From NCBI RefSeq assembly GCF_000210095.1, contig NC_021039.1, positions 1,702,107 to 1,766,106 of the forward strand: a DNA stretch of 64,000 nt, given 5' to 3'. Every line of letters starts with the position of its first letter. Positions within the stretch are counted from its first letter, which is position 1. Position numbers and translations under genes: made by a program. The notes beneath the pieces are model-generated. The model was not told the DNA's origin, did not search any database, and worked only from the letters and a program-made list of their open reading frames with translations. The stretch comes from Ruminococcus champanellensis 18P13 = JCM 17042. GTDB taxonomy: Bacteria; Bacillota; Clostridia; Oscillospirales; Ruminococcaceae. Shown here piece after piece: positions 1 to 64,000 of the stretch.

Positions 1-687
1 CGGAACCAGGCGGCAAGCCGCAGTTGGGTGATTCCGGCGGGGGAAAGCCGCTTCTACCTGCCTCATTCTATGGATGGCGGATACCGCTACCGGCTGTTTT
101 ATGAGGATGAAACAGCGCCGAACTACTATGCCATTGGCATGCAGGTGGAAAAGGCGGAGGGAGAGTATGATCCGGCACAGAGCAAGTTTTTCGGTGCACC
201 GGTGATTCCTAGTGCTTGGAAGGATCGCTTTCACGATGACATTGTATTTTTTGCGCAGATCCGTCTGTCGGAGCTTGCCCACCTGGATCCGGAAAACCGA
301 TTGCCCCACACCGGGTATCTGTACTTCTTCCTGGATGCGGAGATGTATCCTTCGGATCAGATGGATATGTGGGTGGAGTATTACCCGGGAGAGCCGGATA
401 TGATTGTGGATGATTTCAACGAAGCATCCCCCATTCCCCAGGGGCTGAACCAGGACTGGCTGATTACCTTCCATGCCGCCGTGCCGGGACAGGATGGCAC
501 CAAGCTGCTTGGAGTGCCGTCAGATCCGGATGTACCTGCGGAAGGGGCAGGGCTTTTGCTGCAGTATGACCCCCTGGATTTTGAGGGAGTCCCCTTTCTG
601 TCCAATCTGGACGGCTATGCGTATGTATTTTTCGGCTCTGACGCCACAGACTATGACGCTGTTACCTACCGGGTAGTCAGATCATAA
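1..687 (+). CDS. DUF1963 (YwqG-like) protein, 5' end outside the window
   Basis: The frame is open back to base 1, so the gene probably starts upstream; a GTG at 28 is the first possible start seen here. The protein carries the DUF1963/YwqG signature: a KFFGAP segment, an LPHTGYLYFFLD strand, a D-x-x-DDFN turn, and LLQYDP and DGYAYVFFG near the C-terminus. The biochemical role of this family is not established to my knowledge; members are often cytosolic accessory proteins. A paralogue at 6692-7246 shares these blocks, so the island contains an internal duplication. The stop is 10 bases before the next gene, which has its own AAGGAGG, so both are probably in one transcript. The family call is fairly sure; function is unknown. 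Confidence 0.75.
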   Translation, partial: RNQAASRSWVIPAGESRFYLPHSMDGGYRYRLFYEDETAPNYYAIGMQVEKAEGEYDPAQSKFFGAPVIPSAWKDRFHDDIVFFAQIRLSELAHLDPENRLPHTGYLYFFLDAEMYPSDQMDMWVEYYPGEPDMIVDDFNEASPIPQGLNQDWLITFHAAVPGQDGTKLLGVPSDPDVPAEGAGLLLQYDPLDFEGVPFLSNLDGYAYVFFGSDATDYDAVTYRVVRS

Positions 688-697
688 GGAGGTCAAT

Positions 698-1357
698 ATG
701 GCATACACAGAACAGGAAGCAGCACGGCTGATTGCACTGATCCAGAGTGTGGAATCCCACAAGGAGCATCCGTATGCAGCCCCCACTTACCGGGATACAC
801 CGGCTTTGCAGGAATTGGATGCAATGGTGCATGGGAAGCTGGAAGCAGAGCCGGAACGGGATCAGGATACCTTGGAGGACAGCATTATAGTGCTCCGGTT
901 TTTGTCGGAATCCTACATGAAACAGTGGAAGATCCGTTATGCCCAGCACAGGTACAAGGAACTGCTGGAGCTGGAGACGGAACTGTACAGCCGTTTTGAC
1001 ATCCGGGACGAGAATTGCGGACAGGATTATCATCAGGCGCTTGCTGCACGGAATATCTATCAGAAGGATCCCTGTCCGGATCTGTCAGCGCTTGTGGCGG
1101 ACATGCTGCCGGATGCTGTACGGCAGCAAACGGAGCAGCAGGTATTTCAGCAGTATCCCGGACTGAAGCATGATCCGGTGGAACTGACGGATGCATACTT
1201 GTCAGTTATTGATGAGGTTGAGCGCCGGATAGCAGAAGCGGATCCGGCACCGGTACACCCTATGGAGCGATCCATCCGTCGGGCAGAACTGCTCCGGGAG
1301 TATGGGGTGATCTGGCAGAGCGAGATTCAGCTGAATCCCCGGGTGCATTTTGATTAA
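698..1357 (+). CDS. Hypothetical protein, 219 aa
   Basis: An AAGGAGG ribosome-binding site about 5 bases before the ATG fixes the start. The protein is charged, mostly helical by eye, soluble, and has no signal peptide, membrane segment or metal motif. A central stretch (about residues 85-110) is rich in Arg, Glu and Leu and could be a long helix. I do not recognise a family. It follows the DUF1963 gene closely and shares its strand and codon use, so it probably belongs to the same accessory transcript. The ribbon-helix-helix gene faces it from the other strand, so transcription converges just after this stop. Confidence 0.7.
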   Translation: MAYTEQEAARLIALIQSVESHKEHPYAAPTYRDTPALQELDAMVHGKLEAEPERDQDTLEDSIIVLRFLSESYMKQWKIRYAQHRYKELLELETELYSRFDIRDENCGQDYHQALAARNIYQKDPCPDLSALVADMLPDAVRQQTEQQVFQQYPGLKHDPVELTDAYLSVIDEVERRIAEADPAPVHPMERSIRRAELLREYGVIWQSEIQLNPRVHFD

Positions 1358-1371
1358 GGCGGCGCCGGAGC

Positions 1372-1554
1372 TTATACTTCCGGCTGTGTGGTATTTTCCG
1401 CCGTGTGTGCCAAAGCATATTCCAAGCACTGGATCACGATCTTGTTGACAGATGTATTGTATTTGCCAGCCAGTTGTTCCAGCTGGTCAGCAATCTCTAC
1501 GGGGATACGGAACGTTTTGTTGACGGTTTCAAATCCTTTTTCAAATTCCAGCAT
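1372..1554 (-). CDS. Small ribbon-helix-helix (Arc/CopG-like) protein
   Basis: This 60-residue protein has the ribbon-helix-helix layout: a short basic strand (KTFRIPVEI), then helix A (ADQLEQLAGKY) and helix B starting NTSVNKIVIQCLEYAL. RHH proteins bind DNA as dimers and often act as antitoxins or autorepressors. The ATG at 1554 is preferred over a GTG three codons upstream because GAGGTG lies at suitable distance. It is the only minus-strand gene in the first 27 kb, inserted between the hypothetical gene and a SEL1 gene. No toxin partner is adjacent on its strand, so an antitoxin role is not supported; a solitary regulator is as likely. Confidence 0.72.
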   Translation of the reverse strand: MLEFEKGFETVNKTFRIPVEIADQLEQLAGKYNTSVNKIVIQCLEYALAHTAENTTQPEV

Positions 1555-1709
1555 ATTTTGCACCTCGCTTTATCTTCTATTATGCACGATATACAGTGAA
1601 AAATATACACGCAAAACATCTTGCAAACAGCTTGCAAAGAAATGTCGCATCGGCGGCGACCCCATCATTTGGAGGATATGGTACGATAACATCAGAAGGA
1701 GGCGCTGGT

Positions 1710-1940
1710 ATGCATAAAACAAAAAAGCTAAGAAAATGCATCAAATGGGCAAAGCAGGGGGATCCCGGCGCCCAGTATCGGCTGGGTATCCGTTTCCAGC
1801 TGGGGAAGGACTGCCCGAAGGATCTGCATCAGGCAGCCATATGGATCCGGATGGCAGCGGAAGCCGGATATCCGCTGGCAGTGGTGTGGATGCAGGATTA
1901 CGGATTTGACGACAGTGCCCTGTTGCAGGCGTTGACTTAA
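1710..1940 (+). CDS. Short SEL1-repeat protein, 76 aa
   Basis: An AGAAGGAGG just before the ATG at 1710 selects this start; the frame is open further upstream but without a ribosome-binding site. The protein is basic at the N-terminus (KTKKLRKCIKWAKQGDP) and then has about one and a half SEL1 repeats, with the typical GAQYRLGIRFQLG and AAIWIRMAAEAGYPLAV spacing. SEL1 repeats are alpha-solenoid units that mediate protein contacts. The protein is far shorter than usual SEL1 proteins and could be a remnant of a larger one, or a stand-alone adaptor. The next gene starts 11 bases downstream, so they are probably cotranscribed. Confidence 0.7.
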   Translation: MHKTKKLRKCIKWAKQGDPGAQYRLGIRFQLGKDCPKDLHQAAIWIRMAAEAGYPLAVVWMQDYGFDDSALLQALT

Positions 1941-1951
1941 AGGAGGCGTCT

Positions 1952-2413
1952 ATGTTCAGAACATGTCCTTACTGCGGCGGAAGACTGGAGACCATTGGCG
2001 GACCGGACGGGAATCCTTTTCACGCAAAGCGGAAAGCAGTGGATGTATGCAAAAGCTGTGGGAGCAGGATACATGCACCAGGCGAAGAGATCGTGCGGCT
2101 GCTCCGGATCCATGCCAGGGCAGAAGGAGGCGGCAGCGTACAGACTGCTGTACAGACGGTGCCTTTTTCGGATGGAGTGCATGGCCTGGGAAGTGAGTAT
2201 CCTTTTTGCAGACAAGTGGAGGGGAAACCGGCTGACTTTCTTTGCAGCGTGACCATCCAGGGGGAGGAAATTCGCTTTGCCGGTCAGACCTTCCGGACGG
2301 AGCAGCTGCCCGGAGAGATCGTGCTGGATCTGACTGCATATGGATATGACAAATGCCCTGTGCAGGAAACCATTACGCTGATCATCAGCGAGGAGATTGA
2401 TTTGCAGGTATAG
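1952..2413 (+). CDS. Zinc-ribbon protein, 153 aa
   Basis: A strong AAAGGAGG precedes the ATG. Residues 5-8 (CPYC) and 33-36 (CKSC) form a four-cysteine treble-clef or zinc-ribbon unit at the N-terminus. The remaining 110 residues look like a small beta-rich domain (CSVTIQGEEIRFAGQTF, then EIVLDLTAYGYDKC). I do not recognise that domain. The protein is cytosolic by composition. It lies in a tight run of + strand genes with SEL1 proteins on both sides, which suggests one functional module. The call rests on the cysteine pattern only. Confidence 0.65.
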   Translation: MFRTCPYCGGRLETIGGPDGNPFHAKRKAVDVCKSCGSRIHAPGEEIVRLLRIHARAEGGGSVQTAVQTVPFSDGVHGLGSEYPFCRQVEGKPADFLCSVTIQGEEIRFAGQTFRTEQLPGEIVLDLTAYGYDKCPVQETITLIISEEIDLQV

Positions 2414-2431
2414 GAGAAGGGAGTGGAGCAT

Positions 2432-4051
2432 ATGCATGCGGAAACGGTATTGAAGCTTACCATGCAGGATACTTTGCAGCAGGCGGCACAGAACCGGGAC
2501 GCCTGGATCCGGGCATACCGGGAGATCGTCAGTGAGCATCCCGCTGCAGAGGATCTGGCAGAGCAGCTGATCGATCGGGTACAACGGGCGTATGCCGTGC
2601 TGGAGGAACGGGAGACGCTTCGTTCTGACGGTTCCCTCTGTCAGGATCCGGCGTATATGGAGGAGTTTATCCGGCAGGAGGAACAGCAGGAGGCTGCTCT
2701 GGATGGGACGTTCCCTTTGGGCAGGGAGGAGGACGCTGCCTTTGCGCTGCCTTATTTTCCGATTCCGGATCTGGCAAGGATCCAGCTGGGCTTTGCTGCT
2801 CAGGTGCATACGGGAACGTACTCGGAATATGCACAGGACGTGCTGGTGCGCAAGGGCATTCTTCTGGAGGTGCTGGGGCAGTGGAAGGAAGCGGAACGCT
2901 GTTATCAGGGGGTATCCACCAGCAGCGTCGTGCAGCAGCGGGAATTTGCATGCCGCACCAAAGCTCAGGAGCAGGGAGAAGCCCTGTACCAGAAGGGCAT
3001 GGCTTGCGTGGAGCAGCTGGACTGGGACGGTGCCTGGTATCCCTTCAGCCAGGCGGCTGATCTGGGGCATCGGGAGGCTCTGGCAGAGCTGGGCTTTATG
3101 ACCGTGTACGGTACCGGATGCGGAAGATGCATCGAGGAGGGACTTGACTATTTGCGGACTGCCGCCAAACAGGGCAGTGCCTATGCCTGCCAGGTTTTAT
3201 GGGAGCTGCACGATGAAGGACTCCGGGATGTGACCGGCGCAGAGGCGCAGGCATGGTGCCGGGCTGCGGCGGAGCAGGGAAATGCGAAAGCGCTGGCACG
3301 CCTGGAGGATGGATTCGATCTGCGGCCGGTCACGGAGATCCTGCGGGAGCGGATCGGACAAGGGGATGTGGATGCGCTGTGGTATCTGGCACAGGAACTG
3401 GGGGATACGCAGGAGGCTGCCGGATACATGCAGCAGGCGGCGGATGCAGGACAGGTGGATGCTCTTTTGTTTTATGCCGAGCTGTACGGAGATCCTGCAC
3501 AGCCGGAGCTTTATGATCCGGTCAAAGCGGATGCATGCTATCGACAGGCGGCAGAACAGGGCTGCGAGAAAGCGATCCTGACATTGGGAGACCGGGCGCT
3601 CCACCGGGAGGATCCTCCCTTCTGGAACCGGACGGAGGATCCGGCTGCTGTGCCGGAGGATCTGCGCCAACGGCACCGGACGCAGTTTGACTGGTATCTG
3701 AAGGCTGCCCAGGGCGGATGTGTTTCTGCCATGTCCCATGTTGCAGCTGCTTATCACTATGGTTATCCTGTGGAGCAGGATGACAGGCAGGCGTTTTTGT
3801 GGGCATCCCGCAGTGCAGACGCCGGCGACAGCTACGGCATGTATGCCTGTGGATATTTCTATGAACATGCTCTGGGATGTGAGCAGGACCTGTCTGCTGC
3901 ACTGCTGTTGTATACCCGTGCAGCAGAGGCAGGAGAGCTGGGTGCCATGTACAGATTGATCGACATATATGAAACCGGCAGGAAGGGGATTCCTGCTGAT
4001 CCGGCAAAGGCAAGCCGCTATCGGTTTGCAGCCGGGATGAACTGGGATTGA
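2432..4051 (+). CDS. SEL1-repeat protein, 539 aa
   Basis: AGGAGAAGG lies 11 bases before the ATG at 2432; a GTG at 2423 is too close to that site. The first 190 residues are helical and not clearly SEL1. From about residue 190 to the end there are roughly eight SEL1-like units (for example AAEQGNAKALARL, AADAGQVDALLFYAELYG, AAEAGELGAMYRLIDIYETG). SEL1 solenoids act as scaffolds or sensors. No signal peptide is seen, so it should be cytosolic. It shares the solenoid with the genes at 1710 and 5837 and is spaced within 10-15 bases of its neighbours, so it is probably part of one operon. Confidence 0.82.
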   Translation: MHAETVLKLTMQDTLQQAAQNRDAWIRAYREIVSEHPAAEDLAEQLIDRVQRAYAVLEERETLRSDGSLCQDPAYMEEFIRQEEQQEAALDGTFPLGREEDAAFALPYFPIPDLARIQLGFAAQVHTGTYSEYAQDVLVRKGILLEVLGQWKEAERCYQGVSTSSVVQQREFACRTKAQEQGEALYQKGMACVEQLDWDGAWYPFSQAADLGHREALAELGFMTVYGTGCGRCIEEGLDYLRTAAKQGSAYACQVLWELHDEGLRDVTGAEAQAWCRAAAEQGNAKALARLEDGFDLRPVTEILRERIGQGDVDALWYLAQELGDTQEAAGYMQQAADAGQVDALLFYAELYGDPAQPELYDPVKADACYRQAAEQGCEKAILTLGDRALHREDPPFWNRTEDPAAVPEDLRQRHRTQFDWYLKAAQGGCVSAMSHVAAAYHYGYPVEQDDRQAFLWASRSADAGDSYGMYACGYFYEHALGCEQDLSAALLLYTRAAEAGELGAMYRLIDIYETGRKGIPADPAKASRYRFAAGMNWD

Positions 4052-4062
4052 AAGGAAACAGC

Positions 4063-4839
4063 ATGAATCAGGAATTTGAGTTTGAGAATCGGACTGTATC
4101 CATGTATTTGCATCGATGGTTTGAAACACCGATTACGGATACAGCGAATGTTTACAATGTGTGCAGTGGCACTCGCCTGGAATGGCTGCTGACCAACGGG
4201 GATCAGCTGCGCAGCCGGCTTTTCACCATGCGGAGTCTTGCCCGGACGCCGGAGGAGCATGCTGCCCTTCAGGAAACGGAAAAACGTGCGACAAGCTGGA
4301 TCCGTTGGCTTCTGGAACAGAATCGGGAGAAGATCCGGCTGTATCAGCAGCAGGGGGTGAAGGATTCCCGGTTGTTTGTCATGCTGGATCCCCAGGGCAG
4401 TCCCCGGGATGCGGCGTTTGAGGGCTTTGCAGAGGATCTGTCCCCGGAAAACGGTAAGCCCGGCTGTGTGCCCCGGTATACGGATGGCTGTATGCCACGC
4501 TTCTGTTATGATTTTCAGGAGGCCTTGCAGGATCGCCCGTTGTTTGATGCATGGCTGCCGCCGGAGCTGCCGGATGGGGAACTGTTGGCGGCGGCAAAGC
4601 AGCTGCAAAGTCAGGGAAGACTTGGAGAAATCAAACAGGAGATCCATCGGCCAACGGATTACACCATGGAGGGCATGACCCGGGAGGAGCGGGATGCACA
4701 GGCGTGGCAAAACTGGGCGAACGAAAACAATATCCGGGAATATGTGTATATAGATCTGGACGAGTGTCTGAACAGCTTTATCCATGCACTGGAGCAGGAA
4801 ATAGCCTTTTATGAGTTGGTCAGTGCAGTGAAACTTTAG
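4063..4839 (+). CDS. Hypothetical protein, 258 aa
   Basis: The ATG at 4063 has GAAAGGAAA just upstream; a TTG at 4048 inside the previous gene is less likely. The protein is soluble and acidic-to-neutral. It has a Trp/Arg-rich helix around residues 80-100 (TSWIRWLLEQNREKIRLY) and a C-terminal acidic segment (YVYIDLDECLNSFIHALEQE). I recognise no domain. Its position between a SEL1 gene and a zinc-ribbon gene with short gaps argues that it is expressed with them. Confidence 0.68.
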   Translation: MNQEFEFENRTVSMYLHRWFETPITDTANVYNVCSGTRLEWLLTNGDQLRSRLFTMRSLARTPEEHAALQETEKRATSWIRWLLEQNREKIRLYQQQGVKDSRLFVMLDPQGSPRDAAFEGFAEDLSPENGKPGCVPRYTDGCMPRFCYDFQEALQDRPLFDAWLPPELPDGELLAAAKQLQSQGRLGEIKQEIHRPTDYTMEGMTREERDAQAWQNWANENNIREYVYIDLDECLNSFIHALEQEIAFYELVSAVKL

Positions 4840-4848
4840 GAGGATCCT

Positions 4849-5043
4849 ATGGAACCGATCAGATGTCCCAAATGCGGCAGCACGGATGTTACCTATATGA
4901 ATATGGACGGCCACGTTATGACCGATCAGTATGGCTATGACATCCTGCTGGACATTGCGCCGGATATGTGGCGGTGTGAACAATGCGGCGAACTGTTCTG
5001 GCAGGATGTATACGAGGAGGCACCCCATGATTCTGCTGATTGA
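4849..5043 (+). CDS. Small zinc-ribbon protein, 64 aa
   Basis: TAGGAGG precedes the ATG by 6 bases. Cysteines at 6 and 9 (CPKC) and at 43 and 46 (CEQC) form a rubredoxin-like zinc ribbon covering nearly the whole protein. The loop between the pairs is unusually rich in Met, Tyr and Asp (VTYMNMDGHVMTDQYGYD). Zinc ribbons this small usually bind nucleic acid or another protein. The gene overlaps the next one by 17 bases in another frame, which suggests translational coupling and that the two products act together. Confidence 0.72.
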   Translation: MEPIRCPKCGSTDVTYMNMDGHVMTDQYGYDILLDIAPDMWRCEQCGELFWQDVYEEAPHDSAD

Positions 5044-5722
5044 GTACGAGTTTTCCGGAGGCGGCTGCGATGCCTTTCTGGAGTATGAATACCATGTACA
5101 GAGCATCGACCGGGGCTGGTACAGTCTGCAAAGCCCGGAGAATCAGTGGGTGCATATCCGGATGCACTCCATGTCACAGGGACATGCAGATCTGGTATTA
5201 TACCATCAAAACAGCCGGATTTATGCCGGATCCATTTCTCAGGATGAAAAGCTCCTTGTGTATGTGACCGGCAGCATCAGCGTGAACATCAGTCTGTTTG
5301 AAGATGAAGGGGACGTGATGCGGTATCTGGAGCAGCTTGCCGGAGAAGGCAGGTATGGCAGTGTATACTGGTACGATTACGGCTGGGCACCGGTGCTGCG
5401 GCTGGAGGGGTTCGACGGATCGGATGAAGCCATTCCCTGTGTACCGGGGTTTATGCCCGGTCAGGTGACGGATCCCTACCGCTTTTTCGTGCAGGAAACA
5501 GGGCGTAGCTATGGGGATGTAAGGGTATTCCGGCACGGAGAATTGGTGCGGAGCATCCGGCTTTCGGAGGATACGTCCAGTATGGAACTTGGCGATGCGG
5601 ATGCAGCATACCGCATTTCCTTTTTCCCGAACCGCATGCAGCTGGAACAGGCATTGGAAGCCAGCCGCCCCGATGCACCGGAACTGCTGCTGGATCAAGA
5701 GGATCCCTTATTGGATTGGTAA
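5027..5722 (+). CDS. Hypothetical protein, 231 aa
   Basis: The ATG at 5027 lies inside the end of the zinc-ribbon gene and has ACGAGGAGG 7-12 bases upstream; the frame is open further back but without a comparable site. The product is rich in Tyr, Asp and Gly with alternating beta-like strands (ILLIEYEFSGGGCDAFLEYEY, SVYWYDYGWAPVLRL). It has no signal peptide or membrane segment. No family recognised. Its stop is at the edge of a perfect inverted-repeat element (5723-5804). Confidence 0.68.
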   Translation: MILLIEYEFSGGGCDAFLEYEYHVQSIDRGWYSLQSPENQWVHIRMHSMSQGHADLVLYHQNSRIYAGSISQDEKLLVYVTGSISVNISLFEDEGDVMRYLEQLAGEGRYGSVYWYDYGWAPVLRLEGFDGSDEAIPCVPGFMPGQVTDPYRFFVQETGRSYGDVRVFRHGELVRSIRLSEDTSSMELGDADAAYRISFFPNRMQLEQALEASRPDAPELLLDQEDPLLDW

Positions 5723-5804
5723 GACAACACCGCACAAAGACGCCTGGCGGCTTTGCACAGCATCTGCTGACACATCTACTGCACAATCTTTGTGCGGTGT
5801 TGTC
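5723..5804. repeat. Palindromic element, 82 bp, with perfect 17-bp terminal inverted repeats
   Basis: The left end GACAACACCGCACAAAG (5723-5739) is the exact reverse complement of the right end (5788-5804). The interior contains CAGCATCTGCTGAC, also found in the longer copies. The element starts directly after the stop codon at 5722 and ends 32 bases before the next start codon, so it sits inside an apparent operon. It could act as a non-autonomous mobile element, a transcript-processing hairpin or an attenuator. There is no long T tail after it (TCTAAAAA), so strong termination is not evident. Confidence 0.8.
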
Positions 5805-5836
5805 TAAAAACGGCTGTTTGGAAGAGGAGGGAGGCT

Positions 5837-6673
5837 ATGAGCCTGTTTTACAGCGATTGGTTTTACGAAAAGCTGCCCCTTGGGTATGATCCGGAAAAAG
5901 AGCCGGAAAGCCCGTCAGAGCAGCAAGCCATGGGTGCGATCCGCTTTGTGCTCCTTGGCACCTGCCAGATCTACTGGGAGGGACAGATGGAAAAGCTGCT
6001 TGCGGCAGCAAAGGGTGGCTATACCCCTGCCTGGAGCATGCTGGGGTGGTGCTATCATTACAAGCCTGACACTTATTTATGCAGCTCTGATTTTAGGCGC
6101 AGGGGCAGCAGCCTTCGCACCTACCGAGCGGCGGAGGCGTACTACAAAAAAGGCATGGCCGCAGGGGATCTGAATGCCCTGTATGGCTTTGGGATTCTGT
6201 CCCTGTTGGGCAGCTGGGGACTGGATTCCTTTCCGGGACTTCGCCCGGTCGAGGGGCTTGCGTCCCTGCTGTCCGCAGCAAGGCAGGGCATGCCCAAGGC
6301 GATGCTTGCTCTTGGACGCATGCTCCGCAATGACGTGTTCCGGGAGGAAAGAGACATTGCATTCCAGCTGAACGCTATTGCCCAGAACCGGATGCGGGAC
6401 AAGCGTGTTTTGCGGTACAATGAAGCCGGGGAACTGGTGTTTGATCCGGATGCGTTTCATATGATGCATTTTGCATGCATGCTGGATGAAGTCCTGGCAG
6501 ATTACTGGCTGGAGCAGGCACAGCTTTCTGCAAGCGGATGCCACAGATCGGCAGAGCCGGAGGAGATCACCCGGCGTATGCAGCTGGCACTGGAGAAATG
6601 CAGAACGTTTGAAGTCGGGTATCTTGCCCATTGGCAGCATGATATAGAGTTGGAGCAGCAAGCTTTAGAGTAG
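5837..6673 (+). CDS. SEL1-repeat protein, 278 aa
   Basis: GAAGAGGAGGGA lies directly before the ATG at 5837. SEL1-like units are visible at about residues 55-75 (KLLAAAKGGYTPAWSMLGWCY), 105-130 (AYYKKGMAAGDLNALYGFG) and 150-175 (LLSAARQGMPKAMLALGRML). The N-terminal 50 residues and C-terminal 80 residues are not repeats. It is soluble with no signal peptide. This is the third SEL1 protein in the island, separated from the others by the 82-bp palindrome. It probably works as a scaffold, but nothing in the sequence names a partner. Confidence 0.78.
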   Translation: MSLFYSDWFYEKLPLGYDPEKEPESPSEQQAMGAIRFVLLGTCQIYWEGQMEKLLAAAKGGYTPAWSMLGWCYHYKPDTYLCSSDFRRRGSSLRTYRAAEAYYKKGMAAGDLNALYGFGILSLLGSWGLDSFPGLRPVEGLASLLSAARQGMPKAMLALGRMLRNDVFREERDIAFQLNAIAQNRMRDKRVLRYNEAGELVFDPDAFHMMHFACMLDEVLADYWLEQAQLSASGCHRSAEPEEITRRMQLALEKCRTFEVGYLAHWQHDIELEQQALE

Positions 6674-6691
6674 AAAGGATGCGTGAACGGT

Positions 6692-7246
6692 ATGCGCAAA
6701 GCAATTGGGATCCATGTGACAAAAGCAAGGGATACCTACGATCTGGGGGCAAGTAAATTTTTTGGTGCGCCCACCATTCCCGGGAATTGGCTGGATACAT
6801 TCGGGGAGGATGAGCTGTTCCTCTGTCAGATCCGGTGCAGGGACATTGCTGCTCTGGATCCGGAGCAACAGTTGCCCCATACAGGCTATCTGTATCTGTT
6901 CTTGAATGTGAACCATTCCCCCTATCAGCCACGGGTTCGGTATTTTGACGGGGAGCCGGATACAGTGGTGGACGGTTTTAACGATGAGGTGGAGGGGATT
7001 GCTTGTCCGACGGATGCCTGGCTGATGTCCTTTTCCGAAGCGGAGGAGGATGCAGAGGGGCTTCGGCTGTTGGGGATCCCTGCCGACTGGAGCTACGCAG
7101 AGCCTGCACCGGCTGTTCTGCTGCAATATGATCCCCTGGCATCGGATATGGGCTTTCTGGATAGTCTGGACGGCTATGGGTATTTCCTGTTCGGAGCCAG
7201 GAAGGATGACTGGACAGGGATTTGCTATCGGGAAGAACGGAGTTGA
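6692..7246 (+). CDS. DUF1963 (YwqG-like) protein, N-terminally short
   Basis: The product aligns by eye with the DUF1963 protein at the left edge of the window: AIGIHV, SKFFGAP, LPHTGYLYLFL, DGFND, LLQYDP and DGYGYFLFG recur in order. It begins almost exactly where the paralogue reads AIGMQV, so roughly 40 or more N-terminal residues are missing. It may be a truncated duplicate or a minimal version. An ATG at 6692 and a GTG at 6683 are both possible starts; GAAAGGA at 6673 fits the ATG better. The next gene starts 4 bases after the stop. Confidence 0.75.
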   Translation: MRKAIGIHVTKARDTYDLGASKFFGAPTIPGNWLDTFGEDELFLCQIRCRDIAALDPEQQLPHTGYLYLFLNVNHSPYQPRVRYFDGEPDTVVDGFNDEVEGIACPTDAWLMSFSEAEEDAEGLRLLGIPADWSYAEPAPAVLLQYDPLASDMGFLDSLDGYGYFLFGARKDDWTGICYREERS

Positions 7247-7249
7247 TTC

Positions 7250-8485
7250 ATGAAGCAGAAGAAAATGGACTTATCCGCCGCCCTTTGTCATATCGTTCAG
7301 CAGTATGGGGTGGAGGTGTTCCGGGATCACCGACGTGTGTATGCATTGCTGTCAGATCTTGCAGGCGGAGATGCACAGGCAAAGGAGCGACGTCGAATCA
7401 AGAAGGCGCTGGACTCCGGCGCAGTGGATATTTTACTGCAGGGGCTTGGGGATCCTGCAAGGGGACAACTGCATCGGAACGAAGCCACCGCCCGGCTGAT
7501 CGCCGAAACGGATATGGCGCAGGAAATCGCCGCAGAGGTGATCCGGATCATTGGGGACGCAGTATTGGGCACACAGCCTGCCGTTTCCTCAAAACAGCAG
7601 CCGACTGCTCCGGAACAGAGCGCAACGAAAACGCAAAATGCCGGATTGCATGGGAACAAACGGATCATTGCCATTTGCGGAGCAGCCCTGCTGGGTGCTG
7701 CACTGCTTTCCGTATTGGTCTGGTTGTTTCTCACCCTTTCCTGGAGCGGCAGACAGTGGATCATCGGCATCGGTGCCGGGGCAGCGCTGACAGGACTGCT
7801 GATCGGCTTGTCCTGCTGGCTGGAGGACGTACTGTGCAATGAAAAGTGCCAGACCATTACGGTGGGCGTGCTGGTGCTGCTTGTGGGGAATGTGGTGCTG
7901 CGGGCTGTGCTGCCGGATGCCGGGTACGGATTGATTTTCCGCATTCTGTGCTTGTGGCTCTTTGCCGGAGCCGTTGCCAATGGGGTGCTGACCCGAACAG
8001 AGTATGAAGAATCCTACACCCTGCCCAATGTGGCAGCAGCTCTGTGCAGCGGCTTTTTGTTCTTTTTGTGGCCAGGGGATTTTTCCTGGACAGTTTGGCA
8101 GTGGATCATCGGCATCGGAGGCGGATTGCTTCTGACAGGACTGACTGTATTCCTTGCGTGGGTGCTGGATGAGCTTGGGCCGGAAATGCACCAGTCCCTG
8201 TCCGTGCTGCTGCTTTTGTATACCATCATCAATCTGGTATTGCTGCTGAAATTTAGCAGCAGTTATCTCATCATTGCCATGTGCCTGCTGGCGATGCTTG
8301 CACTGGGCACTGTGATCAACACGTTTCTTTCCTTCGGGGAGGATTCTACGGTGCTGGGTGTGCTGAATGTTCTGCTGGCACTGTTAAACGGCGGCATCTT
8401 TTTATTCGTCTGCATCGGCTCCTTTGAGCAGCTGATGCATCTGGCTGAACCCCTGCTCAAGAAGCTTGGTGCAGGCGCAAACTGA
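7250..8485 (+). CDS. Polytopic membrane protein, 411 aa
   Basis: The first 140 residues are cytosolic and helical, with VEVFRDHRRVYALLSDLAGG followed by a charged KERRRIKKALD stretch. From residue about 145 there are roughly nine hydrophobic segments, including two nearly identical ones with WIIGIG followed by a Gly/Leu-rich helix. This suggests an internal duplication of a two-to-four helix unit. I do not recognise a transporter family. It starts 4 bases after the DUF1963 stop and ends 13 bases before the kinase. A membrane anchor next to a kinase-phosphatase pair could be a sensor or target, but that is inference. Confidence 0.75.
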   Translation: MKQKKMDLSAALCHIVQQYGVEVFRDHRRVYALLSDLAGGDAQAKERRRIKKALDSGAVDILLQGLGDPARGQLHRNEATARLIAETDMAQEIAAEVIRIIGDAVLGTQPAVSSKQQPTAPEQSATKTQNAGLHGNKRIIAICGAALLGAALLSVLVWLFLTLSWSGRQWIIGIGAGAALTGLLIGLSCWLEDVLCNEKCQTITVGVLVLLVGNVVLRAVLPDAGYGLIFRILCLWLFAGAVANGVLTRTEYEESYTLPNVAAALCSGFLFFLWPGDFSWTVWQWIIGIGGGLLLTGLTVFLAWVLDELGPEMHQSLSVLLLLYTIINLVLLLKFSSSYLIIAMCLLAMLALGTVINTFLSFGEDSTVLGVLNVLLALLNGGIFLFVCIGSFEQLMHLAEPLLKKLGAGAN

Positions 8486-8498
8486 AAGGAGAATACAT

Positions 8499-9812
8499 AT
8501 GGCAGAATATTATCCCGCAGGGTATCAGATCCCCCTGGTCAACGGGTCGGATGCCGTCATCGTCAAGAAGCCGGGCGAAGGCGGACAGGGTGTGGTATAC
8601 CGTGTGTCCGTGGGGGGCAGGGAGTATGCCCTCAAGTGGTACCATAAGGGTGCAGTGCATAACCCCAAGAAATTCTATCAGAACCTGGAATCCAACATCA
8701 GCAAGGGCGCGCCCACCAAGGCGTTTCTGTGACCCTTGTATCTGACCAAGCCGGTGGACGGAAGCTTTGGCTATGTGATGGATCTGCGGCCGCAGAATTT
8801 CCGGGAGTTTTCGGACTTCCTGCTGGCAAAGGTACATTTTCAGTCCCTGTCCGCAGCAGTGAATGCGGCGCTGAATATCACCAACGGGTTCCGGGAGCTG
8901 CACCGGAACGGCTTTTCCTATCAGGATCTGAATGACGGTAACTTCTTTATCGATCCCGCCACCGGAGAGGTGCTTATCTGTGACAACGATAACGTTGCCC
9001 CCTATGGGGAAAGCCTCGGCATCGCCGGAAAGGCACGGTATATGGCGCCGGAGGTGGTGCGCAATATGACCGCCCCCAATGTGATGACGGATCGGTTTTC
9101 CCTGGCAGTGGTGCTGTTCCGTCTGCTGTTCCTGGATCATCCCCTGGAGGGCAAGCGTGTGGTGGAGGCTCCCTGTCTGACGGAGGAGCTGGAACTGAAA
9201 TTCTACGGCAAGGATCCGGTGTTTATGTTCGACCCTGGGGATGACAGAAACCGTCCTGTCCGGGGCGTGCATGCCAATGCCATTCGCTTCTGGCCCATGT
9301 ATCCGAAATTCATCCAGAACAAATTCATTGAAGCACTTTCCAAGGACGCCATGACCGGCAATGCACCCCGTATGACCGACAATGACTGGCAGATCGCCTT
9401 TACCCGGCTCCGGGATACCATCATCACCTGTCCATGCGGCAGTGAAACCTTTATCAACGTGGCCGGGGATGCCAATTGCTGCGGCTGTGGACAGAAGATC
9501 CCGAAGCCGCCGGTGCTGAACTGTCACAATCACAAATACGGACTGGCACTGTTTCCCGGCATGAAGCTGTACCGTTGTCACATCGACAAGGGCAGCGACA
9601 ATTTTACAGAGGTGATCGGCGAGGTGAGCCGGAACCCGAAAAATCCTGGTGTGTGGGGCTTGCGGAATGTCAGCGATGTGGTCTGGAATGTGGAGACCCA
9701 GGACGGCGGGATCCGACCGGTGGAAAAGGGGCAGGTTGCGCCCATTGCAGCCATCCGGGCGATCCACTTCCCCAACGGGGACGCAGTGGTGGAACTGAGT
9801 AGGGAGTGTTGA
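8499..9812 (+). pseudogene. Ser/Thr protein kinase with C-terminal zinc ribbon, interrupted by an in-frame TGA
   Basis: GAAAGGAGA precedes the ATG at 8499. The frame reads a glycine loop (GEGGQGVVYRV), the ATP Lys in YALKWY (K46), then TGA at codon 78 (8730-8732), and continues without frame change. After it come the catalytic loop YQDLNDGN (D143, N148) and the metal site CDNDN (D162). Near residues 310-335 is a C-G-C...C-C-G-C zinc ribbon, then a beta-rich tail. All kinase residues are intact, so a single TGG-to-TGA change at an expected Trp (FL-stop-PLYL) explains the break. The last two codons and the stop lie in the palindromic element at 9806. With the vWA and PP2C genes it forms a YegI/L/K-like (TerY-P) triad. 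Recoding or a sequencing error are alternatives. Confidence 0.82.
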
Positions 9813-9959
9813 CACTAAGATAATATACAGATTTTCGAGCATAAATTTTACGTAGACAAGGCAAAAAGTCGCAGGCAGGCTGTCGCCTGTCAAGACTTTT
9901 TAACGCAGGATGCGTGAAATTTTGCCGAAAAGATGCGTTGTTAGACTTAGTGTCAACAC
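9806..9959. mobile_element. MITE-like palindromic element, 154 bp, with 14-bp terminal inverted repeats
   Basis: GTGTTGACACTAAG at 9806-9819 is exactly inverted at 9946-9959. The interior is itself an imperfect palindrome: GCAAAAAGTC on the left mirrors GACTTTTTAACG on the right, and AAATTTTACG mirrors CGTGAAATTTTG. The whole element could therefore fold as one long hairpin. It has no coding capacity. It overlaps the end of the kinase gene and supplies its stop codon. I see no convincing target-site duplication. The ends differ from the GGCAACACC family, so this is a second repeat family. Confidence 0.82.
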
Positions 9960-9971
9960 GACCTAAATAAA

Positions 9972-10005
9972 AGCAGCACCGCGCGAAGCTTTGTGCGGCT
10001 GCTGA
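9972..10005. repeat. Short hairpin related to the CACCGCACAAAG repeat family
   Basis: GCAGCACCGCGCGAAG is followed by CTTTGTGCGGCTGCTG, an imperfect inverted repeat resembling the two ends of the 5723 element joined without an interior. It lies between the MITE-like element and the vWA gene, so a leader transcript there would carry two hairpins in series. There is no T tail, so termination is not obvious. Confidence 0.6.
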
Positions 10006-10026
10006 AAGAATATGGAGGACATGACA

Positions 10027-10800
10027 ATGGCAGATTTTTATGGAGGGGCAGTGGAAGTTGCCCGGAGAACCATGACGCTCTTTTTCCTGGTGGATACATC
10101 CGGCAGTATGGACGGCTCCAAGATCGGTACCCTGAATTCCGCAGTGGAGGAGGTTATCCCGGAGATCCGGAAACTGTCCGGTGAAAATGCGGATGCAGCC
10201 ATCAAGATCGCTGTACTGGAGTTTTCCAGCGGTGCCCGGTGGATCACCTCTGCGCCCATGGATGCAAATGACTTCCGGTGGAATTATCTGAATGCGGACG
10301 GGCTGACGGATTTCGGGGAAATGTGCAAAATGCTCAACGAAAAACTGTCCCGGAGTGCGTTCATGAGTGATGTAGCAGGCTCCTTTGCGCCGGCAATTTT
10401 CCTGCTGTCCGATGGTGAACCAACGGACGACTACCAGAAGGAATTGGGGAAGCTGAAGGAAAACAACTGGTTCAAGAAAGCGATCAAGGTGGCGATTGCC
10501 ATCGGGGATGATGCCAACAAGGATGTGCTGGCTGAATTTACCGGAAACAAAGAAGCAGTGATTACAGTTCATACCCCGGAGGCACTGACGAAAATGATCC
10601 GGTTCGTTTCCGTGACCGCATCTCAGATCGGCTCCAAATCCAGCGGCGTAGGCAAGGGCGGCGTGGATCAGGCACCCAGCAAGCAGGGGGCTGCCATTGA
10701 AGCCATTGGCGCTGCGGTACAGGGCGGTGACATGGGGGCTGGCGTCACCATGGTGAACACGCCTCCCGACAGTGAGGATCCGGAAGCATGGGATTGGTAA
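10027..10800 (+). CDS. von Willebrand factor A domain protein (TerY/YegL-like)
   Basis: GGAGG at 10014-10018 is 8 bases before the ATG at 10027; ATGs at 10012 and 10021 are too early for it. A MIDAS metal site is clear: DTSGSM gives D23, S25 and S27, with further Thr and Asp motifs at LTDFG and LSDGEPTDD. The vWA fold covers about residues 15-205; the tail is Gly/Ser-rich and low complexity. TerY/YegL-type vWA proteins are cytosolic and occur with a kinase and a PP2C phosphatase in stress-linked triads. Its end overlaps the phosphatase start by 13 bases, which supports coupled synthesis. Confidence 0.88.
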   Translation: MADFYGGAVEVARRTMTLFFLVDTSGSMDGSKIGTLNSAVEEVIPEIRKLSGENADAAIKIAVLEFSSGARWITSAPMDANDFRWNYLNADGLTDFGEMCKMLNEKLSRSAFMSDVAGSFAPAIFLLSDGEPTDDYQKELGKLKENNWFKKAIKVAIAIGDDANKDVLAEFTGNKEAVITVHTPEALTKMIRFVSVTASQIGSKSSGVGKGGVDQAPSKQGAAIEAIGAAVQGGDMGAGVTMVNTPPDSEDPEAWDW

Positions 10801-12035
10801 ATGACGTATACAGCTGCTTTCACTGTACCAGCATCGGTGCGTCCCATATCAGAAAGGGCACGGTGTGCCAGGATCATTCCGCAAGCCTGGAAACGGATCG
10901 GTATGTGCTGACAGTGGTGTCGGACGGCCACGGCGGGGCGGATTATTTCCGCTCTGATCGGGGCAGTCGGTTTGCAGCGGAAGCCTTTTGCAGCTGTGTG
11001 GCGGATGCTCTGGATCTGCCGGAGGAAGCTCCGGAACCTGCCCATGGCTTTTTGCAGAACCGGGCAAGAAACTTCGCTGATGCGCTGCTTGCATGCAGAA
11101 CGGAAAAGCAGACCGAGGAGCAGATGCGCTGGTTCATCCGGAGTCTGGTGACCCGCTGGAATATGCTGATTGATGCGGACCTGGAAGCGGATCCCTTCCG
11201 GGAGGAGGACCTGGCGGAGGTATCCGAAAAAGCAAAGCTCCGGTATCTGGCAGGGGAACGGGTGCAGGCTGCCTATGGAGCAACCCTGATCGGTGCGGTG
11301 GTAACGGAGGATTTCTGGTTCGGCGTTCAGATCGGAGACGGAAAATGCGTAGCATTTGACCATGCTGGAACGGATACGGAGCCGATCCCCTGGGATGAAC
11401 AATGCTTTCTCAATCTGACCACTTCCCTTTGCGACTCCGATGCGGCAGGAGAATTTCGCTTCTGCTTCAGTCGGGAATTGCCGGCAGCCGTGTTTGTAGG
11501 CAGCGACGGCATTGACGGCAGCTTCAAAAACCAGCGGCATCTGCATAACTTTTACCGGGTTGTGCTGACCTCCTTTGCCCAGGAGGATGCACAGCAGGCA
11601 GCAGAGGAACTGGAGGCATACCTGCCCCAGCTTTCCGCCCAGGGCAGTGCGGACGATGTGTCCGTGGGCTGTATCCTCAACCTGGGGCATATCCGGTCGA
11701 ATGACGGGCTTTATGCCAAGCGGAAGGAGCCGTATCTGAAGATCTTCCGGGTAGGGAATCTGGGGGCGGAGCATGCGTCCGATGTGTATGCCCAGACCGG
11801 GGAGATTGAGGCATCGGAAGGGATTGTGGGTCTGGATGTGCTGGGCTGTGACGGTTTTCGTCAAGGAGTCATGGAGTTTCAGATCCTGTCCGTGACAGAG
11901 AATGGTGCATTGGTTTCTGTGGGAGGAACAGAGTATGCAGTTACGTCGTTGGAACGGGCGGAGATTCAGGAAAGCCGGACAGTGGATGGGGCGTGTCAGT
12001 ACGATACCCTGATCCTGCAATGCGTGTTGAAATAA
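10788..12035 (+). CDS. PP2C-family protein phosphatase
   Basis: The N-terminal 300 residues carry PP2C metal-binding motifs: SDGHGGAD (D46, G47), GSDGIDG and SADDVSVG. The sequence HIRKGTVCQDH at the start is the usual PP2C opening in this triad type. It should remove phosphate from targets of the neighbouring kinase. About 110 residues after the phosphatase domain (starting RKEPYLKIFRVG) form an extra beta-rich domain that I do not recognise. The ATG overlaps the vWA gene by 13 bases and the stop is 3 bases before the next start, so the order vWA-phosphatase-transglutaminase is tightly coupled. Confidence 0.88.
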   Translation: MGLVNDVYSCFHCTSIGASHIRKGTVCQDHSASLETDRYVLTVVSDGHGGADYFRSDRGSRFAAEAFCSCVADALDLPEEAPEPAHGFLQNRARNFADALLACRTEKQTEEQMRWFIRSLVTRWNMLIDADLEADPFREEDLAEVSEKAKLRYLAGERVQAAYGATLIGAVVTEDFWFGVQIGDGKCVAFDHAGTDTEPIPWDEQCFLNLTTSLCDSDAAGEFRFCFSRELPAAVFVGSDGIDGSFKNQRHLHNFYRVVLTSFAQEDAQQAAEELEAYLPQLSAQGSADDVSVGCILNLGHIRSNDGLYAKRKEPYLKIFRVGNLGAEHASDVYAQTGEIEASEGIVGLDVLGCDGFRQGVMEFQILSVTENGALVSVGGTEYAVTSLERAEIQESRTVDGACQYDTLILQCVLK

Positions 12036-12038
12036 TCT

Positions 12039-12980
12039 ATGGAACATCAGGGCGCCAGGTATTACTATTCCCGGCTCACTGACCGGGAGAAGTCCGCTTA
12101 TGATGCACTTTGCAAAGGGCTTGACTGCTTTGCCTCCTCTGTATCCCTTGGCCGTATCAGTCCAACCCGGATGCAATCCATTGTGGAGAGTGTGGTGTAC
12201 GACAATCCGGGATATTTTTATTTTGACCAGCGGCGCATTGCTGCGATGCAGACTCTGTCCGGGATCACAGTGAAGCCGGAGTACTGCAATACCCCCGGTG
12301 AAGTCCGTCTGCTGTGGAAACAGATACAGGCGCAGCTGGATGCTTTCATGCATACCCGGATCCGTCCAGGCATGCCGCCCCTTGCCCGGCAGATTGAAGC
12401 CCACCGGTGGATGCAGCAGCATATCCGCATTGCTGACGGGGCTGACACCAGGGAGCAGCACTCCGTTGTGGGGGCGCTGGTGCAGGGCAGCTGTGTCTGT
12501 GAGGGCTTTGCCCATGCATACAAGCTGCTGTGTGACCGGCTGCATCTGGCATCCATCCTTGTGACCGGAACAGCCCGGCGGCCGGACGGAGTTGTGGAGC
12601 CCCACGCTTGGAATATTACCCGGCTGGAGGGGAGCACCGCCCATATCGATGTAACATGGGATACGGCTTTAGGATCCGGAGCCTATGATTATTTCAATCT
12701 GACCGATGCGGAGATCCGGGCGGATCACTGCTTTGACGGGGGTCTGTATCCCCCATGCACAGAAAAGCGCTTTGATTACTTTACCAGCAATCGGCTGGTG
12801 GCAAAGGATCCTGCCCAGCTGGGTCGGCTGATCGCTGCACAAGCTCATAAAGCATGCTTCTCTGTGAAGCTGGCGTTTCCCTGGGATGCCTCCCTTCTGG
12901 ACACATGCGGCTTTCCTGTCGGCAGGATCCGATATAACCAGGCACAGAATGTTTTGTTTTTTCAGACAGATACCCCATAA
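12039..12980 (+). CDS. Transglutaminase-like (papain-fold) protein, 313 aa
   Basis: The catalytic triad of transglutaminase-like proteins is visible: C154 in CVCEGFAHAYKLL, H189 in PHAWNI and D204 in HIDVTWD. The first 130 residues are helical. No signal peptide is present, so this is a cytosolic version, unlike the secreted transglutaminase-like proteins common in Firmicutes. The start is 3 bases after the phosphatase stop with no ribosome-binding site of its own, which implies translational coupling. Members may be proteases or amide-modifying enzymes. Coupling to a kinase/vWA/phosphatase triad suggests it acts on, or is controlled by, the same targets. Confidence 0.82.
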   Translation: MEHQGARYYYSRLTDREKSAYDALCKGLDCFASSVSLGRISPTRMQSIVESVVYDNPGYFYFDQRRIAAMQTLSGITVKPEYCNTPGEVRLLWKQIQAQLDAFMHTRIRPGMPPLARQIEAHRWMQQHIRIADGADTREQHSVVGALVQGSCVCEGFAHAYKLLCDRLHLASILVTGTARRPDGVVEPHAWNITRLEGSTAHIDVTWDTALGSGAYDYFNLTDAEIRADHCFDGGLYPPCTEKRFDYFTSNRLVAKDPAQLGRLIAAQAHKACFSVKLAFPWDASLLDTCGFPVGRIRYNQAQNVLFFQTDTP

Positions 12981-13018
12981 AGCAATGCTGCATCCTGCAT
13001 GCGACGTTGCTTTTTTTG
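12980..13018 (+). terminator. Probable intrinsic terminator after the accessory island
   Basis: AGCAA pairs with TTGCT around an inner GCATCCTGC arm and is followed by seven T. It comes directly after the transglutaminase stop and before the LRR promoter region. Confidence 0.65.
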
Positions 13019-13045
13019 TTTTGACTCTTTTCTTTTTAGAGGAGA

Positions 13046-13056
13046 TATGATATAAT
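13046..13056 (+). promoter_or_regulatory. -10 region for the LRR-dockerin genes
   Basis: TATGATATAAT contains a perfect TATAAT at 13051-13056. A TTGACT at 13021 is 19 bases from TATGAT and 24 from TATAAT, so the -35 assignment is uncertain. The start codon is at 13119. Confidence 0.5.
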
Positions 13057-13118
13057 GTACATATCAACAGAGATGCTTCCATGGAGATTTTGTACATATG
13101 CACAAGGAGGGATGTTTT

Positions 13119-15401
13119 ATGCATCAAACAACAAGAAAAATTCTGGCATGCTTTCTGGCAGTGGGCACACTTTGCGTGTCTTTGCCCGGTATGCGGACAG
13201 AAGCAGCAGCGGAAATGTGGCTGGACGGAGAGGAGGATGGTTTCTACTATTCTATCCAACTGAATTATAATTATGCTGTAATTACCGGCTGTGACCCAAG
13301 TAAGACCGGCGTGGTGAAGGTTCCGGATACGGTAGGAGCAACGCCAGTAAAGGTCATCGGGGGCGGTGCATTCAGCGGCTGCGGCCATACGGACGAGGAA
13401 CTGGAAGAAATGGGTGCAGAGCACAGCGCAAGCGGCTGCGGCATTACGGAGTTGATCCTGCCGGACAGTGTGACCACCATTGAACAGGCAGCATTCCGGA
13501 ACTGCGAGGATCTGAAAGCCATTCACTTCCCGGCCGGGCTGGAGAGCTTCAATGGGAAAGATTCTAAAATATACTCCAATGACTTGGAGAGCGGCTGCTT
13601 TGGCTATGCCTCCTGGACGGAGGGCTGCACCAAGCTGGAGAAGCTGACCATCAGCAAGAGCAATCCCTATTTTAAGTCTGTTGGCGGCATAATCTACAGC
13701 AAAGACGGCTCTGCGATAGGGCCGGTGCCCTATGGGATTTCCTTTGACTCTGTGAATCTTTCCGGCGTTACCAAGATCGGGGACTATGCTTTCTGCGGAC
13801 ATTCCGAGATCACGGAGCTGAACCTGCCTTCTCACATCACCGCTGTGGGGGATCACGCCTTTCAGGACTGCAAAAATCTGCAAACAGCATATGTACCTGA
13901 AGCAGTGCGCACAATTGGAGATTATGCCTTTGCAGGTTGTAGTTTGAATATGTCCGATGAGAACATGCCGGAGTATTACAGTATCAGCATCCTGCTGTCA
14001 GAGGGGCTGGAGTCCGTAGGGGACTATGCCTTTTCCAGAATGTATGGGTTAACCTATCTGAATCTGCCCCAGTCCCTGACGACCTTGGGAAAGGGTACGT
14101 TTGCAGGTGACAATCGGCTTCTTTCTATGCGTATTCCTGCAAAGGTGACGGTGATTCCGGACAATTTGTTTGAGCGTTGCTATGAATTGCAGGGAGTTTC
14201 CCTGCCGGATGGTTTGCAGGAGATCGGTGCGTATGCTTTTTATGGTCCCATGAAGCTGAAAACGGTACACCTGCCGGAAGGGTTGAAGTCCATCGGAAAT
14301 TATGCATTTGCCTGCTTCCACCAGCTAAGCCCCTGGTCGGAGGAAACCGGACTGCTGTATATGACCATTCCGGATTCTGTGGAGTATATCGGTGCCAATG
14401 CCTTTGCACTGAACAGCAACCTGACCGGGGTAAAGCTGCCGGAAAATCCGGCAGGCACTGTAATGGGAGAGCGTGCCTTTGAAGGATGCTCCTCAATGGA
14501 GCGGGTACATATTCCGGGCAGTATTCATCAGATCCCATCCTATGCGTTTTCCGGCAGCAGTTGGATCACAGTTGACGAGGGGGTCACGGAAATCGGCGAC
14601 AACGCATTTCGTGGATTACTGAATCTGAAAAGCCTGACTTTGCCGGAGAGCCTGAAAACCATTGGAGCATGCGCATTTGCGGAAATAGGCAGCCATGCCT
14701 TCTTCTGGAACGGCAGCGAGTATGTGGATTGCGGCATTCGTTCCCTCACAGTGCCGGATGGGGTGACAGACATCGGGTACGGTGCCTTTGCCGGCAGTAA
14801 CCTGCGGGATATTCTGCTGTCAGATTCCCTTCGTGCAGTGGGTTTCCGGGCATTTGATAATGCTAAGCTGGAAGTACTGGAGTATCCGGAAGGGATCACG
14901 GAGCTAAATGAATGGTACACCATGGGCTGTGAAAATCTGAATGCCATTTATCTGCCGGATACGCTGGAATCCATTGAGCCGCTTGCCATTGCAAAAAATG
15001 CGGATCTGTCACAAATCGTATTCCACGATGATCGGTTCACCACGGATCTTTCTGATTGGTCGGTCAGCAATCTGGAGATGGTGCCGGATGTATACTTTGC
15101 CGGCACGGAGCAGGAGTGGAAGGCATTGACGAAAAACTGGGACTTTTCAGAATACGATACGGATCCCTCCGTTATGGACAAAGTAACGGTGCATTTCAAT
15201 GCCAAGCGGCAGAGCAGCCTGTTAGGGGATGTGAATGCGGACGGGCAGTTTACAGTGGCAGACATGGTGCTGCTGCAAAAGTGGCTGATCGGCAAGGGGA
15301 TCCTGCATAGTCCGGACAACGGAGATATGAATGGGGATGGTATCCTGAACAGCTGGGATCTGGTGCGGATGCGCCGGGCATTGCTGGAGGTACAGGAATA
15401 A
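13119..15401 (+). CDS. Secreted BspA-type leucine-rich-repeat protein with dockerin
   Basis: CAAGGAGGG precedes the ATG at 13119. A signal peptide (KILACFLAVGTLCVSL, then an Ala-rich cleavage zone) leads into more than a dozen BspA/LRR_5 units of the form IGDYAF-x-x-C-x-x-L followed by LPEGLxSIG. From about residue 700 is a type I dockerin with two Ca loops, DVNADGQFTVAD and DMNGDGILNSWD. LRR_5 domains bind proteins or surfaces; a dockerin would plug the protein into a cellulosome. No catalytic domain is present, so a binding or adhesion role is inferred. The last 520 bases are nearly identical to the next gene, showing duplication or gene conversion. Confidence 0.88.
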   Translation: MHQTTRKILACFLAVGTLCVSLPGMRTEAAAEMWLDGEEDGFYYSIQLNYNYAVITGCDPSKTGVVKVPDTVGATPVKVIGGGAFSGCGHTDEELEEMGAEHSASGCGITELILPDSVTTIEQAAFRNCEDLKAIHFPAGLESFNGKDSKIYSNDLESGCFGYASWTEGCTKLEKLTISKSNPYFKSVGGIIYSKDGSAIGPVPYGISFDSVNLSGVTKIGDYAFCGHSEITELNLPSHITAVGDHAFQDCKNLQTAYVPEAVRTIGDYAFAGCSLNMSDENMPEYYSISILLSEGLESVGDYAFSRMYGLTYLNLPQSLTTLGKGTFAGDNRLLSMRIPAKVTVIPDNLFERCYELQGVSLPDGLQEIGAYAFYGPMKLKTVHLPEGLKSIGNYAFACFHQLSPWSEETGLLYMTIPDSVEYIGANAFALNSNLTGVKLPENPAGTVMGERAFEGCSSMERVHIPGSIHQIPSYAFSGSSWITVDEGVTEIGDNAFRGLLNLKSLTLPESLKTIGACAFAEIGSHAFFWNGSEYVDCGIRSLTVPDGVTDIGYGAFAGSNLRDILLSDSLRAVGFRAFDNAKLEVLEYPEGITELNEWYTMGCENLNAIYLPDTLESIEPLAIAKNADLSQIVFHDDRFTTDLSDWSVSNLEMVPDVYFAGTEQEWKALTKNWDFSEYDTDPSVMDKVTVHFNAKRQSSLLGDVNADGQFTVADMVLLQKWLIGKGILHSPDNGDMNGDGILNSWDLVRMRRALLEVQE

Positions 15402-15418
15402 TAGCGAGGAGGTGCAGT

Positions 15419-17467
15419 ATGAAAAGATTGGGTAGGAAATTAACCGCAGTGCTGTTGTCCTGCGGCATGGTTCTGACAGCTCTGCCAACAATCGTCTTGG
15501 CGGAAACAGCGGAGCCTTATGTGATGGAAATGGTGGACGGCGTTCGCTACCGATATTATCTCAACGGAGGATATTGCGCAGTGGACAGTCTGGTGGACAA
15601 TACAGTGACCGGCACACTGAAACTGGCAGGAGAAGTGCTGGGGCATCCTGTAACGGGCATTGAGGCAAACGCTCTGAAATATTGTGAGATGACATCGCTG
15701 ATTCTGCCGGACAGCATCACATGGATTGGCGACAGTGCATTTGGGTATTGCGAAAACCTGGAACACATCCAGCTTTCTGCAGGGCTGACAAGCCTTTCCG
15801 GGGTGGAAACAGAGCATTATGTATCCGGCTATGGTTCCTGGGTGTATGGGTGTGATAATTTGAAAACGCTGACTGTCAGCAGTGCTAGCAAAACCTTTCA
15901 GTCTGTAAACGGCATTTTATACAGTAAGGACGGAAAAACCCTTTTTGCAGTGCCAAAGGCTGTGCCCTACGATACAGTGGATCTGAGCGCTGTGACCCGG
16001 ATCGGGGAGTATGCCTTTTACGATCACCAGGAGATCACCAGCTTTTCCGTGCCGGAAGGGATCAAGTCCATCGGTGCTTATGCCTTTGGGAAAACCAGTA
16101 TGATGCAGGAGATTTCTTTGCCGGATTCCTTATCAGAGCTTGGAGAAGGTGCATTTATGGAATCTGGATTAAGGTATCTTCAGATTCCGGATGGTGTTTC
16201 CTGCATTCCGGAGAATTTTTGCTATGCAGTTCCATTGAGGGAAATTGTATTACCCGAAAGTGTAGTGTCTATTGGGGAACAGGCGTTTTACAATGCAATT
16301 TGGTATATGGAAACGTTAGAATTGCCGGAAGGATTGGAAACCATCGGGGACTATGCCTTTGCCACAAGTTATCCGATTATTCCCGGGTACCGTCGTGAGA
16401 CAGATCCCCATGGACTGTTGCAGGTTTCTATTCCAGACTCGGTATCTTCTATCGGGAACTATGCCTTTTTGGGAAACCGAAACCTGACGGAGCTTCGGCT
16501 CCCGGCATCCGATACGGAAATATGCAGCCATGCCTTTGAGGATTGCGGCATCCTTGCTCTTACGCTGCCGGAACACACAAAGCGAATTGCGGACTATACA
16601 TTTTATGGTTGTCGGATGCGAAATCTGGTCATACCGGAGGGTGTTACGGAGATAGCATGTGAAGCGTTTAGTCACTGTACCGCTTTGCGGCAGGTTGTGC
16701 TGCCCTCCACGCTGCAGAAGATCGGTATGCTTGCCTTTGAAAATGCAGGCCGTACCAATGGTTTTGGGGAATACACCTATACCGGAATTACCTCTATTGT
16801 TGTCCCGGATGGAGTTACGGAAATTGATTATGGTGCATTTACGGGTAGTAATTTGCTGGATGTGCAGTTGCCGGATACTCTGAAAACACTGGGTTTCCGG
16901 GCCTTTGACAATACCAATCTGGCAGTACTGGAGTATCCGGAAGGGATCACGGAGCTGAATGAATGGTACACCATGGGCTGTGAAAATCTGAATGCCGTTT
17001 ATCTGCCGGATACGCTGGAATCCATTGAGCCTCTTGCCATTGCCAAGAATGCGGATCTGTCATTTATTGTATTGCACGAGGATCGAGTGGATACTGACCC
17101 GGAGGATTACAGTGTCAGCAATCTGGAGCTTGTGCCGGATGTATACTTCGCCGGCACGGAGCAGGAGTGGAAGGCATTGACGAAAAACTGGGACTTTTCC
17201 GAGTACAACACGGATCCCTCCGTTATGGACAAAGTAACGGTGCATTTCAATGCCAAGCGGCAGAGCAGCCTGTTAGGGGATGTGAATGCGGACGGGCAGT
17301 TTACAGTGGCAGACATGGTGCTGCTGCAAAAGTGGCTGATCGGCAAGGGGATCCTGCATAGTCCGGACAACGGAGATATGAATGGGGATGGCATCCTGAA
17401 CAGCTGGGATCTGGTGCGGATGCGCCGGGCATTGCTGGAGGTGCAGGAACAGGAAGCTCTGGGATGA
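15419..17467 (+). CDS. Secreted BspA-type leucine-rich-repeat protein with dockerin, second copy
   Basis: GAGGAGG lies 7 bases before the ATG. It has a signal peptide (LTAVLLSCGMVLTALPTIVLA), about a dozen LRR_5 units, and a type I dockerin from about residue 618 with the same two loops as the preceding protein. It is 78 residues shorter than its neighbour because it has fewer repeats. The N-terminal two thirds are clearly diverged from the first copy, whereas the region from the LEYPEGITELNEWYTMG block to the end is nearly unchanged. The 17-base gap suggests cotranscription. The dockerin places it among cellulosome components; its ligand is unknown. Confidence 0.88.
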   Translation: MKRLGRKLTAVLLSCGMVLTALPTIVLAETAEPYVMEMVDGVRYRYYLNGGYCAVDSLVDNTVTGTLKLAGEVLGHPVTGIEANALKYCEMTSLILPDSITWIGDSAFGYCENLEHIQLSAGLTSLSGVETEHYVSGYGSWVYGCDNLKTLTVSSASKTFQSVNGILYSKDGKTLFAVPKAVPYDTVDLSAVTRIGEYAFYDHQEITSFSVPEGIKSIGAYAFGKTSMMQEISLPDSLSELGEGAFMESGLRYLQIPDGVSCIPENFCYAVPLREIVLPESVVSIGEQAFYNAIWYMETLELPEGLETIGDYAFATSYPIIPGYRRETDPHGLLQVSIPDSVSSIGNYAFLGNRNLTELRLPASDTEICSHAFEDCGILALTLPEHTKRIADYTFYGCRMRNLVIPEGVTEIACEAFSHCTALRQVVLPSTLQKIGMLAFENAGRTNGFGEYTYTGITSIVVPDGVTEIDYGAFTGSNLLDVQLPDTLKTLGFRAFDNTNLAVLEYPEGITELNEWYTMGCENLNAVYLPDTLESIEPLAIAKNADLSFIVLHEDRVDTDPEDYSVSNLELVPDVYFAGTEQEWKALTKNWDFSEYNTDPSVMDKVTVHFNAKRQSSLLGDVNADGQFTVADMVLLQKWLIGKGILHSPDNGDMNGDGILNSWDLVRMRRALLEVQEQEALG

Positions 17468-17475
17468 AACTGCGC

Positions 17476-17504
17476 TTGACAAATATCACTATATCGGATA
17501 TAAT
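17476..17504 (+). promoter_or_regulatory. Sigma-A promoter in front of the GyrI-like remnant
   Basis: TTGACA (17476-17481), 17-base spacer, TATAAT (17499-17504): a perfect consensus in front of a decayed gene and the acetyltransferase. It begins 9 bases after the LRR stop, and no terminator is visible between them. Confidence 0.8.
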
Positions 17505-17556
17505 ATGATGCACATTGTGTGATGTACATCGATAGATATTGAAAGGAGCGTTTCGC

Positions 17557-17882
17557 ATGCAGGTGGTTTATGCACACAAACCGGCACTGACCCTGATCGG
17601 GTTCCCCACCACAATCGCCCCGGAGGAGGGATATGTGAAATGCCGGAAGGGCTGGAGCTGTACACCTTCCCGGAAAGCGACTAGGCAATGTTTTCCGCAA
17701 AGGGATCGTTGCCAAATTCCCTGCAGAGCCTGAACGACCGTGTCTGGAAGGAGTGGTACCCGGGTGAGGGGCAGAAGTACCAGCGCAACGGCAATGCCAT
17801 GCTGGAGGTATACGCCGCCGGGGACATGCAAAGTCCGGACTACGAGTGCGGCATCTGGATTCCCTTGCAGGAGAAGGTGTGA
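17557..17882 (+). pseudogene. Remnant of a GyrI-like effector-binding-domain protein
   Basis: GAAAGGAGCG precedes an ATG at 17557 that opens with VVYAHKPALTLIGFPTTI and EEGYVKC, the start of GyrI-like effector-binding proteins. About 30 codons in, the match jumps to a different frame reading ELYTFPES, then a TAG where Trp is expected, then AMFSAKGSLPNSLQ and the normal C-terminus ending at 17882. A central segment is therefore deleted, with a frame change and at least one stop. Family members bind small amphipathic ligands, often fused to AraC-type regulators. A strong promoter upstream is retained, which may now serve the acetyltransferase. Confidence 0.75.
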
Positions 17883-17883
17883 C

Positions 17884-18408
17884 ATGGGTATCTCCATCCG
17901 GCAGTGGCGGCTGTCCGATGCAAAGGATCTGGCAGCCGCCCTATCCAACCAAAAGGTGCTGAACAATCTGCGGGACGGATTGCCCTATCCTTACACAGAT
18001 CAGGATGCACAGGATTACATCCGTGCCGTGCTGTCCGCCGATCCGGATCAGACATTTGCCTATGCGGTCTGTGTGGATGACAAAGTGGTGGGCAGCATCG
18101 GTGCATTCCGGCAGGAAAATATTCATCGGCGCACGGCGGAGCTGGGTTATTACCTGGCAGAAGCCTATTGGGGACAGGGGATCATGACCCAAGCGGTGGG
18201 TATGCTCTGTGCCCGGCTGTTTTCCGAAACGGATCTTCTGCGGATCTACGCTGAGCCATTTGCCACTAACATGGGTTCAAGACGGGTGCTGGAAAAGACA
18301 GGATTTCAGCTGGAGGGCATCCTCCGCAGCAATGCCTGCAAGAACGGCCAGGTCTTGGATATGGCGATGTATGGACTGACTCGGGAGCGTGGGGACGAGA
18401 TCCTGTAG
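17884..18408 (+). CDS. GNAT acetyltransferase, RimJ/RimL type
   Basis: The ATG at 17884 comes one base after the stop of the GyrI-like remnant, with GGAGAAGG just upstream inside it. The 174-residue protein has the RimJ/RimL GNAT pattern: RQWRLSDAKDLAAAL at the start, ELGYYLAEAYWGQGIMTQAV for the acetyl-CoA loop, and NMGSRRVLEKTGFQLEGILR near the end. It should acetylate an amino group on a protein N-terminus, peptide or small molecule; the substrate cannot be read from the sequence. Expression probably depends on the promoter upstream of the remnant. Confidence 0.85.
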   Translation: MGISIRQWRLSDAKDLAAALSNQKVLNNLRDGLPYPYTDQDAQDYIRAVLSADPDQTFAYAVCVDDKVVGSIGAFRQENIHRRTAELGYYLAEAYWGQGIMTQAVGMLCARLFSETDLLRIYAEPFATNMGSRRVLEKTGFQLEGILRSNACKNGQVLDMAMYGLTRERGDEIL

Positions 18409-18443
18409 GAGATATTCTCATTTTGTGCAATGCAAGTGCATAT

Positions 18444-18482
18444 AAGCGGTATACACATCGGAGTATGCCGCTTTTGCTTTTT
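18444..18482 (+). terminator. Intrinsic terminator after the acetyltransferase
   Basis: AAGCGGTATAC pairs with GTATGCCGCTT (one G-T pair) and is followed by a T-rich tail. Confidence 0.8.
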
Positions 18483-18514
18483 TACAGAGAAAAACGGAAT
18501 CCTGCCGTGTCTCC

Positions 18515-18543
18515 TTGATTTTTTTCGGGATCCTTGCTATAAT
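18515..18543 (+). promoter_or_regulatory. Promoter upstream of murD, separated from it by a repeat element
   Basis: TTGATT (18515-18520), 17-base spacer, TATAAT (18538-18543). The repeat element begins 7 bases after the -10, so the transcript would start at about the first bases of the element and carry it as a leader. Confidence 0.75.
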
Positions 18544-18549
18544 AATAAA

Positions 18550-18721
18550 GGCAACACCGCACAAAGATTGTGCGACAGATGCGCCAACAAATTGTTCGGC
18601 AGATTCCATAGAAACGATGCAGGAATACTGGCGTATTGCAAGGAATTTCTGTGTGATGTGTCGGAAAATTTGTCAGCAGATGTTGTGCAAAGCCCTCAGG
18701 CGTGCTTTGTGCAGTGCTGCC
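18550..18721. mobile_element. MITE-like element, 172 bp, GGCAACACC family
   Basis: The left end GGCAACACCGCACAAAG (18550-18566) is matched in inverted form by CTTTGTGCAGTGCTGCC (18705-18721) with two mismatches. The interior, read on the other strand, matches the elements at 35895 and 57283 (CATCTGCTGAC, then TTTCCG, then CACACAGAAA). It lies between the murD promoter and the murD start codon. Confidence 0.8.
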
Positions 18722-18805
18722 TAAAATATGTTTCTATTACGGCTGCCGCTTGCCGGAATCAGCGGCGACAATGACCGGACAGGGCGTTGCCGACAGGAGA
18801 CCGTT

Positions 18806-20194
18806 ATGACAAAGATTGAACAGTATTTTCATTGGATGCAGACAAAGCAGGTTGCTTTTATCGGAACCGGGGTCAGCCACAATGACCTGATTGCCCTATT
18901 CCTGCGCAAAGGGATCCGGGTGACCATCTGTGATCGGAAAACAGAGGAACAGATGGGGGAGACCTATACAAAATTCAAGGAGCTGGGTGCAGAATTTGAT
19001 CTGGGTGACGGATACCTGGAGCATCTGACCAACTACGATGTCGTATTCCGGACGCCTGGCATGTACTTCAACAATCCGGCGCTGACTGCTGCCAGAAAGC
19101 AGGGGGTCATCATCACCTCTGAAATGGAGACCTTCTTTGATCTTTGCCCCTGCCGGATCTATGGCGTAACCGGCTCTGACGGCAAGACCACCACCACCAC
19201 TCTGATTTCGGAAATGCTGGCGAAAACCGGGCGCCGGGTGTATAAGGGCGGCAACATCGGCAAGGCACTGCTGCCCTTGATTGAAACCATCCGGGAGGAG
19301 GATGCAGCAGTGGTGGAGCTGTCCAGCTTCCAGCTGATCTCTATGCGGCGTTCTCCTGATGTGGCGGTCATCACCAACATTTCCCCCAACCATCTGGACG
19401 TACATGGTACCATGGAGGAGTACATTGGCTGTAAGGTGAACCTGATTGCTCACCAGAATGCCTATTCCAAAACCGTGTTGAATCTGGACAATGCCCAGAC
19501 CGCCGCCCTGGCAGAACAGGTGCGGGGCAGACTGCTGTGGTTTACCCGGCAGCAGAAGCCGGAGCGGGGCACCTTCCTGGATGCAGAAGGCTGGCTGTGT
19601 TATGCGGAAGCCGGCAAGACTCAGCGAATCGTCCGGGCGGAGGATATCCGCATTCCCGGTCTGCACAATGTGGAAAATTACCTGGCTGCCATTGCAGCCG
19701 TATGGGGTGAGGTTCCGGCAGAAACCATTGTAGAGGTGGCAAAGACCTTTGGCGGCGTGGAGCACCGGATCGAATTTGTCCGGGAACTGGATGGAGTTAA
19801 GTGGTACAATGACAGCATTGCCACCAGCCCCACCCGTGTGCTGGCAGGTCTGCGCTCCTTCAACCAGCGACTCATCGTCATTGCCGGAGGCTATGACAAA
19901 AAAATTCCCTTTGAGCCCATGGCGGAAACCGTGAATCAGCGGGTCAAGATTCTGATCCTCATGGGCGTGACGGCTCCGAAAATTGAAAAGGCCGTGACGG
20001 AGGATCCAAGCTATGATCCGGCAAAGCTGCAGATCGTCCACGCTGCATCCATGGAAGAAGCAGTGCAGAAGGCAAAGGAGCTGGCACAGCCCGGGGATAT
20101 CGTGACCCTGTCTCCCGCCTGCGCAAGCTTTGACCTGTATCCCAACTTTGAAGCACGGGGACAGCACTTCAAAAACCTTGTAAAGGAGCTGTAA
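18806..20194 (+). CDS. murD: UDP-N-acetylmuramoyl-L-alanine--D-glutamate ligase
   Basis: MurD adds D-glutamate to UDP-MurNAc-L-Ala in the cytoplasm, the second peptide step of peptidoglycan synthesis. The 462-residue length fits. The ATP loop VTGSDGKTTTT is at residues 121-131, with EMETFFDL before it, the ELSSFQL and NISPNHLDVHG motifs in the central domain, and GGVEHRIEFV and YNDSIATSPT further on. The ATG at 18806 has GACAGGAGA upstream; an earlier in-frame start would run into the repeat element. It is separated from its promoter by the 172-bp repeat. The aminopeptidase genes follow within 3 bases, so it heads an operon. Confidence 0.95.
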   Translation: MTKIEQYFHWMQTKQVAFIGTGVSHNDLIALFLRKGIRVTICDRKTEEQMGETYTKFKELGAEFDLGDGYLEHLTNYDVVFRTPGMYFNNPALTAARKQGVIITSEMETFFDLCPCRIYGVTGSDGKTTTTTLISEMLAKTGRRVYKGGNIGKALLPLIETIREEDAAVVELSSFQLISMRRSPDVAVITNISPNHLDVHGTMEEYIGCKVNLIAHQNAYSKTVLNLDNAQTAALAEQVRGRLLWFTRQQKPERGTFLDAEGWLCYAEAGKTQRIVRAEDIRIPGLHNVENYLAAIAAVWGEVPAETIVEVAKTFGGVEHRIEFVRELDGVKWYNDSIATSPTRVLAGLRSFNQRLIVIAGGYDKKIPFEPMAETVNQRVKILILMGVTAPKIEKAVTEDPSYDPAKLQIVHAASMEEAVQKAKELAQPGDIVTLSPACASFDLYPNFEARGQHFKNLVKEL

Positions 20195-20196
20195 GC

Positions 20197-21219
20197 ATGG
20201 AACTGTTCGAGAGGATCCGTACTCTGGCGGATGCGTCCGGGGTCTCCGGCAATGAGACAGAGGCAGCTCTGACCGCTTTGGAGATGCTGCGGGAATTCTG
20301 CCCGGATGCGGTGTATGAAAATGGCAATGTGATCGGTCACCTGGGCGTCCGGGAGCCTGGCAAGCCCCATGTGCTGATTGATGCCCATATCGATCAGATC
20401 GGCATGATCGTAACGGATATTGAAGAAAATGGCTTTCTGCGGATCGGCAATGTGGGTGGTCTGGACCGGCGGCTGATGCCGGCGCAGTCCGTGCTGATCC
20501 ATGGCAGGGAGCTGATCGGCGGCGTGATCTGCACCATTCCCCCCCACTTGTCTGGAGGGAAGGATGCTTCCGTGCCGAAAATGGAGGATCTGGCAGTGGA
20601 TACGGGCTATGACCAGACGCAGGTTTCGGCTCTGGTATCCCGGGGGGATTTTGTGCAGTTTGACACCAGCTGCATGCCCCTGCTGGATGACCGGATGACT
20701 GGTGCCGCCCTGGATGACCGATGCGGCGTGGCTGCCATTCTGCGGATGCTGGAGCTTTTGCAGGGGGAGAAACTGCCCTGTAGTGTGACCATTCTCTTTT
20801 CCAGCCAGGAGGAGCTGGGGGAACGGGGCGCAAAGATTGCCGCATATACGGTGGATCCGGACATCGCACTGGCGGTGGATGTGAGCTTCGGCTGTACTGC
20901 CGACGATAAGCCCAGTGAAACCGGGGAATTGGGCAAGGGTTCCATGATCGGCATTTCCCCCACCCTGTCCAGAGAGGTGAGCAATGCCCTCATAGACGCT
21001 GCCCGGGCAGAGAATCTGCCCTATCAGCTGGAGGTCATGGAGGGACTGACTTCTACCAATGCGGATCGGTTCAGCGTGGCACGGGGGGGCGCAAAGGCAT
21101 GTACCGTGTCCATTCCCCTCAAATACATGCACACCCCGGTGGAGGTTATTGACACCCGGGATGTGGAACTGACCGCAAAGCTCCTGTGTGCTTATCTTAG
21201 GAGGTGTTCTGCATGCTGA
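20197..21219 (+). CDS. M42-family aminopeptidase (first copy)
   Basis: AAAGGAGC lies just before the ATG, which follows the murD stop by 2 bases. M42 peptidases are cobalt- or zinc-dependent, cytosolic, often dodecameric (TET-like) enzymes that trim peptides. Visible metal and catalytic motifs are DAHIDQIGMIV, LDDRCGVAAIL, SSQEELGERGAK and ALAVDVSFG, with a C-terminal KYMHTPVEVID. The length of 340 residues is normal. The stop overlaps the start of a second M42 gene, so the two are coupled and may form a mixed complex. Confidence 0.92.
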   Translation: MELFERIRTLADASGVSGNETEAALTALEMLREFCPDAVYENGNVIGHLGVREPGKPHVLIDAHIDQIGMIVTDIEENGFLRIGNVGGLDRRLMPAQSVLIHGRELIGGVICTIPPHLSGGKDASVPKMEDLAVDTGYDQTQVSALVSRGDFVQFDTSCMPLLDDRMTGAALDDRCGVAAILRMLELLQGEKLPCSVTILFSSQEELGERGAKIAAYTVDPDIALAVDVSFGCTADDKPSETGELGKGSMIGISPTLSREVSNALIDAARAENLPYQLEVMEGLTSTNADRFSVARGGAKACTVSIPLKYMHTPVEVIDTRDVELTAKLLCAYLRRCSAC

Positions 21220-22232
21220 AGCATTTAGAGGCTTTGTGCCGCCTGTGTGGCACTTCCGGCAATGAACAGGATGTGCGTGCCTATATTCAGCAGACCATTG
21301 GCGATCTCGGCACATGCACTGTGGATCCCCTTGGGAATCTGCTGGTGCTGCGCAAGGGAAGAAAGCGCCCGGAGAAAACGCTGATGCTTTCCGCCCATAT
21401 GGACGAGGTTGGTATGATCGTCACTAGTATCCGTTCTGACGGCAGCCTGACTTTCGGGGCAGTAGGAGGCGTGGATCCCTTTGTTATGATCGGCAGACAG
21501 GTGCTGGTGGGGGATGCAACGCTGCCCGGGGTCATCGGTGCCAAGGCGGTGCATAAGCTGTCCGCCGCCCAGCGGGATCAGGCACCCACCTGTGATGCCT
21601 TGTCCATTGACATTGGTGCGGTGGATGCAGAGCAGGCAAAGCGTTATGTGCGTCCCGGGGATTTCGTGCATTTTTTGCCCAACTACCGGAGCATGGGGGA
21701 TGGCATGATCGCCTCCAAGGCGCTGGATGACCGGGCAGGCTGTGCCATTTTGCTGGATCTTCTGGAACAGGAGCCGGAGTATGACACCTGGTTTGCATTC
21801 CTGGTGCAGGAGGAGGTAGGTCTCCGGGGAGCGATGGCGGCGGCGTATACCATTGCTCCGGATTACGCCATTGTACTGGAAACCACCACTGCCAGTGACA
21901 TTCCGGACGTGTCCGGTGCAAAGCAGGTATGCCGGCTGGGCGGCGGTGCTGTGGTATCCTTTATGGATCGCAGCACCCTGTATGACCGGGAGCTGTACCG
22001 GCTTGCATTCGATACCGCCCGGCGGGAACAGATTCCGGTGCAGACCAAGACCATGATCGCAGGGGGCAATGACAGCGGCGCCATTCATATTTCCGGTAAG
22101 GGCGTCCGGACGCTTGCCATTTCCGCACCCTGCCGATACCTGCATTCGCCCTCCTGCGTGTTGGCGTACAAGGATCTTTGCGCCTGTGAGCAACTGGCAG
22201 GGGCAATGATGCAAGAGATCCGGCAGCTATGA
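21213..22232 (+). CDS. M42-family aminopeptidase (second copy)
   Basis: The ATG at 21213 has TAGGAGG 9 bases upstream, inside the end of the first copy. Motifs match M42: SAHMDEVGMIV, KALDDRAGCAILL, LVQEEVGLRGAMAA, YAIVLETTTASDIP and CRYLHSPSCV. In the last motif PCRYLHSP replaces KYMHTP of the first copy. Low identity between the two suggests different peptide preference. The 4-base overlap (ATGA) with the following GNAT gene continues the operon from murD. Confidence 0.92.
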   Translation: MLKHLEALCRLCGTSGNEQDVRAYIQQTIGDLGTCTVDPLGNLLVLRKGRKRPEKTLMLSAHMDEVGMIVTSIRSDGSLTFGAVGGVDPFVMIGRQVLVGDATLPGVIGAKAVHKLSAAQRDQAPTCDALSIDIGAVDAEQAKRYVRPGDFVHFLPNYRSMGDGMIASKALDDRAGCAILLDLLEQEPEYDTWFAFLVQEEVGLRGAMAAAYTIAPDYAIVLETTTASDIPDVSGAKQVCRLGGGAVVSFMDRSTLYDRELYRLAFDTARREQIPVQTKTMIAGGNDSGAIHISGKGVRTLAISAPCRYLHSPSCVLAYKDLCACEQLAGAMMQEIRQL

Positions 22233-23029
22233 TCCGGCAGCTGACAGAGGCATCCCAGCTGGATTGTGGGTGCCTGAAAACCAACCGGTACGGCAGATGG
22301 ATCTACACCTATCTGCGTGCCTATGGGGTGGGGTATGATTTCTGCCGCTTTTTCCGCATAGAGGGTGCCGGAACCGGCTATGCGCTGCTGTTCAACGCCA
22401 CACTGACCATCTATATGGATCCTACCAAGGAGGATCTGACGGAGCTTGCCCGGGAAATCCAGATGTTCATTGCCATGCATCAGCCTTTCCGGGTGGAGAC
22501 TACCGCAAATCTGATGCAGTACCTGATGCAGACGGAGGGGTATCTCCCCCTGCACCGGACGGTGTTTGAACTGACCTCCACCGGGTTGCCGGAGGATTTT
22601 GACGAATACGAAATTGATTTTGCTCCCAGACTGGACGATGCCTATGATATCCTCCGGGAGGGCTTCCCCCATCTGATTGCCCATGATCTGTGGCTGACGG
22701 ATGTGTCCCATCGGCTCCGCAGAGGGGTCAGCAAGGTATTTACTTATAAAAATTCCACCACTGCCACCATCCTGTATGATGTGGACAATGAGGTGCTGAT
22801 CGCCCAGGTTGCCACCCGTGCAGCTGCCAGAGGCAGTGGATATGCCCGGCAGTTTCTTCGCTGGCTGGCAGGATTTCTGGAGCAGTTCGGAAAGCATGCA
22901 GTGCTGATGGCACTGGATATCCGGGTCAGCTTCTATACGGAGATCGGCTTCCGCCCTCTGGAAACGGAATATGTGCTGGAGCGCACGGAGCATGACCCGG
23001 AAGCCATGCAGAAAGGAAAGTTGAACTAA
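22229..23029 (+). CDS. GNAT-family N-acetyltransferase, 266 aa
   Basis: The start overlaps the M42 stop in an ATGA arrangement. The first 130 residues are a divergent N-terminal domain. The C-terminal half is GNAT-like, with acetyl-CoA loop VATRAAARGSGYARQFLRWLA at about residues 192-212 and DIRVSFYTEIGFRPLE near the end. The substrate is not evident. Tight coupling with M42 peptidases and the PLP enzyme downstream (stop and start share a base, TAATG) suggests amino acid or peptide metabolism. Confidence 0.8.
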   Translation: MIRQLTEASQLDCGCLKTNRYGRWIYTYLRAYGVGYDFCRFFRIEGAGTGYALLFNATLTIYMDPTKEDLTELAREIQMFIAMHQPFRVETTANLMQYLMQTEGYLPLHRTVFELTSTGLPEDFDEYEIDFAPRLDDAYDILREGFPHLIAHDLWLTDVSHRLRRGVSKVFTYKNSTTATILYDVDNEVLIAQVATRAAARGSGYARQFLRWLAGFLEQFGKHAVLMALDIRVSFYTEIGFRPLETEYVLERTEHDPEAMQKGKLN

Positions 23030-24297
23030 TGTCTGATTTTTTCAGGATTGACCCTCGCATTATGCAGCTTGCGGAACAGGCGGAGCAGATCGCTGCGCAG
23101 AAATTTGCGGAGATCGACGCCAATGCCGCTTACAACGGGGAAAAGGTGCTTGCCGCCTTTATCAAAAACCGGGTCAGTGAGCCTTGCTTTTACGGCAGTA
23201 CCGGCTACGGATACGGGGACATTGGCAGAGAGACCCTGGATAAGGTGTATGCCCAGGTGCTGGATGCGGAGGATGCTCTGGTGCGGCACACTTTTGTGTC
23301 CGGAACCCATGCCCTGTCCGTTGCTTTGTTCGGGGTGCTGCGTCCCGGGGACAAGCTGCTGGCAGTGACCGGTAAGCCCTACGATACCCTGGAGGAAGTG
23401 ATCGGCATCAGCGGCACCCCCGGGAACGGTTCTCTCATGGATTACGGCGTGGAGTATGGAGAGGTGCCTTTGACCGGTGGGGGGCTGCCGGATCTGGATG
23501 CCATTGCACAGGCTGTGCCCGGGGCAAAGGTAGCATATATCCAGCGCTCCAGAGGATATTCCCTGCGGCCTGCCTATACGGTGGAACAGATCCAGGAGAT
23601 CGTGCAGACCGTGCGCCGGGTCAGCCCGGATACCATTGTAATGGTGGACAACTGCTATGGGGAATTTGTCCAGCGCAGGGAGCCTACCTCTGTGGGGGCG
23701 GATCTGATCATCGGCTCTCTGATTAAGAATGCAGGGGGATCCATTGCCCAGACCGGCGGCTACATTGCCGGCAGAAAGGATCTGGTGGAGCTTTGCTCCT
23801 ATCGGCTCACCTGCGTGGGTATGGGCAAGGAAGTGGGTTGTACCCTGCATCAGAACAAGGAAATGTTCCTGGGGCTGTTCTTTGCGCCGGATGTAGTGGC
23901 AAATGCTTTGAAAACCGCTGCCTTTGCTGCGGAGCTGTTCCGGCTCATGGGCTTTGACAGCTATCCGGCATTGTCCGAGACCCGGGGGGATATCATCACC
24001 GCCATCCGGTTTGGCACTCCGGAGCTGCTGACCGCCTTTTGTCAGGGCGTGCAGAAGGGCGCCCCTGTGGATGCCTTTGTAACACCGGAGCCCTGGGACA
24101 TGCCCGGCTATACCAGCCAGGTCATCATGGCGGCAGGGGCATTCACCATGGGGGCTTCCATTGAGCTTTCTGCGGATGCACCCATGCGGGAACCATACGC
24201 AGTCTGGATGCAGGGCGGCATTACCTACGCCAGCGGCAGGATTGGCATTTTGCTGGCGGCACAGGAAATGCTGGATCGGGGACTGATTCTGAAGTAG
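23029..24297 (+). CDS. Methionine gamma-lyase-like PLP enzyme (aluminium-resistance protein family)
   Basis: The protein is a fold-type I PLP enzyme of 422 residues, the usual size for this family. The PLP lysine is K233 in GSLIKNAGGSIA, preceded by the aspartate in MVDNCYGEF and by FVSGTHALSVALFG near residue 90. Proteins of this group are annotated as methionine gamma-lyase or aluminium-resistance proteins; the physiological substrate is uncertain. AAAGGAAAG lies 9 bases before the ATG, which overlaps the previous stop. A single-TM protein gene follows 10 bases later. Confidence 0.88.
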   Translation: MSDFFRIDPRIMQLAEQAEQIAAQKFAEIDANAAYNGEKVLAAFIKNRVSEPCFYGSTGYGYGDIGRETLDKVYAQVLDAEDALVRHTFVSGTHALSVALFGVLRPGDKLLAVTGKPYDTLEEVIGISGTPGNGSLMDYGVEYGEVPLTGGGLPDLDAIAQAVPGAKVAYIQRSRGYSLRPAYTVEQIQEIVQTVRRVSPDTIVMVDNCYGEFVQRREPTSVGADLIIGSLIKNAGGSIAQTGGYIAGRKDLVELCSYRLTCVGMGKEVGCTLHQNKEMFLGLFFAPDVVANALKTAAFAAELFRLMGFDSYPALSETRGDIITAIRFGTPELLTAFCQGVQKGAPVDAFVTPEPWDMPGYTSQVIMAAGAFTMGASIELSADAPMREPYAVWMQGGITYASGRIGILLAAQEMLDRGLILK

Positions 24298-24307
24298 GAG
24301 AAGAATG

Positions 24308-25063
24308 ATGGAAAAGGATGCAAAAACCAACCCGGAGGAAACGAAGGAATCTAAAAAGCGACCGGAGGGCTCGGAGCAGCTGGTGGAGCAGATTCACCGG
24401 AAACGGCGGCGTTCCCTGAAATTCTGGCTCATCGGAGCGTTGGTACTGCTGATCGCAGTGGGAATTCTTGTGGGCGTACTGGTGCTGCGGCACAGGAGAA
24501 ATGACGGGGTCCGGTATGCGGCGCTGCTGTCGGAGCGACTGGGAGCATCCCTTTCCGATGCCCAGTCCCATGCGGATGTATCCTTGTATACCACCCCTGC
24601 CTGCGGGTACTTAACGGATGTGGGTAAGTACAATGCGTTAATGGAAAGCGAGAAGCGTGTTTCCGTGTGCGGTATTCAGATCCCCCAGTGGGCGATCTTC
24701 TGTACCTCCGATGCCACCGGCAGGCTTTCCACCGTCCGGTACTGCAATTACACAGTGCTGGAGGACAGCATTCTGGGGCAGAAAAAGTCCGGGTATATTC
24801 TGCTGACGGATCTGGTGAAGGGTACCTCCAAGGCGGAAATGCTGAACGTACTGGGGCTGGATCCCTACACCATCACCTACCGGATGGATGTCAGTGCTGC
24901 TGAATACTGCTTCCGTTACTGCTACAGGGACGGAGACAGCAAGGATATGCTCTGTTATCAGATCCGGGTACAGGTACAGGACGATCAGGTGCTTGCAGTT
25001 TCGGACGAAAGAGTCAATGTTTTAACAGAGTTGCTTGCCTTCGAGAAAGAGGTTACAAAATAG
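24308..25063 (+). CDS. Single-pass membrane protein, 251 aa
   Basis: AGGAG lies 7 bases before the ATG at 24308; the ATG directly before it (24305) is closer than ideal. The first 35 residues are highly charged and probably cytosolic, followed by a basic RKRRRSLK stop and one hydrophobic helix (FWLIGALVLLIAVGILVGVL). The remaining 190 residues face outside, with several Cys and Tyr. The outside domain is not recognised. It follows the PLP enzyme closely and ends before the promoter of the pseudokinase gene. Confidence 0.7.
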   Translation: MEKDAKTNPEETKESKKRPEGSEQLVEQIHRKRRRSLKFWLIGALVLLIAVGILVGVLVLRHRRNDGVRYAALLSERLGASLSDAQSHADVSLYTTPACGYLTDVGKYNALMESEKRVSVCGIQIPQWAIFCTSDATGRLSTVRYCNYTVLEDSILGQKKSGYILLTDLVKGTSKAEMLNVLGLDPYTITYRMDVSAAEYCFRYCYRDGDSKDMLCYQIRVQVQDDQVLAVSDERVNVLTELLAFEKEVTK

Positions 25064-25157
25064 GAGCATGATCCGGTTGGGAATATTGAGAAACGATAAA
25101 AAAGATTACAGAATAAATACAATTATCCCGGCTGTGCCGGTTTGCGACGCTGAAAAT

Positions 25158-25186
25158 TTGACATTCCCCGGCATAACTGATACAAT
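25158..25186 (+). promoter_or_regulatory. Promoter of the PASTA pseudokinase gene
   Basis: TTGACA (25158-25163), 17-base spacer, TACAAT (25181-25186), 57 bases before the start codon. The 179-base gap shows nothing else clear. Confidence 0.78.
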
Positions 25187-25242
25187 GAACAATGTGATCG
25201 TATGGATGAATTGCAAGAACCACTGTAAAGGAGAATCGGAAC

Positions 25243-27096
25243 ATGTCTGAGAACAGATTGTGCTATGGATGCATGGAAGTGAAAGGAGAACAGGTTGTCT
25301 GCCCCCACTGCGGCTATCAGGACGGCACACCGTATCTGCCGGATTACATTGCGCCTGGCACCATGCTGCGGGAGCGTTATCTGATCGGCGTACTGCTGGG
25401 GCATAACGGAGAGGGCGCTACCTATCTGGCTTACGATACCGTCATCTGCTGCAAGGTTCTGATTCGTGAATATATGCCCATCGGGCTTTGTACCCGGATC
25501 AAGGGCAAGCCGATCATCAGTGTGAATTATAATAACCTTGCCCAGTACAAGGCGCTGATGGCGGAGTATACGGAGTTGAACAAGACCCTTGCCCGTATGC
25601 GCAATCTGAGTCATATCAATCCCACTCTGGATCTGTTTGCAGAGAATAATACCACCTACACCGTGTTTGAATACACGGAGGGTGTGAAGCTGCTGGATTT
25701 CCTCAAGGACAATGCAGGAGAGCTGAGCTGGAATCAGGCGAAAAAAATGTTCCCGCCTCTGTTCACCACCCTGAGCCTGGTACATAACGCAGGCATTGTG
25801 CATCGGGGCATCAGTCCGGAAACCATTTATGTCACTGAGAAAGGCAATCTGCAGCTTTCTGCGTTCTGTATCTCCTCTGTGCGCACCGCCAATACCGAGT
25901 TGAAGACGGAGCTGTTTCCGGGCTATGCGGCACCGGAGCAGTACAGTGCCAGCGGCAGGCAGGGGACATGGACGGATGTATACGGCATCTGTGCGGTGCT
26001 GTACCGGATCCTGACCGGCTGCATGCCTACGGAGGCTCCCAGTCGGCTGGACAATGACAATCTTTGCGCTCCCCATGAGCTGAGCGGCAGCATTCCGGTG
26101 CATGTGTCCAGAGCCATTATGGATGGTCTGGCGCTGAACAGTGATGAGCGTACCCAGACCATTACCGAGCTTGTGACCCGGCTGTTTGAGGAGACGGAGG
26201 AGGAAACTGCCCAGCGTACCGCCGTGACACCGCCTCCCGTTCCCAAATATGAGCCGCAGCCGGAGCCGGAATATGAGGACGAAGAAGTATACGAAGACTA
26301 TGAGGATTACGAGGATCTGAAGGATGGCAAATCTGCGGTCAGCGCCTTTGATAAGGTGAAGGTACCTATGATCATCGGGATTCTGCTGATTACAGTGATT
26401 CTGATTGTTGCCCTGGTACTGGCAAAGGTGTTCCGGGACAGTGATTCCCAGGTGATTTCCCAGAACAGCAGCACAAGCAGTTCTCTGAGTGATATTGTCA
26501 CCGTTACCACAGAGGCTGTGACTGCCACCAAGGAGTATGACTCTGTGATGATCAATGTAGTGGGTATGGATTACAAGGCAAAGAAGGCAGATTTGGCAGA
26601 GTGGATCGAGCTGAACTGCATTGCGGAGGAGTACAGCGATGAGTATCCGGCAGGGCAGATCATCTGGCAGTCCGTAAAGGAAGGGGAGGACTTCAAGAGC
26701 GGCGATACCCTGGACGTAAAGGTAAGTCTTGGGCCGTCCAAGGTGAAGGTGCCGGAGTTCAAGGGCGTTACCCTTTCCGCCTACATTGCGGAGATCGAAA
26801 AGATCGGTATCAAGAATCATACCTCCACACCGGCTGTCAACTACAATTACGCCACCGGCGCAGTGATCAAGACCAGTGTAGAACCTGGTGAAACCATTGA
26901 CCTGACCACGGATTACAAGTTTGTGATTACCTATGCGGACAATCCGGCAGTGACCACTACAGCGCCGCCGGCTGCTACCACTGCACCGACAGCGGAAACC
27001 ACCGTTGCACCGCCGCCTGCGTCCCAGCCCGCACAACCCGGCAGCAATCCGGGAGATGGGGGACAGGATTTGCCCGGCATTGAAGAGGCGGATTGA
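25243..27096 (+). CDS. Membrane pseudokinase with zinc ribbon and two PASTA domains
   Basis: The protein runs: zinc ribbon (C7, C10, C20, C23), kinase-like domain (about 42-325), acidic Tyr-rich linker, one membrane helix (about 373-395), two PASTA domains (about 434-500 and 502-565), and a Thr/Pro-rich tail. PASTA kinases sense cell-wall fragments and control growth. Here the kinase motifs are degraded: HRD reads H187-R-G189, the Asn of the catalytic loop is T194, and DFG reads A207-F-C. The glycine loop (GHNGEGA) remains. It should therefore be catalytically dead or very weak and act as a wall-binding scaffold. AAAGGAGAA precedes the ATG. Confidence 0.88.
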   Translation: MSENRLCYGCMEVKGEQVVCPHCGYQDGTPYLPDYIAPGTMLRERYLIGVLLGHNGEGATYLAYDTVICCKVLIREYMPIGLCTRIKGKPIISVNYNNLAQYKALMAEYTELNKTLARMRNLSHINPTLDLFAENNTTYTVFEYTEGVKLLDFLKDNAGELSWNQAKKMFPPLFTTLSLVHNAGIVHRGISPETIYVTEKGNLQLSAFCISSVRTANTELKTELFPGYAAPEQYSASGRQGTWTDVYGICAVLYRILTGCMPTEAPSRLDNDNLCAPHELSGSIPVHVSRAIMDGLALNSDERTQTITELVTRLFEETEEETAQRTAVTPPPVPKYEPQPEPEYEDEEVYEDYEDYEDLKDGKSAVSAFDKVKVPMIIGILLITVILIVALVLAKVFRDSDSQVISQNSSTSSSLSDIVTVTTEAVTATKEYDSVMINVVGMDYKAKKADLAEWIELNCIAEEYSDEYPAGQIIWQSVKEGEDFKSGDTLDVKVSLGPSKVKVPEFKGVTLSAYIAEIEKIGIKNHTSTPAVNYNYATGAVIKTSVEPGETIDLTTDYKFVITYADNPAVTTTAPPAATTAPTAETTVAPPPASQPAQPGSNPGDGGQDLPGIEEAD

Positions 27097-27116
27097 TTCT
27101 GAACAAAATCACAGTA

Positions 27117-27149
27117 AGAGCGCTGATCTTCGGATTGGCGCTCTTTTTG
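27117..27149 (+). terminator. Terminator between the pseudokinase and the SNF transporter
   Basis: AGAGCGC pairs with GCGCTCT across a 13-base loop region containing TCTTCGGA, followed by five T. It sits between two convergent genes. Confidence 0.78.
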
Positions 27150-27151
27150 CG

Positions 27152-28483
27152 TCAGAACAGGGAAACGAAAAAGATCACAAGGATCATAGCCGGCGCCATC
27201 CATCTGAGGATCCACCGGAGGATACTGGGAAAGCGTACTGGGTAGGTGCCGTTTGAGGAAATCTCCTGCAGTAGCTTCGGGAAGCCCCAGATCCGGCTTG
27301 CCAGGATGCACAGGAAAAAGCCGCCGATGGGCATCAGCACATTGTCCGACAGGAATACCATCAGATCAAACAAGGACATGCCGAACAGGGTAAAGTCGCT
27401 CCATACTCCCATGGAAAGGGAATTTGCCACGCCGATGAGGGCAAAGCACAGAGTGGCAAGACCGGAAGCGGAGATCCGGTGCCAATGCAGACGATCAATA
27501 AAAAAGGCGGCGATGCTTTCCAACAGGGAAATGGCGGAGGTGACGGCGGCGATGAACACCAGAACGAAAAATGCAATGGCAAGCCACCTGCCCCCGGTCA
27601 TGTGGTCAAACACATAGGGCAGAGAACGAAACAGCAGTCCCGATCCGGCGGAAGGCTCTAGCCCAAAGGAGAAGACGCAGGGTAGAATGGCGATGCCTGC
27701 AAGCAGGGCGATGATGAGATCAAACAAGGGGATCATGACTGCATTTTTTTGCAGATTCGCCTGCTTGTCCAGATAACTGCCGTAGGTGATGAGAGTCCCC
27801 ATGCCGATGCTGAGACTGAAAAATACCTGCCCCATTGCCTGCACCAGAATCGTACCGAGGTCGGAAAAGCTTTGAATGTGGGAAAAGTCCGGCAGGAACA
27901 GAAATCGCAGTCCCTGTGCGGCACCGGGCAGAGTCAGGGCATAGCCGCCGATGCCGATCAGGGTGATCAGCAGCACCGGCAGAAAGATTTTGCTGATCCG
28001 TTCGATGCCCTTGGACACGCCGAATGCTACGATCCCAAAGCAGCATGCGGCAAACAACAGATGCCACAGCACCGGCTCCAGAGGCTTGGTGATAAAGCCG
28101 GTGTAATAGGTATCCGCATCCCCAAGGCTGCTGTGTCGGAGATAGGCAAATAGATATTTCAGCACCCAGCCGCCGATGACGCTGTAATAGGACAGGATCA
28201 CAAAGGCGCCTACTACCCCTGCCGCCCCTACAAAGCCCCAGCGTGGGTGGATGGCTTTGCAGGCATCGATGGCATTGAGCCTGGTGGCACGCCCCACAGC
28301 CATTTCTGTCAGCAGCAGAGGCGCGCCCAGCAGGATCAGCAGGATCAGATAGAGGATCAGAAAGATGGCACCTCCGTTGCTGCCTGCAACATATGGAAAC
28401 TTCCAGAGGTTTCCTAATCCGATGGCTGAGCCGGCTGCGGCAAGCAGAAAGCCCATATTTGAGGACCATTGTTCACGTTTCAT
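27152..28483 (-). CDS. Sodium-dependent transporter of the SNF (NSS) family
   Basis: The 443-residue protein opens with WSSNMGFLLAAAGSAIGLGNLWKFPYVAG (first helix, sodium site GSAIGLGN), the hallmark of bacterial neurotransmitter:sodium symporters such as MhsT and LeuT. About eleven hydrophobic helices follow. It should import an amino acid with Na+; the substrate cannot be told. AAAAGGAG lies about 12 bases upstream of the ATG on the minus strand. It converges with the pseudokinase gene, with a hairpin between them, and diverges from the helicase. Confidence 0.92.
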   Translation of the reverse strand: MKREQWSSNMGFLLAAAGSAIGLGNLWKFPYVAGSNGGAIFLILYLILLILLGAPLLLTEMAVGRATRLNAIDACKAIHPRWGFVGAAGVVGAFVILSYYSVIGGWVLKYLFAYLRHSSLGDADTYYTGFITKPLEPVLWHLLFAACCFGIVAFGVSKGIERISKIFLPVLLITLIGIGGYALTLPGAAQGLRFLFLPDFSHIQSFSDLGTILVQAMGQVFFSLSIGMGTLITYGSYLDKQANLQKNAVMIPLFDLIIALLAGIAILPCVFSFGLEPSAGSGLLFRSLPYVFDHMTGGRWLAIAFFVLVFIAAVTSAISLLESIAAFFIDRLHWHRISASGLATLCFALIGVANSLSMGVWSDFTLFGMSLFDLMVFLSDNVLMPIGGFFLCILASRIWGFPKLLQEISSNGTYPVRFPSILRWILRWMAPAMILVIFFVSLF

Positions 28484-28610
28484 AGGTTGTTGCGACTCCT
28501 TTTCTGTGATGCCGCAGGAAGGCAGATGAGATGCTCTGCTACATTCTGCGTGGTATGCAGATAGTATGTGAAAAAAGTTGAGGAATTATAAACAAAAATC
28601 AAAATGGGGC

Positions 28611-28639
28611 TTTTCACAGTCAGCAAAATGTGCTATAAT
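28611..28639 (+). promoter_or_regulatory. Promoter of the UvrD/PcrA-type helicase
   Basis: TTTTCA (28611-28616), 17-base spacer, TATAAT (28634-28639), about 70 bases before the start codon. Confidence 0.65.
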
Positions 28640-28708
28640 TAAAGGCATGCATTGAGAGGAGAAGACTCAAGGCAGTTTTTGAGAGTTTTGAGGAGTTGTT
28701 TGATATCT

Positions 28709-31054
28709 ATGAGATCCTATGATGAACTAAAGCGGTCAGCATTGGAGCGTTTTTTCGGCAAGATGAACCCAATGCAGCAGGAAGCGGTTTTTGCAGTCAA
28801 CGGACCGGTTCTGGTGCTTGCGGGGGCGGGCAGCGGCAAAACAACCGTTATTGTCAACCGAATCGCCAATATGGTTTACTTCGGAAATGCCTATCACGAA
28901 AGTGGGCGGACGGTTTCTCAGGAGGATCTGGATTTTTTACAGGGCTATGTGGATGGTAGGGAAACAGATATTGACCGGCTGCGGGATGTGATTGCATCTG
29001 CGCCTATCCGGCCATGGAATATTCTTGCCATCACCTTTACAAATAAGGCGGCAGGGGAACTGAAATCCCGGTTGGAAGCTATGCTTGGGGAGCAGGGGCG
29101 GGATGTACATGCGGCGACCTTTCATTCCGCATGCGTGCGGATCCTGCGGCAGGAGATCGAACGGCTGGGGTATGACCGAAGCTTTACCATTTACGATTCT
29201 GACGACAGCCAGCGTATCATCAAGGGCTGCCTGTCCGATATGAACATATCCGAAAAGCAGTTCCCCCCCAAGTCCATTCTGGGAGAGATCAGTCGTGCCA
29301 AGGACAAGCTCCTGGATCCCGACCAGTTGGAGGCACAGGCATCCGGGGATTACCGGCGGCTTGCCATTGCAAAGATCTACCGGGAGTATCAAAACCGATT
29401 GAAGAAATCCAATGCGGTGGATTTTGATGATATCATCCGCCTCACCGTGCAGATCTTTTCAGAATTCCCGGATGCACTGGAAAAGTACCGCAGTAAGTAT
29501 AAGTATATTCTGGTGGATGAGTATCAGGACACCAACCAGGCGCAATTCCGGCTGGTGAGCCTGCTGTCCGCTGCCCATCAGAACCTGTGCGTGGTGGGAG
29601 ATGATGACCAGAGCATCTACAAATTCCGGGGTGCTACCATTGAAAATATCCTGAATTTTGAGGAGCAGTTTACCGGCAGTAAGGTGATCCGGCTGGAGCA
29701 GAACTACCGTTCCACCGGTACGATCCTGGATGCGGCAAACTCGGTGATCCGGCACAACCGTTCCCGGAAGGAAAAGAAGCTGTGGACCCAGGGGGACAAG
29801 GGCAGCAAGATCTACTGGTACCGTGCCATGAACGAAATGGACGAGGCGAAATTTGTGGCACAGACCATTCTGGAGCATGTGCAGCAGGGGAGTACCTACA
29901 GCAGCCATGCGGTACTGTACCGGATGAATGCCCAGTCCAATATGCTGGAGCGTGCCTTTGTGCAGAGCGGTGTGCCCTACCGGGTATACGGGGGCATGCG
30001 GTTCTTTGACCGGAAGGAAATCAAGGATATTACCGCATATTTAAGCGTCATTGACAACAGCAATGATATGCTCCGGTTCCGCCGGATCATCAACGAGCCC
30101 AAGCGGGGCATCGGGGACGCCACCCTGTCCATGCTGGACGATATCACCCGGGATCTGGGGCTGTCCCCCATGGAGGTGCTGCGGAACGCAGGGGATTATC
30201 CGGTTCTGTCGAAAAAAGCAGCAAGCCTGCGCAGTGTGGCGAAAATGTTTGATGCTTTGACAGAAGCGGCGGAAACACTGCCTTTGGATGAATTCTTTGA
30301 TCTGTTGCTGGAGAAAACCGGCTATAAGGCGATGCTGACCGCAATGGGGGATGAGGGCGTTACCAAGCTGGAAAACGTGGAGGAGTTGAAATCCACTCTG
30401 CTGACCTATATGGAAGGGGCAGAGGAGCCTACGCTCAGCGGCTTTTTGGAGGAAATCTCCCTGTACACGGATCAGGATCGGAACGAGGAAGCGGACGATG
30501 CGGTGACTCTGATGACCATCCACTCTGCCAAGGGTCTGGAGTATGATACCGTGTTCCTGATCGGTATGGAGGATGGGATCTTCCCCGGCGTGCGGAGCAT
30601 GGAAAGCGAAGAATCCCTGGAGGAGGAACGGCGGCTGGCGTATGTTGCCATCACCCGTGCCAAGCGGCAGTTGTATCTGGTCAGTGCGGCGCAGCGTATG
30701 CTGTTCGGTACCACCAACCGGAATCTCACCTCCCGGTTCCTCAAGGAGATCGACCCGGAATTGATCGAAAAGCACGACAATACGGTTTCCGCACGGAATG
30801 TGAAGGAACCGGCGGTCACTGCCGTGCATTCTATTTCCCTGCAGCAACAGCTTGCCAAGCAAAAATCCCAGGCAGGCACCGGAGAGCAGAGCGTCCATTA
30901 CGCCCAGGGGGATCGGATCCACCACAACATTTTCGGGGATGGTACGATTTTGACCGTGCGGGAAATGGCAAACGATGCCCTGCTGGAGATTGAGTTCGAC
31001 AAGGTGGGCAAGAAAAAGCTGATGGCGAATTTCGCCAAGATCAAAAAAATATAA
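28709..31054 (+). CDS. pcrA: UvrD/PcrA-type superfamily 1 DNA helicase
   Basis: A 3'-5' ATP-dependent DNA helicase for repair and replication restart. Walker A is AGAGSGKTT (residues 38-46), followed by FTNKAAGELKSR, the DEAD-like box ILVDEYQDTN, the GDDDQSIYKFRGA motif, LEQNYRST and TIHSAKGLEYDTVFL. The length of 781 is slightly more than standard PcrA, with an acidic insertion around residues 55-100. A C-terminal KKLMANFAKIKKI segment resembles the PcrA Tudor-like tail. The ATG at 28709 is chosen; a TTG at 28652 would add 19 residues. The gene symbol is by family; a UvrD paralogue elsewhere cannot be excluded. Confidence 0.88.
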   Translation: MRSYDELKRSALERFFGKMNPMQQEAVFAVNGPVLVLAGAGSGKTTVIVNRIANMVYFGNAYHESGRTVSQEDLDFLQGYVDGRETDIDRLRDVIASAPIRPWNILAITFTNKAAGELKSRLEAMLGEQGRDVHAATFHSACVRILRQEIERLGYDRSFTIYDSDDSQRIIKGCLSDMNISEKQFPPKSILGEISRAKDKLLDPDQLEAQASGDYRRLAIAKIYREYQNRLKKSNAVDFDDIIRLTVQIFSEFPDALEKYRSKYKYILVDEYQDTNQAQFRLVSLLSAAHQNLCVVGDDDQSIYKFRGATIENILNFEEQFTGSKVIRLEQNYRSTGTILDAANSVIRHNRSRKEKKLWTQGDKGSKIYWYRAMNEMDEAKFVAQTILEHVQQGSTYSSHAVLYRMNAQSNMLERAFVQSGVPYRVYGGMRFFDRKEIKDITAYLSVIDNSNDMLRFRRIINEPKRGIGDATLSMLDDITRDLGLSPMEVLRNAGDYPVLSKKAASLRSVAKMFDALTEAAETLPLDEFFDLLLEKTGYKAMLTAMGDEGVTKLENVEELKSTLLTYMEGAEEPTLSGFLEEISLYTDQDRNEEADDAVTLMTIHSAKGLEYDTVFLIGMEDGIFPGVRSMESEESLEEERRLAYVAITRAKRQLYLVSAAQRMLFGTTNRNLTSRFLKEIDPELIEKHDNTVSARNVKEPAVTAVHSISLQQQLAKQKSQAGTGEQSVHYAQGDRIHHNIFGDGTILTVREMANDALLEIEFDKVGKKKLMANFAKIKKI

Positions 31055-31057
31055 GGC

Positions 31058-31088
31058 AAAGGGCAGGCTTATCAAAGCCTGCCCTTTT
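31058..31088. terminator. Bidirectional terminator between helicase and AraC genes
   Basis: AAAGGGCAGGCTT pairs with AAGCCTGCCCTTT around a short ATCA loop; A runs on the left and T on the right allow use from both strands. Confidence 0.88.
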
Positions 31089-31878
31089 ATATCTTTTTCC
31101 GGAATTGGGATGGTGTGCTGCCGGTCTGCTCTTTGAACTGGCGGATAAAGTAGGATGCGCTGGCGTAACCGCACATTTCTGCGACCTTTTCAATGGGGAT
31201 TTCCGGGTTTTTCAGCAGCTCCGTTGCAAATTGGATCCGGCTGGTGATGATATCCTGGGTGACGCTTGTGCCAAATGTTTCCGAGTACAGATGCTGGAAG
31301 CGGGAACGGCTCAGCGACAGATCCGCTGCCATGTCGTCAATGTTCCAGGTGTAGCCCTGCCGCCGGAAGATGCACTCCCGGATCCACATGAGCCGCTCAC
31401 CATAGTTGGATTCGGAAAAGACCGAAACCGGTGCCAGACTTTCCAGTTGTTCATGGAGCTTATTGAGCAAAATGTGAAAATAAGCGTTTACCGTATCCAC
31501 CCGGTGGGTGTGTGCGGAGTAGAACTCGTGACACATGGTGCGCATCAGCATGGACAGTCCGGTGATATCCCCCAGGCAAACAGGCTTGTTCAGAGGAATT
31601 TCATAGTGCTTGATCAGTGCTTGTTCCTGTTCATCCGGACCGAAGTGCATCCAGTCGTCGATGTATTCCCCATGCTTCGGATCTGTCCGGTAAAATTGCG
31701 GATATTCCGATGTATATAAAATGTAGGAGCCTGCGGTTGCGTGGATCTCCTCTCCTTCGATCTGAAAGATTGCTGGTGTTTTGATCAGAAGCAGGAGCCA
31801 GTCTCCCGCACCCTGGGGTCGCTCAATGTTAAAATCCAATCCGTGACGGTGGTGATATCCCAGTTCATCCATTCGCAT
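31087..31878 (-). CDS. AraC-family transcriptional regulator
   Basis: This 263-residue protein has an N-terminal cupin-like sensing domain (HHRHGLDFNIERPQGAGDWLLLL at the start) and a C-terminal double helix-turn-helix (LSLSRSRFQHLYSETFG, then VAEMCGYASASYFIRQFKEQTG). Such regulators commonly control sugar or glycoside utilisation genes in response to a ligand. It is divergent from the GH10-GH43 gene with 203 bases between the start codons, so that gene is the obvious target. A dyad TTGACGGCGGTCAA overlaps the target's -35, which could be its site or a repressor's. Its own promoter is near consensus. Confidence 0.92.
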   Translation of the reverse strand: MRMDELGYHHRHGLDFNIERPQGAGDWLLLLIKTPAIFQIEGEEIHATAGSYILYTSEYPQFYRTDPKHGEYIDDWMHFGPDEQEQALIKHYEIPLNKPVCLGDITGLSMLMRTMCHEFYSAHTHRVDTVNAYFHILLNKLHEQLESLAPVSVFSESNYGERLMWIRECIFRRQGYTWNIDDMAADLSLSRSRFQHLYSETFGTSVTQDIITSRIQFATELLKNPEIPIEKVAEMCGYASASYFIRQFKEQTGSTPSQFRKKI

Positions 31879-31903
31879 GTTGATCCCTCCCTGTTGTCTT
31901 CAT

Positions 31904-31932
31904 ATCATAACGCAATGTTTACACTTTGTCAA
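31904..31932 (-). promoter_or_regulatory. Promoter of the AraC-family gene
   Basis: Read on the minus strand: TTGACA, 17-base spacer, TATGAT, 26 bases before the start codon. Confidence 0.8.
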
Positions 31933-31992
31933 TATCGTATTGTATTTTATAGTGTTAGCACAAAACTGAAATGATTACAGCATAAAACTTCA

Positions 31993-32021
31993 TTGACGGC
32001 GGTCAATACATTTGGTATAAT
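31993..32021 (+). promoter_or_regulatory. Promoter with overlapping dyad upstream of the GH10-GH43 gene
   Basis: TTGACG (31993-31998), 17-base spacer, TATAAT (32016-32021). The -35 is the left half of a perfect dyad TTGAC-GGCG-GTCAA (31993-32006), so a protein bound there would compete with or contact RNA polymerase. Confidence 0.78.
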
Positions 32022-32081
32022 CAATAAAAAAGATCACATATCAGAAAAGATATTGTCGAACTTCACGGGGGAGGAATATGA

Positions 32082-35000
32082 ATGAACGTTAAAAAATTTG
32101 CCGCTGGCATGACGGCAATGCTCTGTTGCGCAGGGGTTCTGTCCTATCTGCCGCCCATGCCGGCAAAGACCTATGCCACAGAGTTGGTCAGCAATGACTT
32201 TGAGGCCAACTATGACGGCTGGTACGGCAATGCGGATGCTGTCAAACTGACTGCCCAGTATGGTGTTGGCGTGGATGGTTCCCGGGGTATGCTGGTAACC
32301 GGCAGAACCAGTCTGTCAGACGGCGCAAGCTCTTCCAAGGGCCTGTACCTGGAGGGCGGCAAGGACTACAACTACAGCGTGGAGGTTTACAGTCCCACGG
32401 ATGAGGTGTTCCACTTGTCCTTGCTTTGCCTGGATGAGGAAACCGATGAGCAGACCATCGTGGAACTGGATTCCAAGGCGGTGAAGGCAGGAGAGTGGAC
32501 TACTTTGTCCGCCAACTACAAGGCACCGGAGAACAGCTATGAATTCCGGCTGACTATTACCACCGAAAGCGCCAATGACTTTGCATTTGACAATGTAAAG
32601 GTCACCGGCAAAAAGAATAACCAGACCGTGTATGCAGCAACTGCTGAAAAGGGTCTGAAGGACGAGTTTGCGGATTACTTCCGGGTGGGCAATATTCTCA
32701 ACAGCGGAACCATTAAGAATTCTGCGATCACAGCAAATATCATCAAGGATTACAACAGCATCGAGTGCGAAAACGAAACAAAGCCGGATGCTACCATGGT
32801 ACAGTCCCAGTCCAGCGGTACAAATGTAGCTGTCTCTCTCAACAGCTGTGCAGCCATTATGGACTTCTGCGTGCAGAATCAGATCGGCATGCGTGGACAC
32901 ACGCTGGTATGGCACAGTCAGAGCCCGGAGTGGGTGTTCAAGGAGGGCTTCAATGCGTCCGGTGCTTATGTCAATTCTGCAACTATGGATGCCCGGATGG
33001 AAAGCTACATCAAGAATTTATTCAATGCCATCAAGACACAGTATCCGGATCTGAATCTGTATGCATATGACGTGGCGAATGAGTGCGTCAGCGATGATTC
33101 TAATCGTACTGCTAATTACGGCGGTGCAAGAGAGCCTGGCTACGGCAACGGCAAGTCTCCCTGGGTACAGATTTATGGAAGCAACAGCTTTGTAGAAAAA
33201 GCCTTTACCTATGCAAGAAAGTATGCGCCGGAGGGCTGTGATCTGTACTACAATGATTATAACGAGTACTGGGATCACAAGCGTGACTGCATTTATAATA
33301 TGTGCAAGTCCCTGTATGAAAAGGGCTTGCTGGACGGCGTAGGCATGCAGTCCCACATCAATGCAGATGCCAGCGGCTTTTCCGGTACAGCCAACTACAT
33401 TACTGCCATGAAAAAGTATTTGTCCATCGGTTGTGATGTACAGATCACGGAGCTGGATATCTCCACCGAAAGCGGCAAGTTTACTGCCCAGCAGCAGGCG
33501 GACAAATACAAGGCGATCTTCCAGGCGGCTATGGACTGGAACAAGAATCCTTCCTCCGACGGTAGAGTGACCGCAGTGTGCATCTGGGGACCCAATGATG
33601 CAAATACCTGGATCAAATCTGAAAACACGCCCCTGCTTTATGATACCAACAATCAGCCCAAGTTGGCTTACACCACGCTGACCTCCATGATCCCCCGGTC
33701 TGAATGGGGGGATGGCACCAAGTATACCGGCGAGGTAAAGCCGGTGGAGCCGGATGCGAACGGCTGGTACTTCCACAGCACCTTTGAGGGTGATACGGAT
33801 GAGTGGGAAGGCAGAGGTGCCGCAGAGGTCATGACCAGCGGACGGACTGCCTATGCCGGCGGCGAGGCATTGCTGGTACAGAGCAGAACGGCAGCATGGA
33901 ACGGCGCAAGCCGTACGCTGAATACCCGTGCATTCCAGCCAGGCAATGCATACAGCTTCAGCGCTAATGTCATGTACTTTGACGGCGGCGATACGGACAC
34001 CTTCTTTATGAAGTTACAGTATACGGATGCCAACGGAGATACCCAGTATTCCACCGTTGCAGAGGGGCACGCCATCAAGGGACAGTGGATTCAGTTGAGC
34101 AACACCAATTACACGATCCCGGCGGATGCCTCCAATTTGCAGCTGTATATCGAGACAGCGGAAACCTCCAATAACTTCTATGTGGATGAAGCAATCGGCG
34201 CAGTGGCGGGCACTGTGATCGAGGGCGCTGGGGAAGGTAAAACCGTGATCCGGGGGGATCTGAATTTTGACGGCAAAATCAATGGCGCAGATCTGGCTCT
34301 GGAAAGACGGGGACTCATCAAGGGCTTTACAGACAATTATGCAAAGCTTGCGGCAGATGTGAACCAGGACGGTGATGTCACTGTGGCTGACGCGGTACTG
34401 ATCCAGAGCTTCCTGATCGGCAAGATCAAGGAATTCCCCATTGAAACCAAGCCCATTGATACAGTTGCTATGGAGCAGCTGTTCGCAGGGGTAACTCCTG
34501 CAACCAGCTTCAAGAAGGATGGGGAGAACAATCCTCTCTTTACCCAGCGGTTCGGTGCAGATCCTGGCTGGATGGAATACAACGGTCGGATCTACGTTTA
34601 CACCACCAATGATGCCTTTGAGTATGATTCCAACGGCAATATGAAGGAAAACAGCTATGACGTAGGCACCATTAATTGCCTGTCCTCTGCTGATCTTGTA
34701 AACTGGACGGATCACGGCGCAATCCCGGTTGCCGGGAAAAACGGCAGAACCACCAATGGCGCTGCCAAGTGGGCATCCTGCTCCTGGGCACCGGATGCAT
34801 GCCACAAGACCATCAACGGCAAGGAAAAGTTCTTCCTCTACTTTGCGAACAATGGTTCCGGCATCGGTGTTCTGACAGCGGATTCTCCTACGGGTCCCTG
34901 GACAGATCCCATTGGCAAGGAACTGATCTCCAGAAGCACCCCCAACTGCGGCAATGTGACCTGGCTCTTTGATCCGGCTGTATATGTGGACGAGGAAACC

Positions 35001-35888
35001 GGCAAGGGCTATCTGGCATTCGGCGGCGGCGTTCCGGAGGGGAAATCCGCAGATCCCGGCACGGCACGAATCGTGGAACTGGGCTCTGATATGACCTCCA
35101 TCGTGGGCACGCCAACCACTTTGAATCCTCCCTATCTGTTTGAGGATTCCAGTCTTATTAAGATCAACGGCACATGGGTTTATTCCTTCTGCCACAACTG
35201 GAGCGTACCTGCCGGTCAGAAGTTCAACAGTGCCGACATCGGCTACATGACCGCAACCAATCCCCTTGGCCCCTACACCTACCAGGGTCCCGTATTCCGG
35301 AATACCGGCGCACAGGGCCTGGACAATAATGGGAACAACCACCATTCCATCATTGAGTTCAAGGGCAAGTATTACGTACTCTACCACACCCGTCAGTTGG
35401 AGATCCGCATGGGCGTCAATGGCGGCAAGGGCTACAATTATCGTTCGCCTTCTATTAGCGAGGCAACTGTAAACGGCACCTCCATCACCTGCGCAGGCTC
35501 TCATACAGGCGTAAAGCAGATAGAATCCCTGAACCCCTACACAACAGTTCAGGCTGAGACTATGTCCAATCAGTCCCAGGGCATTGCCGTAAACGGCTTG
35601 TCCGATACCACAGTGACCGGAACCAAGGGCAGCTGGACAAAGGTATCCGGCGTGAACTTCTCCAACGGCGCAAAGACTCTGACTGTAAAGGCATGCTCCA
35701 AATCCGGCGCAGTCATCAAGGTTTGCACCGGCGGAACAAACGGCGATGTGGTCACCTATGCAGAGATCAAGGCTGGCAGTACGCCGGAGGAGATCACCGT
35801 TCCTGTTGTGAACAGCGTCAGCGGAAACAAGGATCTGTATTTTGTATTCAGCGGCGATGTTACCTTCGACAGCTGGAGCTTCTCATAA
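32082..35888 (+). CDS. Cellulosomal GH10 xylanase / GH43 glycosidase with dockerin between them
   Basis: Secreted 1268-residue enzyme; GGGGGAGG is 7 bases before the ATG. Order: signal peptide (about 1-30), CBM22 (33-180), GH10 (195-540), second CBM22-like (560-710), type I dockerin (725-785; loops DLNFDGKINGAD and DVNQDGDVTVAD), GH43 (795-1130), CBM6-like (1150-1268). GH10 acid/base is E334 in DVANEC and nucleophile E457 in ITELDIS. GH43 candidates are Asp in FGADPGWM, Asp in FDPAVYVD and Glu in LFEDSSL. It should cut xylan and remove side chains or trim oligomers. An internal dockerin flanked by two catalytic modules is less common than a C-terminal one. It is divergent from the AraC regulator. 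Confidence 0.93.
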   Translation: MNVKKFAAGMTAMLCCAGVLSYLPPMPAKTYATELVSNDFEANYDGWYGNADAVKLTAQYGVGVDGSRGMLVTGRTSLSDGASSSKGLYLEGGKDYNYSVEVYSPTDEVFHLSLLCLDEETDEQTIVELDSKAVKAGEWTTLSANYKAPENSYEFRLTITTESANDFAFDNVKVTGKKNNQTVYAATAEKGLKDEFADYFRVGNILNSGTIKNSAITANIIKDYNSIECENETKPDATMVQSQSSGTNVAVSLNSCAAIMDFCVQNQIGMRGHTLVWHSQSPEWVFKEGFNASGAYVNSATMDARMESYIKNLFNAIKTQYPDLNLYAYDVANECVSDDSNRTANYGGAREPGYGNGKSPWVQIYGSNSFVEKAFTYARKYAPEGCDLYYNDYNEYWDHKRDCIYNMCKSLYEKGLLDGVGMQSHINADASGFSGTANYITAMKKYLSIGCDVQITELDISTESGKFTAQQQADKYKAIFQAAMDWNKNPSSDGRVTAVCIWGPNDANTWIKSENTPLLYDTNNQPKLAYTTLTSMIPRSEWGDGTKYTGEVKPVEPDANGWYFHSTFEGDTDEWEGRGAAEVMTSGRTAYAGGEALLVQSRTAAWNGASRTLNTRAFQPGNAYSFSANVMYFDGGDTDTFFMKLQYTDANGDTQYSTVAEGHAIKGQWIQLSNTNYTIPADASNLQLYIETAETSNNFYVDEAIGAVAGTVIEGAGEGKTVIRGDLNFDGKINGADLALERRGLIKGFTDNYAKLAADVNQDGDVTVADAVLIQSFLIGKIKEFPIETKPIDTVAMEQLFAGVTPATSFKKDGENNPLFTQRFGADPGWMEYNGRIYVYTTNDAFEYDSNGNMKENSYDVGTINCLSSADLVNWTDHGAIPVAGKNGRTTNGAAKWASCSWAPDACHKTINGKEKFFLYFANNGSGIGVLTADSPTGPWTDPIGKELISRSTPNCGNVTWLFDPAVYVDEETGKGYLAFGGGVPEGKSADPGTARIVELGSDMTSIVGTPTTLNPPYLFEDSSLIKINGTWVYSFCHNWSVPAGQKFNSADIGYMTATNPLGPYTYQGPVFRNTGAQGLDNNGNNHHSIIEFKGKYYVLYHTRQLEIRMGVNGGKGYNYRSPSISEATVNGTSITCAGSHTGVKQIESLNPYTTVQAETMSNQSQGIAVNGLSDTTVTGTKGSWTKVSGVNFSNGAKTLTVKACSKSGAVIKVCTGGTNGDVVTYAEIKAGSTPEEITVPVVNSVSGNKDLYFVFSGDVTFDSWSFS

Positions 35889-35894
35889 TTTAAG

Positions 35895-36051
35895 CGACAC
35901 CGTACAGTTTGTGCGGCAGATGTAACAAGGAGTTTTCCGTCATATCACACAGAAATCCCGTGCAATACGCTGGTATTTCGGTTTCGTTTCTGTGCAATCT
36001 GACGAAAAAACTGTTGGTATGTCTGCCGCACAATCTTTATGCGGTGTTGCC
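35895..36051. mobile_element. MITE-like element, about 157 bp, GGCAACACC family
   Basis: The left end is degenerate (GCGACACCGTACAG); the right end reads GCGGTGTTGCC. The interior (TTTTCCGTCATATCACACAGAAA, then TTTCTGTGCAATCTGACG) closely matches the element at 57283 in the same orientation. It fills the gap between the GH10-GH43 gene and the first GH9 gene and ends one base before the TTGACA of the GH9 promoter. Confidence 0.78.
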
Positions 36052-36052
36052 C

Positions 36053-36081
36053 TTGACAAAGACGGAATTATGCGGTAAAGT
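36053..36081 (+). promoter_or_regulatory. Promoter of the first GH9 gene, abutting a repeat element
   Basis: TTGACA (36053-36058), 17-base spacer, TAAAGT (36076-36081), about 100 bases before the start codon. The -10 is weak (four of six). Confidence 0.6.
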
Positions 36082-36179
36082 TATACCATAGTATTATGTA
36101 TAAATGCAGGCTGTGCATCTGAAGCCCTTTGGGTGAATCGGCGGAGCATTGCCTGTATGCAAATGAAGGGGAGAATTTT

Positions 36180-38381
36180 ATGAATTTGAAGGCAAAATGG
36201 CTTGCTGCTTTGCTGACCACCGGTGCAATCTGCGGTACCATCGCAGCTGCACCCAAGTCTGCACTGCTGCAGATCCAGGTGGCTTCTGCTGCCAACACAT
36301 ATAATTATGTGGAGGCGATGCAGAAATCCCTGTTTTTCTACCAGGTGCAGCAGTCCGGCCCTCTGGCGGACTGGAATGAGGTTTCCTGGCGTGCGGACTG
36401 TATGATGAACGACTATGTGACAGGCGGCTGGTTTGATGCCGGCGACCATATCAAGTTTGCGTTGACCAATGCATATTCCTCTGCCATGCTGGCATGGGGC
36501 GTGCTGGAGTATGAACAGGGTCTGAAGGATGCGGGATTGTTGGACATGTACCGCAAGAACCTGCAGTTTTCCCTGGACTTCCTGGTAGGCTGTGATCTGG
36601 GTGACGAGGTCGTATACCAGATCGGCGAGATCGGCTTTGACCACAAGTGGTGGGGCTCCGCAGAGGTCTATATGAGAAAGTACGAGCTGATGCAGGGGGA
36701 GACCGAGCGTCCCTACTACACCACCAAGGACAGCAACGTAACCGGCGAAATGGCAGCAGCTCTGGCAGCCGGCTACCTGGTGTTCAAGGATTCTGATCCG
36801 GCGCTGGCAAAGACCTATCTGGAGCATGCGGAAAACTGCTTCAAGATCGCTGATACCACCCGGGATCACAAGAACACCCCCGCCTCCGATGACATGTACC
36901 CCTCCAGTCACTTCTATGATGAACTTTTCTGGGCAGCAAACTGGATGTACAAGGCAACCGGAGAGCAGAAGTATCTGGATCTTTGCGAATCCGACTATAT
37001 CCCGAATCTGGGCAAGGAAGACCAGTCCACAGAAATGAAGTACACCTGGGGCATGTGCTGGGACGATGTGCAGCAGGGCGGTACGCTGCTGTATGCACTG
37101 AATACCGGTGATGCCACCTGGAAGGAACAGTTCCGGAAGCATCTGGAATACTGGACCACCGGCTACGGCGGCAAGCAGATCAATCACACACCGGACGGGC
37201 TTGCGTGGCTCACCAACTGGGGCTCCCTCCGTCACGCTACCACCACTGCTTTCATGGCATATGTGGCTGCGGATGAGCTGTTCAGCGGCACGGCGGATGC
37301 AGACAAGTACACCCAGTTTGCAGATACGCAGATGAACTACTGCTTTGGCGACAATGACAGCAAGTTCAGCTATGTGATCGGTATGGGGGATACCTATCCG
37401 AAGGCTTGGCACCACAGAACTTCCAGCGGTGTGTGGGATGACCAGTGGACCATGCTGGGTGAGGAAAAGGAATATGCGCATGTGCTGTACGGCGCCCTGG
37501 TGGGTGGCCCCGGTCAGTCCGGCACCTTCAATGACAAGGTGAACAGCTATGAGAACACAGAGGTTGCCATTGACTACAACGCCGGCTATACCGCTGCACT
37601 CTGTGCAATGATCCAGAAGTACGGCGGCGAGCAGCTGACCAATTTCCCGCCGGAGGAAACACCCAAGTGGGATGAATTCTTCATTGAAGCAGCAGTTAAC
37701 CAGAGCAGTGAGAGCTACACAGAGGTCAAGGTTCTGGCTACCAACCATTCCGCATGGCCGGCTCGTCTGATCAAGAATCTGTCCTACCGGTACTACTTTG
37801 ATATCTCCGAGATTCTGGCGGCTGGTCTGACTGTGGATGATATTACTGTCCGCATCGGTTACGATGAGTACAGCACCACCCAGATCTCCAAGCCCATCCA
37901 GTATGATGGCAATGTATATTATGTAGAGATCACTTATCCGGACGGCACAGTGATCTGCCCCTCCGGTCAGTCCGAGCATCAGGCTGAGCTGCAGTTCCGG
38001 ATTTCCGTTCCGGATGCATCCAAGTGCTGGGATGCTACCAACGACTACTCCTTTGAAGGTCTGGGCAAGTCCGGCAACGAATGTGTCAAGACAGAGCGGA
38101 TTACCATGTATGATTCCGGTAAGCTGATCTACGGCGTAGAGCCGGACGGCACCACACCGGATGATAACCCGGCTGTGACCACCACCTCTGAGGAGGATGT
38201 GCTGCTTGGAGATGTGGACTGCAATGGAAAGGTGAACGTGCAGGATTACGTTCTGCTTAAGCAGTTTATGGTCAAGAAGGCAGAGATCACTGCAAAGGGC
38301 GGCGTGAATGCAGATATGAATCAGGACAGAGCGCTGACAGTCAGCGACTGTGTGCTGCTTGCACGGAAGCTGCTTTCCTAA
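36180..38381 (+). CDS. Cellulosomal GH9 endoglucanase with CBM3 and dockerin
   Basis: GGGGAGAA is just before the ATG at 36180. The 733-residue protein has a signal peptide, a GH9 domain (about 38-480), a CBM3-type domain (about 495-655), a short Thr linker and a C-terminal type I dockerin (loops DVDCNGKVNVQD and DMNQDRALTVSD). GH9 landmarks: GGWFDAGDHIKF with catalytic Asp, HHRTSSG, and NTEVAIDYNAGYTAAL with catalytic Glu. GH9 directly followed by CBM3c is the processive-endoglucanase layout (theme B). In the second dockerin loop an Arg replaces the usual Gly (QDRA), a small departure from canonical Ca-loop sequence. Confidence 0.93.
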   Translation: MNLKAKWLAALLTTGAICGTIAAAPKSALLQIQVASAANTYNYVEAMQKSLFFYQVQQSGPLADWNEVSWRADCMMNDYVTGGWFDAGDHIKFALTNAYSSAMLAWGVLEYEQGLKDAGLLDMYRKNLQFSLDFLVGCDLGDEVVYQIGEIGFDHKWWGSAEVYMRKYELMQGETERPYYTTKDSNVTGEMAAALAAGYLVFKDSDPALAKTYLEHAENCFKIADTTRDHKNTPASDDMYPSSHFYDELFWAANWMYKATGEQKYLDLCESDYIPNLGKEDQSTEMKYTWGMCWDDVQQGGTLLYALNTGDATWKEQFRKHLEYWTTGYGGKQINHTPDGLAWLTNWGSLRHATTTAFMAYVAADELFSGTADADKYTQFADTQMNYCFGDNDSKFSYVIGMGDTYPKAWHHRTSSGVWDDQWTMLGEEKEYAHVLYGALVGGPGQSGTFNDKVNSYENTEVAIDYNAGYTAALCAMIQKYGGEQLTNFPPEETPKWDEFFIEAAVNQSSESYTEVKVLATNHSAWPARLIKNLSYRYYFDISEILAAGLTVDDITVRIGYDEYSTTQISKPIQYDGNVYYVEITYPDGTVICPSGQSEHQAELQFRISVPDASKCWDATNDYSFEGLGKSGNECVKTERITMYDSGKLIYGVEPDGTTPDDNPAVTTTSEEDVLLGDVDCNGKVNVQDYVLLKQFMVKKAEITAKGGVNADMNQDRALTVSDCVLLARKLLS

Positions 38382-38395
38382 GAAAATCAGCAGGA

Positions 38396-38429
38396 ATTAC
38401 CCGATGTATATACATCGGGTAATTTTTTT
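38396..38429 (+). terminator. Strong intrinsic terminator after the first GH9 gene
   Basis: ATTACCCGATGTAT pairs perfectly with ATACATCGGGTAAT and is followed by seven T. Confidence 0.92.
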
Positions 38430-38462
38430 CATGTGATTTTGACTGCCTCATAAATATTTTTT

Positions 38463-38474
38463 TGACATTGGTCA
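38463..38474. promoter_or_regulatory. TGAC-N4-GTCA dyad upstream of the second GH9 gene
   Basis: TGACATTGGTCA has the same half-sites and spacing as the dyad overlapping the GH10-GH43 promoter (31994-32005). It lies 59 bases before the -35 of the GH9 promoter. Candidate shared operator; inference. Confidence 0.4.
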
Positions 38475-38532
38475 TTTTGTATAAATATCTGCTGTTGAGT
38501 TTATAAGAAGTTGACAAAGTTCGGATTCCCCC

Positions 38533-38561
38533 TTTACAAAATTGTATAGATACACTATAAT
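38533..38561 (+). promoter_or_regulatory. Promoter of the second GH9 gene
   Basis: TTTACA (38533-38538), 17-base spacer, TATAAT (38556-38561). The resulting leader is about 155 bases. Confidence 0.78.
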
Positions 38562-38658
38562 AGAACTACGGATAAAAGAAAAATACTGTTTATTTTTCAC
38601 CGAAACTGATTCCAGACTGTATATCTCGATGGAAGCAGGCCGGTCCGGATCCATTCGT

Positions 38659-38692
38659 TATAACGGCGGGACCTGTGCTGGTCCCCGTTATA
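38659..38692 (+). promoter_or_regulatory. Leader hairpin in the 5' UTR of the second GH9 gene
   Basis: TATAACG + GGGACC (2-base bulge between) pairs with GGTCCC + CGTTATA around a 6-base loop, giving 13 base pairs. A T-rich stretch follows and then GGGAGGG before the ATG. It could stabilise the mRNA or act as an attenuator. Confidence 0.6.
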
Positions 38693-38723
38693 TAATTTCT
38701 TATTTTTTATGGGAGGGTAAAAA

Positions 38724-41615
38724 ATGCTGAAAAAGAAAATCGGCAAAATTGTTACCGCCAGTGCGGTAACTGCCTGTGTTCTTGTGAATGCAACAGCAGC
38801 TATGCTTCCGAGCATGTCCATGGTTGCGTTTGCAGGTCAGGAGCTTGGTCAGTTGGACTTCAACGAGGGTGTTGGTCTGCCTTGGCACATCTGTGAGTCC
38901 GGTCCTGGTAAGCTGAAGTTTGACATCGATGGTGGTACATACAACATCGAGATCGTAGAGCCGGGCGGTGCCGCTAAGGGCGGTGAGTCCCGTTGGGACT
39001 GCCAGTTCCGTCACAGAGGTCTGATCCTGGAAGCTGGTCATACTTACGAGGTTAAGGCAGAGGTTACTGCTGACCACGATGGTCAGATTTACACCAAGAT
39101 TGGTGACTCCGGTTCTCCGTACCGTGAGCCTTGGCACAATGGCTATGGCAACGGTCAGGGCGGCGGCGACGAGTGGAATTGCATGAAGGTCACTGCAAAC
39201 AAGACTCTGACAATCAACTCCACCTTCACCTGCACCGAAAACATTGAAGTTGGTGAGTGGGCATGGCAGTTCGGCGGCGCTGGTGAGCACCAGAGCACAG
39301 ACTGTTTCCCGGCTGGTACAAAGCTGAAGTTCGACAACATGTCTCTGATCGACAAGACAGATGACAAGACCGACTACGATGTTCTGCACCCGAAGAAGGA
39401 CGTTCCCGAGGGACAGGTTCGTGTTAACCAGGTTGGTTACTTCAGCACACTGCAGAAGCAGGCAACTGCTGTTGTAGAGAATGGCACTGCTGCTCAGAAG
39501 TTCTCTCTGCTGGATGCTTCTGGCAAGGAAGTATACACCGGTACTTCTTCTGAGACCAGATACGATGATGATTCTCAGCAGTACATCCAGGTTCTGGATT
39601 TCTCTGATTTCACCACTGCTGGTACTTACACCATTTCCTGCGGCGGCAAGGGAAGCTATTCCTTTAAGATTGGTAATGACGTTTACGATGGCATTCTGAC
39701 AGACGCTGTAAACTACTTCTACCAGAACCGTTCCGGTATTGACCTGGAGGAGAAGTACATTACTTCTACAGGCATGAACGAGTCCAAGTCTGATCTGGTT
39801 CACGTTGCAGGTCACGTTCCGGATACTGCATACATCCAGTCTAAGTGGGTAAAATCCTACAAGGCTGACGGTTCCGACGTTGACAAGAGCAGCGGCACAC
39901 TGAACGGTCAGGGCGGCTGGTACGATGCAGGTGACCACGGTAAATACGTTGTAAACGGCGGTATTTCCGTATGGACCCTGAACAACATGTACGAGCGTGT
40001 ACTGGACAGCGACAACAATTCCAAGGAAAGCAAGTGGGCTGATAACTCCGGCACAGTTGTAATTCCTGAGAACGGAAACAAGATTCCGGATATCCTGGAC
40101 GAGACCAAGATCGAGATGGACTGGATGATGGAAATGATCGTTCCCTCCGGTTACAAGATGACCTATGATGCATCTAAATACGGCGGTGCTGACACCGGCA
40201 AGTATGAGAACATGGTATTCCACAAGCTCCACGACCATAAGTGGACCGGTCTGGGCGTTCGTCCTAACGACTATGCTGAAGAGTGGGGCACCATTCGTAT
40301 CGTAAAGCCCCCGTCCACCGCAGCTACTTTGAACTTTGTTGCAACCGCAGCACAGACTGCTCGTCTGTGGAAGGATATCGATTCCACCTACGCTGACAAG
40401 CTGCTCAAGCAGGCTAAGCTCAGCTATGCTGCTGCAAAGGCTAACCCCGAATTGTATGCTCCTCTGGATCAGGCAATCGGCGGCGGTGCTTACGGCGACA
40501 CCAATGTAAAGGATGACTTCTACTGGGCTGCATGTGAGCTGTATGCTACTACACAGGATGCAACCTACCTGACCGATATGAAGGGCTACGCTGACTGCTT
40601 CAAGCTGACCACCAGCCTGGAAGGCGGCGAGAACACCGGTTCCTTCGGTTCTTTCAACTGGGGTAATACCGCTGGTCTGGGTACTCTGACTCTGTACCTG
40701 AACCGTGACGTACTGGATGCAGCTGATGCAAAGACTGTTTCTGACAGCATCACCGTAGCTGCTGATACCTACGTTGCAAAGGAAGAAGAACAGGGCTATG
40801 GTATTCCTTACCGTACCACAACCTTTACTGATGCAATCAACCTGGGCTATGACGAGAATGGCAATTTGATCGAGGTTGACGGTTATGAGTGGGGTTCCAA
40901 CTCCTTCGTTGTAAACAACGCAATCGTAATGGCTTACGCTTACGATATCACCAAGGATGCAAAGTACATCGACGGTGTTTCCACCGCTATGGACTATGTA
41001 TTCGGACGCAATGCAATGGACTTCTCCTATGTAACTGGTTACGGTACCTATCACTGTGAGAATCCTCACCACAGATTCTGGTCTCATGAGCTGGATAGCT
41101 CCTTCCCGTATGCTCCTTCCGGCGTAATGTCCGGTGGTGCAAACTCCGGTATCCAGGATCCGTATGTAAGAGGTATGGGTTACAAGCTGGGTACTCTGGC
41201 TCCGCAGCTCTGCTACATCGACAGCGTTGAGGCTTGGTCCGTAAACGAGGTTACCATCAACTGGAACTCTCCGTTTGCTTGGGTTGTAAGCTTCCTGGAA
41301 GATGAGGCTCCGCTGGTTGACCGTGATACTCCTGCAACTACCGCAAAGACCACTGAGGGTGGTACCACTTCTACCACTACTTCTACCGGCACAGCACTCT
41401 ACGGTGACGTAGACTGCAACGGCAAGATTGAGATCAATGATATCGTCCTGCTGTCCCGTTATGTTGCACAGGATGCTACTGCAAAGGCTCCTACTGCACA
41501 GGGTCTGATTAACGCTGACTGTGAGTACAATGGTTCCATTGATGCTGGTGACATCACCGCAATCGCTCGTTACCTGGCTCATCTGTGCGAAGCTTCTGAG
41601 CTCGGTCCTCAGTAA
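38724..41615 (+). CDS. Cellulosomal GH9 cellulase (CBM4-Ig-GH9-dockerin)
   Basis: TGGGAGGG precedes the ATG. The 963-residue protein runs: signal peptide (about 1-37), CBM4-like domain (38-205), Ig-like CelD_N domain (about 225-310), GH9 (about 315-870), Thr-rich linker, type I dockerin (about 890-955; loops DVDCNGKIEIND and DCEYNGSIDAGD). GH9 motifs: GGWYDAGDHGKYV with catalytic Asp, ENPHHRFWS, and VNEVTINWNSP with catalytic Glu. This matches the CbhA/CelK/Cel9 theme D enzymes that act as cellobiohydrolases. Codons end in T far more often (GGT, GCT, GTT, CGT) than in neighbouring genes, a sign of very high expression. Confidence 0.93.
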   Translation: MLKKKIGKIVTASAVTACVLVNATAAMLPSMSMVAFAGQELGQLDFNEGVGLPWHICESGPGKLKFDIDGGTYNIEIVEPGGAAKGGESRWDCQFRHRGLILEAGHTYEVKAEVTADHDGQIYTKIGDSGSPYREPWHNGYGNGQGGGDEWNCMKVTANKTLTINSTFTCTENIEVGEWAWQFGGAGEHQSTDCFPAGTKLKFDNMSLIDKTDDKTDYDVLHPKKDVPEGQVRVNQVGYFSTLQKQATAVVENGTAAQKFSLLDASGKEVYTGTSSETRYDDDSQQYIQVLDFSDFTTAGTYTISCGGKGSYSFKIGNDVYDGILTDAVNYFYQNRSGIDLEEKYITSTGMNESKSDLVHVAGHVPDTAYIQSKWVKSYKADGSDVDKSSGTLNGQGGWYDAGDHGKYVVNGGISVWTLNNMYERVLDSDNNSKESKWADNSGTVVIPENGNKIPDILDETKIEMDWMMEMIVPSGYKMTYDASKYGGADTGKYENMVFHKLHDHKWTGLGVRPNDYAEEWGTIRIVKPPSTAATLNFVATAAQTARLWKDIDSTYADKLLKQAKLSYAAAKANPELYAPLDQAIGGGAYGDTNVKDDFYWAACELYATTQDATYLTDMKGYADCFKLTTSLEGGENTGSFGSFNWGNTAGLGTLTLYLNRDVLDAADAKTVSDSITVAADTYVAKEEEQGYGIPYRTTTFTDAINLGYDENGNLIEVDGYEWGSNSFVVNNAIVMAYAYDITKDAKYIDGVSTAMDYVFGRNAMDFSYVTGYGTYHCENPHHRFWSHELDSSFPYAPSGVMSGGANSGIQDPYVRGMGYKLGTLAPQLCYIDSVEAWSVNEVTINWNSPFAWVVSFLEDEAPLVDRDTPATTAKTTEGGTTSTTTSTGTALYGDVDCNGKIEINDIVLLSRYVAQDATAKAPTAQGLINADCEYNGSIDAGDITAIARYLAHLCEASELGPQ

Positions 41616-41636
41616 TCTGATCTGATTACAAATCCA

Positions 41637-41667
41637 GAATGCAGTCCGAAAGGGCTGCATTCTTTTT
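41637..41667 (+). terminator. Terminator after the second GH9 gene
   Basis: GAATGCAG pairs with CTGCATTC around an inner CCGAAAGG loop, followed by five T. Confidence 0.88.
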
Positions 41668-41750
41668 GTATAACGAAAACAGCCGTTCGGTTCATAGAGC
41701 CGGGCGGCTGTTGCTATGCGATCTTTGCCATAATTGCGCTGTGTTATGTG

Positions 41751-41779
41751 TTGACAAAGTTCTCCGGGCATGGTAAAAT
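41751..41779 (+). promoter_or_regulatory. Promoter of the phasin-like/UbiB operon
   Basis: TTGACA (41751-41756), 17-base spacer, TAAAAT (41774-41779), about 62 bases before the start. Confidence 0.8.
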
Positions 41780-41841
41780 AGCAGTAGAAAGCATGCAAGG
41801 TGCAGGCTTTTCAAGTAATTGCAGAACAGGAGTGAACGATT

Positions 41842-42171
41842 ATGATGAATGAAATTGGTGAAAACGTGAAGAAGCTGATGCTTCTGGGTATCGGTGCAGT
41901 GGCTGCAACCGCAGAAAAGTCCAAAGAGGTTGTGGATGAACTGGTTAAGAAGGGCGAGCTGACTGTGGAACAGGGCAAGACCTTGAACGAGGAGCTCAAG
42001 CACAATATCAAGCAGAAGGTTAAGGAAAGCGTGAACGTTGAAGTTGTCAAGGAAGCGGACACGAATGACATTTTGAACAAGATGGACGATATGTCCGCTG
42101 AGGATCTGGCTGCGATCAAGGAAAAGCTTGAAAAGCTGTCTGCAAAGGATCAGCAGGACGCTGAGGCGTGA
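41842..42171 (+). CDS. Phasin-like coiled-coil protein, 109 aa
   Basis: CAGGAGTG precedes ATGATG; the second ATG (41845) is equally possible. The protein has a short apolar N-terminal stretch (LMLLGIGAVAATAEKSKEVVDELVKKGELTVEQG), then Lys/Glu-rich amphipathic helices. This matches the phasin-like (PhaI/PhaF-type, polyhydroxyalkanoate-regulator) proteins that often sit directly before UbiB/ABC1 kinases in Firmicutes. The stop overlaps the UbiB start (GTGA). No PHA synthesis gene is seen here, so a role with UbiB at the membrane is more likely than granule binding; inference. Confidence 0.78.
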   Translation: MMNEIGENVKKLMLLGIGAVAATAEKSKEVVDELVKKGELTVEQGKTLNEELKHNIKQKVKESVNVEVVKEADTNDILNKMDDMSAEDLAAIKEKLEKLSAKDQQDAEA

Positions 42172-43742
42172 AATTGCCGGTAAGCGACAGCCAGCATCGA
42201 CTCCAGGAAATCGTCGGCGTCCTCAAGAAGCATAATATTGTCAAGGGGCTGACGCCAGAAAAGTTGCGACTGATTCTGGAAGATATGGGGCCTACGTTTG
42301 TGAAGCTGGGACAGATTATGTCCATGCGGAACGATATCCTTCCTACGGAATATTGCAAAGAACTGGAAAAACTGCGGGCAGATGTGAAGCCCATGCCTTT
42401 GGAACAGGTTCGTGAAGTCATTCAAGAGGAATACGGCAGACCCTTGGAAGACGTTTTTTCCTCATTTGATGAGCATCCACTTGGCTCCGCATCCATTGCA
42501 CAGGTACACGCTGCAACGCTGCACGATGGCCGCCGTATGGTGGTCAAGGTGCAGCGTCCCCATATCCGGGAGACCATGACACGGGATATGTCCCTGCTCC
42601 GCACGGCGGTGAAACCTTTGAAGCTGACTCCCATCAGCGGGATGATTGACTTCAATATGGTGCTGGACGAGTTATGGTCGGTTTCTCAGCAGGAAATGGA
42701 TTTCCTGGTGGAGGCACGGCATGCGGAGGAGTTCTACGAGCGGAGCCGGGATGTGGCGTTTGCCACCTGTCCGAAGATCGAGGATACGCTGACCACCTCT
42801 AAGGTGCTGGTAATGGAGTATATCGACGGCTTCTCCATTTGCGATATTCAGAAGCTGGAGGAGAATGGATATGACCGGAATGAGATCGGGCGGAAGCTGA
42901 CGGATCATTATATCAAGCAGGTCATTGATGATGGCTTTTTCCATGCAGATCCCCACCCGGGCAATATCCGGATCCGGGATGGTCAGATCGTCTGGATCGA
43001 CATGGGCATGATGGGCAGGCTCACCAACCGGGACAAGCAGATGTTCAAGTGTGCCATCAAGGCTGTAGTGGAACGGGATGTGAATGAGCTGAAGCGCATT
43101 GTGCTGCAAATGGGCGTATACAATACCCCCATCAACCAGGTACAGTTGTATGCGGATATTGACGGCTTGCTGGACAAGTACTGCTCCATGGACATGGGGG
43201 ACGTGGACATGGGCAAGGTGCTGGAGGAGCTGATGATGGTGGCTTCCTCCCACAAGATCGCCATGCCAAAGGGTGTTTCCATGCTTGCACGGGGTTTGTT
43301 GACCATTGAGGGGGTGGTGGCAACCGTCAGTCCGGAGTTGAACATTGTGGAGGTGGCTGCCGATCATATCAAGGCAGAGCTGCGCCAGGAATTTGATCCC
43401 AAAAAGGAAGCGGCGGGATTGGCACGGCGGGTGTATGCCTCCAGCAACAAGGCGCTGGATATACCGGGTCTGCTGTCGGATCTTCTGAAGGCAACGGTCA
43501 AGGGGCAAACCAAGCTGAATATGGAATTTACCGGTTCCAACGAGCCCCTGTCCCGGATTGACAAGATGGTCACAGAACTGATTGCCGGGATTCTGGCATC
43601 GGCATTGCTGCTGTCCTCTAGCCTGATCTGTACGACGGACATGCATCCCCAGACGCTGGGTATTCCGACGCTTGGCTTTTTCGGATATCTGCTTGCCTTT
43701 GGATTGGCGATGTGGATTATTCTTGGTAAGCGAAAGCGGTGA
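42168..43742 (+). CDS. ABC1/UbiB (AarF)-family atypical kinase
   Basis: A GTG start overlaps the upstream TGA. The 524-residue protein has the family's KxGQ motif (VKLGQIMSMR), the Ala-rich loop LGSASIAQVHAA, the ATP lysine in VVKVQRP, the catalytic loop HADPHPGNI and the metal site WIDMGMMG. The last 50 residues form two membrane helices. UbiB proteins are ATPase-like and support isoprenoid quinone or lipid handling; in anaerobes lacking ubiquinone the role is open. It pairs with the phasin-like gene and ends before a small terminator-like hairpin of the repeat family. Confidence 0.9.
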   Translation: MKLPVSDSQHRLQEIVGVLKKHNIVKGLTPEKLRLILEDMGPTFVKLGQIMSMRNDILPTEYCKELEKLRADVKPMPLEQVREVIQEEYGRPLEDVFSSFDEHPLGSASIAQVHAATLHDGRRMVVKVQRPHIRETMTRDMSLLRTAVKPLKLTPISGMIDFNMVLDELWSVSQQEMDFLVEARHAEEFYERSRDVAFATCPKIEDTLTTSKVLVMEYIDGFSICDIQKLEENGYDRNEIGRKLTDHYIKQVIDDGFFHADPHPGNIRIRDGQIVWIDMGMMGRLTNRDKQMFKCAIKAVVERDVNELKRIVLQMGVYNTPINQVQLYADIDGLLDKYCSMDMGDVDMGKVLEELMMVASSHKIAMPKGVSMLARGLLTIEGVVATVSPELNIVEVAADHIKAELRQEFDPKKEAAGLARRVYASSNKALDIPGLLSDLLKATVKGQTKLNMEFTGSNEPLSRIDKMVTELIAGILASALLLSSSLICTTDMHPQTLGIPTLGFFGYLLAFGLAMWIILGKRKR

Positions 43743-43752
43743 AGCATGTTTT

Positions 43753-43786
43753 AGGCGACACCATGCAGGCTCTGTGGGTGTTGCCT
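43753..43786. repeat. Short hairpin of the GGCAACACC family after the UbiB gene
   Basis: AGGCGACACC pairs with GGTGTTGCCT (one mismatch) with ATGCAG/CTGTGG inside. The right end runs into the TTTACT of the MATE promoter. Confidence 0.62.
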
Positions 43787-43814
43787 TTACTTTTGGAGCG
43801 GTTTGGTGTATAAT
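43786..43814 (+). promoter_or_regulatory. Promoter of the first MATE gene
   Basis: TTTACT (43786-43791), 17-base spacer, TATAAT (43809-43814). Confidence 0.72.
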
Positions 43815-43824
43815 AAGAAAAAAT

Positions 43825-43857
43825 GCGGGGTCAATTCGTTGACCTCGCTGTTTTCTG
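43825..43857 (+). promoter_or_regulatory. Leader hairpin with TTCG loop before the first MATE gene
   Basis: GCGGGGTCAA pairs with TTGACCTCGC (one G-T pair) around a TTCG tetraloop and is followed by TGTTTTCT. It starts about 10 bases after the -10, so it would be at the 5' end of the transcript. It could be an attenuator or a DNA operator (GGTCAATTCGTTGACC is a near-perfect dyad). Confidence 0.55.
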
Positions 43858-43877
43858 CTGTAGAAAGGTTGTATCCA

Positions 43878-45263
43878 ATGAGTCAAAATAAATACGAAAT
43901 CGATATGTGTCACGGTTCCATTCTCCCAAAGCTTCTGAAGCTGACGCTGCCCCTGCTGCTGTCCAGTGTATTGCAGCTGCTGTTCAATGCGGCGGATGTT
44001 ATTGTGGTGGGCAACTTTGCCTCGGAAAATTCTCTGGCGGCAGTTGGCTCCACCACCTCCCTTGTGAATCTGATGACCAACCTGTTTCTGGGCTTGTCCA
44101 CCAGTACCAATGTGCTGACCGCTATGTATATGGGGGCAGGAGAGTCGGACAAGGTGAATCGGACCATACATACCTCCATTTTGCTGAGTATCATCAGCGG
44201 TGCCTTCATGACCCTTGTGGGTGTTGCCTTTGCGGATAAATTCCTGTTGATGATGAAAGCACCGGAGGCCACTCTGTCCCTGTCCACCCTTTATCTGCGG
44301 ATTTACTTTGTAGGCATGATTGCCATGCTGATCTACAATTTCGGCAGCTCCATCCTCCGGGCAATGGGAGATACCCGGCGCCCCCTGTATTATCTGGCAT
44401 TTGCTGGCGTCATCAATGTGGTGCTGAATTTGTTTTTTGTCATCGTTCTGAAGATGGATGTGGCAGGCGTTGCCCTTGCAACCGTGATCTCCCAGTGCAT
44501 CTCCGCAGCATTGATTATCCGGTGCCTGATGCACGAAAGCGGTGCCTTTCAGTTCTCCTTTAAAAAGCTGGGATGGGATCCCCATTTGGTCAGCAGGATC
44601 GTGCAAATTGGTATCCCCGCCGGATTCCAGGGGGTGGTGTTCTCTATTTCCAACGTAATTATCCAGTCCTCCATCAACGACTTCGGAGAGATTGTCATGG
44701 CGGGGAATGCGGCGGCTGCCAGCATCGAAGGCTTCATCTGGGTGTCCATGAATGCCTTTTCCCAAAGCGCCCTGACCTTTACCAGTAAGAACATTGGTGC
44801 CGGAAAATTCAGTCGGATCAACCGGATCACATTCATCACCTGCGCCTGTGCAGCAGTCACGGGACTGGTGCTGGGAAACCTGGCATACCTGTTCGGTACG
44901 CCCTTGCTGCATATCTACGACATGCGGCCGGATGTGGTTGCCGCCGGACTGATCCGGATGCGGCTGGTGTGCTGCTTCTATTGCACCTGCGGTCTTATGG
45001 ACTGCATTGTTGGAAATATCCGGGGTATGGGCTACGCCGTCACGCCCACTATTGTGTCCCTGTTGGGAGCCTGCGGTCTGCGGATCCTGTGGATCTTCAC
45101 CATTTTCCGCATGCCGGAGTATCACACCCAGTTTATGCTGTTCGTGTCCTATCCCTTGTCCTGGATCATCACCTTCCTGGTGCATCTGATCTGTTACTTT
45201 TTCATGCGCAGGCGCTTTCCCAAGCAGGATGTCCAGCCGGGAGAGGCTGCGGCATCTGCATAA
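43878..45263 (+). CDS. MATE-family multidrug/cation exporter (first)
   Basis: GTAGAAAGG is about 10 bases before the ATG at 43878; the frame is open back through the leader hairpin but without a better site. The 461-residue protein has about twelve membrane helices and MATE family features: LPKLLKLTLPLLLSSVLQLLFNAADVIVVGNF at the N-terminus and a second half that repeats the fold (GIPAGFQGVVFSISNVIIQSS). MATE proteins export cationic drugs or metabolites with Na+ or H+. The substrate is unknown. Confidence 0.9.
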   Translation: MSQNKYEIDMCHGSILPKLLKLTLPLLLSSVLQLLFNAADVIVVGNFASENSLAAVGSTTSLVNLMTNLFLGLSTSTNVLTAMYMGAGESDKVNRTIHTSILLSIISGAFMTLVGVAFADKFLLMMKAPEATLSLSTLYLRIYFVGMIAMLIYNFGSSILRAMGDTRRPLYYLAFAGVINVVLNLFFVIVLKMDVAGVALATVISQCISAALIIRCLMHESGAFQFSFKKLGWDPHLVSRIVQIGIPAGFQGVVFSISNVIIQSSINDFGEIVMAGNAAAASIEGFIWVSMNAFSQSALTFTSKNIGAGKFSRINRITFITCACAAVTGLVLGNLAYLFGTPLLHIYDMRPDVVAAGLIRMRLVCCFYCTCGLMDCIVGNIRGMGYAVTPTIVSLLGACGLRILWIFTIFRMPEYHTQFMLFVSYPLSWIITFLVHLICYFFMRRRFPKQDVQPGEAAASA

Positions 45264-45272
45264 CAAAAACAC

Positions 45273-45314
45273 AAAACACCGCACAAAGCTGAATCGCTCT
45301 GTGCGGTGTTTTTT
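45273..45314. terminator. Bidirectional terminator built from the repeat-family ends
   Basis: AAAACACCGCACAAAG and CTCTGTGCGGTGTTTTTT form a strong stem with a T run. The stem is the same CACCGCACAAAG sequence as the repeat family, without its interior. It sits between the convergent MATE and small-protein genes. Confidence 0.85.
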
Positions 45315-45561
45315 ATAAATCCTGCAGATCCGCTGCGGTCAGATCATTCTCCAGATTGTCCAGGGCAAGATCCGTGTCAATGGTGGAGTATGCAGCGGAA
45401 ATTGGTTTTTCCCCCTTGTGGGGTGTGCTGTGATATACTTTCAGAGCGGGCGCATGAGTGCCGGCAATGATAGGGTTTGCGGGCACGTTTCCGTGCTTGG
45501 CTTTCCCCTGGAGCTCCGGTACTGCCGCTGCCTGCTTTCTGGTCACATCCTCCTGGGACAT
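45313..45561 (-). CDS. Hypothetical small protein, 82 aa
   Basis: AGAGGTG lies 8 bases before the ATG at 45561 on the minus strand. The protein is hydrophilic, with an N-terminal MSQEDVTRKQAAAVPELQGKAK and an acidic end (DTDLALDNLENDLTAADLQDL). No family, signal or membrane segment. It is downstream of the PHP gene in the hydrogenase-linked minus-strand run, with a 40-base gap, so it may be the last gene of that transcript. Confidence 0.6.
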   Translation of the reverse strand: MSQEDVTRKQAAAVPELQGKAKHGNVPANPIIAGTHAPALKVYHSTPHKGEKPISAAYSTIDTDLALDNLENDLTAADLQDL

Positions 45562-45601
45562 ACAAATCACCTCTGTGTCAGTATGCCCGAACTGGCGCTC
45601 A

Positions 45602-46318
45602 TTATCCCTGTGTCAATGTCCGCAGTACGGCTTCCACAGAGCGCTCCGGCAGGGACAGCTTGTGGATGGGTTCGTGGATATCTCCTAAATAATGTGCATC
45701 GGAATTGGTGATCATCCGGCACTGAGCCAGATAGGGGTGTGCCTGCCGTAGCTGTTCCACATAACCCGGATGCTTTAGTTCAAAACAGGTGAACTTGCTG
45801 TCCTCCGGGATCATGCCCAGATTGGACAGCAGACTGTTGGTGCGTTTTTCGATGTGCGCCGGGATCATAATGCCGTTCCGTTCCTGCACCAGATCATGCA
45901 CCTGGTCGAAGCTGATATTGGCGGCATTGATCAGCATCAGGGACTCATCCCCGATGATCTCATCCTCCGCATTGACCACAAGCTGTCTGCCGAAAATCGC
46001 CGGGTCATTGGGAATGGGCGGGATCCGCCGGTGTACATACCGGTCAAAGTCCATCGCTCCCTCCAGGGTGGGGAACAGGCATACCACATGCACCTCCTCG
46101 CTGGTGCAAAGCTCCATGCCGGGAATGGCAAGAATGCCGTATGCTTCCGCAAGCTCCAGGAACGCCGGACAATTCCGGCTGGTGTTGTGATCCGTCAGTG
46201 CGATCACATCCAGTCCCTTGACCACAGCCATGCCTACGATATTGGACGGAAGCATATCGTCGTCCCCACAGGGAGACAGGCAGGAGTGGAGATGCAGATC
46301 ATAGCTCAACTCATGCAT
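45602..46318 (-). CDS. PHP-domain metal-dependent phosphoesterase
   Basis: The 238-residue protein has PHP motifs: DLHLHSCLSPCG, ALTDHNTSRN, an EEVHVVCLFP strand, PAHIEKRTNS and NSDAHYLGD. These His and Asp residues bind up to three metals. PHP proteins hydrolyse phosphoesters; the substrate here is unknown. Genes of this type recur next to DRTGG proteins and Fe-hydrogenase-like proteins in Clostridia. Its start overlaps the end of the DRTGG gene, so it is translated with that cluster. Confidence 0.88.
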   Translation of the reverse strand: MHELSYDLHLHSCLSPCGDDDMLPSNIVGMAVVKGLDVIALTDHNTSRNCPAFLELAEAYGILAIPGMELCTSEEVHVVCLFPTLEGAMDFDRYVHRRIPPIPNDPAIFGRQLVVNAEDEIIGDESLMLINAANISFDQVHDLVQERNGIMIPAHIEKRTNSLLSNLGMIPEDSKFTCFELKHPGYVEQLRQAHPYLAQCRMITNSDAHYLGDIHEPIHKLSLPERSVEAVLRTLTQG

Positions 46319-46643
46319 GAATCAGTTCGTGCACCAGCAGGGCGGTTTCAAACACCGGCTGCTTGGATTGGAGCACCGTGACTCCTTGCTGCCGGGCTTT
46401 TGCCATGCCGTTGTCATCCAGGGGTGTACCCTCCGCCAGAATGATGCAGGCAGTATCCGTCAGTACTGCCACTGCAATGGCGTTCATATTGCCCATGACC
46501 GTGACCCATGCGCATCCGGCGGACGCCTTGCTCATGCATACGCTGAGCAGATCACAGGTAAAAACCCTAGTCAGTTCCGGATTCAGATCCCCTAGATTGA
46601 GTACGGTGAATTCCGGTCTGGCTGCTAATTGCTGTACCGTCAT
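46311..46643 (-). CDS. DRTGG-domain protein (second), 110 aa
   Basis: A GAGCAAGAAAC leader lies before the ATG at 46643, which overlaps the stop of the Fe-hydrogenase-like gene by 4 bases. The protein is one DRTGG-type alpha/beta domain: VLNLGDLNPELTRVFTCDLLS, then AWVTVMGNMNAIAVAVLTDTACIILAEG and KARQQGVTVLQS. DRTGG domains are ligand-binding modules seen with CBS and BioD-like proteins. It is homologous to the DRTGG gene at the other end of the run (48385-48735). A sensory or redox-partner role in the hydrogenase system is inferred from context. Confidence 0.82.
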   Translation of the reverse strand: MTVQQLAARPEFTVLNLGDLNPELTRVFTCDLLSVCMSKASAGCAWVTVMGNMNAIAVAVLTDTACIILAEGTPLDDNGMAKARQQGVTVLQSKQPVFETALLVHELIHA

Positions 46644-47935
46644 GTTTCTTGCTCCTTTTCTGTTTGATGCAGCAGATCCTCCGGAAGCTGGTCCATATAC
46701 TGCCGCAGAATAAAGATGCAGTCCCGTTCCGATGCTTCGCCCTTCACAATGTCCTCCGCCAGAGTCCGGCAGGTGGGTGCTCCGCAGGAGCCGCAGTCCA
46801 GTCCCGGAAATCTGGCACAGAGGACTTCGATCTGCTGCATCATGGCAAGGCTCTCCTTGAAATTGCTGCCCAGCCGGAATACGGGTTTGTATTCGATCTC
46901 GGATTCCAGAAACGCATGGGGCGTGTATTCCCCGTTCAGGTGGTTGCAGGCAACGGGCAGGTATTTGCACAGCCGTTTCAGCTTTGCCTGTGCCACATAG
47001 GGGTTTTCCACCGTCAGCACGCCTCCCACGCAGCCGCCGCTGCATGCGTTCAGCTCGATAAATTCCAGATCCGTGAATTTTTCATCCTCCAGATCCTCCA
47101 GCACATGAATGACGTTCTCAATGCCGTCCGCCGCCAGATAACTGTCCGTCAGCAGTCCTCCTGCCTCGCCGCCGCTGTTGCCCCAGCCAACTCCGATCCT
47201 GCCGGAGCTTGCGTAATCCTCCCGCACCTCATCGCTGCGTTTCATCAGGCTCAGCAGACGGGGATACACGTCCTTGATGGCAAGCACCGCATCCACCTCC
47301 GAATGGTCGATGCCGATGGGGGATTTCACCGCCGTCACCTTTGCCGGACAGGGAGAGATGAAGATAATGCCGATCTGATCCGCCGGCAGTCCGGTTTGCC
47401 GCATGGCACGTTCCCTTGCCTGGATGGCTGCCAGATCCATTGGTGCATTGAAGGGCAGCAGGTGGGGGATGAGACTTGGAAAGCGCACCTGGATCAGCCG
47501 CACCACCGTCGGACATGCAGTACTGATAAAGGGCTTCTTTTCCGGATGCTCCTCCACATAGCGCCGGGACATTTCCGAAACCTGCTCTGCGGCACCGCTG
47601 ACCTCAAACACATCGTCAAAGCCCATCAGGTGCAGTGCCCGCAGTACGATATTTACATCGTCCAGCCGGTTGAACTGGGCATACAGGGAGGGTGCCGGCA
47701 ATGCCACCGTGTATGCATACTGCTTCATTACATCCGGGCTGTCATAGGTTGCCTCCTTGGCGTGGTGGGGACAGATCCGGATGCATTCCCCACAGTCGAT
47801 ACAGCATTCATTGGTGATTTCCGCCTTACGGTTGCGCACCCGGATCGCCTGGGTGGGACAGCGCTTGATGCAGTTGGTGCATCCCTTGCACAGGGACTTA
47901 TCCAGCCGGACGGAATGATAGAATGTCTGATCCAT
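46640..47935 (-). CDS. [FeFe]-hydrogenase-like iron-sulfur protein
   Basis: The 431-residue protein starts with two [4Fe-4S] ferredoxin motifs (C16, C19, C22, C26; C45, C48, C51, C55). Next is a hydrogenase large-domain fold with reduced H-cluster motifs: TACPTVV for L1, SPCPAKVTA for L2 and ACSGGCVGGV for L3. It ends in a further four-Cys FeS domain (LDCGSCGAPTC). The four H-cluster cysteines seem present, but the L2 Lys and L3 Glu-Met context of true hydrogenases is altered. Such proteins are thought to sense redox or H2 rather than turn it over. It lies in a run with a Ser/Thr-kinase-type ATPase. Confidence 0.87.
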   Translation of the reverse strand: MDQTFYHSVRLDKSLCKGCTNCIKRCPTQAIRVRNRKAEITNECCIDCGECIRICPHHAKEATYDSPDVMKQYAYTVALPAPSLYAQFNRLDDVNIVLRALHLMGFDDVFEVSGAAEQVSEMSRRYVEEHPEKKPFISTACPTVVRLIQVRFPSLIPHLLPFNAPMDLAAIQARERAMRQTGLPADQIGIIFISPCPAKVTAVKSPIGIDHSEVDAVLAIKDVYPRLLSLMKRSDEVREDYASSGRIGVGWGNSGGEAGGLLTDSYLAADGIENVIHVLEDLEDEKFTDLEFIELNACSGGCVGGVLTVENPYVAQAKLKRLCKYLPVACNHLNGEYTPHAFLESEIEYKPVFRLGSNFKESLAMMQQIEVLCARFPGLDCGSCGAPTCRTLAEDIVKGEASERDCIFILRQYMDQLPEDLLHQTEKEQET

Positions 47936-47965
47936 CGGAGATCTCCTCCTTGTTGCCTAAAGTAC

Positions 47966-48388
47966 TTAGAGATATACCTTCATCACAACGGTGGTTCCAA
48001 CGCCCAACTTTGTTGTGATCTGCATATCGTCGGTGTATTTTTTCATATTCGGAAGTCCCATGCCGGCACCGAAACCCAGACTGCGCACGTTGTCTGGAGC
48101 AGTGGAATAGCCTGCTCGCATGGCCTTGTCAATGTCCGCAATGCCGGGACCCTTGTCTGTCAGCGTCATGGTGATCTGGTCGGAAGAGATCTCCACCGTG
48201 ATGGTGCCTCCCTCTGCGTGGATCACCATATTGATCTCGCCTTCGTACATGGCAATGGATACCTTCCGGATTACTGCCGGATCCACATCCATCTGCTTGA
48301 GCCGACTTTTCACATCGCTGGACGCTTCACCGGCACGGGTGAAATCCTCGTTGGATACAGTATAGGTCAGGGTGATGGTATCGCTCAA
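47966..48388 (-). CDS. Anti-sigma-factor-type ATP-binding protein (HATPase)
   Basis: A 140-residue single GHKL domain. The N box is AMYEGEINMVIHA, the G1 box DKGPGIADID and the G2 region GFGAGMGLPNMKKY, as in RsbW/SpoIIAB-type serine kinases. It lacks a histidine phosphorylation domain. Likely a switch kinase acting on a partner protein. It lies between an Fe-hydrogenase-like gene and a DRTGG gene, and overlaps the latter by 4 bases, so a signalling role tied to hydrogenase state is inferred. Confidence 0.85.
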   Translation of the reverse strand: MSDTITLTYTVSNEDFTRAGEASSDVKSRLKQMDVDPAVIRKVSIAMYEGEINMVIHAEGGTITVEISSDQITMTLTDKGPGIADIDKAMRAGYSTAPDNVRSLGFGAGMGLPNMKKYTDDMQITTKLGVGTTVVMKVYL

Positions 48389-48735
48389 TTCCTCGCCCCC
48401 CCGCTCAGCCCGTGGGTATACAGCAGCCCGCAGGCGGTGAACATGCGGTGCTTTGTGACCAGAAGGGGGATGCCCCGCTGCTGTGCCAGCTCCAGCATGG
48501 CATCGTCAGGTTTCTTGCCTCGTACAAATACGATACACACAATGTCCATCATTTCTGCTGTGCGGATCACCTGAGGATTGCACAGACCAGTCAGCAGTAC
48601 GGATTGATCTTTTACAAAGGCAAGTACATCGCTCATCATATCGGAACCGCAGGCGGTATGTACCGGGTGCTGCAGCATATCCTCACAGCATAAAACCTCG
48701 GCGCCCAGAATTTCTGAAATATTCTGCACTGTCAT
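48385..48735 (-). CDS. DRTGG-domain protein (first), 116 aa
   Basis: GGAGG is 9 bases before the ATG at 48735; an earlier ATG at 48741 is only 3 bases from it. The domain resembles the second DRTGG protein: VLCCEDMLQHPVHTACGSDMMSD, then SVLLTGLCNPQVIRTAEMMDIVCIVFVRGK and GIPLLVT. It is the first gene of the minus arm and is transcribed from a promoter divergent from the hydrogenase structural genes. Confidence 0.85.
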   Translation of the reverse strand: MTVQNISEILGAEVLCCEDMLQHPVHTACGSDMMSDVLAFVKDQSVLLTGLCNPQVIRTAEMMDIVCIVFVRGKKPDDAMLELAQQRGIPLLVTKHRMFTACGLLYTHGLSGGARN

Positions 48736-48786
48736 ACACATATACCTCCATATAGCTGCTGGTGACGCAGCCTGATTAATATATAT

Positions 48787-48816
48787 ATTATAGCATACCC
48801 ATTTCCGGCTTGTAAA
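48787..48816 (-). promoter_or_regulatory. Promoter of the minus-strand hydrogenase arm
   Basis: Read on the minus strand: TTTACA, 18-base spacer, TATAAT. Confidence 0.7.
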
Positions 48817-48925
48817 GCACTTGTCACAAAAAAAGCCCGGCTGTTTGACAAATTTCAGACGAAAACATGGTGATTTTGCATAGGCAAACTGCAAAAATTC
48901 AGCTCGGATTCGGAATGAATGTGCA

Positions 48926-48958
48926 GGAGTCCGACTCCATGTTGTATATTATATACAA
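48926..48958. promoter_or_regulatory. Two adjacent dyads between the divergent hydrogenase promoters
   Basis: GGAGTCCGACTCC (48926-48938) and TTGTATATTATATACAA (48942-48958) are inverted repeats with odd centres, separated by three bases. They lie in the divergent control region of 366 bases. The second resembles a Rex-type operator in its TTGT...ACAA ends but is 17 rather than 18 bases. No other structure is clear in this gap. Confidence 0.45.
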
Positions 48959-49011
48959 ACATATAAGGGGGATTTGTTGCAATCTGTCGAATAGCTTTTT
49001 TCGCATGCGTG

Positions 49012-49020
49012 TGCTATAAT
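49012..49020 (+). promoter_or_regulatory. Extended -10 promoter of the hydrogenase structural genes
   Basis: TGCTATAAT is a perfect extended -10; the -35 region (near 48992) is weak. A leader of about 75 bases follows. Confidence 0.65.
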
Positions 49021-49101
49021 TAACATATGTTGTACTGTTGTGTGCTATAGGTGCGCATTGTCGCTGCTATAGCCGCAAATTATTGCAAGGAGGTTCAACT
49101 A

Positions 49102-49602
49102 ATGGGTTCAAAACAAACAAATGCAGTACCCTTTCACGGCACTGCCGAGCAGGAAGCACAGCTTCGTGCAATGGTGGACCAGCTGAAGGATACCAAGGGT
49201 GCGCTGATGCCGATTATGCAGAAGGCACAGGATATCTACGGATATCTTCCGATCGAAGTACAGACTATCATTTCTGATATGACCGGTATTCCGCTTGAGA
49301 AGATCTACGGCGTTGCTACATTCTACTCCCAGTTTTCTCTCTACCCGAAGGGGCAGTACACCATTTCCGTCTGTCTTGGCACCGCTTGCTATGTAAAGGG
49401 CTCCGGCGATGTGTTTGAAAAGCTCAAGCAGATTCTGGGCATTGAGGACGGTCAGTGCACCGCTGACGGCAAGTTCTCTCTGGAAGCATGCCGCTGCATC
49501 GGCGCATGCGGACTGGCACCGGTTATGACCATTAATGATGATGTGTACGGCAGACTGACCGTTGAGGAGCTGCCGGCTATTCTGGAAAAGTATAACGACT
49601 GA
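49102..49602 (+). CDS. NuoE-like [2Fe-2S] subunit of the bifurcating hydrogenase
   Basis: CAAGGAGG is 9 bases before the ATG at 49102. The 166-residue protein has the thioredoxin-like [2Fe-2S] fold with ligands in CLGTACYVKG and CRCIGACGLAP, as in NuoE/HydC/HndA. It carries electrons between the flavin subunit and the rest of the complex. The N-terminal helical region (MPIMQKAQDIYGYLPIEVQ) is typical. T-ending codons and the strong ribosome-binding site suggest high expression. Family symbols differ between organisms, so none is assigned. Confidence 0.93.
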   Translation: MGSKQTNAVPFHGTAEQEAQLRAMVDQLKDTKGALMPIMQKAQDIYGYLPIEVQTIISDMTGIPLEKIYGVATFYSQFSLYPKGQYTISVCLGTACYVKGSGDVFEKLKQILGIEDGQCTADGKFSLEACRCIGACGLAPVMTINDDVYGRLTVEELPAILEKYND

Positions 49603-49603
49603 T

Positions 49604-50161
49604 ATGATGCCTGAGCTTTCACTCAACATTCTGGATGTGGCGCAGAACTGCGTCCGTGCAAAGGCAATGTTGACTGAGATCAGTATCTGCGCAGAAACGG
49701 GCAGGGACAGGCTGACGGTTGAGATCCGGGACAATGGCTGCGGTATGACGCCGGAGCAGGTGGCACATGTGTGCGATCCTTTTTTTACCACCCGGACAAC
49801 CCGTAAGATCGGTCTGGGCGTTCCTTTTTTCAAGGAAGCGGCAGAGGATACGGGGGGATCGTTTTCCATCGAATCCGAGCCCGGAAAAGGCACGGTGGTT
49901 AAGGCAGTGTTTGTGCTTTCCAGCATCGACCGGATGCCACTGGGAGATATTACCTTTACTATCCGCTCCCTGATTACCCTGAACCCTACTCTGGATTTCG
50001 TCTATCGCTATCAGATCGACGATCGTTCCTTCATACTGGATACCCGCCAGTTTCGTGAGATTCTGGGGGATGTACCCCTGAACGAGCCGGAGGTTGCGCA
50101 GTATATTCAAGCTTATCTCACTGAAAACAAATCAGAAGTGGACGGGGATGTGATCCTGTAA
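49604..50161 (+). CDS. GHKL ATP-binding protein of the hydrogenase operon
   Basis: ATGATG starts directly after the NuoE stop, so either of 49604 or 49607 may be used. The protein has a GHKL fold: LNILDVAQNCVRAKA for the N box, DNGCGMT for G1 and TRKIGLGVPFFKE for G2. The last 75 residues are a separate acidic domain with no clear family. It lacks a histidine-kinase dimerisation domain. Such genes recur between NuoE- and NuoF-like genes of clostridial trimeric hydrogenases; a regulatory kinase role is the common guess. Confidence 0.85.
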   Translation: MMPELSLNILDVAQNCVRAKAMLTEISICAETGRDRLTVEIRDNGCGMTPEQVAHVCDPFFTTRTTRKIGLGVPFFKEAAEDTGGSFSIESEPGKGTVVKAVFVLSSIDRMPLGDITFTIRSLITLNPTLDFVYRYQIDDRSFILDTRQFREILGDVPLNEPEVAQYIQAYLTENKSEVDGDVIL

Positions 50162-50186
50162 GGCTTCTGTGATTAGGAGGAAAATT

Positions 50187-50558
50187 ATGAAGTCCCTGGA
50201 AGAACTGAAGGCAATCCGAGACAAGATGCAGAATCAGGTAAACCTGAGAGACGAAGATACCACTGCAACCCGCATTGTGGTTGGTATGGCTACCTGCGGC
50301 ATTGCAGCCGGCGCAAGACCGGTTCTGACCGCTTTTTCCGATCTGGCGCAGCAGAAGGGCATGAAGAACGTGGTTGTGACCCAGACCGGCTGTGTAGGTC
50401 TGTGCCAGTACGAGCCCATCGTGGAGATCCTGGAACCGGGCAAGGAGAAGGTTACATACATCAATATGAACCCGGAGAAGGCTGCTGAGGTATTTGAGCA
50501 GCACATTGTTCGTGGTCAGGTTAAATCCGAATATACCATCAGCTCTGCAGTTAAGTAA
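50187..50558 (+). CDS. Thioredoxin-like [2Fe-2S] ferredoxin
   Basis: TAGGAGG lies 8 bases before the ATG at 50187. The 123-residue protein keeps the [2Fe-2S] ligand motifs GMATCGIAAGARP and TQTGCVGLCQYEP. The helical first 35 residues (SLEELKAIRDKMQNQV) match the small ferredoxin of NADH-linked hydrogenase operons (HydB N-terminal-like, HndB). Likely a mobile or bound electron carrier between NuoE- and NuoF-like subunits. It is followed by the NuoF gene after 27 bases. Confidence 0.9.
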   Translation: MKSLEELKAIRDKMQNQVNLRDEDTTATRIVVGMATCGIAAGARPVLTAFSDLAQQKGMKNVVVTQTGCVGLCQYEPIVEILEPGKEKVTYINMNPEKAAEVFEQHIVRGQVKSEYTISSAVK

Positions 50559-50585
50559 AATTCGACTTCGAAAGGATAGAAAATT

Positions 50586-52379
50586 ATGTTTCGTTCACAC
50601 GTTTTGATTTGCGGCGGTACCGGCTGTACCTCTTCCGGCAGTCTGAAGATTTATGATAAGCTGCAGGAGGAGATCAACAAAAACGGTCTGTCCAAAGAAG
50701 TGCAGGTCGTAAAGACCGGTTGCTTTGGTCTCTGCGCAAACGGCCCGATTATGATCGTTTATCCGGAGGGTACGTTCTACTCTATGGTAAACGTAGAGGA
50801 TATTCCGGAGATCGTGTCTGAGCATCTGCTCAAGGGTCGTATCGTGACTCGTTTGGTTTATCAGGAAACCGTTGAGGAGGATGGCATCAAGTCCCTCAAT
50901 GATACGGATTTTTACAAGAATCAGCACCGTGTCGCACTGCGGAACTGCGGTGTGATCAACCCGGAGTGCATCGACGAGTACATCGGCCGTGACGGCTACC
51001 AGGCACTGGGCAAGGTTCTGACTGAAATGACCCCTGAGGAGGTTATCCAGTGCATTCTGGATTCCGGCCTGCGTGGCAGAGGCGGCGGCGGATTCCCCAC
51101 CGGCAGAAAGTGGCAGCTGGCTCGGAATATCGTGCCCAACGCAGATCAGAAGTACGTATGCTGCAACGCCGACGAGGGCGACCCGGGCGCATTCATGGAT
51201 CGTTCCGTACTGGAAGGCGATCCCCACGTGGTTCTGGAGGCTATGGCAATTGCCGGCTACGCAATCGGCGCAACACAGGGCTATATCTACGTGCGTGCTG
51301 AGTATCCCATCGCCGTACAGCGTCTGGAAATCGCAATCAAGCAGGCACGTGAGTACGGTCTGCTGGGCAAGAACATTTTCGGCACCGACTTCAGCTTTGA
51401 CATCGGTCTGCGTCTTGGCGCAGGTGCCTTCGTCTGTGGTGAGGAAACTGCACTGATGACATCCATCGAGGGCAACAGAGGTGAGCCTCGTCCCCGTCCG
51501 CCTTTCCCGGCTGAAAAGGGTCTGTTCCAGAAGCCTACCATTCTGAACAACGTGGAGACCTATGCAAACATTCCCCAGATTATCCTCAAGGGTGCGGACT
51601 GGTTTGCTTCCATGGGTACGGAAAAGTCCAAGGGTACAAAGGTATTCGCACTGGGCGGCAAGATCCACAATACCGGTCTGGTAGAGGTTCCGATGGGTAC
51701 TACCCTGCGTACCGTTATTGAGGAAATCGGCGGCGGCATCCCCAACGGCAAGAAGTTTAAGGCTGCACAGACAGGCGGCCCCTCCGGTGGATGCATCCCC
51801 GCAGAGCATATGGATATTGCCATCGACTATGACAATCTGATTGCCATCGGCTCCATGATGGGCTCCGGCGGACTGATCGTTATGGACGAGGACAATTGTA
51901 TGGTGGATATCGCAAAATTCTTCCTGGAATTCACCGTTGACGAGTCCTGCGGCAAATGTACTCCCTGCCGGATCGGTACCAAGCGGATGTACGAGATCCT
52001 GGATAAGATCACAAAGGGCAAGGCAACTCTGGAGGATCTGGATAAGCTGGAGGAGCTGTGCTACCACGTAAAGGCAAACTCTCTCTGCGGTCTGGGTCAG
52101 ACAGCGCCCAACCCGGTTCTGTCCACACTCCGTTACTTCAGAGACGAGTACATTGCCCACATTGTAGAAAAGAGATGTCCTGCCGGCGTATGTAAGGATC
52201 TGCTCAGCTATGAGATCCAGGCTGACAAGTGCAAGGGCTGTACCGCATGTGCAAGAGTATGTCCTGCCGGTGCGATCAGCGGCTCTGTAAAGAATCCGCA
52301 TACCATTGACAAGAGTAAGTGCCTCAAGTGCGGCGCTTGTATTGAAAAGTGCCGGTTCGGCGCAATTATCAAGAAGTAA
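50586..52379 (+). CDS. NuoF-like flavin/NADH subunit of the bifurcating hydrogenase
   Basis: GAAAGGATAGA precedes the ATG. The 597-residue protein runs: N-terminal [2Fe-2S] domain (CGGTGCTSSG, KTGCFGLCANGP), the FMN/NAD-binding NuoF core (GRGGGGFPTGRKW, CNADEGDPGAFMD, EETALMTSIEGNRGEPRPRP), an SLBB domain, the ESCGKCTPCRIG [4Fe-4S] site, and two C-terminal ferredoxin clusters (CKGCTACARVCPAGA; CLKCGACIEKCRFGA). This is the HydB/HndC layout. It oxidises or reduces NAD(H) and splits electrons towards ferredoxin in the complex. Confidence 0.94.
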   Translation: MFRSHVLICGGTGCTSSGSLKIYDKLQEEINKNGLSKEVQVVKTGCFGLCANGPIMIVYPEGTFYSMVNVEDIPEIVSEHLLKGRIVTRLVYQETVEEDGIKSLNDTDFYKNQHRVALRNCGVINPECIDEYIGRDGYQALGKVLTEMTPEEVIQCILDSGLRGRGGGGFPTGRKWQLARNIVPNADQKYVCCNADEGDPGAFMDRSVLEGDPHVVLEAMAIAGYAIGATQGYIYVRAEYPIAVQRLEIAIKQAREYGLLGKNIFGTDFSFDIGLRLGAGAFVCGEETALMTSIEGNRGEPRPRPPFPAEKGLFQKPTILNNVETYANIPQIILKGADWFASMGTEKSKGTKVFALGGKIHNTGLVEVPMGTTLRTVIEEIGGGIPNGKKFKAAQTGGPSGGCIPAEHMDIAIDYDNLIAIGSMMGSGGLIVMDEDNCMVDIAKFFLEFTVDESCGKCTPCRIGTKRMYEILDKITKGKATLEDLDKLEELCYHVKANSLCGLGQTAPNPVLSTLRYFRDEYIAHIVEKRCPAGVCKDLLSYEIQADKCKGCTACARVCPAGAISGSVKNPHTIDKSKCLKCGACIEKCRFGAIIKK

Positions 52380-52395
52380 GTGGAGGATGCGGAAC

Positions 52396-54144
52396 ATGGA
52401 GAATGTAACGATTAAAATTAACGGCGTAGAAACCAGCGTGCCTGCCGGAACCACCATTCTGGAAGCGGCACATATGGCAAATATCGAAATTCCGACCCTT
52501 TGCTTTATGAAGGAGATCAACGCCATCGGCGCATGCCGGATCTGTATGGTGGAGGCAAACGAGGGCAGAGGCAATCGTCTGGTTGCTGCATGTGTATACC
52601 CGGTCAGCCCCAATATGCAGATTTTCACAAACACCCCCCGTGTACTGGAAGCACGGAAGCGTACACTGGAGCTGATGCTTTCCACCCATGAGCGGAACTG
52701 TCTGTCCTGTGTCAGAAGCGGCAATTGTGAGCTGCAGCAGCTGGCAAAGGATCTGGGCGTAGAGGATGCCGGCATTTACGATGGCGTGACCAACCACTAC
52801 GAGATCGATGGTACTGCTGCCCATATGATCCGGGACAACAACAAATGTATCCTGTGCCGCCGCTGTGTGGCTGCATGCGGTATCACCCAGTCCGTTGGAG
52901 TCATCGGCGCAAACGAGCGTGGCTTCAAGACCTTTATCGGCAGCGCCTTTGACATGGGTCTGGGCGAGACCAGCTGCGTATCCTGCGGACAGTGTATTGC
53001 AGTATGTCCCACCGGCGCTCTGGCTGAGAAGGATTCCACCTCTGAGGTGCTGGCTGCCATTGCAGATCCCAGCAAGCATGTGATCGTACAGACCGCTCCC
53101 GCAGTGCGTGCAGGTCTGGGCGAGTGCTTCGGCTACCCCATCGGTACCGACGTAGAGGGCAAGATGGTTGCCGCTCTGAGACGGCTTGGCTTCGACAAGG
53201 TGTTCGATACCGACTTTGCGGCTGACCTGACCATTATGGAGGAAGGCACCGAGTTCATCGACAGACTGCAGAACGGCGGCAAGCTGCCTCTGATTACCTC
53301 CTGCTCTCCCGGGTGGATCAAGTTCTGTGAGCACTACTACCCGGATATGACCGAGAATCTGTCCAGCTGCAAGTCCCCCCAGCAGATGTTCGGCGCAGTG
53401 GCAAAGAGCTACTACGCAGAGAAGATGGGCATCGATCCGAAGGATATGGTAGTCGTATCCGTTATGCCCTGTACCGCAAAGAAGTTTGAGATCGGTCGGG
53501 ATGACCAGGCTGCAAACGGCGTGCCGGATGTGGATATCGCTTTGACCACCCGTGAGCTGGGCAGAATGATCCAGCGTGCAGGCATCAACTTCCAGGCTCT
53601 GCTGGACGAAGAATTTGATATGCCTCTGGGTCTATCCACCGGCGCAGGCGTGATCTTCGGCGCAACCGGCGGCGTAATGGAAGCAGCTCTGAGAACCGTT
53701 GTGGAGGTTCTGGAGAAGAAGGAACTGCCCAGCCTGGACTTCCAGGAAGTACGGGGCATGGAAGGCATCAAGGAGGCAACCTACAATGTTGCCGGCACAG
53801 ATGTGAAGCTGGCAGTGGCAAGCGGTCTTGCAAACGCAAGAATGCTGCTGGACAAGGTAAATTCCGGCGAGGCAGACTATCACTTTATCGAGATTATGGG
53901 ATGCCCGGGCGGCTGCATCAACGGCGGCGGTCAGCCCCATGTTTCTCCCGCTGAGCGGAACTTTGGCGACTATCGTGCGAAGCGTGCAAGCGTGCTGTAC
54001 AGCAATGACGCAGCAAAGGCAGTACGGAAGTCCCACGAGAACGCAGGCGTCAAGGAGCTTTATGACACCTACCTGGAGAAGCCGGGCAGCCATAAGGCAC
54101 ACCAGCTGCTGCATACCACCTACGTCAAGAGAAGCATCAACTAA
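52396..54144 (+). CDS. hydA: [FeFe] hydrogenase catalytic subunit (HydA, trimeric bifurcating type)
   Basis: GGAGG is 9 bases before the ATG at 52396; ATG 52387 is too close to it. Domains: [2Fe-2S] plant-type (C36, C47, C50, C66), His-Cys3 [4Fe-4S] (H98, C102, C105, C111), two [4Fe-4S] (C151-C161; C194-C204), then the H-cluster domain with L1 TSCSPGW (301-307), L2 MPCTAKKFE (357-365) and L3 EIMGCPGGCINGGGQP. L1 has Ser instead of the second Cys of the classic TSCCPGW; that residue donates protons in model enzymes. The product makes H2 from reduced ferredoxin and NADH together. It ends the operon. Confidence 0.94.
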   Translation: MENVTIKINGVETSVPAGTTILEAAHMANIEIPTLCFMKEINAIGACRICMVEANEGRGNRLVAACVYPVSPNMQIFTNTPRVLEARKRTLELMLSTHERNCLSCVRSGNCELQQLAKDLGVEDAGIYDGVTNHYEIDGTAAHMIRDNNKCILCRRCVAACGITQSVGVIGANERGFKTFIGSAFDMGLGETSCVSCGQCIAVCPTGALAEKDSTSEVLAAIADPSKHVIVQTAPAVRAGLGECFGYPIGTDVEGKMVAALRRLGFDKVFDTDFAADLTIMEEGTEFIDRLQNGGKLPLITSCSPGWIKFCEHYYPDMTENLSSCKSPQQMFGAVAKSYYAEKMGIDPKDMVVVSVMPCTAKKFEIGRDDQAANGVPDVDIALTTRELGRMIQRAGINFQALLDEEFDMPLGLSTGAGVIFGATGGVMEAALRTVVEVLEKKELPSLDFQEVRGMEGIKEATYNVAGTDVKLAVASGLANARMLLDKVNSGEADYHFIEIMGCPGGCINGGGQPHVSPAERNFGDYRAKRASVLYSNDAAKAVRKSHENAGVKELYDTYLEKPGSHKAHQLLHTTYVKRSIN

Positions 54145-54160
54145 TTCCATTGCGAAAAGA

Positions 54161-54194
54161 AAGCGCCGGATCCCAATGATCCGGCGCTTTTTTG
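54161..54194 (+). terminator. Terminator of the hydrogenase operon
   Basis: AAGCGCCGGATC pairs perfectly with GATCCGGCGCTT, followed by a T run. Confidence 0.92.
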
Positions 54195-54216
54195 TGAGGG
54201 ATTTTGTTCGACATAA

Positions 54217-54253
54217 AAAGCCCGAAGGCGGTTCACAGACTGCCTTCGGGCTT
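54217..54253 (-). terminator. Terminator of prfC
   Basis: On the minus strand AAAGCCCGAAGGCAGTC is matched by an inverted GCCTTCGGGCTTT and followed by T5. Confidence 0.85.
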
Positions 54254-54279
54254 TATTTGTATGGGATCGAACGAGCCGC

Positions 54280-55866
54280 TTACTCCTTGTGGAATTCTGC
54301 CAGCTCCAGTCCATCATTTTTTTCTAGTGCCCAGCGAATGTTCCACTCGCTGGTGAAAATGAGCAGATAATTATCGTGGAAATCCTGTACGATCTTGGTA
54401 TCAGAGCTGAGATGCAGCTCCTGTACCGGTACAGGACTTTTGGATACCCAGCGGATGTACTGGTAGGGCAGTCCCTCCCGGATGATATCCACGTTGTATT
54501 CGTTTTTCATCCGATGCTCGAACACCTCAAACTGCAGCACGCCTACCACGCCCACGATCACTTCCTCCATGCCGGAGAAGGGTTCGTGGAAGATCTGGAT
54601 GGCACCCTCTTGTGCGATCTGGGTGGTGCCCTTCACAAACTGCTTGCGTTTCATGGTATCCTTGTGGCGGATCCGGGCGAAATGCTCCGGCGCAAAGGTG
54701 GGGATGCCCTCAAATTCAAAACGCTTGCCGGGGGAGCACACCGTGTCCCCGATGGAGAAAATACCCGGGTCGAACACACCGATGATATCTCCGGCGTATG
54801 CCTCGTTGATGATTTCCCGCTCCTGCGCCATGATCTGCTGGGGCTGGGAGAGACGCATTTTCTTGTTGCCCTGCACATGGAGCACTTCCATGTCCCGCTC
54901 AAACTTGCCGGAGCAGATCCGCAGAAAGGTGATTCGATCCCGGTGCGCCTTGTTCATATTTGCCTGGATCTTGAATACAAAGGCGGAGAAGTTTTCGTCG
55001 TAGGGATCGATCTCCTGTCCCCCTGCATAGCGGGGCAGGGGTGGCGGTGTCAGTTCCAGGAATCGTTCCAGGAATGGCTCCACGCCGAAATTGGTCAGTG
55101 CGGAACCGAAGAATACCGGCGACAGCCGCCCCTCCTGCACTGCCTTCAGGTCGAATGCATCGCTTGCCCCATCCAGCAGCTCCACATCCTCCAGCAGGGT
55201 ATTCCGGTTTTCTGTGCCGATGAGCCCGTCCAGCTCCGGAGAATGGAGATCCACCTCCGTTGCCTTGACCTCGTGCTGCCCGTTGTTGGCTTCAAAGGAG
55301 AGAATGTGCCGTTTTTCCCGGTCGAATACCCCCTTGAATTCCTTGCCGCAGCCGATGGGCCAGTTCACCGGATAGGTCTGGATGCCCAGCTCCTGCTCAA
55401 TCTGCTCCAGCAGGTCAAAGGGGTTCCGGGATTCCCGATCCATTTTGTTGATAAAGGTAAAAATGGGAATATGCCGCATGACGCAGACCTTAAACAGCTT
55501 CCGGGTCTGGTTCTCCACGCCCTTGGAAGCGTCGATAACCATCACTGCGGAGTCCGCCGCCATCAGGGTTCGGTAGGTATCCTCCGAAAAATCCTGGTGT
55601 CCCGGTGTGTCCAGAATGTTGATGCAGTAGTTCTTGTACTGAAACTGCATGACGGAGGAGGTGACGGAGATTCCTCTCTGCTTTTCAATCTCCATCCAGT
55701 CGGACACCGCATGCTTGGCGGTTTTCTTGCCCTTGACAGAGCCTGCGAGGGCAATTGCCCCGCCGTATAGCAGAAACTTTTCAGTCAGTGTGGTTTTTCC
55801 CGCATCTGGGTGAGAAATAATGGCAAAGGTTCTTCTGCGTTTGATTTCCTGTTCAAGCTGTTTCAA
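54280..55866 (-). CDS. prfC: Peptide chain release factor 3
   Basis: RF-3 is a GTPase that recycles RF1 and RF2 after termination. The 528-residue length fits. G1 is ISHPDAGKTTLTEK, G2 EKQRGISVTSSVMQF, G3 DTPGHQDFSEDTYRT, G4 FINKMDRESR. The start M-K-Q-L-E-Q-E-I is the usual RF-3 opening, with a TGAATGGAGGC stretch before it on the minus strand. It stands alone with its own terminator; the chromate-transport genes beyond it point the same way. Confidence 0.95.
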   Translation of the reverse strand: MKQLEQEIKRRRTFAIISHPDAGKTTLTEKFLLYGGAIALAGSVKGKKTAKHAVSDWMEIEKQRGISVTSSVMQFQYKNYCINILDTPGHQDFSEDTYRTLMAADSAVMVIDASKGVENQTRKLFKVCVMRHIPIFTFINKMDRESRNPFDLLEQIEQELGIQTYPVNWPIGCGKEFKGVFDREKRHILSFEANNGQHEVKATEVDLHSPELDGLIGTENRNTLLEDVELLDGASDAFDLKAVQEGRLSPVFFGSALTNFGVEPFLERFLELTPPPLPRYAGGQEIDPYDENFSAFVFKIQANMNKAHRDRITFLRICSGKFERDMEVLHVQGNKKMRLSQPQQIMAQEREIINEAYAGDIIGVFDPGIFSIGDTVCSPGKRFEFEGIPTFAPEHFARIRHKDTMKRKQFVKGTTQIAQEGAIQIFHEPFSGMEEVIVGVVGVLQFEVFEHRMKNEYNVDIIREGLPYQYIRWVSKSPVPVQELHLSSDTKIVQDFHDNYLLIFTSEWNIRWALEKNDGLELAEFHKE

Positions 55867-55977
55867 TCAAATGCCTCCATTCAGATTCCTGTTGACAAAT
55901 ACCAAAATAGTATACCACATTTTTATGAAAATAGCAAGGGCTCCATCGCACATTCTTTGCACGGTTCTGTCCGGGCT

Positions 55978-56556
55978 TCAGCCAGAAAAACCGTAAAAGC
56001 AGATGCCCAGTCCGGCGGACAGAAGAATCATGAGAATGGGGGAGGGCGCATGCTTCCGGAGCACCTTGGTCAGTGCATGCACCCCCACCAGCAGAGCCAG
56101 AATGCAGATGCCTCTTGCGTCCGGATGCAGACCATCTCCCAGCTTTGCAAAGCCCAGCAGGGTGTGCAGCCCCATGGTCACGGCGGTTGCAAGGATCAGT
56201 GCTACTATACAAGGGCGGATGCCGGAGAGAAAGTCCCGTACTGCTGCATAGCGGAGCAGATTCCGAAGCAGGGCGGCAATCAGAAGGATGATGCAGAAGG
56301 CAGGCAGCACCACCCCGCAGGTTGCCGCCAGTGCGCCGGGTATGCCTGCTTGGGACGCTCCCACAAAGGTTGCCATATTGACTGCCAGCGGGCCGGGTGT
56401 GGATTCGGACACGGCGATCAGATTCAGAAATGCCTCCTCCGTCAGCCAGCCGTTGGACAGAACCTTTTCCCGAATCAAAGAAATCATTCCATAGCCGCCT
56501 CCAAAGGATACGGCGCCGATCTCCAGAAAAATTAGAAACAGCCGGAGGAGGGTCAT
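55978..56556 (-). CDS. ChrA-family chromate transporter, short form (second half)
   Basis: A 192-residue single CHR domain with about six membrane helices; it opens with LLRLFLIFLEIGAVSFGGGYGMISLIREKV, the family signature. Short ChrA proteins work as pairs, equal to the two halves of long ChrA. The start overlaps the stop of the other half by 4 bases. Export of chromate is the family activity, but in gut anaerobes the natural substrate is unclear. A short stretch (55945-55975) downstream resembles a decayed repeat-family end. Confidence 0.88.
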   Translation of the reverse strand: MTLLRLFLIFLEIGAVSFGGGYGMISLIREKVLSNGWLTEEAFLNLIAVSESTPGPLAVNMATFVGASQAGIPGALAATCGVVLPAFCIILLIAALLRNLLRYAAVRDFLSGIRPCIVALILATAVTMGLHTLLGFAKLGDGLHPDARGICILALLVGVHALTKVLRKHAPSPILMILLSAGLGICFYGFSG

Positions 56557-57134
56557 GGCTTACCCTCCTTCCTGCAAATGCGGCGGATTTTCCCTGCCAG
56601 GATTCCCACAGCCCCACTGAGGAGGATGTAATATACAGAGGAAAAGCTGACTGCAAGCAGGGTGCAAAGCAGCATGCCCATGCCCACCCCCAGCAGGATG
56701 CAGAGACTTACAGGATCCCGTTCCAGACTCCGGAGCATCCGCAAACCGGCAGTTATAATTAAGTAGACCACGCAGATCTGGATGCCGTGAAAGGCGTATG
56801 CCACATAGGTCAGCGTCAGGAACCGATCCAGGAACAGGGAAATAATGTAGATGATAACAAAGGAGGGGATGCATACTGCTAGGGTGGCAGCTGCTGCGCC
56901 CCATCCCCCAGCCATCCGGTAGCCCAGATAGGTGGCGCTGTTGATGGCAACGGGGCCGGGCGTGGATTCGGCAATGGCAGCCATATCTAAAAATTCCTGT
57001 TTATCCAGCCATTTTTTCTTTGTGATAAACTCGTTCTCCAGCAGGGCGAGCATGGCATAGCCGCCGCCGAAGGTGAAAGCGCCGATTTTCAAAAAGGTCA
57101 GAAACAGGGCGAGAAGCCTGTTGGATGCTTTCAT
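56553..57134 (-). CDS. ChrA-family chromate transporter, short form (first half)
   Basis: GGAGGTG is 6 bases before the ATG at 57134; the ATG-like codon 9 bases earlier (57143) lies at the site itself. The CHR domain starts LFLTFLKIGAFTFGGGYAMLALLENEF and includes AESTPGPVAINSATYLGYRMAGG, which is shared with its partner. It should form a heterodimeric anion carrier with the downstream product. The two halves differ in most of their loops. Confidence 0.88.
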   Translation of the reverse strand: MKASNRLLALFLTFLKIGAFTFGGGYAMLALLENEFITKKKWLDKQEFLDMAAIAESTPGPVAINSATYLGYRMAGGWGAAAATLAVCIPSFVIIYIISLFLDRFLTLTYVAYAFHGIQICVVYLIITAGLRMLRSLERDPVSLCILLGVGMGMLLCTLLAVSFSSVYYILLSGAVGILAGKIRRICRKEGKP

Positions 57135-57268
57135 ACGGAACACCTCCGATCAATAGTATACACAGTTTGCCTGTTTAAGTCAAGGCAGCATGGCAAAATG
57201 CCCTGTTTTGACACATGCGGTCTGCACTTTTGGGCAGTTTTTCTCTTTTCCCGTCGGAGAAAAGGGTG

Positions 57269-57274
57269 TATAAT
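57269..57274 (+). promoter_or_regulatory. -10 box upstream of the second MATE gene, followed by a repeat element
   Basis: TATAAT at 57269-57274; the -35 (near 57246, TTTTCC) is weak. The repeat element starts 8 bases later, as in the murD case. Confidence 0.5.
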
Positions 57275-57282
57275 GTAATAGA

Positions 57283-57430
57283 AGACTTTGTATAGCATCT
57301 GCTGACGAATTTTCCGTCATATCACACAGAAACTCCTTGAAATACGACAGTATTCCTGCGCCATTTCTGTGCAATCTGACGAGAAATCTGTTGGCACATC
57401 TGCTACACAATTTTTGTGTGGCGTTGCTTT
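57283..57430. mobile_element. MITE-like element, about 148 bp, GGCAACACC family (left end decayed)
   Basis: It begins GACTTTGTATAGCATCTGCTGAC and ends with an ACACAATTTTTGTGTGGCGTTGC block. The interior matches the element at 35895 and, in reverse, the element at 18550. The left terminal repeat is eroded. It lies in the 5' leader of the MATE gene. Confidence 0.75.
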
Positions 57431-57450
57431 CAGAAAGAGAGTGTGTTTCG

Positions 57451-58788
57451 ATGAATAAGGATCTGACAACGGGCAGTGCCAACCGCGCGCTGATCCTGTT
57501 TACACTGCCGATGTTTATCAGTGTGATTTTTCAGCAGCTGTACAACATGGCGGACAGTGTGATTGCCGGCAGGTATGCCGGCGAGGATGCGTTGGCAGCA
57601 GTGGGGGCAAGCTATCCCATTACTATGATTTTTATGGCGGTGGCGGTGGGCAGCCAGGTGGGCTGCTCTGTGGTAATCAGTCGGTTCTTCGGTGCAAAGG
57701 ATTACGCCCGGACTCGTTGCTGCATTTCCACAACCTTGATTGCAGGCCTTGTGCTTTCCGCTGTGCTGACCCTTGCAGGGGTTCTGTGCAGTGCGCCCCT
57801 GATGCGGCTGGTGAATACACCGGACAATATTTTTGCTGCTGGAAAGCTGTATTTACAGGTCTACACCGCCGGATTTCTGTTTTTGTTTATGTATAATGTT
57901 ACCACCGGTATTTTCAGCAGTCTCGGGGACAGCAAAACGCCCCTGTACTTTCTAATCGCCTCCTCTCTGGGAAATGTAGCGCTGGATGCGGTGTTCGTAA
58001 TTGTGTTCCATTGGGGTGTTGCCGGTGTGGCATGGGCGACCTTCATTGCGCAGGGCATCGCCTGCGTGCTGTCCGTTCTGGTGCTGCGCCGCCGGATCCG
58101 GCAGCTGGAAACGGCGGAAAATCCCCAGCGGTTCAGCTGGACAGCCCTCCGGGAGATTGCCCGGGTGGCGATCCCGAGTATATTACAGCAAGGCTTTGTT
58201 TCTGTGGGAAATCTGTTTATTCAGTACCTGGTCAACGGCTTTGGCTCCTCCGTCATTGCCGGCTACTCTGCTGCCATTAAGCTGAACACCTTTGCCATTA
58301 CCAGCTGCACTACGCTTGGCAGCGGCATTTCCAGCTTTACCGCACAGAATCTTGGGGCAGGAAAGCCGGACCGGATCCGCAGTGGCTTTCGCACCGGTGC
58401 ACTGTTTTCCGTGATCGTTTCAGTGGCGTTCTCCCTTGTGTTCTGCTTTCTTGGCAGTCCGCTGCTACGGCTGTTTATGAATCAGGACAGCACGGCACTG
58501 GCAATGGATACGGGGCTTCTGTTCCTGCGGATCGTTGCTCCCTTCTACTGCGTGGTGGCAGTGAAAATCAGCTGTGACTCTGTACTGCGGGGCGGGGAGT
58601 GCATGCAGTATTTTATGATTACCACGTTTCTGGATCTGGCACTGCGTGTGATCCTGGCGTTTGTCTTTTCTCCCCTGTGGCAGCAGACCGGCATCTGGCT
58701 GGCATGGCCCATCAGCTGGACTTTGTCCACTGTATTGTCCTTGGTATTTTACCGGATGCGGCCTTGGGAAAAGCGGATGCATGGGTGA
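57451..58788 (+). CDS. MATE-family multidrug/cation exporter (second)
   Basis: AGAAAGAGAG lies just before the ATG at 57451; an upstream extension would read through the repeat element and is rejected. The 445-residue protein has about twelve helices and MATE landmarks: NRALILFTLPMFISVIFQQLYNMADSVIAGRY and a repeat in the second half (AIPSILQQGFVSVGNLFIQYLV). It is only distantly related to the first MATE protein. Exported substrate unknown. It is followed 57 bases later by a broken phosphotransferase gene. Confidence 0.9.
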   Translation: MNKDLTTGSANRALILFTLPMFISVIFQQLYNMADSVIAGRYAGEDALAAVGASYPITMIFMAVAVGSQVGCSVVISRFFGAKDYARTRCCISTTLIAGLVLSAVLTLAGVLCSAPLMRLVNTPDNIFAAGKLYLQVYTAGFLFLFMYNVTTGIFSSLGDSKTPLYFLIASSLGNVALDAVFVIVFHWGVAGVAWATFIAQGIACVLSVLVLRRRIRQLETAENPQRFSWTALREIARVAIPSILQQGFVSVGNLFIQYLVNGFGSSVIAGYSAAIKLNTFAITSCTTLGSGISSFTAQNLGAGKPDRIRSGFRTGALFSVIVSVAFSLVFCFLGSPLLRLFMNQDSTALAMDTGLLFLRIVAPFYCVVAVKISCDSVLRGGECMQYFMITTFLDLALRVILAFVFSPLWQQTGIWLAWPISWTLSTVLSLVFYRMRPWEKRMHG

Positions 58789-58845
58789 AAACGGCAGCGG
58801 GCGTCCTGCCCGGCGCATTGATTTTAAAGGTAAGGAGGATAACAT

Positions 58846-59834
58846 ATGGATGCAGTTACAAAAACACGACTGCCGGATCAGACCATCGTGCAAATGACCC
58901 GTGCAGCTTTGGGTGAGGAAATCACGGTTCAGCATATCCGTCCGCTTTCCGGCGGCTTTTGCAGTGCTGTATACCTTGTGGAGACATCACAGTGCAGGCT
59001 TGTGCTGAAGGTGGGTACCAATGCGAATGTCAAGGTGATGCGGCACGAGGTGCAGTACATCCCTACTGAAGTCAAGATGCTTCGGCTGATCGGCGAAAAT
59101 ACTGACATTCCCATGCCCAGACTGATCGCCTTTGACGATAGCTGTTCCATCGTCCATACGCCCTATTTTTTTTTATGAGTTGGCTGGATGGAGCGCCGCT
59201 CAGTGGCTGTACGGATCTGACGGAAGAGCAGCTGCACAGCATTCACCGGCAGGTGGGGGTCGTTACAAGAAAAATTTGCGGCATTCCGGAGCATACATTT
59301 GGAATTCCCTTGATTCCAGAAAGTCAGTGTAGCTGCAACAGTGCGTTTGTCTATCTGCTGTTTGATTGGCTGCTGCAGGATGCGGAGGAGGAACACATTC
59401 CGATTCCGTATATTGAGCCGGATGGGCTTCGGGCGTTGGTGAAGGCATGCGCTGAGGAACTGGATACGGCACAGGCTCCCGTTTTGGTGCATACAGATAC
59501 ATGGGCAGGGAATGTGATGGTGCAGTCCGGCGCATTTGCAGGCATGGTGGATTTTGCTGCACTTTATTATGGAGATTTTCTGATGAGCCACGATTTCCAT
59601 GACTTTGGGGAGAAATCAGATCCTTACTTCCTTGAGGGGTTTGGCAAGACATCCTTTGACGTGCATGAAAGGATCCGCATTCAGGTCTATCGGGTTTGGC
59701 AGCGACTGGGTATGGTGGTGGAACGTGGATTCCGCAAATATGAGGATCCGGATCTGTATGCTTGGGTTCTGCCGGAAATGGAACAGGAAGTGCGCCGCCT
59801 GGAGCAGATGATGAACCAGGCTGCCTTAAAATGA
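58846..59834 (+). pseudogene. APH-family phosphotransferase, frameshifted at a T9 run
   Basis: TAAGGAGG precedes the ATG. The first frame reads to 59178: GGFCSAVYLVET, VLKVGTNAN (ATP lysine), EVKMLRLIGENTDIPMPRLI. The second frame from 59175 continues MSWLDGAPLSG, then the catalytic loop VLVHTDTWAGNVMV and VDFAALYYGD. They join at CCCTA followed by nine T (59166-59174): one T more or two fewer restores one protein of about 330 residues ending NQAALK. Aminoglycoside and choline-type phosphotransferases share this fold; the substrate is unknown. It may be a true mutation, a phase-variable tract, transcriptional slippage, or an assembly error. Confidence 0.8.
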
Positions 59835-59847
59835 AGGGAGGGTTCCT

Positions 59848-60294
59848 ATGACAATTCGGAACATGCAGATCCAGGACTATGATAAGGTATTTGCCATCTG
59901 GCGCTCTTGTAAAGGGATGGGGCTGAATGCGCTGGACGATTCCCGGGACGGGATCGCACATTTCTTGCAGCGCAATCCGGAGACCTGCCTGGTGGCATGC
60001 AGTGGACAGGAGATTCTGGGTGTGATTCTTGGGGGACATGACGGACGCAGAGGATATTTGTATCATACTGCTGTGTCACCAACCTATCGTAGACAGGGTG
60101 TTGGAGCGCAGTTGGTGGATGCGGTGCTACAAGCATTTCAGCGGCTTGGCATCCGCAAGGTGGCGCTGGTGGCCTTTGCGCAGAACGAAGCGGGAAATGC
60201 CTTTTGGGAGACGCAGGGCTTCACTGTTCGGGAAGATCTTATTTATCGGAATCGGGCATTGGTTCAGCTGCCTCCGATTTCAGCGGATCCGTAA
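59848..60294 (+). CDS. GNAT-family N-acetyltransferase, 148 aa
   Basis: AGGGAGGG is 6 bases before the ATG. The domain is a compact GNAT: TIRNMQIQDYDKVFAIWRSC at the start, LYHTAVSPTYRRQGVGAQLVDAVL with the acetyl-CoA loop, and FAQNEAGNAFWETQGF near the end. This matches YpeA/RimI-like small acetyltransferases. It follows the phosphotransferase by 13 bases, so they are probably cotranscribed; both can modify small molecules or proteins. Confidence 0.87.
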   Translation: MTIRNMQIQDYDKVFAIWRSCKGMGLNALDDSRDGIAHFLQRNPETCLVACSGQEILGVILGGHDGRRGYLYHTAVSPTYRRQGVGAQLVDAVLQAFQRLGIRKVALVAFAQNEAGNAFWETQGFTVREDLIYRNRALVQLPPISADP

Positions 60295-60304
60295 GGATTT
60301 CCCG

Positions 60305-60333
60305 AAAAAGATCAGATTTTTCTGATCTTTTTT
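60305..60333 (+). terminator. Terminator after the GNAT gene
   Basis: AAAAAGATCAGA pairs with TCTGATCTTTTTT around a TTTT loop. Confidence 0.9.
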
Positions 60334-60342
60334 CTTTTCCTC

Positions 60343-60373
60343 TTGACATGGAGTTGACTCCAGGTGTTATAAT
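60343..60373 (+). promoter_or_regulatory. MerR-type promoter of the redox operon
   Basis: TTGACA (60343-60348) and TATAAT (60368-60373) are separated by 19 bases rather than 17. The spacer holds the dyad TGGAGTTGACTCCA (60349-60362), close to MerR-family operators, which untwist such long-spacer promoters. The operon's last gene encodes a MerR regulator. Confidence 0.85.
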
Positions 60374-60402
60374 AAAGGCATCATAACAAAGGAGGTTGCT
60401 TT

Positions 60403-60942
60403 ATGAGTAAGCAGATTCTGATTCTTTCCGCAAGTCCCCGGAAGGGCGGCAATTCCGATGTTCTTTGCGATGCATTCCGCAGAGGCGCAGAAGAAAGCGG
60501 TCACAAGGTGGAAAAGCTGAGGCTTTCTGAGCGGAACATCCACTACTGCACCGGCTGCGGCGTCTGTAACAATACCCACCGCTGTGTCCAGCAGGATGAC
60601 ATGGCGCAGGTTCTGGAGCAGATGGTGCAGGCGGATGTGATCGTGCTGGCAACGCCGGTGTATTTCTACACCATGGACGCACAGCTGAAAACCCTCATCG
60701 ACCGGACGGTGCCCCGTTACACAGAGCTGTCCAACAAGGAGTTTTACTATATCCTGACGGCGGCGGACACCAACCAGGCGATGCTGGAAAAGACGGTGGA
60801 GAGCATTCGGGGCTTTACGCTGGATTGCCTGGACACCCCGGTGGAGCGTGGGATTCTGTACGGCACCGGTGTCTGGAAAACCGGTGAAGTGAAGCATACA
60901 AAGCATCTGGAGGATGCCTATCAGATGGGCAGACAGGTATAA
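60403..60942 (+). CDS. Flavodoxin-fold NADPH-dependent FMN reductase
   Basis: AAAGGAGG is 7 bases before the ATG. The 179-residue protein has the flavodoxin-like opening ILILSASPRKGGNSDVLCDAF (FMN phosphate loop), a CTGCGVCNNTHRC cysteine group near residue 50 and TPVYFYTMDAQLKTLIDR. It is the iron-sulfur flavoprotein/NADPH-FMN reductase type that carries a compact cysteine motif for a possible [4Fe-4S] cluster. It is first in the MerR-controlled operon, consistent with a response to oxidised or electrophilic compounds. Confidence 0.9.
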   Translation: MSKQILILSASPRKGGNSDVLCDAFRRGAEESGHKVEKLRLSERNIHYCTGCGVCNNTHRCVQQDDMAQVLEQMVQADVIVLATPVYFYTMDAQLKTLIDRTVPRYTELSNKEFYYILTAADTNQAMLEKTVESIRGFTLDCLDTPVERGILYGTGVWKTGEVKHTKHLEDAYQMGRQV

Positions 60943-60954
60943 GGAGGATTTCAT

Positions 60955-61512
60955 ATGGAACACACAATGGTACGGGACAAACAATCTGCGGCTGGAGCCG
61001 CTTTGCGAATTGCATTGACAGTGGCTGCGGCGGTTCTTCTGCCCCAGCTGTTTCATGCAGTGGGTGCAATTTCCGGAACGGGTACCGCACTGGGTGCTGC
61101 ACTTTTGCCCATGCATATTCCGGTGCTGCTGGCAGGGCTTTTGTACGGTCCTGTGGTGGGTGTTGCCGCCGGCGTGCTGAGTCCTTTGCTTAGTGCAGCG
61201 GTTTCTGATATGCCCACAGCGGCGCTTCTGCCCTTCATGGTACTGGAGTTGGGCGTGTACGGGCTTACATCTGGCTTCCTGTCCCGGACAGGATTGCACG
61301 GCTTTACAAAGCTGTTGTTGGCACAGCTTGCAGGCAGAGCCGCAAGAGCATTGGCAGTGCTGACGGCCATCTACCTGTTGAGGAATATCCGGCTGGAGCC
61401 AGCTGCTGCATGGCAGTTTGTCACCGCCGGTCTGTTCGGCATCCTGATCCAGTGGGCGGTGATCCCCCTGCTGGTCAAGTATATCCAGGACAGGAGAAAT
61501 CAGCATGCATGA
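60955..61512 (+). CDS. ECF transporter S component (vitamin/substrate unknown)
   Basis: AAGGAGG is 8 bases before the ATG. The 185-residue protein has about five to six membrane helices and the S-component pattern LLPMHIPVLLAGLLYGPVVGVAAGVLSPLLS. It should bind one micronutrient and hand it to shared ECF energy-coupling proteins encoded elsewhere. The substrate cannot be inferred from sequence; the operon context suggests something used by a redox enzyme. It overlaps the DUF1893 gene by 8 bases. Confidence 0.82.
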   Translation: MEHTMVRDKQSAAGAALRIALTVAAAVLLPQLFHAVGAISGTGTALGAALLPMHIPVLLAGLLYGPVVGVAAGVLSPLLSAAVSDMPTAALLPFMVLELGVYGLTSGFLSRTGLHGFTKLLLAQLAGRAARALAVLTAIYLLRNIRLEPAAAWQFVTAGLFGILIQWAVIPLLVKYIQDRRNQHA

Positions 61513-61930
61513 CCTGGAACGGGCAAGGACGCTGCTGACGGAAGGATGCTATACCTGCGTGCTGTGCCGGGTGGATGTCTGCTATACAAGCCATAGCAAG
61601 GGCATTTCTCCCATGCTGGACTGGATTGGTGCAGGTGTGGAGCTGAGGGGCTTTTGTGCTGCGGATACCATCGTAGGCAAAGCGGTAGCCATGCTGTTTG
61701 TGCATGCCGGAGTGTGCGCTGTGTACGGCAGGGTCATGAGCACTGCCGGGAGGGACTATCTCACCGCCCATGGGGTGGCGTGCAGCTATGACACATTGAC
61801 AGAACAGATCGTGAACCGCACCGGCGATGGAGTCTGTCCCATGGAGCAGACTGTGGCGCAGTTGGAGGATCCACAGGTTGCCTATGCAGCCTTGCGGAGG
61901 AAACGTGACGAAATGAGGAGGAAACAATGA
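61505..61930 (+). CDS. DUF1893 protein
   Basis: The 141-residue protein matches DUF1893 (TM1506 structural family, deaminase-like fold) by eye: DLERARTLLTEGCYTCVLCR, FCAADTIVGKAVAMLFVHAGVCAVYG and DYLTAHGVACSYDTLTEQIVNR. Function unknown. DUF1893 proteins commonly neighbour ECF S components and the next type of aldo/keto reductase. The start overlaps the S-component stop, and the stop overlaps the AKR start (ATGA), so these three genes are translationally coupled. Confidence 0.85.
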   Translation: MHDLERARTLLTEGCYTCVLCRVDVCYTSHSKGISPMLDWIGAGVELRGFCAADTIVGKAVAMLFVHAGVCAVYGRVMSTAGRDYLTAHGVACSYDTLTEQIVNRTGDGVCPMEQTVAQLEDPQVAYAALRRKRDEMRRKQ

Positions 61931-63042
61931 AAAAACTAGGATTTGGATGCATGCGGCTGCCGCTGCTGGATCAGAATAATCAGAAGAGCTTTGACATGCC
62001 CCAGCTTTGCAGCATGGTGGACGCATTCCTGGAACGGGGCTTTACCTATTTCGATACTGCATACATGTACCACGATTTTGAAAGCGAACGGGTGATGAAG
62101 CAGGCGCTGATTGAACGGCATCCACGTGAAACATTCCTGCTTGCCACCAAGCTGCCCACCATGTTTCTGAAGGAAGTACCGGATATGGAACGGATCTTCA
62201 GCGAGCAACTGGAAAAGACGGGAGCCGGGTACTTCGACTACTATCTGCTGCATTGTCTGAATGAGGAAAACTATGCAACGGTGCAGCGACTGAATGCCTT
62301 TGACTTCTGCATGCGGAAAAAACAGGAGGGACTGATCCGACGTCTGGGCTTTTCCTTCCATGACAGTGCGGCATTGCTGGATAAGATCCTGACAGAGCAT
62401 CCGGAAACGGAATTTGTTCAGCTACAGCTGAATTATCTGGACTGGGACAACGAAACCGTTCAGTCCCGGAAATGCTACGAGGTTGCAAAAAAGCATGGCA
62501 AGGATATCATCGTCATGGAGCCGGTAAAGGGCGGCACCCTTGCAAAGGTGCCGGAGCAGGCAGAGCAACTGCTGAAGAGGTATGCGCCGGCGCATTCCGT
62601 GCCCTCCTGGGCGATCCGCTTTGCCGCAAGTCTGGACAATGTGGTTATGGTGCTTAGCGGTATGAGCAGCATGGAACAGCTACAGGATAACATGAGCTAT
62701 ATGGAGCAGTTCCAGCCCATGAAGCCGGAGGAAATTGATTTGTGTATGCAGGTGCGGGATATTATCAACGGCACCATTGCCGTGCCCTGTACTGCCTGCC
62801 GCTACTGTGTGGAGGGATGTCCCATGCAGATTCCGATCCCGGATTACTTTGCCCTGTACAATGCGGAGCTGCAGGAGGTGGAGAAGCCCTTCACGGTGCA
62901 GCAGACCTATTATGAGAATCTGACCCGGCAGTACGGAAAGGCTTCGGACTGTGTTGCATGCCGCCAGTGCGAGCAGCATTGCCCCCAGCATATTTCCATT
63001 GTGGAAAATCTGAAAAAGGTGGCAGAAACCTTCGAGGTGTGA
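61927..63042 (+). CDS. Aldo/keto reductase with C-terminal iron-sulfur domain
   Basis: An AGGAGG lies 6 bases before the ATG. The AKR barrel covers about residues 1-275 with tetrad residues in TYFDTAYMYHDFE (Asp, Tyr), LATKLP (Lys) and YYLLHCLN (His). The last 90 residues have two Cys groups, CTACRYCVEGCP and CVACRQCEQHCP, for [4Fe-4S] clusters. This gives an NAD(P)H enzyme with electron-transfer capacity, common in anaerobes. It is the fourth gene of a MerR-regulated operon and ends 1 base before the merR gene. Confidence 0.92.
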   Translation: MKKLGFGCMRLPLLDQNNQKSFDMPQLCSMVDAFLERGFTYFDTAYMYHDFESERVMKQALIERHPRETFLLATKLPTMFLKEVPDMERIFSEQLEKTGAGYFDYYLLHCLNEENYATVQRLNAFDFCMRKKQEGLIRRLGFSFHDSAALLDKILTEHPETEFVQLQLNYLDWDNETVQSRKCYEVAKKHGKDIIVMEPVKGGTLAKVPEQAEQLLKRYAPAHSVPSWAIRFAASLDNVVMVLSGMSSMEQLQDNMSYMEQFQPMKPEEIDLCMQVRDIINGTIAVPCTACRYCVEGCPMQIPIPDYFALYNAELQEVEKPFTVQQTYYENLTRQYGKASDCVACRQCEQHCPQHISIVENLKKVAETFEV

Positions 63043-63043
63043 T

Positions 63044-63454
63044 ATGACGATTTCGGAGACCGCAAAAAAATATGATCTGACTCCGGATACCCTGCGGTAT
63101 TACGAGCGGATCGGACTGATCCCACCGGTGCGCCGGAACGCCTCCGGTTTGCGGGATTACGATCAGGAGGCCTGCCGGTGGGTGGAATTCATCAAATGCA
63201 TGCGAAGCGCCGGCCTGCCCATCGAGGTGCTGATCGAGTATGTACAGCTCTTCCGGCAAGGGGATGCCACCGTTGACGCCCGGCTGGAACTGCTGACGGA
63301 ACAGCGCAGACTGTTGCAGGAGCGGATCTGTGCCATGCAGAACACCCTTGCCCGGCTGGACTATAAGATCCAGCTGTATGAATCCGGGCAGATGAAGCAG
63401 TGTGAACAGCGGCTGACCGGATCCGGCGAGCCGGAGCAGCCGGATATTCCGTGA
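63044..63454 (+). CDS. MerR-family transcriptional regulator
   Basis: The 136-residue protein has the MerR N-terminal winged helix: MTISETAKKYDLTPDTLRYYERIGLIPPVRR, then GLRDYDQEACRWVEFIKCMRSAGLPIEVL, and a long coiled-coil dimerisation helix. The C-terminus lacks the Cys pair of metal-sensing MerR proteins (only one Cys near the end, QCEQR), so an electrophile- or redox-sensing YyaN/AdhR-type activator is more likely. It is the last gene of its presumed target operon, whose promoter has the 19-base spacer and dyad expected for MerR control. Confidence 0.9.
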   Translation: MTISETAKKYDLTPDTLRYYERIGLIPPVRRNASGLRDYDQEACRWVEFIKCMRSAGLPIEVLIEYVQLFRQGDATVDARLELLTEQRRLLQERICAMQNTLARLDYKIQLYESGQMKQCEQRLTGSGEPEQPDIP

Positions 63455-63508
63455 TGCTTGCCTTTTGCGTGTTGTTTTGATTTTGGAAAAAACGACGAAA
63501 ATTCCCTA

Positions 63509-63537
63509 TGATATTCTCCGTTCGCCGAGTTATACTA
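63509..63537 (+). promoter_or_regulatory. Possible sporulation-sigma (SigG/SigF-like) promoter of the SASP gene
   Basis: TGATAT (63509-63514), 16-base spacer, TATACTA (63531-63537). The -10 differs by one base from the SigG CATACTA type. A SigA reading (TATACT) has no matching -35 at 17 bases. Confidence 0.45.
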
Positions 63538-63580
63538 TTATCACGGCATCCAATTCTATTAAAAACAAAGGAGAACCATT

Positions 63581-63760
63581 ATGAAGGGTGAATTTACGCA
63601 GAAGGGTAAGGAAGCAATGGAGCGTTTTAAGATGGAGTCTGCCAGCGAGGTTGGCGTATCCCTCAAGCAGGGTTACAACGGCGATCTGACTGCACGTCAG
63701 GCTGGTTCCATCGGCGGTCAGATGGTCAAGAAGATGATCGACGCATATAAGATGCAGTAA
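63581..63760 (+). CDS. Alpha/beta-type small acid-soluble spore protein, 59 aa
   Basis: AAAGGAGAA is 6 bases before the ATG. The 59-residue protein shows the alpha/beta SASP plan: ESASEVGVSLKQ (region of the GPR protease cleavage site in spores), YNGDLTARQAGSIGGQMVKKMI, with the conserved LT-x-R-x-x-G-x-x-GG-x-MVKK core. SASPs coat spore DNA and protect it. It is shorter than Bacillus SASPs (about 65-72) but resembles short clostridial forms. It is followed by its own terminator and stands alone. Confidence 0.88.
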   Translation: MKGEFTQKGKEAMERFKMESASEVGVSLKQGYNGDLTARQAGSIGGQMVKKMIDAYKMQ

Positions 63761-63776
63761 GATCTTTTCCCCGAAA

Positions 63777-63820
63777 AAGTGCGCTGTGCGGCATTTGTCG
63801 TGCAGCGCACTTGCTTTTTC
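63777..63820 (+). terminator. Terminator of the SASP gene
   Basis: AAGTGCGCTG pairs with CAGCGCACTT, followed by GCTTTTT. Confidence 0.88.
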
Positions 63821-63835
63821 CGGATTTCGATGCAT

Positions 63836-63876
63836 AAAAAAGCACCCCCGTCCGGTTTGCCGGAACGGAGGCGCTG
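63836..63876 (-). terminator. Terminator of the minus-strand gene at the right edge
   Basis: On the minus strand GCGCCTCCGTTCCGG pairs with CCGGACGGGGGTGC and is followed by T7. Confidence 0.82.
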
Positions 63877-63890
63877 ATTGATTCAACGAA

Positions 63891-64000
63891 TCAAAGGAAG
63901 ATGTACTTGAGAATGAACAGAACCGCCAGAACGTACATAATGGGATTGATTTCCTTGCGCTTGCCGCAGATCAGGTTGATGATCACATAGGAGATCACTC
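63891..64000 (-). CDS. C-terminal end of a membrane protein, 5' part outside the window
   Basis: On the minus strand an open frame enters at 64000 and stops at 63891. The visible 35 residues read like a last membrane segment: SYVIINLICGKRKEINPIM, then YVLAVLFILKYIFL and stop. A terminator follows 15 bases later. The family cannot be told from this piece. Confidence 0.65.
   Translation of the reverse strand, partial: VISYVIINLICGKRKEINPIMYVLAVLFILKYIFL

Follow-up and report, generated by a model that had tools for sequence, protein, structure and literature searches.

A protein kinase gene of Ruminococcus champanellensis 18P13 is interrupted by an in-frame TGA, probably through a recent nonsense change of a tryptophan codon that affects, in this lineage or strain, the kinase of a three-gene set of the TerY-phosphorylation (TerY-P) type. 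The gene lies on the forward strand of the stretch of DNA analysed (64,000 nucleotides, here called the window, whose positions are used throughout), occupies positions 8499-9812 (437 codons) and carries the TGA at 8730-8732, as codon 78, in frame with the ATG at 8499. According to the explanation we favour, a tryptophan codon in an accessory kinase gene has recently become TGA, and little or no active kinase would be produced, because translation would end after 77 codons, with strand 4, the hinge and the entire catalytic lobe still untranslated. The genes for a vWA-domain protein and a PP2C phosphatase would remain open, without their cognate kinase, behind the hairpin of a MITE-like element.

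The part of the gene up to and including the TGA (8499-8732, forward strand) is preceded by a GGAG-type ribosome-binding site at approximately 8486-8490, and its 77 codons encode the glycine loop GEGGQG, K46 and helix C. The TGA lies in the loop that joins helix C (residues 56-69) to the strand at 81-83, in the context FL-stop-PLYL, and is followed by a C. The part 3' of the TGA (8733-9812, forward strand; 359 codons and the stop) encodes the remaining kinase domain, a zinc ribbon predicted from the CxC...CxxC motif at residues 311-330 (9429-9488, forward strand; C311, C313, C327, and C330), of which C311 and C313 are invariant and C330 is nearly invariant in the alignment of homologues, and a beta-rich C-terminal domain (residues ~339-432 of an AlphaFold2 model). 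When read through the TGA, the gene encodes a zinc-ribbon Ser/Thr kinase, with a match to PF00069 (E 5.9e-14, residues 23-219), while the product as coded does not qualify as one. The model of the read-through kinase, built from a 60-sequence alignment, has a mean pLDDT of 92.3, and a Foldseek search with it returned kinases only among the matches listed. An alignment spanning the stop shows 84% identity to the kinase of locus L014 over 435 residues, and the proportion of nonsynonymous differences from it (pN) is 0.100 before the stop and 0.097 after. The identity to L014, the equal pN across the stop and the pLDDT of 92.3 argue that the homology on either side of the TGA is not due to chance. 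Thus the TGA and the homologous reading that continues beyond it, both reported in the initial annotation, are confirmed, as is the retention of the ATP lysine, the catalytic Asp and the metal Asp, these residues (K46, D143, and D162/D164) being present here and invariant in the 60-sequence alignment.

As to the residue expected at codon 78, tryptophan (codon TGG) is found in all 78 homologous stretches that cover the site, which come from 77 loci (this first set comprised 87 loci, the window's own copies were left out, and five further aligned pieces do not extend to codon 78). A second set, from further genomes of the family, has tryptophan in 24 of 27 cases, methionine in three and an internal stop in none. 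The three methionine cases (L167, L174, and L176) all belong to genus g119. Across these alignments tryptophan is the rule at this position but not an absolute one, since methionine replaces it in three of the 27 second-set loci. The tryptophan anticipated by the initial annotation, which had called for an alignment of orthologues, is thus the residue found, and a natural break at codon 78 in orthologues, named there as grounds for abandoning its reading, is rejected, none having been seen among the homologues of either set. The stops in L017, L179, L183, and L186 were considered as internal breaks and rejected, as they are the natural 3' ends of the respective kinases. In the family as a whole the kinase gene is accessory, detected (E<=1e-40) in 30 of 247 genomes, that of the window included, and its best open frame measures at least 426 amino acids in all of the 29 other genomes that have it, versus 359 here. 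The gene thus presents an in-frame stop in a conserved frame whose homologues are intact. The genome collections compared hold one genome per species, and no near-identical copy from another strain was found among viral contigs, or among plasmids by megablast.

Constraint is retained elsewhere in the gene. Among up to 76 other loci, 83 alignment columns reach a conservation of at least 95%, and the window keeps 82 of them, the sole departure being codon 78 (the count at this column is 74 of 75, as the X in the query let a gap slip in L085, placing its tryptophan two columns off; L013, left out of the conserved-column count, shows the same slip). Synonymous differences from L014 are saturated (pS 0.82 before the stop and 0.84 after), and pN is higher before the stop than after it in comparisons with L015 (0.185 versus 0.143) and L016 (0.289 versus 0.189). 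In relative-rate counts, window-specific to L014-specific changes number 10:2 (outgroup L015), 5:2 (L016), and 3:3 (L022) before the stop, and 18:20, 20:11, and 9:9, with the same respective outgroups, after it; in the neighbouring genes, with L016 as the outgroup, they number 6:12 for vWA and 15:18 for PP2C. These mixed counts, which weigh somewhat against the favoured explanation, suggest no consistent acceleration after the stop, the L016 comparison leaning toward one. As the 82 conserved columns show no loss and the frame has no other stop, the time since any loss of constraint is bounded at approximately 0.014 neutral substitutions per site under a simple neutral model (kappa 2, indels ignored). 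The kinase being otherwise undecayed, the change is explained by a very recent origin, by an error in base calling or by tolerance owing to readthrough, and the undecayed state of the part 3' of the stop, while in accord with a recent loss, is also what maintained function would produce. Of the recent TGG-to-TGA change put forward in the initial annotation, the tryptophan-to-stop replacement in an otherwise intact kinase stands, and so does its recency (0 of 82 losses, no further stop), whereas a real mutation is not separable on these data from a base-call error, which fits the sequence equally well.

Such a base-call or assembly error, with the strain keeping its tryptophan codon and an intact kinase, is in our judgment rather unlikely, though it is to be taken seriously. 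A stop that is the only departure at the 83 conserved columns is what one wrong base would give. The assembly may also contain gaps, as suggested by the missing tRNA genes for Ala and Ile and by the N runs present in 10 of the 20 stretches (20 kb each) that were sampled, although such runs may be of another nature. Direct evidence for an error is nil, however: the window itself contains no N, and homopolymer errors do not take the form of a G-to-A change. A search of the genome for 16S rRNA genes found none, and as the same search missed them in five of 14 control genomes, this absence says little on assembly quality. If the living strain does carry this TGA, which we hold to be the more natural reading, the kinase activity and the function of the triad would be lost.

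Another possibility is that the stop is read through, a near-cognate tRNA-Trp misreading UGA-C so that some full-length kinase is made and the downstream part stays under selection; this appears quite improbable. The constraint 3' of the stop would agree with it, and tRNA-Trp misreads UGA in both Escherichia coli and Bacillus subtilis, according to passages of PMC5289835, where a C at position +4 is described as raising readthrough in yeast. On the other hand, in E. coli it is +4A, not C, that favours such misreading, according to the same passages, and C is the base least often following TGA (13 of 71) in a 464-kb sample of the genome. TGA appears to be a working stop codon here, since it terminates 71 of 174 long frames in the sample (frames picked by length only, with antisense ones possibly included). 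No stop occurs at codon 78 in the other kinases examined. Dedicated means of recoding were also sought. A suppressor tRNA is rejected, as none of the 42 tRNA genes found in the genome, all with their anticodons read, has the anticodon UCA. An altered tRNA-Trp is likewise rejected: the UGA-reading variants described in part of PMC13092985 are A9C, G24A, and a 4-bp anticodon stem, and the single tRNA-Trp of this genome has A9, G24, and a 5-bp stem (five pairs, read by eye). Selenocysteine at the TGA is rejected on a genome search that yielded no match for SelA. Thus, SelA, a UCA-anticodon tRNA and an altered tRNA-Trp were not found in the assembly. Its tRNA list contains neither Ala nor Ile and is therefore incomplete, some genes being absent either from the assembly or from the search output, so that a suppressor could hide among the genes missed. 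Two genes of the RF-1 family are present, not told apart as RF1 and RF2. Background misreading at the TGA is possible, and the site bears no mark of programming. The readthrough or suppressor mechanism that the initial annotation offered as a means of regulating the amount of kinase has, accordingly, gained no support from an ordinary tRNA-Trp, a tRNA list (without Ala and Ile) free of UCA, and the absence of SelA. A variant of this idea, in which UGA-C serves as a lineage-specific dosage valve, slight misreading yielding a little full-length kinase, sufficient for the part 3' of the stop to be preserved by selection, beside an excess of the vWA and PP2C proteins and thus a high-threshold stress or defence switch, strikes us as a long shot.

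When the 464 kb were scanned with a codon model for genes interrupted by a single stop, 26 candidates emerged, three of them with TGA, codon 78 among them; a long opposite-strand frame crosses the stop in 24 of the 26, codon 78 included, and as homology was examined for codon 78 only, the scan is no evidence for or against further genes of this kind.

The scenario to which we give the least credence is that of a split kinase, with ribosomes restarting past the stop (at TTG 8736 or GTG/ATG 8775/8778) to give two halves that would assemble. In-frame start codons do occur 6, 24, 45, and 48 bases 3' of the TGA, yet a scan for short ribosome-binding motifs gave no match at any of the four. The break would fall within the N-lobe, a place where none of the homologues examined is split, the change of frame in L061 being near residues 290-326 instead. 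In that locus, from a metagenome-assembled genome, a homologous kinase is encoded at 4791-5913 in two overlapping pieces in different frames, with residues ~291-326 missing, which may reflect a deletion, a frameshift or an assembly error.

The kinase, vWA, and PP2C genes are adjacent and co-oriented. The vWA-domain (TerY-like) gene (10012-10800, forward strand, starting at ATG 10012 or 10018) is assigned through PF00092 (E 5.1e-08), not through a TerY-specific model, and its product contains the motif DTSGS, which we take to be the metal site. The end of this gene is overlapped by the PP2C phosphatase gene (10788-12035, forward strand; PF13672, E 1.6e-32), which is followed by a transglutaminase-like gene (12039-12980, forward strand; PF01841, E 2.7e-05), a possible fourth member that adjoins the triad in one of 77 other loci (L016). 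Both partners are present in 64 of 77 kinase loci within the stretch fetched, some of these stretches ending at a contig edge. The protein encoded at 698-1357 of the window is 49% identical to the product of L014 positions 3172-3831, approximately 0.9 kb upstream of the L014 kinase, and thus the cluster shares more than the triad with that locus. No protein of the triad was named by NCBIfam or PADLOC above a curated cut-off. Further downstream, the neighbouring proteins encoded at 13098-15401 and 15419-17467, presumably leucine-rich-repeat-like with dockerin-like C-terminal ends (judging from motifs), have nearly identical C termini.

A second lesion in the operon, absent from the initial annotation, is a MITE-like inverted-repeat element of 162 bp between the kinase and vWA genes (9802-9963), with TA on both sides (9800-9801 and 9964-9965). 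The stop of the kinase gene and the three codons ahead of it (REC) come from this element: the protein now ends in ELSREC and would end in ELSK if the element and one TA were removed, the kinase of L014 ending in EYSK. At the same boundary L014, L015, and L016 have approximately 12-25 bases and no such element. Related DNA occurs at four other places in the genome (the six rows of the search are the window's own plus the others, with two adjacent pieces counted as one), and only the window copy has TA on both sides, the others having it on one side at most. The sequence 9800-9965 folds to -77.9 kcal/mol (z -11.8), so that a strong hairpin now stands ahead of the vWA gene. A promoter/terminator scan gave four terminator-like sites versus 1.6 expected, a weak signal, with one of the four in the element. 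The vWA protein and the phosphatase may act without their kinase, as the initial annotation proposed; their frames are open, but the hairpin lies ahead of them and the genome has three other Pkinase-domain genes. These three emerged from a Pkinase search of the genome (2.57 Mb, one contig) that found the domain in four places, the one here spanning "1 TGA." A second kinase gene of the window, with PASTA repeats (25243-27096), has a Pkinase match that starts at profile position 51, leaving the N-lobe unmatched, and may encode a divergent N-lobe or a pseudokinase.

Overall, the case is most likely one of recent breakage or of a sequencing error, and not of a new way of reading genes; as an ordinary case it leaves ideas on the genetic code or gene regulation unchanged. 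If real, the lesion has left a TerY-P-type triad naturally devoid of its kinase while both partner genes are still open, which would be useful for questions on what vWA and PP2C proteins do alone. It is also a warning that the annotation of a TerY-P triad in a genome is no proof that the triad works.

Three-gene sets of the TerY-P kind have been connected, in other settings, with the response to stress and with defence against viruses. On the evidence of gene content and order, the layout here is of this type: the TerY-P triad (Anantharaman et al., 2012), in the parts of PMC11090510 and PMC4978471 that describe it, consists of a vWA protein, a PP2C phosphatase and a zinc-ribbon Ser/Thr kinase, and adjacent genes here likewise encode a vWA protein, a PP2C phosphatase and a kinase with a C-terminal zinc ribbon. 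The difference is that the kinase gene is interrupted and a MITE-like element separates it from the vWA gene. Partner restriction genes are described for other TerY-P loci, and in a Prevotella plasmid relative the same three genes lie beside a gene annotated as "TerY-C metal binding domain." The stand-alone antiphage TerY-P system (Gao et al., 2020) has the same three enzyme classes and acts against T7-like phages, according to a portion of PMC7699616, but its kinase has an OB-fold replacing the zinc ribbon, according to a portion of PMC11090510; in the present kinase a zinc ribbon is followed by the beta-rich domain. In a PADLOC search neither the vWA nor the PP2C protein had a match, and the kinase had weak ones (best E 2.9e-11), all to other systems (PD-T4-6, mad6, and others) and not to the Gao-type model; as the triad is not recognised, a defence role here is a lead and not a result. 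Finally, the gene resembles single-nonsense pseudogenes, being an accessory gene that a lone in-frame stop interrupts while its homologues are intact, and differs from them in that its coding region shows no other clear decay; the lesion, if real, would therefore be very young.
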